24,527 nucleotides of DNA, taken from IMG/VR virus record IMGVR_UViG_3300037193_002051, positions 1 through 24,527 of that record, one strand, 5' to 3'. The notes below the pieces were generated by a model, which worked only from the letters and a program-made list of their open reading frames with translations, was not told the DNA's origin and searched no databases. The position numbers and the translations under genes were made by a program. This document shows, in pieces, positions 1 through 24,527 of this stretch; position 1 is the first letter of the stretch, and each line of letters starts with the position of its first letter. Source of the DNA: a virus.

Positions 1-159
1 CTCTCCGCCCCCCGCGGCGGTAACCAGAAGGCTACCCAGAGCAGCAGGTGTTACGGGTGGCGAACGCCATGGCGGAGGACACGAACAGGCAACGGCCAGA
101 CGCGGCAACGAGCGTCGGCGTACCGTCAGCCCCACACCACAAGCGCTTTGGGGGGGACC
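1..159. other. left-edge stretch without a recognised gene
   Basis: No convincing coding region or RNA is visible before the lipoprotein gene. A long plus-strand open frame runs through here and on to about 1844, but its translation is Arg/Pro/His-rich low-complexity sequence typical of an out-of-frame reading of GC-rich DNA. The G-rich run just before 160 is the probable ribosome binding site of the next gene. No promoter could be assigned with confidence. Confidence 0.4.
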
Positions 160-816
160 ATGCGCGCACGAAACCTCGCGGCCGCCGTGGGGGCGGCCGT
201 GCTCATGCTCGGCGGATGCGACGCTGCCGGCGACAACGCCGACGGCCCACCCGAACTGTTCACCGAGAAGCCCACCGTCAACGCCGCCGTGTGCAACGAC
301 CCCGACCTCGCACCCCAAGCATGGGCCGCCGTCTGCCGCGGCTACGGCGAACAGCCCAAGAAGGCCCCACCACCGACGCAACTCGCGTTCGGCCAACCCG
401 CGAACACCTTCGGCAAGACCGACTACGGAGCCAAGGAAAGCGGGACCCTCAAGGTCACCCCAGCGAGCGTCGTCTACGACCGCGGCCACCTCATCGTCGC
501 CGTCACCCTCGACAACCCCGGCGCCGTCCCCGCCTCACCGGCCGACGGCACACAGAGCGGCGGCTGGACGTACACCACCCCCAGCGGCGAGAAGGCCACC
601 GCGGAATCCCTCGTCGTGAACGGCTTCAACAACGCCTGGTTCATCACCGTGGCGCCCGGCGCGACGGAGCGCACCATCCAGGCGTGGAGCATCCGCGACG
701 ACCAGCGCGGCGGGACGCTCCAGTTCATCGACGGGGCGTACAAGGTGTACACGTGGCAGGTCCCGGCCGTCGACACCGGGCCGCAGGTCGCCGAGGTGCG
801 CGCCGGGCTGAAGTAG
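160..816 (+). CDS. secreted lipoprotein, possible immunity or exclusion function
   Basis: This encodes a predicted exported lipoprotein of 218 residues. The N-terminus has a short basic start (MRARN), a hydrophobic stretch (residues 6-17) and a lipobox-like LGGC with the acceptor Cys at residue 20. The mature part starts with a polar linker, and residues of about 95-215 look like a beta-sandwich with repeated short strands and a conserved-looking WSI...W core, reminiscent of the DUF4352 or telokin-like fold seen in actinobacterial lipoproteins. I chose ATG at 160 because it follows a G-rich ribosome site (151-157); an upstream TTG at 148 is in frame but would sit within that site. The gene lies on the opposite strand to the late operon and close to the repressor, as lysogenic conversion or superinfection-exclusion lipoproteins often do. 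It could also be a host gene beside the prophage. The lipoprotein call is firm; the role is inference. Confidence 0.75.
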   Translation: MRARNLAAAVGAAVLMLGGCDAAGDNADGPPELFTEKPTVNAAVCNDPDLAPQAWAAVCRGYGEQPKKAPPPTQLAFGQPANTFGKTDYGAKESGTLKVTPASVVYDRGHLIVAVTLDNPGAVPASPADGTQSGGWTYTTPSGEKATAESLVVNGFNNAWFITVAPGATERTIQAWSIRDDQRGGTLQFIDGAYKVYTWQVPAVDTGPQVAEVRAGLK

Positions 817-824
817 TCCGGACA

Positions 825-870
825 CGAAGCAGCGGCCCCGACCACCGAAGTGGGCGGGGCCGCTGCTTCG
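825..870. terminator. bidirectional hairpin between convergent genes
   Basis: A perfect 16-bp inverted repeat (825-840 and 855-870) is separated by a 14-nt loop. It lies directly after the lipoprotein stop (+) and just before the stop of the convergent cysteine-rich gene (-), so it probably ends both transcripts. There is no long T-tract, as is common for actinobacterial terminators. Confidence 0.85.
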
Positions 871-874
871 TTCG

Positions 875-1099
875 CTACCAGAACGCCCCGCACGCGAGGC
901 AGCAGCACCCGGCGCCCCTGCTGGGGTCGACGCACGACGCCGTGAGGCCGTTGCACCCGGCGGTGGGGCACGGCCCGCACTTGCCCGCCTGCGGCGTCGT
1001 GCCGTCGGCCGCGACCGGGATGATAGGAATGATGCGCCGCCCGTCCGGAGACGGGACCGACGTCAACGGTTCGGCCACCGAGGCCAGTTCGCTGCTCAT
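875..1099 (-). CDS. small cysteine-rich protein, function unknown
   Basis: This is a 74-residue protein when started at ATG 1099. Residues 1-39 are free of Cys and carry a short basic and hydrophobic patch (RRIIPIIPV). The C-terminal part holds eight cysteines at residues 41, 44, 49, 56, 65, 66, 67 and 70, that is CxxC, C, C, then a CCC triplet followed by xxC, ending in AFW. The spacing could bind zinc, form a disulfide knot, or be a peptide core behind a leader; none of these can be decided from sequence. There is no signal peptide or membrane segment. An upstream in-frame TTG at 1189 would add 30 residues, but no good ribosome site supports it, and the ribosome site for 1099 is also weak. 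It converges on the lipoprotein gene and shares its terminator. I do not recognise the family. Confidence 0.55.
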   Translation of the reverse strand: MSSELASVAEPLTSVPSPDGRRIIPIIPVAADGTTPQAGKCGPCPTAGCNGLTASCVDPSRGAGCCCLACGAFW

Positions 1100-1341
1100 G
1101 CGACCAGCCTCGCAGGCGTCCGACGCCGGCGCACGGCCCCCGCAAAGTCCACCCCGAATCGCCCGCCGAGTCCTCCCGGCGTCCTCCAAGAGTCCCCGCC
1201 CACGACCTCGTCACCCACCGTGCCCGCCTGGTTGCATCGGTACAGCAGGACAGCGACAGGACCCGGCGCGGACACGCACCACGTCCCGCAGGCGACCCCC
1301 GTCCACCCCACGGCCGACGACCCGCCAGAGAGGACGCCCCC
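1100..1341. other. divergent intergenic region
   Basis: This 242-nt stretch lies between the start of the cysteine-rich gene (leftward) and the GTG start at 1342 (rightward), so it should hold promoters for both. I see a clear AGAGAGGA ribosome site at 1328-1335 for the rightward gene. No promoter pair could be fixed with confidence. Confidence 0.35.
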
Positions 1342-1779
1342 GTGACCGCCAGCCGCAGCACGACGGCCGTGACGCCGCAGGACCAATACCGCAACCCCTA
1401 CGCGCCCAGGCTCGTTCCGGCGGGCGAGCAGTTCGACGTCATCGAGGTCGAGGACCGGCTCGGATTCGAAGCCCTCGGCGCGTTGTACGCACACCGCGTC
1501 GCCGTCGGCCCCGTCATCTCCGACCGCCGCTACCGCCGCATCGGCTTCCTCGTACCCCCCGCCGACCGCGCCCCCGTCGCACGGCAACGCGCCGTCGGAC
1601 CACGCCACCACGGACGCGGATCCTGGGTCACCATGCCACCCACCGAAGCCGACGACGGACCCCTCGTCTGGCTCGTGCCGCCCAGTCCCGAAGGGCGCCT
1701 CACATCACTGCACCACGTGCGGGCCGCCATATCGGAAGCAGCACGGACACTCGCCGACACCCGGCCGCAGGCGTCCTAG
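1342..1779 (+). CDS. unassigned small actinobacterial protein
   Basis: This encodes 145 residues with no signal peptide or membrane segment. The start is GTG 1342, preceded by AGAGAGGA with seven bases of spacing. The segment FDVIEVEDRLGFEALGAL (about residues 31-48) and the later GFLVPP and WLVPP motifs resemble a group of short Streptomyces proteins often annotated as related to the bifunctional primase-polymerase N-terminal domain. I recall this only as a pattern and cannot confirm it. The visible catalytic residues of a full primase-polymerase are absent, so an enzymatic role is not claimed. The gene is followed by a strong hairpin and stands alone on the plus strand between the lipoprotein and the regulator. 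The coding call is good; the function is open. Confidence 0.6.
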   Translation: MTASRSTTAVTPQDQYRNPYAPRLVPAGEQFDVIEVEDRLGFEALGALYAHRVAVGPVISDRRYRRIGFLVPPADRAPVARQRAVGPRHHGRGSWVTMPPTEADDGPLVWLVPPSPEGRLTSLHHVRAAISEAARTLADTRPQAS

Positions 1780-1791
1780 CCCCGAACACAG

Positions 1792-1830
1792 CGAAACGCC
1801 CCGCCCTCCCGAAGGAGAGCGGGGCGTTCG
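1792..1830 (+). terminator. hairpin terminator after the 1342 gene
   Basis: The arms lie at 1792-1804 and 1819-1830 (core ACGCCCCGC with GCGGGGCGT, nine pairs, extended past a one-base bulge). The loop is about 14 nt. It begins 12 nt after the stop codon. Two shorter hairpins follow at once: GGCCC/GGGCC (1837-1849) and ACCACC/GGTGGT (1853-1866). Confidence 0.75.
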
Positions 1831-1958
1831 TACGTGGGCCCTAAGGGCCTTCACCACCGAGGTGGTTCGGCGTGCACGTCCTGCCGTGAAACCGATCGGG
1901 CTACCAGCCTAGCGGTACTCTGGCTGTAGAGCCGGACCATCGCGGTGAGTTCGGAAGT

Positions 1959-1999
1959 GAGCCTCAGGAGTTCCCGGCGGACGCCGGGGCCTGAGGCTC
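1959..1999. repeat. nested perfect hairpin upstream of the regulator
   Basis: The outer arms GAGCCTCAGG (1959-1968) and CCTGAGGCTC (1990-1999) pair perfectly over 10 bp. Inside them CCCGGC (1973-1978) and GCCGGG (1983-1988) form a second 6-bp stem with a four-base loop. No T-tract follows. It may be a terminator insulating the regulator gene, or a protein-binding or cruciform site. Confidence 0.6.
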
Positions 2000-2007
2000 G
2001 CGCCGTT

Positions 2008-2024
2008 TCATGACACGATCATGA
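2008..2024. promoter_or_regulatory. paired TCATGA palindromes, possible operator
   Basis: TCATGA occurs at 2008-2013 and again at 2019-2024, separated by five bases. Each copy is itself palindromic, and the centres are 11 bp apart, about one helical turn. The pair lies 43-59 bp upstream of the regulator start. An operator role is inferred only from position and symmetry. Confidence 0.4.
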
Positions 2025-2054
2025 TTGCTTGCCCGCTGACAATCTTAAGCTTGC

Positions 2055-2060
2055 TAACAT
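2055..2060 (+). promoter_or_regulatory. -10 element of a probable leaderless promoter
   Basis: TAACAT matches the actinobacterial -10 consensus TANNNT and ends six bases before the ATG at 2067. No ribosome site is present in that space, so transcription probably begins at or next to the start codon and the mRNA is leaderless. A convincing -35 box at normal spacing is not seen: CTGACA at 2036-2041 is only 13 nt away and TTGCCC at 2029-2034 is 20 nt away. Confidence 0.5.
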
Positions 2061-2070
2061 GCACGCATGT
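2057..2070. promoter_or_regulatory. palindrome over the regulator start, possible autoregulatory operator
   Basis: ACATGC (2057-2062) and GCATGT (2065-2070) form a perfect 6-bp inverted repeat with a two-base centre. It overlaps the end of the -10 box, the predicted transcription start and the ATG at 2067. A dimeric HTH protein bound here would block its own transcription. Confidence 0.45.
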
Positions 2071-2450
2071 CCACTGACTTCGCTGTGTTCATCAGAAACG
2101 CCGCCCGCAAGGCTGGCTACGACATCGACAGCCCACGTGGAGGCGGCAAAACCGCCCTCGCCCAAGACACCGGGATGTCGCTCTCCAGCGTCAGCCGCAT
2201 GCTCTCCGGCCAAAGCACCCCGGACGCCAGCTACTTCGAGAAGTTGGCCAAGGCACTCAACGTCTCGGCGTTCGTACTGCTTGAGAAAACCATGATCCTC
2301 ACACCGGACTCGTACGACCGCCCGCCGGACCCGCCGCCCCGCCAGAAAGTCACCGTCGACGAAGCCGCCGCAGACCTCGGCATCACCGAACCCGTAGCCG
2401 TCGAGGCATTCCGCGCAATGGTCGCGGCGCTCCGGACGCCCAGGCCGTAG
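2067..2450 (+). CDS. XRE-family HTH regulator, probable prophage repressor
   Basis: This is a 127-residue DNA-binding protein. Residues of about 25-75 form a cro/C1-type helix-turn-helix: KTALAQDTGMSLSSVSRMLSG carries the turn and recognition helix, followed by the typical YFEKLAKALNVS. The C-terminal part (about 85-127) is a Pro-rich linker followed by a predicted short helical segment (VDEAAADLGI...). No peptidase domain of the LexA or lambda CI type is present, so induction by RecA-driven self-cleavage is unlikely. The ATG at 2067 lacks a ribosome site and lies just after a -10 box, fitting leaderless expression. It converges on the last gene of the late operon, with a shared hairpin between. 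Lysogeny repressor is the most likely role, but an accessory regulator cannot be excluded. Confidence 0.8.
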   Translation: MSTDFAVFIRNAARKAGYDIDSPRGGGKTALAQDTGMSLSSVSRMLSGQSTPDASYFEKLAKALNVSAFVLLEKTMILTPDSYDRPPDPPPRQKVTVDEAAADLGITEPVAVEAFRAMVAALRTPRP

Positions 2451-2461
2451 ACACGACGAAA

Positions 2462-2495
2462 AGGGCCGCCCGCTGCATCAGCAGCGAGCGGCCCT
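2462..2495. terminator. bidirectional hairpin between regulator and late operon
   Basis: The arms AGGGCCGCCCGCTG (2462-2475) and CAGCGAGCGGCCCT (2482-2495) pair over 14 positions with one mismatch and a 6-nt loop. It lies between the convergent stops at 2450 (+) and 2521 (-), so it can end both transcripts. Confidence 0.85.
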
Positions 2496-2520
2496 CCGTG
2501 TTGCCGACGTAACGTTCCGC

Positions 2521-2847
2521 CTACGTCAGATGCTTCGTCAGATCCGGCGGCGGCACATACACCGGCACCTGCAGATTCCGGTCCCGAAGCTCGCGGATGA
2601 GTAGCCGCGTGTAGTTCGCCAACGCCCGCATCTCGATCGTCTGCTCCTCAATCTTCACCTCAAGAGAGACGACCTTCGCTTCCAGCTTCTCGTTGTCCTC
2701 CCGGACTTCCTTCACGATCGCCTGGAAATCAGCCCGAAAGCCTTCCTGCTCCGCAGGGCGAACCCCCACCCTCGCCTGCCACACCGCGACCACGCCACCA
2801 ATCAGCGCGATCACGACACCCGGCAGGCTGCTACTCCACACGTTCAT
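2521..2847 (-). CDS. membrane-anchored coiled-coil protein, last gene of the lysis cassette
   Basis: This encodes 108 residues: one membrane segment at about residues 8-24, then a charged heptad-rich coiled coil (about 36-90), then a Pro-rich tail (PVYVPPPD). ATG 2847 lies inside the end of the preceding membrane-protein gene (17-nt overlap) with GGGCGG upstream. The layout resembles small TM plus coiled-coil proteins found beside endolysin and holin genes in actinophages, including LysZ-type proteins proposed to help lysis of mycolate-bearing hosts. It is also spanin-like in shape. No lipobox is present. Assignment to lysis rests on position and architecture only; a tail-fibre or superinfection role is possible. 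Confidence 0.7.
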   Translation of the reverse strand: MNVWSSSLPGVVIALIGGVVAVWQARVGVRPAEQEGFRADFQAIVKEVREDNEKLEAKVVSLEVKIEEQTIEMRALANYTRLLIRELRDRNLQVPVYVPPPDLTKHLT

Positions 2848-3268
2848 GTTCCGCCCTATCGTTCAGAGCCCCCCGGTCAAGCTTCAGATTCGCGATCGCC
2901 GTCAACACCGCCAGGAACAACCACGTCCCACCCGGCGGATAGCCGCGGGCCCCCCGATCCACCCACGACCACGCAAACGCCAGACACCACATCGCCATCG
3001 GCAGCGTCGCCACCGCGAACCCCAGCCGATCAACCCACCACCGGCGCTTGCGGAACACCGCCGCCGCAGCCGTCACCACCGCACACGCCATACACGTCCA
3101 GCCCATGAACTCCATGGACACCGCATGCGACAACGGCCGAAGCCCCACCAGCCACGCCACCGACGGCGACTCGATAATCTGGCCGGCGTAGTACGCCAGA
3201 GCACCCGCCAGCGTCATCAGGTACGCGCTCCGAGCGTCCACCCGCCGACGGGTACCCGGGATCCTCAC
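2831..3268 (-). CDS. four-TM membrane protein in the lysis cassette
   Basis: This is a 145-residue protein with hydrophobic segments at about 15-32, 53-72, 82-102 and 114-128, joined by short basic loops (RKRRWW around 73-78). The GTG start at 3268 overlaps the stop of the holin gene by 4 nt (GTGA), so translation is probably coupled. Multi-TM proteins directly after the r1t-type holin are common in actinophages and may act as a second holin or as an antiholin. No recognised domain is visible. A membrane protein is certain from composition; its part in lysis is inferred from its neighbours. Confidence 0.7.
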   Translation of the reverse strand: MRIPGTRRRVDARSAYLMTLAGALAYYAGQIIESPSVAWLVGLRPLSHAVSMEFMGWTCMACAVVTAAAAVFRKRRWWVDRLGFAVATLPMAMWCLAFAWSWVDRGARGYPPGGTWLFLAVLTAIANLKLDRGALNDRAEHERVE

Positions 3269-3522
3269 GAGACGGCGCCCCCCGACGGAGGCTCCGCGCC
3301 CTTCGGCAGCGCCGACGCCGTACCCGGCGTGCCGACCATCGACGACAGACCCGACTTCACCACCGACAGACCCGCAGGGATCGCAGCAATCGCCGCCGCC
3401 TTCGCCTTCGACAGGTCCAGCACATCCGTGCCCGTCGCGATCAGCAGCCCCAGCAGCGTCTCCACGTACGTGAACAACGCCCGCTCGAACAGGTCCAGGA
3501 AGAAACGTCCCTTGGAAGTCAC
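3265..3522 (-). CDS. holin, r1t type
   Basis: This encodes 85 residues. The N-terminal FFLDLFERALFTYVETLLGLL and the later segment ending in GTPGTASAL match the pattern of the phage r1t holin family: an aromatic/acidic helix, then two hydrophobic stretches (about 16-31 and 41-56), then a conserved PGTAS tail. It would form holes in the cell membrane that let the amidase reach the wall. The GTG start at 3522 begins one base after the amidase stop; the ribosome site is weak, so translational coupling is likely. The C-terminal tail (KGAEPPSGG) is short and polar. Confidence 0.8.
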   Translation of the reverse strand: MTSKGRFFLDLFERALFTYVETLLGLLIATGTDVLDLSKAKAAAIAAIPAGLSVVKSGLSSMVGTPGTASALPKGAEPPSGGAVS

Positions 3523-3523
3523 G

Positions 3524-4414
3524 TCACACCACCGGCTTGTACTTGAGGGTGGCGACCGCAGGCACCGCGTCCTTCGTGTCGCCGGTCTGGCGCGGCACAC
3601 GCTTCACGGCGATCTTGCGCGTGTCGGCGGGCAGCCCGTCCGGGGTGAACGCCAGGTTCTGCGCGGCGTACACATCCCACACACCCAGGAAGCGCCAACC
3701 ACCCGAGTTCGTGAACACGTCCACACGCACCTTGATGTCGCCCATGTCGCAGCCGACACTCAACGAATCCGGCGCAGACACGCAGTTGAACAAGGTCACC
3801 ACCGGGTCGAAGCCCGGCAGCAGAGACTTCTCGACAACAGACACTTCGACCGCCTTCTGAGGAGCAGGAGGAACAACAGGAGGAGAGGACGGCACCGGAC
3901 CACCCGACGCGGCCCGGACGATCCCCGGGAACACCACCTCGTGGAACTGCTTCACGCGCGCGTCGCCCGGGCACGCCGTGCCGCCGATCGACCACTCCGG
4001 GAACAGCCGGTGGTAGCCGAACCCCGGGTCGGTCCACGACCGGCAGATCCGCAGCGGAATCCCGTGCGTCTGGTGCAGCCACACCCCGAGCCGGATCAGC
4101 GTCGCGACCTGCGCGTCCGTCCACGGGTCCGTGTGCTGCAGATTGCTGGCCGTCTCGATCGACACCGCGCGAGAGTTCGCCTGCGCGTTCGCATCCGCAC
4201 GCGTCTGCGTACCGATGAACTGCGCGAGACCACCGTCGTAGGAGCCGCCGAAATGACTCTCGAGGTTTGTGCTGTCCCGCCAGAATTCGTAGATCCGCTG
4301 GTTCGTCCACGGCGCGGCGATCGAGTGCATGATGAACTGCGTCGGGGTGATCGCCACCTGGTTGTCCGACTCCGGCTGCAACTCCATCCGAGTCGCGAAC
4401 GGGCACCACGCCAT
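3524..4414 (-). CDS. endolysin, N-acetylmuramoyl-L-alanine amidase
   Basis: This is a 296-residue wall hydrolase cutting the bond between muramic acid and the stem peptide. Residues of about 18-165 are an Amidase_2 (PGRP-like, zinc) domain. Visible ligands are His30 in FIMHS, His135 in GYHR and Cys148 in TACPGD, the last within the usual H...CPG end of this family. A Pro-rich linker (about 172-187) leads to a C-terminal domain (188-296) of unknown type with two Cys, probably for wall binding. ATG 4414 has a perfect AGGAGG six bases upstream. No signal peptide is present, so it needs the holin encoded next. It starts 24 nt after a terminator hairpin that separates lysis from tail genes. The open frame extends upstream to 4621, but that part overlaps the preceding gene. 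Confidence 0.9.
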   Translation of the reverse strand: MAWCPFATRMELQPESDNQVAITPTQFIMHSIAAPWTNQRIYEFWRDSTNLESHFGGSYDGGLAQFIGTQTRADANAQANSRAVSIETASNLQHTDPWTDAQVATLIRLGVWLHQTHGIPLRICRSWTDPGFGYHRLFPEWSIGGTACPGDARVKQFHEVVFPGIVRAASGGPVPSSPPVVPPAPQKAVEVSVVEKSLLPGFDPVVTLFNCVSAPDSLSVGCDMGDIKVRVDVFTNSGGWRFLGVWDVYAAQNLAFTPDGLPADTRKIAVKRVPRQTGDTKDAVPAVATLKYKPVV

Positions 4415-4438
4415 CGCGGGCCTCCTGAAATGCGAAAA

Positions 4439-4456
4439 CCCCGCGGCAAGGCGGGG
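4439..4456 (-). terminator. intrinsic terminator between tail-tip and lysis genes
   Basis: Read on the minus strand, CCCCGC and GCGGGG pair around a 6-nt loop and are followed by TTTT. It sits between the stop of the minor tail gene (4477) and the endolysin start (4414). No promoter fits between it and the endolysin, so it must be leaky or overridden if the lysis genes depend on the late transcript. Confidence 0.7.
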
Positions 4457-4476
4457 ATGCGGGTTGGGGAGTGGCG

Positions 4477-5187
4477 TCAGACCGCGGGGCCGACGTCCTC
4501 GATGTACAGCTCGATCGGGTCGGGCTGCACGGTGAAACCGCCCGACGGGCCGGCGTACTTCGTCGCGTAGACGCCGACGTTGATGTTGCCGCTGATGGGG
4601 CCATTGAAATCTTTGGAACACATCAGCACCTGGTTGCAGTTCGTCGCAGGCTCCGTCGCGATCCGATACGCGACCTCCGTCGCCCCCGTGCCGTTACCCG
4701 GCAGCGCGACGGCGCTGGGCACGTGGCCAATCCAGATTTTGGCGCTCATGCCGACGATCGGGCTGATCCACGTGAACGACGCGCTCATCCGGTAGCGGCG
4801 CGTCGTGAGCACCGGCACCGCGAGACACCACGCCTCCCACAACAGATTGGTCGTCGTGATCGTCCCGACGACCAGGCCGTCCGTGGAGTACTTCGACGCC
4901 ACCCGGCCGCGAGGCAGCCGCGGAATCGCCTCGTACACGCCTTTCCAGGCGGTGCCGTTGTAGTACTCGTAGCTGTCGGTGTCCAGCAGGTACGTGAGCA
5001 TGCCCTCGTGAGGGGCGGGGGCGCCGCCTGTGCCGGACAGGGTCGCGCCGCGTTGCGAAGCGTTCGTGAAGATCATGGCCGTGCGGCCGATGATCTTCTC
5101 CAGGTCGGAGACCAACTGCTCGGCGTTCGGCGCGTCGCCGTTCACCGCGAGGTTGATCCCCTGGCCGTAGCTGTCGGATTCGGGCAT
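4477..5187 (-). CDS. minor tail protein
   Basis: This encodes 236 residues. The N-terminal part (SYGQGINLAVNGDAPN, then a short helix LVSDLEKIIGR) and the following YLLDTDSYEYYNGTAW motif are typical of actinophage minor tail or tail-fibre proteins encoded between tail hub and lysin. The C-terminal two thirds (about 95-236) are strand-rich with many Thr, Ile and aromatic residues, consistent with a jelly-roll-like adhesion or trimerising domain. ATG 5187 follows GGAGGTGCC, a strong ribosome site. It is the last gene before the pre-lysis terminator. Host contact or tail-tip structure is likely; the precise role is unknown. Confidence 0.7.
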   Translation of the reverse strand: MPESDSYGQGINLAVNGDAPNAEQLVSDLEKIIGRTAMIFTNASQRGATLSGTGGAPAPHEGMLTYLLDTDSYEYYNGTAWKGVYEAIPRLPRGRVASKYSTDGLVVGTITTTNLLWEAWCLAVPVLTTRRYRMSASFTWISPIVGMSAKIWIGHVPSAVALPGNGTGATEVAYRIATEPATNCNQVLMCSKDFNGPISGNINVGVYATKYAGPSGGFTVQPDPIELYIEDVGPAV

Positions 5188-5239
5188 GGCACCTCCACCC
5201 CGCTCGGGGGCTGATCAAGAACGGGGAAGAAGAGGAAGC

Positions 5240-5512
5240 TCAGGCGAGCTTGTAGTCGCAGAACCAGTCGCCGACCTGCGACCGCGACCACTTGACCTTG
5301 TCGCCGACCGTCGGCGTGTAGCCCGAGCTGCGGCGCATGATGATCGTCCCGCCCGAGCTGAGGTCCACGGACACCGTGCCCGTCAGACCGCCCGGGTTGA
5401 TCACGGACACGGTGCCCATGCCGCAGTCCGCGCTGGCGGCGATCTTCTTGTCCATGGCCGCGGTGACCGCGTCGGCTTCGCGGGCGGCGATCTCCTGCAT
5501 GCTGTCGGCCAT
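5240..5512 (-). CDS. small tail-tip protein
   Basis: This is a 90-residue protein: an N-terminal helix (about 1-25, ADSMQEIAAREADAVTAAMD), then a beta-rich part with TGTVSVDL and YTPTVGDKVKW, a layout like the small OB-fold proteins found at tail tips or baseplates. ATG 5512 overlaps the stop of the hub gene by one base (TGATG); an in-frame GTG one codon upstream is less well spaced from GGAGG. The gene sits between the hub and a minor tail gene. The coding call is firm; the spike or OB-fold idea is only inference. Confidence 0.65.
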   Translation of the reverse strand: MADSMQEIAAREADAVTAAMDKKIAASADCGMGTVSVINPGGLTGTVSVDLSSGGTIIMRRSSGYTPTVGDKVKWSRSQVGDWFCDYKLA

Positions 5513-6630
5513 CACGCCACCTCCTCGACACCCGACCGGGTCCCGACGGGGAAGTCGCCGGCGGAGGTCAGCGGGATCGTCAGCGACTGCACGACATGCA
5601 GCTCGGGCGGGATGTCGCCGTACACCACCCGGATGCAGTCCCCGGCTTCGAGCGCGGGGTTCGGCACGGCACTGAGCGCGACGCTGCGGTTTGGCCCGAG
5701 GACTTGCGGCAGCATCTTCGTGGCCGCTGCCGTGCACTGCGGCACGGTCTTGTACAGCGGGCTCTTGACGATCTTCAGGCGGTAGCCGAGCGGCCCGCCC
5801 CACCTGGTCGGCGACAGCGGATCCGAGTCCACGACCTGCGCGGACACCGGCGCGGTGTTGTCGGTCGCGTTGCCGTCCGACATGCACCGCACGCCGTTGT
5901 ACAGCCCTTGCAGGGACATGGTGACCTCGGCGGCCACCATCACCCCGCCGTCCCCGGCCGCGACCTCCCACACCGGGGTAGCGGCCTCCGGAGCGGGCGG
6001 GAAGTCGCGGATCACCAGCGTCCCGGCCGCGTCGAAGTACACCTCGGCGCCGATGGCTTTCGCCAGTTCGCGGCAGGCTGCCCACCGGTCGCTGTCGACG
6101 TCCCAGGTCTTGGTGGCGGGGATCTGGTCGCCGGTCACGCCCGTCGAGACAATGCTGACCGACGGGAACACTGCGGTCACCAGGTCGGTGATCGCGCCCA
6201 CGTGCGTGGTCGTCCCGGCCGTCGAGTACGGGGAGGTGAGCTTGTTGGCTTGGAGCACCGACTCCAGGCCCTTGCCCGTGACCTGAAGTGGTCCGATGTC
6301 GAGGTCGCCGCCGGCCTGGTCGATGACGAACACCCCGATCGGCACCCGTTCGACCTGACCGTTGGTGTAGCGGACGCCGCGGTGCAGCCGGATCACGTTG
6401 CCGTACGGCGCCAGCGGATCCGACTCCAACCGCGGGAGATACGCGATGTCGGAGATCGTCAGAGAGCACGTGTACCGGACCTCGGATCCGGCGTCGACGG
6501 TCACCGAACCGGCCTGTATCGGCAGGTTCGTCACCAGCAGGTCGTTGTCCGGTGACATCACCTCGGCGAGGATCGACAGCCGGTACGAACCCTTGATCGC
6601 ATTCAGGAACTGCGGCGTGACGGTCCGCAC
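5512..6630 (-). CDS. tail hub protein (DUF5047-like minor tail protein)
   Basis: This encodes 372 residues. The N-terminal third (MRTVTPQFLNAIKGSYRL, SVTVDAGSEVRYTCSLTISD, then LAPYGNVIRLHRGVRY and VPIGVFVIDQ) fits the DUF5047-type actinophage tail protein. The middle part has SDRWAACRELAKAIGAEVYFD and GTLVIRDFP, typical of hub and gp27-like baseplate domains that fold around the tail exit. Such proteins cap the tail tube and link it to the tip. The GTG start at 6630 is two bases after the upstream stop, with AGGGGGTGG as the ribosome site. No peptidase motif is visible. Confidence 0.8.
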   Translation of the reverse strand: MRTVTPQFLNAIKGSYRLSILAEVMSPDNDLLVTNLPIQAGSVTVDAGSEVRYTCSLTISDIAYLPRLESDPLAPYGNVIRLHRGVRYTNGQVERVPIGVFVIDQAGGDLDIGPLQVTGKGLESVLQANKLTSPYSTAGTTTHVGAITDLVTAVFPSVSIVSTGVTGDQIPATKTWDVDSDRWAACRELAKAIGAEVYFDAAGTLVIRDFPPAPEAATPVWEVAAGDGGVMVAAEVTMSLQGLYNGVRCMSDGNATDNTAPVSAQVVDSDPLSPTRWGGPLGYRLKIVKSPLYKTVPQCTAAATKMLPQVLGPNRSVALSAVPNPALEAGDCIRVVYGDIPPELHVVQSLTIPLTSAGDFPVGTRSGVEEVA

Positions 6631-6632
6631 GG

Positions 6633-8858
6633 TCAGTCCACCCCCTGGAAGACGCTGAGCCAGTTCGGGTACTTGGCGGGCAAGTCGCCCCACGTCGGCG
6701 TCTCCGGGTCGTCCAGGACGTCCTGCCAACTGCGGCCCGCAGACCCGGCCATGCCGCCGGTCGGCCGGTCGACGATCGTGAGCGGCAACGTCCACTCCCG
6801 CGCCCACTGCGCGCCGTGCCGCGACACGCGGTTCTCCGACACGTCGCCGACCGACACGTATGCCTTGTCCAGGCCCCAGCCCGGCCGCGCGCGGATGAGC
6901 AGCACCGACCCCTCGTCGAGGAGGAAGTGCAGCGCGTTGCGCTCGGCTTCGGTGAACGTGACCGCGTCGAGGTCCCCCTCAAGGTCCCCCCGAACATCCG
7001 AGACGACGACGGGGCGTTTCGCGCCGCGGACCCGGTAGATGCCGCGCTCCACCGCCCGCTTCCAGTCGGGCGCCTCGCCGACCATCAGCAGGAGGTTGCG
7101 CGGCGGCTGCCCGGGGTCGGTCAGCCAGATGTAGCCGGAGTCCGCGGGCGGGTCGACCGTCACCGAGAACGTGCGCGTCGACGACTCCGACGGGTGCTTC
7201 GTGTACTGGTACCGCAGCGGCACGCCGAGCGGCGCCTCGTAGTCCTCGAAGATCATCACCGGTCCGGTGACCGCATAGCCGACCACGTCCGACACGAACC
7301 CACGCACCGGTGCCAGCGACCCGTCCGGGTCCACCCGATACAGGTCCACCGTCGTCGACCCGGCCAGGTTGTTCAGGGTGATCGTCACCGACCCGGTGTC
7401 CGGCCGCGCCAGCAGGTCGTACGGCGGCGTGCCCGCCACCAGCGACATCTGATCCAGAAAGAAGACGTGGCCGGCGACACCCGGCTGCGGCAGCAGCACC
7501 ATGCGCGCCCACGCCGCCCCCGCCGGCGCCTTCCGGCCGATCAGGTCGAACCGCCACTGGTCGCCGTCGTCGTCGGAGTCCTGGTCCGGCTGCGCGGAGC
7601 CGAGGTACACCATCGACGCGTCGTACCAGTCGATGTCGACCCAGCACGCCGCCAGCGTCGCGCCAACCGGGTAGAAGGAGAGTTGCGCGTTGTAGTAGGT
7701 GCCCTCGGTCACCGGCACCAGCGCCGCAGCCTCAATCCTGGCCTGCGAGTTGGCGGTGACCGTCGCCTTGAGGCTGTACGCGCCGGAGTACGACCGCTCC
7801 CCGGGCGCCGACCGGGCGAGCGTGCAGTTCGTCACCGCGGTCCAGTCCGAGGCGTCGACCTCGATGTCCTGCGCCGCGTACGACAGCAGGTTCCCGGGCA
7901 CCAGCGGCTGAACCCGCAGCGTGATCCGGTCGAAGTACCAGATCTCACCCGCGCCGGTGGTCTGCGGCCTCAGCCGTACCTCGGCGTGCGTCGCCCCGAC
8001 CGGGGCCGTGCCGAGGACGGTGTGCCGCTCCGGGATCGTCGTCTGGATCGTCGACACCGTGTGCGACGACGTCGACAGCAGCGTCCCCGCCACCGCCGCG
8101 TCGTACCAGCGGACTTCCAGGATCAGCGACCGGCCCGCAGCCGGCGGCAGGACCCACGGGTACATCTCGTACGCCGTGCCCGCGGTGACCGCCACCCGGG
8201 CCGCGGTCGTGACGGTCATGTCCCCGGACGCCGTCGAGGTGGCGCGCAGGGAGTAGATGCCCTCGGACGGGCCGGTCGTCGACCTCGCGAGCGTCCCGTT
8301 GGAGACGGTCCACCCGGAGGTGTCCATCTCGATCGACGCGACGTTGTATGACAGCAGGTTTCCGGCGTCCTGCACCGGCTCCCCGAAGCCGAAGGTATCG
8401 ACATCGACAGCCTGCGAGCCCGCGGTGATCCCCGCAGTGACGTTGACCTGGAGACTCGCCTTGGCCGCCGTTGCCGGGCTCGTGCCGACGACCACGATCG
8501 GCCCGGCGAACGCGGTCGAGTTCGGCAGCGTCTCCGGGGTTGTGGTCGTCGACGACGAAATGTAGACGTCCCCCGACGTGTACCAGTCGATCTTCAGCGA
8601 GACGATGCGGCCCGCGGCAGCCACCGCGTTGCCCGCGACGCAGTACGCCTCGTACTCCGTGTTGGGCGCGACGCCGTATTTGCCGCTGAATGCAGCCAGC
8701 GTCCCGGCCGCCGCCGACGTCATGCGCATCGACGCCGGCGACCCCTGGAAATGGGCCGTGGTCCGAGCAACCGAAGTGTTCGAACCGGCGACCCACGTCC
8801 CAAGGTTGCTGTCGAAGCCCGCGTCGTTGGCCGTCAGGAAGTTCACTTCCAGCGACAC
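6633..8858 (-). CDS. distal tail protein with three tandem beta-sandwich repeats
   Basis: This is a 741-residue tail-tip protein. Residues of about 1-160, 166-317 and 322-475 are three versions of one domain. Each has a W-containing start, a TLARS or VARTT-like turn, a YSLRAT or SMRMT-like strand, VTAGT-Y or APNTEY, and a late WYDA or WYTS strand; this resembles the CBM4/9 or discoidin-like jelly rolls that bind sugars. The second and third copies begin almost identically (GNLLSY...). Residues of about 486-740 differ and look like a distal-tail (Dit-like) domain (DPGQPPRNLLLMVG, VRGAKRPVVVSDVRGDLEGD, WTLPLTIVDRP). The GTG start at 8858 lies seven bases after AGGGGGTGA, six bases past the tape-measure stop. 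Sugar binding at the host surface is inferred. Confidence 0.75.
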   Translation of the reverse strand: MSLEVNFLTANDAGFDSNLGTWVAGSNTSVARTTAHFQGSPASMRMTSAAAGTLAAFSGKYGVAPNTEYEAYCVAGNAVAAAGRIVSLKIDWYTSGDVYISSSTTTTPETLPNSTAFAGPIVVVGTSPATAAKASLQVNVTAGITAGSQAVDVDTFGFGEPVQDAGNLLSYNVASIEMDTSGWTVSNGTLARSTTGPSEGIYSLRATSTASGDMTVTTAARVAVTAGTAYEMYPWVLPPAAGRSLILEVRWYDAAVAGTLLSTSSHTVSTIQTTIPERHTVLGTAPVGATHAEVRLRPQTTGAGEIWYFDRITLRVQPLVPGNLLSYAAQDIEVDASDWTAVTNCTLARSAPGERSYSGAYSLKATVTANSQARIEAAALVPVTEGTYYNAQLSFYPVGATLAACWVDIDWYDASMVYLGSAQPDQDSDDDGDQWRFDLIGRKAPAGAAWARMVLLPQPGVAGHVFFLDQMSLVAGTPPYDLLARPDTGSVTITLNNLAGSTTVDLYRVDPDGSLAPVRGFVSDVVGYAVTGPVMIFEDYEAPLGVPLRYQYTKHPSESSTRTFSVTVDPPADSGYIWLTDPGQPPRNLLLMVGEAPDWKRAVERGIYRVRGAKRPVVVSDVRGDLEGDLDAVTFTEAERNALHFLLDEGSVLLIRARPGWGLDKAYVSVGDVSENRVSRHGAQWAREWTLPLTIVDRPTGGMAGSAGRSWQDVLDDPETPTWGDLPAKYPNWLSVFQGVD

Positions 8859-8864
8859 CGACGG

Positions 8865-11800
8865 TCACCCCCTGCCGTCGGTCAGAGCAGCCACCCGCGC
8901 GCCCGCGTAGTCCCGCATCTCGACCCGCACGATGTCGGTGATCTCCCGATCGCCGACGTACACGTGCACCTCCGGCGGCAGGCCGTTGGCACGGTTCGAC
9001 GCGATCGAATACACCGCCGACCACTGCGAATCCGTCAGCACCGCCTCCGGCCGGCCGGACATGTTCGCCGCGACCTGACCGTGCGGCAGCAGCCCGCCGA
9101 TGTCGTGCGTGCCCCGGGCCGGCGCCGGGACGATGCCGCCCCACGCGTAGCCCTTCGGGGGCCTGTTCGGGTCGGCCTGCTGAACGTTCTGGATCCCGCC
9201 GTACCGCGAGTTGATGTAGAACCAGTCCGCGATCACCTGGTGGATCGGGTTCCAGATGTCCGTGTAGCCCGCCATCGCGTACTGCCGGAACGTCGGGTCG
9301 ATGAACTGCAACAGGCCCTTGCTCGGGGTGCCGCGCGCGGCGTTGCTGTCGTACAGGTTGATCGCCCGCGGGTTGCCGCCAGACTCGCGCATCGCGATCG
9401 TGTACAGCCCGTTGATCCAGGCCTGGTTGTTGCCCTGCCCGACGACCGACAGGCCCTGGATGATCCAGTCCCGGACCTGCCCCGGAGGTGCGGCCTTCCC
9501 GCCGGTCGACCCGTTGAGCAGTTCCATCGGGTCGAACGAACCGCGGGTCAGCGAACGCGCTTCGAGGTGCAGGTGCGGGCCGGTCGTGTTGCCGGTCATG
9601 CCGACCGCGCCGATCCGCTGCCCCGCCGTAACCGCGTCCCCGAACGCGACGAACATCTCGTTCAGGTGCGCGTACAGCGACTGGATGCCACCTGCGTGGT
9701 TGAGCAGCAGGTGGTTGCCGTACGGGCCTGCCGTGGACCGGTCCACGACCTGGCCGGCGGCGACCGCCCGCACATCGCTGCCGAAAGGCGCCAGGATGTC
9801 CAGGCCCGTGTGCCGGCCGGACGCCCACATCGGGCCCTCCTGCCCGAACTTCGCGCCATACGCGCCGTCTGCGGGCTTGAGCCACGCCCCGCCGGAGTAC
9901 GCCTGCTGCTCGGCGTCGTCCGTGCGGATCCTGGCGACCAGCTTGTCGATCAGCGTCTTCGGGGCGTCGCGCAGCGCCCGGATGAACGTCGCGTCCTTGT
10001 TCAGCGGCACCCCGCCGAGACGCGTCGCACCGACCGCGGCATTCGCGATGCCCTCGCCCGCCCAGCCCGCGACCGGCCTCAGCAGACGCTCCGCCGCCTC
10101 GGCAGCCGCACCGCGAACCAGCTTCTCCGCCCACTGGATGACGTCGCCGACGCCCGGCACCTGCTTCAGGCCCTCGTACGCCGCACCCAGGCCCCGCTTG
10201 ACCCAGTCGAGGCCCTTCTTCGCGTAGTCGTCCCAGTCGCGCGGGTCGACCGGGTTCAGACCGCCCATCGGCATCCCGGCGCCGTGGCCGACGATGCCGC
10301 CCATCGCGAACCGCTCCGGCGCACCCGGCTTCCGGCCGCGCGAGAAGTACGCGTTCGTCCGGTAGATCCACTTGGGTCCGAGCGCGCGTACCGCCTCCGG
10401 AACCAGCACACCCTCGCCGGGGGAAAGGCGCGCCGGCACCGAGTCGACGCCGGGCGCATAGCCCGGCACGACGCCGCCGCCGGCGAAGTGCGCTTCAGGG
10501 AGAGACAGGTTGCCCAGGCCGACCGCGCCGATGATGAAGTTCCACACCTTGCGGATGCCGTCCATGTAGACCTTGTCCACGATGAACCGCACCGGCCCGG
10601 CGGCGACTTCCTTCAGACCTTCCCAGACCTCGGACACGCCCTGCTTCGCGCCGTCGAACGCGGGCTTGAAGGCGCCGAGGACTTCCCCGATCTTCGTGCC
10701 GATCTTGCCGAACCATTCGGCGACCTTGTTGTAGGCGTCCTCAGCCCAGTGGCCGATCTCCTTGAAGCCACCGGTGATCGCCTCGATCTTCGGCTTGAGG
10801 GTGTTGTCCCACAGGCTTGAGACCGCGCCGCCGATCTTCTCCGTCACCGGCCGGATGACGTTGTCCCACAGCCACAGGCCGATCAGGCCCCAGCCCTGGA
10901 TCGCCATCCAGATCTTCTGGATGATCGGCCCGAGGATGTTGTCCCAAAGCCACTGCGTCCCGGCTTTGATCTTGTCCCAGACCGGGCCGATGGCGTTGTC
11001 CCACAGGAAGTTCGCCGCCGCCGCGATCAGGTTGAACCCGATCACCACCGGCGCGACGAGGACCGTGAAGATCACCGCCGCGAGGATCCGCGCGGCGATG
11101 CCGATGACCTCGAACACAGGCTGCATGACCTGCCACAGCCACTGCGCCGCCTCACCCAGCCACGTGATCCCCCGGATCACACCGGTGACCGCGGTGAGCA
11201 CGAAGCCGATCCCCTTCACCAGAAGCGTGAAGATGGGACCGGCAAGGCGGATCAGGACCGGCGCGAGGAACCCGAGGATCTCCGCGCCGAGCTTGACCAC
11301 AAATGTGACCACCTGGTCGATCAGGCGGATCAGCGGCGCGAGCGCGTCCAGCAGACCGGAGACCTTCCCGCCGAGCATCTCCAGCGCAGGCGAAAGCCGC
11401 GACGAAATGAACTCCCCGAGCGCGCGCACGGTCGGGCCGACCGCCTCGCGGACGACCGTCGCGAAACGCTCCAAAACGTGCTGAACGTGGTCGGTCCAGA
11501 TCGACGCGACCGAACGCACCACCGGCTCCACGAACGACTGGATGCCGCGCCCGAGTTCGAGCAGTGCCGGCCACACGTCCTGGCGCACCACGTCCGACAC
11601 CGCGCGGGCCGCGACGCCGAGCCGGTCGAACGCGCCCGTGACCTTGTCCGACGACTGGAACCACGCCGGCGCCAGGTCGCCGGAGCGGAATCCGTCGAGT
11701 GCCGACCGGACATTCGCGGCGACCTTGTCCGTGATGCTGCGCGTCGCCGCGCCGAACCGCTCCAGCATCGACGCCTGGCCACCGATGTCGGCCGCCTGCC

Positions 11801-13682
11801 CGGACTTGAAGGCGTCGAAGAAGCTCTGTGTGCCGCGGGCGGACGCGTCGATCCCCGCGCCGATCTTGTCGATCGCGACTGAGGCGAACTGCTTCAGCCA
11901 CTCGACGGCGGGCGGCAGGACATCCGCCACCCACTCCAGGCCCCGTGCGAGCGGCGGGAGTCCGTGTTCGACCAGCGGAAGGATCGCCTCCGTGAGGACG
12001 GTCTCCGTGATCCGGCCAAACGACTGGAAGATGCTGGTGAGGGCTTCCTTCACCTCCGGCTTGGAGGTGATCCGGGCCAGCCCGTCCAGCACCTGCCCGA
12101 ACATGCCGAGGGCCTGCTGGCCCGGGCCGGACATGGCGTCGAACAAGTTCCCGAAGATCGTCTTCAGGTCCTCGTACGGGCCCTTCAGCTTGGTGAGGTT
12201 CTCGACCGCGCCGGAGATCGCCCGCTCCATGGCGCCCGACGCGAACGCCGTGTCCATGCGCTCGGACAGCCGCGTCGACGCACCGGCGACCGCGTCCGTG
12301 ATGCGGTCCATCGCGGGCTGCGCCGCGATGCTCAGCTGCACCCAGCCGCGGGTGGCCTCCTCCGGCCACTTCGAAAAAGAGCGGATCAGTTCGTTGTTGC
12401 CGTCGAAGAACCGCTTCAGCAGACCCTCGTCGGACATCTGCTTGACGCCGCGCATCCACTCCCGCGCGGTCTTGTTGATCTCGGTTGCGGCACCGGACAG
12501 GCCATCCCGAAGATCCGGGATGATCTGCTGCGACATGTCGCGGAACGAGTCGCCGAAACCCTCGAACAGGGCTTCCTGAGTGGCCTTACGGACCTCACCC
12601 CACGCGGGGCCCATCTCCTTGACGGTCTCGACGAAGTTGCGGGCGTTCGGCGTCAGCTTCGCCATCGCCTGGTCGACCTTGGACACCGTCGACGCCGCCG
12701 CGGACTGCGCGTCCGCCAGCGCCCGCGCCGCGTCCGCGACCGCTTCCTGCGCGTCCTTGACCTGCTTCGCGCCGTCGACCTGCGCGTCCCGCAGGTTCTG
12801 CTCGGCGTCCGCGACGCGCTGGTTCGCCTCGGAGATCCGCTCCTTGACCGCCAGCACCTGGTCGGAGCCCTCGACGCCGGCCTTGTTGGCCTTGGCCGCG
12901 TCCTCCTGAAGGCGCTTGTAGTCCCGGCTCTGCTGGTCGGCGTTGAGCTTCGCCCGCTTGGCTGCAAGCTCCGCCTTCTCGATCGCGTCCTTGTCGCCGG
13001 AGACGCGAGCCTGGGCAAGCTCCTCCTCCGCCTCACGGACGCGGATCGCCGCCTCCTGCTGATCCAGAGCGGACTCAGCGAGGCGGGTGTTCATGTCCTC
13101 AAGCGCGCGGGCCGCGTCCAGCCGGGCGCCGTTCAACTCGCGCTGCACGTCCAGCGCGTCGCGCTGCGCGTCGATCAGGCCCTTCTCCGCGTCGCGCACC
13201 TGCCGCGCGGCAGCCGCCCGCGCCTCACCGACACCGGCCTGCGCCCGCGCCAGGGCACGCTGCGCCGACTCGACCTGACGGGTAGCCGTCGCAGCGGCCT
13301 TCGCGTCCTGAGCAGCGCTGTCGAAAGCCTTGAACGCGTCGCCGACGCCCTTGAGGCCGACGCCGATTGCCGCGCCCGCCGTACCGATCGCCGACAACGC
13401 CGGCACGGCAACAGCGGACGCGGCCAGGGCAGCAGCACCCAGGCCCTGGAAGCCGACCGTGGCCGCGGCGAGGCCCGACCCGATCGCCGACCACTTCGCG
13501 CCCTTCCAGAGGGCTGACATGCCAGCGCGTGCATCCTTGGCGAACGCCGCCCCGAACGCCCTGCCGCCCAGCGCACCCGACCGCGACGACTGGCCGGACA
13601 CACGCCGGTCCCAGTCGCCCGCGAACTCCGGCCGGATCACCACGTAACCGCGGCCGACCAGCACACCACCCGGACCCGCCAA
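8865..13682 (-). CDS. tape measure protein with M23 peptidase and transglycosylase domains
   Basis: This is a 1605-residue protein that sets tail length; at about 0.15 nm per residue, a tail near 240 nm is expected. Residues 66-110 are hydrophobic, 121-345 are a long Ala/Arg/Glu coiled coil, and several hydrophobic helices follow at about 780-880. Near the C-terminus is an M23 endopeptidase-like domain (about 1270-1400) with His1291 and Asp1295 (HTGLD) and the His1370/His1372 pair (HLHLE). Next is an SLT-type lytic transglycosylase domain (about 1405-1520) with Glu1433 in MRESGGNP and a GLLQFI motif. Both would open the wall during DNA entry. I used TTG 13682, nine bases after GAGGGGG; an in-frame GTG six codons later is possible. 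It follows the frameshifted chaperone gene, the standard order. Confidence 0.93.
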   Translation of the reverse strand: MAGPGGVLVGRGYVVIRPEFAGDWDRRVSGQSSRSGALGGRAFGAAFAKDARAGMSALWKGAKWSAIGSGLAAATVGFQGLGAAALAASAVAVPALSAIGTAGAAIGVGLKGVGDAFKAFDSAAQDAKAAATATRQVESAQRALARAQAGVGEARAAAARQVRDAEKGLIDAQRDALDVQRELNGARLDAARALEDMNTRLAESALDQQEAAIRVREAEEELAQARVSGDKDAIEKAELAAKRAKLNADQQSRDYKRLQEDAAKANKAGVEGSDQVLAVKERISEANQRVADAEQNLRDAQVDGAKQVKDAQEAVADAARALADAQSAAASTVSKVDQAMAKLTPNARNFVETVKEMGPAWGEVRKATQEALFEGFGDSFRDMSQQIIPDLRDGLSGAATEINKTAREWMRGVKQMSDEGLLKRFFDGNNELIRSFSKWPEEATRGWVQLSIAAQPAMDRITDAVAGASTRLSERMDTAFASGAMERAISGAVENLTKLKGPYEDLKTIFGNLFDAMSGPGQQALGMFGQVLDGLARITSKPEVKEALTSIFQSFGRITETVLTEAILPLVEHGLPPLARGLEWVADVLPPAVEWLKQFASVAIDKIGAGIDASARGTQSFFDAFKSGQAADIGGQASMLERFGAATRSITDKVAANVRSALDGFRSGDLAPAWFQSSDKVTGAFDRLGVAARAVSDVVRQDVWPALLELGRGIQSFVEPVVRSVASIWTDHVQHVLERFATVVREAVGPTVRALGEFISSRLSPALEMLGGKVSGLLDALAPLIRLIDQVVTFVVKLGAEILGFLAPVLIRLAGPIFTLLVKGIGFVLTAVTGVIRGITWLGEAAQWLWQVMQPVFEVIGIAARILAAVIFTVLVAPVVIGFNLIAAAANFLWDNAIGPVWDKIKAGTQWLWDNILGPIIQKIWMAIQGWGLIGLWLWDNVIRPVTEKIGGAVSSLWDNTLKPKIEAITGGFKEIGHWAEDAYNKVAEWFGKIGTKIGEVLGAFKPAFDGAKQGVSEVWEGLKEVAAGPVRFIVDKVYMDGIRKVWNFIIGAVGLGNLSLPEAHFAGGGVVPGYAPGVDSVPARLSPGEGVLVPEAVRALGPKWIYRTNAYFSRGRKPGAPERFAMGGIVGHGAGMPMGGLNPVDPRDWDDYAKKGLDWVKRGLGAAYEGLKQVPGVGDVIQWAEKLVRGAAAEAAERLLRPVAGWAGEGIANAAVGATRLGGVPLNKDATFIRALRDAPKTLIDKLVARIRTDDAEQQAYSGGAWLKPADGAYGAKFGQEGPMWASGRHTGLDILAPFGSDVRAVAAGQVVDRSTAGPYGNHLLLNHAGGIQSLYAHLNEMFVAFGDAVTAGQRIGAVGMTGNTTGPHLHLEARSLTRGSFDPMELLNGSTGGKAAPPGQVRDWIIQGLSVVGQGNNQAWINGLYTIAMRESGGNPRAINLYDSNAARGTPSKGLLQFIDPTFRQYAMAGYTDIWNPIHQVIADWFYINSRYGGIQNVQQADPNRPPKGYAWGGIVPAPARGTHDIGGLLPHGQVAANMSGRPEAVLTDSQWSAVYSIASNRANGLPPEVHVYVGDREITDIVRVEMRDYAGARVAALTDGRG

Positions 13683-13706
13683 GGAGGTTCACCCCCTCAG
13701 CGAGAA

Positions 13707-14156
13707 TCAGGAAGCAGGCCGCGCCCGCATCACCTGGCCCAAATCCCCGGCGCCGTGCCGGCCGCCGAACCGGATCACCTTCTGCCGCGGCTGAACGCCC
13801 GGCCGCTCGATCGGCTCCGGCGGCTTCAAATTCCGCGTCCGCTTCGGGTCCCCGTGCAGCTTGATCTGCACGAACGTGCTCTCCCGCACAGCGTCGATCA
13901 GCGACGCCATGAACGACCGGTCGGCAGGTTGCGCCCAGAACTCCTGCTCCAGGTCGTCCTTCGACTTCGGGAAGATCTCCCGCGCCGTCGCCGACTCCGG
14001 CGGCAGGTACCGGACAAACCGGCGGAGTTCCACCAGGGACATCGTCGGCGGGTCGCAGTAGAGCTCGTACAGCGAACGGCCCGGCCAGTAGTGCGCCACA
14101 TCCCAAGCAAGCGCCTCGCAGTGCTCGTCAAGGAGCGCTACGAGGCCGCGGATTCC
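13707..14156 (-). CDS. tail assembly chaperone, frameshift extension (gpGT-type)
   Basis: This is the second reading frame of the tail assembly chaperone. It lacks a good start of its own and lies in the -1 frame relative to the gene ending at 14138. Slippage at GGGGGAA (14159-14153) joins residue 107 of the upstream protein to this 149-residue part, giving a fusion of about 256 residues. The extension contains EHCEALAWDVAHYWPGRSLYELY and a basic C-terminus (FGGRHGAG...). In lambda and many actinophages the equivalent long product binds the tape measure during tail assembly, while the short one binds tail-tube subunits. The coordinates give the part after the slip. Confidence 0.85.
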   Translation of the reverse strand, partial: GIRGLVALLDEHCEALAWDVAHYWPGRSLYELYCDPPTMSLVELRRFVRYLPPESATAREIFPKSKDDLEQEFWAQPADRSFMASLIDAVRESTFVQIKLHGDPKRTRNLKPPEPIERPGVQPRQKVIRFGGRHGAGDLGQVMRARPAS

Positions 14157-14476
14157 CCCGGCTCCAGGCCAGACCGGGCCTGCCACTCCTCGCCGATCAG
14201 GATCGCGTCGTCGAGGGTGAATCCGGCGTCGATCATCTCCCGCACCTTGTCGTCGCCGAGGGTCATGCGGAGGATGCCGAGGATGTCGTCCGGACCCGCC
14301 ACCTTCTCCTGCGCATCCAGCGGAAGCAGCTTGAACGGCTGCAACGTGAACTCCACGCCGTACAGCTCGTACGTGGTCGGCTCGGGCATCGCGTCGCGCC
14401 GCTGCTTCGCCTTCGCGGTCAGCGACACGACCTCGCGCACCGCAGGCGCTGCGGACGCGGTCTTCTTTGCAGTCAT
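14138..14476 (-). CDS. tail assembly chaperone, short form (gpG-type)
   Basis: This encodes 112 residues directly upstream of the tape measure and downstream of the major tail protein, the standard place for this function. The N-terminus is Ala/Lys-rich (MTAKKTASAAP). The core (TYELYGVEFTLQPFKLLPLDAQEKV, then ILGILRMTLGDDKVREMIDAGFTLDDAILIGEEW) is typical of siphophage tail chaperones. ATG 14476 follows GGAG by six bases; ATG 14488 upstream (MEIP) is less well placed. Most ribosomes should stop at 14138; a minority slip to make the long form. A strong hairpin precedes the gene. Confidence 0.85.
   Translation of the reverse strand: MTAKKTASAAPAVREVVSLTAKAKQRRDAMPEPTTYELYGVEFTLQPFKLLPLDAQEKVAGPDDILGILRMTLGDDKVREMIDAGFTLDDAILIGEEWQARSGLEPGESAAS
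14153..14159 (-). promoter_or_regulatory. programmed -1 frameshift site (GGGGGAA)
   Basis: On the minus strand the codons are CCG GGG GAA. A one-base backward slip lets the glycine tRNA re-pair perfectly with GGG and the next codon becomes GGA, moving translation into the frame that stays open to 13707. The site is 15 nt before the zero-frame stop. G-runs followed by AA are used at this place in many actinophages. Confidence 0.75.
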
Positions 14477-14508
14477 CGGTATCTCCATGCGGGTGTCTGC
14501 GGGTTGGA

Positions 14509-14548
14509 GTCCGTCCGGCGGCGACCCGCAAGGCACCACCGGACGGAC
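14509..14548 (-). terminator. hairpin after the major tail gene
   Basis: GTCCGTCCGG (14509-14518) and CCGGACGGAC (14539-14548) pair perfectly over 10 bp with a 20-nt loop. It lies between the major tail stop (14569) and the chaperone start (14476). There is no T-tract, so it may reduce rather than stop read-through or protect the upstream mRNA from decay. Confidence 0.65.
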
Positions 14549-14568
14549 GATCAAAGAGGGGCGCCGGA

Positions 14569-15123
14569 TCAGGCAGCCCAGGCCGGGTCGTCGGTCAGCC
14601 ACGTCGCCAGGTCCGGCGAGCTGGTGGCGTACGCGGTCACGGTCATCTGGAGCCCCACCGCGCCGCTGCGATTGATCGGCACCTCGCCGCGGTCCGTCAC
14701 CTCGCCACGCGGGATGATCAGCCGGTGTGTGTAGCCCTTGTCCGTCCACTCCAGGCCGAACGCGCGCTCGTCCGAGTCCGGCGACGACTTGATCCCCAGC
14801 GAGTGGATACCGCCGGTCGTGGAGATCGTCGAGTCCGGGAAGAACAGCGTCACCACGTCGCGCTTGAACTCGATCGCGGTGAACTGGAACGTCATGTCGA
14901 CGCCGGTCAGGATCCGGCGAACCGGCGAGAGGGACTGCCAGGCGTTGATGTCGTCCGTCTCGGTACTGAACGGCATCGACACCCCGTCGTCCGACAGGTA
15001 GCCGAAGTCATGGAACGCCGCGTCCCACGCGGTCGTCACATCGGTCGGGGCCATCGACCCGATCGCGCCGACGTACAGCCGACCGTTCGAGCCGACCCGC
15101 ACGTTGTCGGTGTTGAGCGCCAT
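14569..15123 (-). CDS. major tail tube protein
   Basis: This encodes 184 residues, the right size and position for the siphophage tube subunit. Visible features are an N-terminal NTDNVRVGSNGRLYVGAIGS segment, a FHDFGYLSDDGVSM turn, and strand-rich stretches (MTFQFTAIEFKRDVVTLFF; LEWTDKGYTHRLIIPRGEV) that fit the tail-tube beta-sandwich. No C-terminal Ig-like domain is present. ATG 15123 has AAGGAGG upstream. Hairpins before (15153-15200) and after (14509-14548) isolate it, consistent with a highly expressed structural gene. Confidence 0.88.
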   Translation of the reverse strand: MALNTDNVRVGSNGRLYVGAIGSMAPTDVTTAWDAAFHDFGYLSDDGVSMPFSTETDDINAWQSLSPVRRILTGVDMTFQFTAIEFKRDVVTLFFPDSTISTTGGIHSLGIKSSPDSDERAFGLEWTDKGYTHRLIIPRGEVTDRGEVPINRSGAVGLQMTVTAYATSSPDLATWLTDDPAWAA

Positions 15124-15152
15124 TTGCTTGCCTCCTTGCGGGCATGCGAAAG

Positions 15153-15200
15153 AACCCGCACGGCGCCCGGCCGTCGGGGAATGGAAAGGGGTTGCGGGTT
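15153..15200 (-). terminator. hairpin upstream of the major tail gene
   Basis: AACCCGCA (15153-15160) and TGCGGGTT (15193-15200) pair over 8 bp with a GC-rich 32-nt loop. On the minus strand the stem is followed by CTTTC. It overlaps the stop codon of the tail terminator gene and ends about 30 nt before the major tail start. Confidence 0.5.
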
Positions 15201-15606
15201 ACGCGGGTCTGACCCGCAGCTCAAAAGCCAGCACGTACTGCGGCAGGTTCGTGGGCTCGTCCGGCTCCCACGCGAAACCGGCGCCGGTCACCCGATACAC
15301 GACTGCGCCCGGATGCTGGCCGGGCATCGCCTTCATGTGCGCGGAGACCAACTTGCCGAGGTCGTGGGCCGCGGCCTTGTCGGCGGCCAGTGCGCCGATC
15401 TCCACCGCGGGATCTTCAAGGACGAAGTCCAGGACGTCGACGGTGTCCAGCAGCGACACCACCACCACGCCGTCAAGCTCTTCGAGTACCTCGCCGAGGT
15501 TCTCCGGGAGTTCGGTGCCGACGTGGTACGTCGGCCCGAGATGGTCCGCGAGGTAGCCGACCACGAGGGCCTCGGCGTCGGGGAAGACGACGACGGGGAG
15601 ACTCAT
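15199..15606 (-). CDS. tail terminator protein
   Basis: This encodes 135 residues and lies directly upstream of the major tail gene, the usual place for the protein that caps the growing tail tube (lambda gpU and SPP1 gp17 role). It begins with FPDAEALVVGYLADHLG and continues with a strand-helix pattern (VVVVSLLDTVDVLDFVLEDPAVEIGALAAD split by short loops), which fits the tail-terminator fold. ATG 15606 overlaps the previous stop by 4 nt (ATGA). Assignment rests on length, order and pattern. Confidence 0.75.
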   Translation of the reverse strand: MSLPVVVFPDAEALVVGYLADHLGPTYHVGTELPENLGEVLEELDGVVVVSLLDTVDVLDFVLEDPAVEIGALAADKAAAHDLGKLVSAHMKAMPGQHPGAVVYRVTGAGFAWEPDEPTNLPQYVLAFELRVRPA

Positions 15607-15815
15607 GGGGAAGCCTTGCGCCGCTTCGGAGGCTCCTCCGCAACCGGCTCCGGCGCAGCCTCAGGAAGAGGTTCCGGCGCAGGCTCCGGCTCGTCCGGCA
15701 GTAGCTCGTTGACGCGGCCGTCCCGCGCGAGCGCACGCAGCGCCTCGTCGTCCACGGTGATCACATCGCCCGGCGCGTGCCCGTCGTGCCAGTGGGCCAA
15801 GCGGATACGCGGCAT
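15603..15815 (-). CDS. small acidic/proline-rich protein in the connector region
   Basis: This encodes 70 residues. The N-terminal part (about 1-38, with HAPGDVITVDDEALRALARDGRV) resembles the short PGDVI-type domain seen in several phage head proteins. The C-terminal half is a Glu/Pro/Ala run ending in a basic KRRK. ATG 15815 shares one base with the previous stop (TGATG) and has GAGGAG upstream. It lies between tail-completion and tail-terminator genes. Its function is unknown; a connector or assembly accessory is likely. Confidence 0.65.
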   Translation of the reverse strand: MPRIRLAHWHDGHAPGDVITVDDEALRALARDGRVNELLPDEPEPAPEPLPEAAPEPVAEEPPKRRKASP

Positions 15816-16306
15816 CAGAAACTCCTCAACTGCATCAGGGACTTGCGGATCGGCCGCTGCTTCGGCGACCAGCCCTTCTGCGGGCGGGTCCGGCGCGACG
15901 TCGTCACGTAGTGGTACGTCGCAGGCGGATTCGACGACCCGGCGCCCTTCTTCAAGGACACCCGGCGCTTCAGCAACGACACGTTCCGCACCCGGCGACG
16001 CTTCCGTTTGATCTTTCCGGTGCCGTACTCGACCTGAACCGTCCACGGCGCATTCGAGCCGAACTTCGACCGCCAGCCCGATGGCCGAAGTTCGAGCTCG
16101 GCGAAGGTCTGCCGGGCGAACTCACCCGTGCGCACCACGCCGCGCTTCCACGTCGGGCCGCCGTACGTGCGGACATTCGCCCGCGTCAGACCCGCGCCGA
16201 CCGTCGCCCGCTCCAACAGGAAATCCCGCACCCCGTCCGAATGCGCCAACTCGCGGAACAGGCCCGGGTTGCGGACGAACCGGCCGCCGCCGGGGACCGC
16301 GGCCAT
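15815..16306 (-). CDS. tail-completion / neck protein (HK97 gp10-like)
   Basis: This encodes 163 very basic residues. The order of genes and features such as VRDFLLERA, NVRTYGGP, VVRTGEFARQ and an EYGTGK motif fit the HK97 gp10-type neck proteins that join head and tail. The central part is Arg/Lys-rich (KIKRKRRRVRN). I placed the start at ATG 16306, five bases after GGGGG; a GTG two codons upstream (16312) falls inside that ribosome site. It is followed by a one-base overlap with the next gene. The identification is from pattern and position. Confidence 0.7.
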   Translation of the reverse strand: MAAVPGGGRFVRNPGLFRELAHSDGVRDFLLERATVGAGLTRANVRTYGGPTWKRGVVRTGEFARQTFAELELRPSGWRSKFGSNAPWTVQVEYGTGKIKRKRRRVRNVSLLKRRVSLKKGAGSSNPPATYHYVTTSRRTRPQKGWSPKQRPIRKSLMQLRSF

Positions 16307-16321
16307 GACCACCCCCGACTG

Positions 16322-16675
16322 TCAGTCGATCTCCTTGATCAGGAACTCGACGTGGTGCACACCACCGCCCGGTCGCGGCCAACGCCCGACCTTCCCGACG
16401 ACCTCGCACACCATGCCCGCGTACCGGACCCGGTCCGTCTCCAGCACGTCCAGGTCGACGCCGCGGCGCGACGTCACCTGGTAGCGGGTCACCGTCGTCT
16501 GCCGGTCCTCGGTGTACTCGTCCGAGTCCACCGGGACCTGCTGCGGCTGGACGTTCACCCCGGAGTACGTCGTCTCCGTCGCCGCGGCCCAGTTGCGCTT
16601 CTGGTCCCGGTACCGGGGATCCTCGACCAGCGGCGCGCGGATCCGGTCGATCGAGTCCTGGTACAGCGCGCTCAC
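16322..16675 (-). CDS. head-tail stopper protein
   Basis: This encodes 117 residues. Its size, its place after the head-tail adaptor, and its content (DRIRAPLVEDPRYRDQKRNW, VNVQPQQVPVDSDEY, RYQVTSRRGVDLDVLETDRV) fit the beta-barrel stopper proteins (SPP1 gp16 type) that close the portal channel after DNA packaging. GTG 16675 overlaps the previous stop by 4 nt (GTGA), implying coupled translation. The open frame continues upstream, but that part is the adaptor gene read out of frame. Confidence 0.72.
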   Translation of the reverse strand: MSALYQDSIDRIRAPLVEDPRYRDQKRNWAAATETTYSGVNVQPQQVPVDSDEYTEDRQTTVTRYQVTSRRGVDLDVLETDRVRYAGMVCEVVGKVGRWPRPGGGVHHVEFLIKEID

Positions 16676-17301
16676 GACAACGTCACCGACCCGACACGCC
16701 GCCGGTACGTCGCGAGGATCTCTCGATGCGAGTCCGTCAACGACCCGGTGCCGAACGTCTCCACGGTGTACGTCACCGACACCGACCCGACCGACTCCGA
16801 CCGCAGCCGGCCCGGGTTCGACACCGTCGCCGCCGCCAAGTCCAGGCACACGCCGACAATGTCGTCCGGGACCTCCAGGTAGCCGTGGCTGTAGGTGACA
16901 CGCACCCGCGGCGCCCACACGCCGCGGACCCGGGAGAACGGCCAACCCATATACCGGTCAGCCGGATACCAGGGGTAGCCGCGGGTGAGTTCCTCGCCGA
17001 GGCGGGTGAAGTCCCGGTCCTCGACCGCGGTGAAGTCAATCCCGCCGCCGTCAGCCAACTCCACCACCGTCAGCGGATGCTCGGCATCGACGACCACCGG
17101 CCGCTGCGGCAGCGCCAGCACCCGGTCCCCGCCGCCGAGCAGCACGGTGTCGTTGTCCACGCGGGTGATGGTCTGCCGCGTCCACCGGCGGATGTCCGCA
17201 GACGCGGTCCGCAGCGCGCGGACCGCCGCGGAGAGCGGCACCTCGGATTGCAGGTAGTCCGCCAGGTCGTCGGCGGTCGCGAGCGGGGGCAGCAGTGCCA
17301 C
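16672..17301 (-). CDS. head-tail adaptor protein (gp6-like connector)
   Basis: This encodes 209 residues. The N-terminal helices (ATADDLADYLQSEV, AVRALRTASADIRRWT) followed by strands and a late helix pair match the gp6/SPP1 gp15 connector family that binds under the portal. A less usual insert (about 75-140, with ADRYMGWPFSRVRG) is rich in aromatic residues. GTG 17301 is 13 nt after the stop of the small head protein, with GGGGGTGGG upstream. It is followed by the stopper gene with a 4-nt overlap. Confidence 0.77.
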   Translation of the reverse strand: MALLPPLATADDLADYLQSEVPLSAAVRALRTASADIRRWTRQTITRVDNDTVLLGGGDRVLALPQRPVVVDAEHPLTVVELADGGGIDFTAVEDRDFTRLGEELTRGYPWYPADRYMGWPFSRVRGVWAPRVRVTYSHGYLEVPDDIVGVCLDLAAATVSNPGRLRSESVGSVSVTYTVETFGTGSLTDSHREILATYRRRVGSVTLS

Positions 17302-17314
17302 AGCCCACCCCCGA

Positions 17315-17626
17315 TCAGGTAGCGGCGATCTTCTTGAGAGCCGCGACCAGCGTCGACCGGGCCGCGTCGCCCTTGGCGTTCTCCGCCTCCAGCGCCTCCG
17401 CTGCGCGGCCCGGGTCGTCGCCGACCCAGCCGAGCACCACAGGTGCGGTCGCGTCGATGTCGAGCTCCGCAGGCGGCTCCGGTTCGGCATCGAGCCGCGA
17501 CACCTTCCGCGGGGCCCGCTCCAGCAGCATCGCGGCCAGGCTCCCCGAGACCTCCTGGCCGGCCTTCAGAACCACGGGCATGTGTCCGTGGAAGACCTTC
17601 ATGTCCTCGTTGACGACTGCGCGCAC
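17315..17626 (-). CDS. small head protein of unknown function after the capsid gene
   Basis: This encodes 103 residues. The N-terminal part (VFHGHMPVVLKAGQEVSGSLAAML) precedes an acidic/Pro linker and a C-terminal helical block (LGWVGDDPGRAAEALEAE, then RSTLVAALKKI) of a kind often seen at the end of small head proteins in actinophages, similar to HeH/LEM-like motifs. GTG 17626 has GGAGG four to five bases upstream and lies 50 nt after the capsid stop, just past a hairpin. It could be a head decoration or a connector accessory protein. Confidence 0.68.
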   Translation of the reverse strand: MRAVVNEDMKVFHGHMPVVLKAGQEVSGSLAAMLLERAPRKVSRLDAEPEPPAELDIDATAPVVLGWVGDDPGRAAEALEAENAKGDAARSTLVAALKKIAAT

Positions 17627-17643
17627 GAGACCTCCATTCGAAG

Positions 17644-17670
17644 GCCCCGCCCGACCGTGCCGGGCGGGGC
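17644..17670 (-). terminator. hairpin after the major capsid gene
   Basis: GCCCCGCCCG (17644-17653) and CGGGCGGGGC (17661-17670) pair perfectly over 10 bp with a 7-nt loop. On the minus strand it starts 6 nt after the capsid stop and is followed by CTTC. It would lower read-through or stabilise the capsid mRNA. Confidence 0.75.
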
Positions 17671-17676
17671 GCGCGG

Positions 17677-19005
17677 TCAGCTCGCCGAGTGCTCCAGCAC
17701 CACGGCCCGCTTGAACATGGCCGGGTCGCCGTTCGCGAGCGAGTCGGACGGGACTCCGTAGTCGCCGACCCACGACCAGGTCGTGGAGACGTTCTGCTGG
17801 TAGCGGTCCTGCGGCGGGCGGACGATCCGGGTCACGTCCACGCCCGGGGCCACGTTCATCGACGTGATCTCCGGGACGTCCTGCACGCCGGTCTCCGACA
17901 GCAGGTTCGCCGCACCCGCGAACGGGGCCGCGATCAGCGCGCCCTCGCCGACGACGATCGGCCGGTGCACCGTGGTGGTCAGGTCTTCGTAGCCGGTGGT
18001 CGCGGTCGTGAGGTACGGGACCTCTTCGTTGCGGACCCACACCAGGCCGCCGAACACGCCGATCGCCAGGTCCCGGTACGTGGTCGAGTCCGCGCGACCG
18101 CGGTACAGGTTCTGGAACTCTGTGTCCTCGAACAGCTGCGACTCCGTCACGCTGTCGATGTGCGCGACGTAGCTGGAGCCCTCCGCCGGGGGAACGTGCT
18201 GACGGCGCAGGCGCGCCACCGCGGCCCGGAAGTGCGAGAACTTGATCAGGTCGCCCGCGCCGAGGTCGAACGCCGTGTCGTTCGAGGTGCCGGCGCGGAC
18301 CGAGTACGGGGCCTGCGTGGACACCACGGAGTCGCCGACGACGTCCACGCGGGCGGTGCCCAGGGTGAGCGTGCCGGTGCTGGTGTCGACGCCCGTCACG
18401 GTGTTCGCGACGCCCTCGATGGTGATGTTCAGCGGCATCGACGCGGACACCGCGGTCGGGACGCCGTTGACCAGGACGTGCGTGAACCCGTCCGTCGATG
18501 CCACCACGATGCTGGTGTCCGAGGTGCCCGCGGTGCGGCAGAAGGTGCGCCCGCCCGCGTAGCCCTTGTACAGCTTGTTGCGCGCCAGCAGGTTGATCGT
18601 CTGACCGGCGTGGATGCCCAGGCGGGAGACGTCGTTGAGGTACTTCGACGCCTGCGTCATCGACGACTGGAGCAAGTCGGTGTCGATGGACTTGCCGTAC
18701 TGGTCCATCACCACTTCCCACTGCTCGATGCTGTACGTGCCCGCGGTCGCGTCCGAACCGGTCGTCGGCGTCGGGTCCGGGGTCATGAGCCCGTTCCGGG
18801 TCATGATCTTCCGGGTGCCCTTCGCGCCCTCCCACGGCTCGACGTCCGCGATCTGCGGGAACAGCAGCTCCGGCAGCAGCGACTCGCGGAACATGCGGTC
18901 CAGCAGGCCGTCCTGCATGATCGCGCGGATCGAGGCCGGCAGCGTCGTCCGGATGTCGTGCCGGTCGAGCCGGAACCACGACCGGGCAACGGTCTTGGTG
19001 GTCAT
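17677..19005 (-). CDS. major capsid protein (HK97 fold with inserted beta domain)
   Basis: This is a 442-residue head subunit. Residues 10-17 (WFRLDRHD) repeat a block near the N-terminus of the scaffold. The helix-rich stretch (about 20-140) includes SIRAIMQDGLLDRMFRESL and the E-loop region. Residues of about 160-238 form a strand-rich insert (VVASTDGF, PLNITIEGV, GTLTLG, VGDSVV) like the I-domain of P22-type coat proteins. The remaining part (about 250-442) has FSHFRAAVARLR and repeated strands of the A and P domains. ATG 19005 overlaps the preceding protease stop by 4 nt (ATGA) and has AGGAGA upstream. The N-terminal arm is a likely target for processing. Confidence 0.9.
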   Translation of the reverse strand: MTTKTVARSWFRLDRHDIRTTLPASIRAIMQDGLLDRMFRESLLPELLFPQIADVEPWEGAKGTRKIMTRNGLMTPDPTPTTGSDATAGTYSIEQWEVVMDQYGKSIDTDLLQSSMTQASKYLNDVSRLGIHAGQTINLLARNKLYKGYAGGRTFCRTAGTSDTSIVVASTDGFTHVLVNGVPTAVSASMPLNITIEGVANTVTGVDTSTGTLTLGTARVDVVGDSVVSTQAPYSVRAGTSNDTAFDLGAGDLIKFSHFRAAVARLRRQHVPPAEGSSYVAHIDSVTESQLFEDTEFQNLYRGRADSTTYRDLAIGVFGGLVWVRNEEVPYLTTATTGYEDLTTTVHRPIVVGEGALIAAPFAGAANLLSETGVQDVPEITSMNVAPGVDVTRIVRPPQDRYQQNVSTTWSWVGDYGVPSDSLANGDPAMFKRAVVLEHSAS

Positions 19006-19196
19006 GTGTTCTCCTGTGTGATCTCGACGGACACAAGGTCCGGATGCAGCGCCGCGACCTGTTCCAGGCCCAGCAGCGCGGTTTGGGTGATGGCCGACAC
19101 CGCGGCGCAGACACGCCCGTCGCGGACGCGGCCCTCGTGGCCGTCGACGTCCAGACGGAACCGGCCGTCCGCCAGCACCGCCCGGACGCGGATCAC
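19002..19196 (-). CDS. Prp-family cysteine protease (DUF464), probable prohead protease
   Basis: This encodes 64 residues. GHEG (Gly19-His20) and VCAAVSAITQTALLGLE (Cys30) match the core of the Prp family: a catalytic His in GH, then a catalytic Cys in VCAxxSA. In Staphylococcus Prp the two lie 12 residues apart; here 10. It is shorter than cellular Prp (about 105 residues) and lacks the C-terminal part. Prp is known to remove the N-terminal extension of ribosomal protein L27 and to process scaffold and capsid of phage 80alpha. Here the gene lies between scaffold and capsid genes, overlapping each by 4 nt (GTGA, ATGA), so it should be made together with them. The family call rests on motif and length; the substrates are inferred from the shared N-termini of its neighbours. 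Confidence 0.8.
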   Translation of the reverse strand: MIRVRAVLADGRFRLDVDGHEGRVRDGRVCAAVSAITQTALLGLEQVAALHPDLVSVEITQENT

Positions 19197-19864
19197 CGGC
19201 GAAGCCTCACGCCGAGCTCGGCGAGCTTGGCGTCGACCTCTTCACGCGAAGCGGTGCGGTAGTCGGTCGGCGGCACGGGCTGCCGCGGGCCCTGGCCCGG
19301 GTCGGGCCGGGGGTTCTTCGGCGGCTCGGGAACCGCGACCGCCTTGCGCAGGTGCGGCTTGCGTTCCAGCAAATCGCTGAGATCCGCGCGGATCGCCTCG
19401 GTGTCGATGTCGCCGGAGTCGTCCGCGTAGCGGGTCAGGTCCAGGAACGCGGCGGCGTCGTCCGGGTCGGCGAAGTCCGCGGCGGCCACCCGTACCTCGG
19501 CGACCACGGCCCGCTTCGTCGCGGCCTCCGCACGCGCAGTGGCCTGCTCCGCTTTCGCGGTGGCGCGCTCAAGCTCCGTCTTGTCGCGGTCCTCGAACTC
19601 GGCGACCTTCTTCGCCAGCTCGGCTGCCTGCTTCTTCGCCGCAGCGGCCTCGCGCTTGGCCTCGGCGCGCTGCGCCTTCATGGCGTCGAGCGCCTTCTGG
19701 CCCTTCGGCCCCAGCGGCTTGTTGTCGTCCGGGTCGTCGTCCGGCTCGTCCTGCGGGTCCGGTTCGTCGTCGGGCTCCGTTGCGGGGTCCGCCGGGTCCG
19801 GCGCGGGCGGGTCGTCGTCGTGGCGGTCCAGGCGGAACCAGGCACGGCGAATCGTGCTCTTCAT
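19193..19864 (-). CDS. capsid scaffold protein
   Basis: This is a 223-residue assembly protein. Residues 9-16 (WFRLDRHD) equal residues 10-17 of the capsid protein. Then comes a very acidic Pro/Asp stretch (17-48), a coiled coil rich in Ala/Lys/Glu (about 56-130), and a C-terminal basic helix (SREEVDAKLAELGVRLRR), the usual capsid-binding end of scaffolds. ATG 19864 has GGGAG nine bases upstream, partly inside a small hairpin. It precedes the Prp-like protease gene with a 4-nt overlap. Removal of its N-terminus by that protease is proposed, not shown. Confidence 0.87.
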   Translation of the reverse strand: MKSTIRRAWFRLDRHDDDPPAPDPADPATEPDDEPDPQDEPDDDPDDNKPLGPKGQKALDAMKAQRAEAKREAAAAKKQAAELAKKVAEFEDRDKTELERATAKAEQATARAEAATKRAVVAEVRVAAADFADPDDAAAFLDLTRYADDSGDIDTEAIRADLSDLLERKPHLRKAVAVPEPPKNPRPDPGQGPRQPVPPTDYRTASREEVDAKLAELGVRLRR

Positions 19865-19873
19865 GTGATGTGA

Positions 19874-19922
19874 CTCCCGTTGCGGGATAGAGGTAGCCGG
19901 GTGCTCCCGTTGCGGGCCCGGC
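19874..19922 (-). repeat. two short hairpins with CTCCCGTTGCGGG repeats before the scaffold gene
   Basis: The 13-base sequence occurs at 19874-19886 and 19904-19916, 30 bp apart. On the minus strand each folds as CCCG-CAA-CGGG. The second is extended by GCCGGG (19896-19901) with CCCGGC (19917-19922). The scaffold ribosome site overlaps the 3' arm of the first one. Confidence 0.6.
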
Positions 19923-19930
19923 AGGAACTG

Positions 19931-20899
19931 TCAGGTCAGGTACGCGTTCTCGCGCAGCAACCGGATCTGCTCGCCCCGGTCGTCCGTCCGCGCGAAGATC
20001 CCCTCTGGTGTCAGCCGTGGCCGCGTCACCACGGAGTACCGGCCCACACCGCGCTCGATGTCCCCGCCCGCCGCGCGCAGGCGGCGCGCGTAGTACGAGC
20101 GGACCGTGGCGCCCTCGGTCGTCGTGTCCGAGTCCGGGGTGTCCATGCCGCGGCGGGCGTTGACCACCTGCCCGATGTCGGCGCCCTCGCGTAGCGCCCG
20201 CGCGCCCGCGACGGTGAACACCCGGTTCTGCTGCTCCGGCGTCATCTCCCGGAACAAATCCAGGGGTGTCGGCATCTGCCGCCACTCCGCGTCCGTCGCG
20301 GGCCGCACCGTGCAATCACAGTTCGGATGCCGCAGGAAGCCCGTCGAGTAGCTGTACGTCCGCCCGGCCAGGATGATGCAGCGCGCACACGCGGGCAGGT
20401 GCACCACCCGTACGTACATCACCGTGCGCGGGTTCGCGGCCATCGCCACCTGCACCGACGACCGGTCCGCGTCCGCGATCTGCGTCGCTGTGATCCGCGT
20501 CATCTGGTACAGCCCGGCGAGCATCGCCTCGTCATCTGACGCGCCCGCGGCGCGCCGCGAGGCGACCGTGACGGCGGGCACGTACAGCAGCGACGCCAAC
20601 GGCCGCCCGTCCGAGGCGATCCCGGCGAAACCCTGCGGACGCAGCAGCGCCAACGCCGCGACCAAGCCGGCGTTCGCCGCGGCCACGCACTCCTCCACAT
20701 AGCGTTGCGCGCCCGCGGCCACCGACAACTGCCCCGCGGTGACCAGGTCCAGGATCCGGCGGCCCGCGTCGCCCTCAAGGTCGGACTCGATCCGCGACGC
20801 GGTCAGGCCCCGCCAGATCCGCTGGACCTCGTCCACCACGCGGCGTGTGACCGACGCCGTCTGCCGGTACCGCTCGGCGGCCGGTTCAGGCGGCGACAC
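19931..20899 (-). CDS. MuF-like minor capsid protein
   Basis: This encodes 322 residues, placed directly after the portal gene as in Mu, SPP1 (gp7) and many actinophages. A Cys/His group (Cys171, Cys174, His191, Cys194, Cys196, in CARC...RHPNCDC) is the signature of the MuF head-morphogenesis domain. The rest is helical. The family is often labelled 'capsid maturation protease' in actinophages, but no protease motif is visible, and the Prp-like gene is a better candidate for that role. GTG 20899 overlaps the end of the portal gene by 14 nt. Confidence 0.85.
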   Translation of the reverse strand: MSPPEPAAERYRQTASVTRRVVDEVQRIWRGLTASRIESDLEGDAGRRILDLVTAGQLSVAAGAQRYVEECVAAANAGLVAALALLRPQGFAGIASDGRPLASLLYVPAVTVASRRAAGASDDEAMLAGLYQMTRITATQIADADRSSVQVAMAANPRTVMYVRVVHLPACARCIILAGRTYSYSTGFLRHPNCDCTVRPATDAEWRQMPTPLDLFREMTPEQQNRVFTVAGARALREGADIGQVVNARRGMDTPDSDTTTEGATVRSYYARRLRAAGGDIERGVGRYSVVTRPRLTPEGIFARTDDRGEQIRLLRENAYLT

Positions 20900-22316
20900 C
20901 GGTGTTCACCGGCCCGGGCGCGGGCGGTTCCGGCTCCGGCTTCACGCCGGTCTCCACAGCGCCCATGTCCCCGGCGAGGATGCGCCGCACGGCGTCGTTC
21001 GCCTGCCGCTCGTCCTCCGCCTCCATGCGCTCGATCTGCACCGACGTGTAGCCGAGGTCTTCGCGGGTCTGCCGCAGCGGCACGATCTTCGCGACGAAAA
21101 GCTTCTGCGATGCGTCGGCCTTCTGCGCGATCGTCGGCGTGGACGCGTCCCGCCAGATCGTCTCCAGCGACATCGCCTCCGGATCCCAGCTGCCGTCGCG
21201 GATCCGCAGCGCGATCCGCATCGCCTGCTCCCACGAACCGCCCCATGCCCGCTGCTTGCGCTCCGCCCGCTTGATCAGCCGGGCCTCCGACGACCGGATC
21301 GCGTCCGCGGAGGCCGGGTTCGCCGTGGTGAAGCCGAGGAAGTGCGGCGGCAGGCCCGATATGGCCGCGACCAGTTCGGCGAGCTGGTTCAGCGTCTCGT
21401 GGAAGTTCTTCAGGTTCGCCTCGGGGAACTGCCCGAGCTCGACACCCTCCGTCTTCGACTTCCCGATCGCCCAGATCCGGCCGGCGATCCGCTTCAGCGC
21501 GGAGATCTTCCGGCCTTCCTCGTCCTCGAAGTCCTCCGGCCCGACGCCGATCGCGTACCGGCGCGGGATCGCATGGAACTCCGCCGAGATCATCATGTCC
21601 GTGGCGATCTTGCAGGCGGCATCCGACAGCGGAATCACGTCCCGCAGCTCCGACACCCCGCCCCGGCGCATCAACCGCGGACGGTTCGCCAGCACCGCCG
21701 CCGGCACCTTCTTCAAGCCGTGCTCGTCCGCCGGGTAGTCCGGGTCCTCAACCCACTCGCCGCGGTGCTTCACGAACCACGACGTCTCGTTCCTCTCCCG
21801 CAGCGACGCCCGCTCCACCTTGTCCCGGCCGTCGCCCTCGGTGAACTGCTTCGAGACCCGCTCGATCTCCCGCGTCCGCGGATCGAACTCCGCGTAGCAC
21901 TCCAACGGCGACTCCACCGTGATCAACGGCGTACGAGGATCCCCCTCGCGGGTGCCGACGAACACGAACGAGCGCTCCATCACCAGCGCGTCCAGGTGGC
22001 CCTGCTGCGACTCCTCGTCCAGGCCGTTCGCCTGCCAGATCCGCCACAGATCCTCGTCCGCGTCCGACTGCGACCCGAACCGGAAGCCCTCCACGTCCAG
22101 GCGCTCCTCGATGGAGTCCACGACCAGACGCGGCCAGTTCACCACCACCTGCCGCACCCGGTCGTCCAGCTCCTGGATCAGCTCCGGCGCCATGTACGAC
22201 AGCGGCTGCTCGCCCTCGTAGTAGGCGTTCAGCCGCGCGAGTTCGGCCTTCTCCTTGTCGTGGCACTTCAGCATGTGCCGCAGCCGGTCCAGCTTGCTGC
22301 CGTCCTCATCCGCCAC
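20886..22316 (-). CDS. portal protein (SPP1 gp6-like)
   Basis: This is a 476-residue ring protein through which DNA enters and leaves the head. The pattern NAYYEGEQPLSYM, the NWPRLVVDSIEERLDVEGFR segment and the later SGLPPHFLGF and RSSEARLIKRAERKQ motifs are typical of the SPP1-type portal family in actinophages. The C-terminal end is Pro/Glu-rich. GTG 22316 lies 13 nt after the terminase stop with GGGGGTGG upstream. Confidence 0.92.
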   Translation of the reverse strand: MADEDGSKLDRLRHMLKCHDKEKAELARLNAYYEGEQPLSYMAPELIQELDDRVRQVVVNWPRLVVDSIEERLDVEGFRFGSQSDADEDLWRIWQANGLDEESQQGHLDALVMERSFVFVGTREGDPRTPLITVESPLECYAEFDPRTREIERVSKQFTEGDGRDKVERASLRERNETSWFVKHRGEWVEDPDYPADEHGLKKVPAAVLANRPRLMRRGGVSELRDVIPLSDAACKIATDMMISAEFHAIPRRYAIGVGPEDFEDEEGRKISALKRIAGRIWAIGKSKTEGVELGQFPEANLKNFHETLNQLAELVAAISGLPPHFLGFTTANPASADAIRSSEARLIKRAERKQRAWGGSWEQAMRIALRIRDGSWDPEAMSLETIWRDASTPTIAQKADASQKLFVAKIVPLRQTREDLGYTSVQIERMEAEDERQANDAVRRILAGDMGAVETGVKPEPEPPAPGPVNTGVAA

Positions 22317-22329
22317 CGAAGGCCACCCC

Positions 22330-23958
22330 CTACCTCATCACGATGACCTTGCCTGGACGTTTCGGCTTCGCGCCGGCCTTGATCGCATCGGTGCGCGCTT
22401 CCCACGAGAGGCAGCCGGCCATCGCGCCGTCGATCTTGAAGGGGGACTTCGGGCGTTCCTTCTCGATCACCCACAGCGGCTGCGCGTCCTCGTCAAGCAT
22501 CTTCAGCGTGCGCTTGCGTGCGTTGCCGATGTGCTGCGCGAACGTCTCGTCACCCGAGTGCGTCACATCGGCCGACCGCATCGCCCGGTGGTACGCACGG
22601 ACCGCATACGCCATGGCCTTGTGCCGGTTCGTCCACCACTCCTGCACACGGTCCGGCCAGCGCCCGGCCCAGGTGGTGATCATGCCGTCCCAGTACGGCG
22701 GATCCGCATACACGCGCCACACCTGCCAGCGTTCGCACGCGTCCCTCAAGGTCTGGTCGACCTCATCCTCCGGGCACTCCCACTCCTCGTCGCCCGGCGG
22801 GCACTCCCAGATACCCAGCGGCCACTGGAACCCCGACTCCACATGTGTGGCGATCAACGCCGTCGCGTCGCGGAACTGAGCGCCGTCGAAACCGGCCACG
22901 ATCAACTCGCCGTCCGGCACCACGAAACCCACCCGGGCCAGCGCATCCCACCGCTCCCGGTCGAACGCCTGCCGACCCGCCTGCACCCGCCGGTTCAGCC
23001 ACACCCGCTCGAAATACGAGCGGTCCGTGTCCGGCTGGTTGTACAGCGACGCCACATAATCGACCTGGCCCTCGAAGTCCGGCCACGCGGCAATGCTCGG
23101 TCCGGACGCCTCGCGGATGGCCGCGCGCAACTGCTCGTCGTCGTTGAGGTCTTCGTCTTCGCGCGGCGTCGCCTCGCGGTGGAAGAAGAACAGCGTGCGG
23201 TCCTTCGTCTTGCCCGCAGCCACCAGTTCGGCGTACTCGTGCGTGCCCTCGGCGACCGAGCCTTCGCCCGGCGTGTACGTCGTCGTGCTCTCCAGCGACC
23301 ACGGGTCCGCAAGCATGCGCTTCGGGATGTTCGCCAGCATCGTCTGGTGCGATTCCCGAAGCCGCACCAGGACGAACCGGTGAGTCTCGTCGAAGTGCTG
23401 GAACGTCGTCCGGGCGCCGTCGCGGCTGTCCGGCGACGACGCGAGCGCCTGCGCCTTCCCGTCCCCGGCCACGCGCATGATGCGCTCCTGACCCGGGTCG
23501 AAGAGGTCCGCGTCCTCTCCTTCGGTCACCATCACGTACAGCGCGCCGTACGCCAGATCGGAGGTCTGCTCCTCGGTGTACGCCACCATCGGGATGTACG
23601 GGTCACGCACCGGCCGACCCACCGGCTGACCAGCCGCGTCGAACCCGTCGCAGCGAACGGGACCTTCCGGATGCAGTTCCGCGAACGCCACCGCGGCGGC
23701 CAGTTCGGTCTTCGCGGTGCCCTTGCGCACGGACAGCGCCACCCGCTTGAACCGGCGGCGGCCCGCGCGCGGATGCCCCTGCGGATACACCTCGTACCAG
23801 CGGTAGATCAGCGCCCGCTTCTCGTCATCCAGCTTGTACGGCTCGCCGCGCAGGTCGCCCGGGCCGTGCACGCAGCGCTCTTCCAGCAGCTGGCATACCT
23901 GCGGGCCCAGCGTCGGCCACGGCTCCGCATCCGGCTCCGGAACCAGCAGCACGCCCAT
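22330..23958 (-). CDS. terminase large subunit
   Basis: This is a 542-residue packaging motor. The ATPase part has a P-loop-like RKGTAKTE at 78-85 (the usual Gly before Lys is Ala here), a Walker B FQHFDE at 186-191 with the catalytic Glu, and a coupling motif near 224-228 (STTTY). The nuclease part has likely metal-binding Asp358 (GFDGA), Asp419 (YADPP) and Asp510 (FKIDG). ATG 23958 starts three bases after the small-subunit stop. It cuts and pumps phage DNA through the portal. Confidence 0.92.
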   Translation of the reverse strand: MGVLLVPEPDAEPWPTLGPQVCQLLEERCVHGPGDLRGEPYKLDDEKRALIYRWYEVYPQGHPRAGRRRFKRVALSVRKGTAKTELAAAVAFAELHPEGPVRCDGFDAAGQPVGRPVRDPYIPMVAYTEEQTSDLAYGALYVMVTEGEDADLFDPGQERIMRVAGDGKAQALASSPDSRDGARTTFQHFDETHRFVLVRLRESHQTMLANIPKRMLADPWSLESTTTYTPGEGSVAEGTHEYAELVAAGKTKDRTLFFFHREATPREDEDLNDDEQLRAAIREASGPSIAAWPDFEGQVDYVASLYNQPDTDRSYFERVWLNRRVQAGRQAFDRERWDALARVGFVVPDGELIVAGFDGAQFRDATALIATHVESGFQWPLGIWECPPGDEEWECPEDEVDQTLRDACERWQVWRVYADPPYWDGMITTWAGRWPDRVQEWWTNRHKAMAYAVRAYHRAMRSADVTHSGDETFAQHIGNARKRTLKMLDEDAQPLWVIEKERPKSPFKIDGAMAGCLSWEARTDAIKAGAKPKRPGKVIVMR

Positions 23959-23961
23959 GAG

Positions 23962-24420
23962 CTACACCGCGTGCAGCACGGACCGAGGATCCGCCGCAGC
24001 CTTGCCGCCGGCCGGAGCCTCCGGCGCAGGAACGCTCCGACGGCGACGCGTGCGGTCGCTCGCCTCCTCACCCCGCTCGATCTCCCACTGGAGACGGCGG
24101 CGGTCGATCGGCGTCAGGCCGAAGCACTGCCGCTGCAACCGGATCTCCGCGGCGAGAGCCGTCGTCGGTTTCTTCCAGAAGTCGTCCACCAGCACCGCGA
24201 GGACGAACAAGCCGTGGATGTCCGCGCGGCCGTCGACGAACTCGCCGGCCATCGGCGACGCCCACACGTCCGCCCACCACGCCTGCGTCTCGGCGCGCCA
24301 CTCCCGATCCTCCGGCAGCGGCGGCACGGCCACATCGGCGGGCAGGCCCTCCAGCTTCCGGGCTGTGGAGTGCCTGTTGCGGCGCTGACGCGTCGCGGGG
24401 TTCTTCGGCAGTTGAGGCAT
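23962..24420 (-). CDS. terminase small subunit
   Basis: This encodes 152 residues. A basic N-terminus (RQRRNRHS) is followed by AWWADVWASPMAGEF, DIHGLFVLAVLVDDFW and EIRLQRQCFGLTPIDRRRLQWEIE, a pattern of actinophage small terminases, and the large subunit lies directly downstream. It would recognise the packaging site on DNA. ATG 24420 has AAGGGG seven to eight bases upstream. The C-terminus is Ala/Pro-rich. Confidence 0.82.
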   Translation of the reverse strand: MPQLPKNPATRQRRNRHSTARKLEGLPADVAVPPLPEDREWRAETQAWWADVWASPMAGEFVDGRADIHGLFVLAVLVDDFWKKPTTALAAEIRLQRQCFGLTPIDRRRLQWEIERGEEASDRTRRRRSVPAPEAPAGGKAAADPRSVLHAV

Positions 24421-24433
24421 GCCAGCCCCTTTC

Positions 24434-24448
24434 AGAGGCGCCGTTGCG
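24434..24448 (-). repeat. hairpin before the small terminase gene
   Basis: GCGCCG (24434-24439) and CGGCGC (24443-24448) pair over 6 bp with a three-base CAA loop (minus strand), the same loop as the hairpins near the scaffold gene. It lies about 14 nt before the start codon. Confidence 0.5.
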
Positions 24449-24455
24449 GCGCATG

Positions 24456-24483
24456 AAGAAGGCCGTCCCGTTGCGGGTCGGCC
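24456..24483 (-). terminator. hairpin terminator upstream of the terminase genes
   Basis: On the minus strand AGGCCG-A-CCCG-CAA-CGGG-A-CGGCCT folds into a 6+4 bp stem with one A/A mismatch and a CAA loop, followed by TCTTC. It would end transcripts entering from the right. The remaining bases to 24527 hold no gene that I can support. Confidence 0.6.
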
Positions 24484-24527
24484 TGAAGTTGATCAAGTCG
24501 GGGGATCCGTACAGATCAAAAAGACCC

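Follow-up and report, generated by a model that had tools for sequence, protein, structure and literature searches.

A minimal Prp relative encoded between scaffold and capsid genes that share a predicted Prp cleavage site in actinophages

Results

Organization of the head gene cluster

The window (the whole stretch of DNA analyzed, 24,527 nucleotides, positions 1 to 24,527 of IMG/VR virus record IMGVR_UViG_3300037193_002051) encodes a set of head genes on its minus strand, in which a 64-residue protein, here called mini-Prp, is encoded between a scaffolding protein (SP) and a major capsid protein (MCP). The features, from high to low coordinates, are as follows.

22330..23958, minus strand: large terminase (PHROG_9, E 2.3e-69)
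20886..22316, minus strand: portal protein, SPP1 gp6-like (Pfam PF05133, 177 bits)
19931..20899, minus strand: neighboring VG15/PHROG_1522 head protein ('capsid maturation protease' in the annotation of phage Kromp)
19193..19864, minus strand: SP, 223 aa, ATG start (PHROG_4708 head scaffolding, E 1.4e-20)
19817..19840, minus strand: SP residues 9-16, WFRLDRHD, predicted Prp site (from the motif of relatives and alignment with canonical Prp sites)
codon 19822-19820, minus strand: SP H15; predicted SP cut between H15 and D16
19193..19196, minus strand: 4-nt stop/start overlap of SP and mini-Prp, GTGA
19002..19196, minus strand: mini-Prp, 64 aa, GTG start (Pfam PF04327, 27.5 bits)
codon 19139-19137, minus strand: predicted catalytic His20 of mini-Prp
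codon 19109-19107, minus strand: predicted catalytic Cys30 of mini-Prp
19002..19005, minus strand: 4-nt stop/start overlap of mini-Prp and MCP, ATGA, with an AGGAG-like ribosome site immediately upstream
17677..19005, minus strand: MCP, 442 aa, ATG start (PHROG_1357 major head protein, E 3.6e-24)
18955..18978, minus strand: MCP residues 10-17, WFRLDRHD, predicted Prp site, predicted cut H16/D17
sequence stretch spanning the predicted mini-Prp site: TVARSWFRLDRHDIRT

Other profiles gave weaker support for the two structural proteins: SP scored 26.6 bits against Pfam Phage_scaffold (cut-off 35), and MCP matched the N4-gp56 capsid family only weakly (43 bits, cut-off 60). A preliminary description, made from the sequence alone, had made three claims about this cluster, all of which held: that WFRLDRHD is identical in SP 9-16 and MCP 10-17, the coding 24-mers differing at three synonymous third positions; that all three parts lie in one overlapping cluster (both junctions, SP/Prp and Prp/MCP, overlap by 4 nt); and that the 64-residue protein is Prp-like with a His/Cys signature, which is borne out by a Pfam match and an invariant dyad.

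Mini-Prp is a divergent member of the Prp family

The 64-residue protein is a relative of Prp, as homology and the invariant dyad show; catalysis itself is inferred. It matches the Prp/DUF464 profile of Pfam (Peptidase_Prp, PF04327) with 27.5 bits (E 3.8e-6), passing the cut-off of 27, whereas failure to match DUF464 profiles had been named in advance as a refutation; a six-frame search scored it at 25.9 bits, and scores among its relatives reach 35.3 bits. The NCBIfam Prp equivalogs gave only 14-21 bits, far below cut-off, and a profile of the mini-Prp family matches the Prp structures 2g0i and 4peo/7kld in the PDB. Residues G19, H20 and C30, whose SaPrp counterparts are G21, H22 and C34, are invariant in 103 distinct relatives, and a Ser or Thr is retained across mini-Prps at the position of SaPrp Ser38.

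Most relatives are 62-65 aa long, compared with about 95-110 aa for full-length Prp, and the alignment shows that mini-Prp lacks approximately 42 residues of Prp, those that link the catalytic helix to the last strand. The SaPrp loop Asp31-Ile32 also falls in an alignment gap, and Asp31 is required for SaPrp activity (PMC9405229). Because Asp31 and these fold residues are absent (about 40% of the protein), the activity of mini-Prp cannot be assumed, and we regard it as a divergent subfamily rather than a standard C108 Prp.

Structure prediction gave mixed results. An AlphaFold monomer from the single sequence (pLDDT 78) has a strand-strand-strand-helix-strand order, and its best PDB match in Foldseek is the Thermotoga Prp TM1457, with an E value of only 0.066 (match probability 0.90). 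With a 27-row alignment the monomer was predicted as a hairpin plus helix (pLDDT 87.6), and no Prp was among the Foldseek matches of this alignment-based model. Mini-Prp may be an obligate oligomer, although we offer this only as a possibility.

A conserved motif near the N-termini of scaffold and capsid

In the coding frames of the window, matches to [any]F.[LIVM].R[HF] are confined to the SP and MCP sites; one further match lies in a plus strand frame opposite the coding strand. When F.[LI].[RC][HF][DENAM] was searched in some 98 related loci, it matched 95 MCP and 90 SP frames (86 tagged automatically, plus L002, L037, L062 and L094), and of the 3,286 ORFs no shorter than 150 aa only two frames outside SP and MCP; a search of these loci by motif for a third substrate thus returned nothing beyond these two chance frames. 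We scored each position over 97 SP and 104 MCP sites, numbering from the predicted scissile bond. P6 is F (one Y), P4 is L or I (one V), P2 is always R, and the predicted P1 is H in 193 sites and F in 8; the predicted P1' is D, A, N, E or M, mostly D, and P3 is mixed (mostly N, A, T or D), without the P3 Gln of the 80alpha sites. The cores of SP and MCP are identical in only 11 of 96 pairs, yet the same four key positions are kept.

From alignment with canonical sites (see below) we predict cuts after SP His15 and MCP His16; both cleavage and the exact scissile bond are inferred. The predicted cut falls at H|D, following SP residue 15 and MCP residue 16, and thus within the block rather than at its end. 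The leaders that would be removed are basic and comprise 15 residues (SP) and 16 residues (MCP).

Several features of the sites were observed in passing. In L003, L004 and L082 (the Streptomyces scabiei 87.22 type) there are two copies of the motif in the MCP, separated by about 22-27 residues (SWFRLDRHDG...ARPWFDLGRHDVR); this might be a duplicated cleavage site or a leader enlarged via duplication. Many SPs (for example, L007, L012 and L078), and not the MCPs, have a second conserved block, [RS]WL[PS]AA[QH], about 8 residues before the motif. The P7 Trp is absent from the SP in all ten phages whose MCP lacks it (RF, AF or VF for WF; L045, L056, L061, L090, L095, L097, L119, L223, L226 and L242), and present in the SP in 81 of the 86 phages whose MCP has it, so that the two sites apparently co-vary at P7, in counts uncorrected for relatedness. 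In L242 the predicted P1 is Phe rather than His at the SP site (LFLLNRF|D) as well as at the MCP site (VFRLDRF|D).

The motif is in register with canonical Prp sites

The site of the window aligns without gaps to known Prp-type sites, through the series FNLQRF|A (Lactococcus phage PLgT-1), FDLARF|D (relatives) and FRLDRH|D (window). Actinophage SPs with Phe at P1 form the bridge to the PLgT-1 site: L085 and L119 (FDLARF|D) and L020 (FNLARF|D). The SP and MCP sites, respectively, of Firmicute phages that encode a full-length Prp are MNLQLF|A and MNLQKF|A in BL3, LNLQLF|A and FNLQRF|A in PLgT-1, LNLQFF|A and MNLQIF|A in phiFL3A, and MNLQLF|A and INLQLF|A in the metaviral locus L077. Prp-type sites on SP and MCP are also present in TP712, phi9805 and TMW 1.1365 P3, and looser ones in Dorea DO134P1. 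A search for further bridging loci with the Prp of L077 returned only L077 itself. The claim that the phage enzyme has a new target sequence needs one refinement: the target is a re-coded canonical Prp site, in register, and not an unrelated sequence.

In SaPrp, the P4 and P6 Leu lie at the dimer interface, the P1 Phe stacks on His22, and the P3 Gln bonds Gly29 and Asp31; the substrates known for Prp combine a P1 Phe with a small residue at P1' (PMC9405229). The mini-Prp system keeps the P4/P6/P1 side, and Asp31 and the P3 Gln are both gone. This joint loss may reflect a coupled change of specificity, for which it is suggestive and not proof.

Separately, in Oenococcus phage phi9805 (L411 6316-6672) and Latilactobacillus TMW 1.1365 P3 (L412 6325-6660) the small protein encoded between SP and MCP carries INFLA/LNFLA in its N-terminal sequence, conceivably a third, degenerate Prp site.

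Enzyme and sites occur together in relatives

Scanning viral contigs with the 64-residue protein returned 76 loci, and wherever the DNA was present, all of these except the Firmicute-type L077 carry the motif on the upstream SP and the downstream MCP. Apparent exceptions were resolved individually: three were read in the wrong frame (L161, L037 and L062), in one the contig ends within the SP (L089), in one the SP carries the variant FNLACF|D (L002), and in one the MCP is truncated and the motif present (L007); L077 has canonical NLQLF|A sites instead of the actinophage motif. A capsid-profile scan of bacterial genomes yielded 22 loci (in Streptomyces, Nonomuraea, Actinoallomurus, Glycomyces, Sphaerimonospora, Catenulispora and others), with mini-Prp and both motifs wherever the DNA sufficed, and the same scan of viral contigs again found mini-Prp and both motifs where enough DNA was present. 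All loci pooled contain 106 distinct Prp sequences.

We also searched in the opposite direction, independently of Prp, with the DNA pattern of WFxLxRHD. This gave 79 stretches in viral contigs, 66 of them with a mini-Prp nearby; in six of the remaining 13 the match is an SP motif close to where the stretch or contig ends, and the other seven are chance matches in internal positions, such that no real exception (a relative with the block and without a Prp gene) was found by this motif-first search. The enzyme and both sites strictly co-occur wherever the DNA is present. Relatives keeping the SP/MCP block without any Prp-like gene had been named in advance as a refutation, and none was found where neighboring DNA was available. 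The surveyed loci are related by descent, and their number is not a number of independent events; the argument therefore rests on the controls, the register with Prp sites, and the Met1 coincidence described next.

Homologous capsids without Prp

As a negative control we examined eighty loci whose capsid proteins are homologous at about 30% identity, among which two profiles detected no Prp and no SP or MCP carried the motif. The homologous MCP of Komagataeibacter phage phiKX1 (31% identical to the window MCP) starts MAIANFPASLQ, and neither a Prp gene nor the block was found in this phage. When Leu22 of the window MCP is aligned with Phe6 of phiKX1, Asp17 falls at the position of Met1, so that a cut at WFRLDRH|D would leave the same N-terminus as that of the extension-less homologues. 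This coincidence supports the predicted scissile bond independently of the comparison with Prp sites, although cleavage remains inferred.

Sampled hosts lack a recognizable Prp

In 15 actinobacterial genomes with the prophage, PF04327 matches nothing but the prophage copy, and the one genome among 296 Actinomycetota that passes the PF04327 cut-off is a prophage carrier. The earlier statement that actinobacterial L27 lacks the extension held in six host genomes, where L27 starts MAHKKG without an extension. Given no host PF04327 match and no L27 extension, the phage cannot borrow a recognizable host Prp in the way that 80alpha does. We also considered a host Prp as the trimming enzyme and rejected it, finding no non-prophage PF04327 match in the 15 hosts or, at cut-off, in the 296 Actinomycetota.

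Comparison with known systems

The Staphylococcus Prp (MEROPS C108)/80alpha system resembles the present one in its GH...C signature, in hydrophobic P6/P4 and aromatic P1 residues, and in an N-terminal site on both SP and MCP (leaders of 13-14 residues, compared with 15-16 here). It differs in that Prp belongs to the housekeeping enzymes of the host and has about 106 aa, rather than being phage-encoded and 62-65 aa, and cuts F|A after LQ (P3 Gln, P1' Ala/Ser) rather than FxLxRH|D; Staphylococcus Prp also targets ribosomal L27, whereas host L27 is no target here. Assembly of 80alpha requires the SP leader but does not depend on cleaving either CP or SP (PMC5744158), and a growth phenotype is therefore not guaranteed for uncleaved SP or MCP.

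Streptococcus phage Cp-1 likewise encodes a Prp relative (orf13) that trims its major head protein (Martin 1998, cited in PMC12445089) and scores 18.5 bits, below threshold, against PF04327. Unlike mini-Prp, this protease has 104 aa, its gene lies far from the MCP gene of a phi29-like podophage, and about 40-48 residues are removed; no common SP/MCP block was seen in Cp-1. Another parallel is offered by Firmicute siphophages with a DUF464 'peptidase' (Brochothrix BL3, Lactococcus PLgT-1, Enterococcus phiFL3A, Oenococcus phi9805 and metaviral L077), which have a phage Prp in the head operon and Prp-type sites on SP and MCP; they differ in their full-length Prp (95-109 aa), their canonical LQ-x-F|A-type sites, and the place of the gene, which is right after portal (right before SP in L077) and not between SP and MCP. 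The same cassette as ours is found in Streptomyces phage Kromp (gp5-gp6-gp7), whose gp6 is 74% identical and annotated 'protease'; the literature searched contained no account of what it targets or how it works.

Discussion

Proposed mechanism and alternatives

We consider it likely that mini-Prp cuts the leaders of SP and MCP during prohead assembly, with catalysis, bond, timing and role all inferred. In this view mini-Prp would be translated in a manner coupled to SP and MCP, and its His20/Cys30 dyad would cut each once, within F-x-L-x-R-H/F | D/A/N/E, after SP His15 and MCP His16, with loss of the basic 15- and 16-residue leaders during assembly of the prohead. By analogy with 80alpha, the intact leader would probably aid co-assembly of SP and MCP, and cleavage would make the step irreversible. 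What computation has shown is the homology, the conservation of the dyad, the strict linkage, the control modules without Prp, the register, and the lack of a host Prp. Several points count against the explanation: about 42 residues of the Prp fold and Asp31 are missing, only one of the two structure models matched a Prp, the usual His at P1 and Asp at P1' differ from known Prp substrates, and a second gene of the operon is labeled a capsid maturation protease. The preliminary proposal of a minimal processing system of the phage's own is supported, with activity and cleavage inferred and no biochemical data. A bolder reading, that this is one of the smallest known proteases, a Prp pared by about 40% that lost the substrate-contacting Asp and whose specificity switched to F-x-L-x-R-H|D together with both substrates, is one we favor by a small margin.

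The main rival, which we think unlikely, is that the block is a docking peptide of SP and MCP and mini-Prp a catalytically dead, peptide-binding chaperone derived from Prp. In its favor are the missing residues (about 42, plus Asp31) and the finding in 80alpha that the SP N-terminus is essential and cleavage is not, for which a common chaperone was proposed (PMC5744158). Against it, invariant Gly19, His20 and Cys30 in 103 distinct sequences would not be expected of a dead enzyme, the alternation of His and Phe at P1 is as for an S1 pocket, and the predicted product begins exactly at the start of the extension-less homologues.

A weaker rival, for which we see very little likelihood, is that another protease cuts at the block, either the product of gene 19931-20899 or a host enzyme. 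That gene matches PHROG_1522 'head maturation protease' (E 6.9e-82), and the Kromp annotation calls it a 'capsid maturation protease'; however, neither Pfam nor NCBIfam shows a protease domain in its product, the cut site is similar to those of Prp, and this site strictly co-occurs with the Prp gene. Gene 19931-20899 and most of its homologues have a C-x2-C...HP-x-C-x-C signature, which resembles that of MuF-type minor head proteins; we draw this resemblance from the Cys/His signature only, and hhalign found no match of the gene to Firmicute minor head proteins. The protease label may be wrong.

Recent DNA duplication or functionless chance similarity, suggested by the peptide identity of both window blocks, is all but ruled out and was rejected, since the DNA differences are synonymous only, few pairs are identical (11/96) with four key positions kept, and the survey found just two unrelated matches in 3,286 ORFs.

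Novelty and significance

A phage-encoded Prp relative that trims a capsid protein is already known from Cp-1 (PMC12445089, PMC9405229), and DUF464 genes in Firmicute phage head operons and Kromp gp6 ('protease') are already annotated. As far as the literature was searched, the 62-65-aa form, the FxLxRH|D site in SP and MCP alike, and the evidence for joint occurrence of enzyme and sites are new; no description of the SP/mini-Prp/MCP cassette was found there.

Because Kromp is culturable (grown on S. coelicolor), the cassette is directly testable, and annotators of actinophages could name the mini-Prp gene and predict mature capsid N-termini. Prp is an essential enzyme of S. aureus and a drug target; a relative of little over half its size with another recognition sequence would, if the proposal is true, reveal what the catalytic core needs, and would show how an enzyme and two substrates shift specificity jointly, Asp31 and the P3 Gln both being gone. 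The system is separate from host ribosome maturation, and bears on the question raised by 80alpha of why scaffold and capsid carry one cleavable leader. It is probable that Streptomyces-type phages with mini-Prp do the trimming of their shell proteins themselves where the host has no Prp, cleavage being inferred, and the bolder reading, if true, would make this a self-contained prohead-processing cassette in such hosts.
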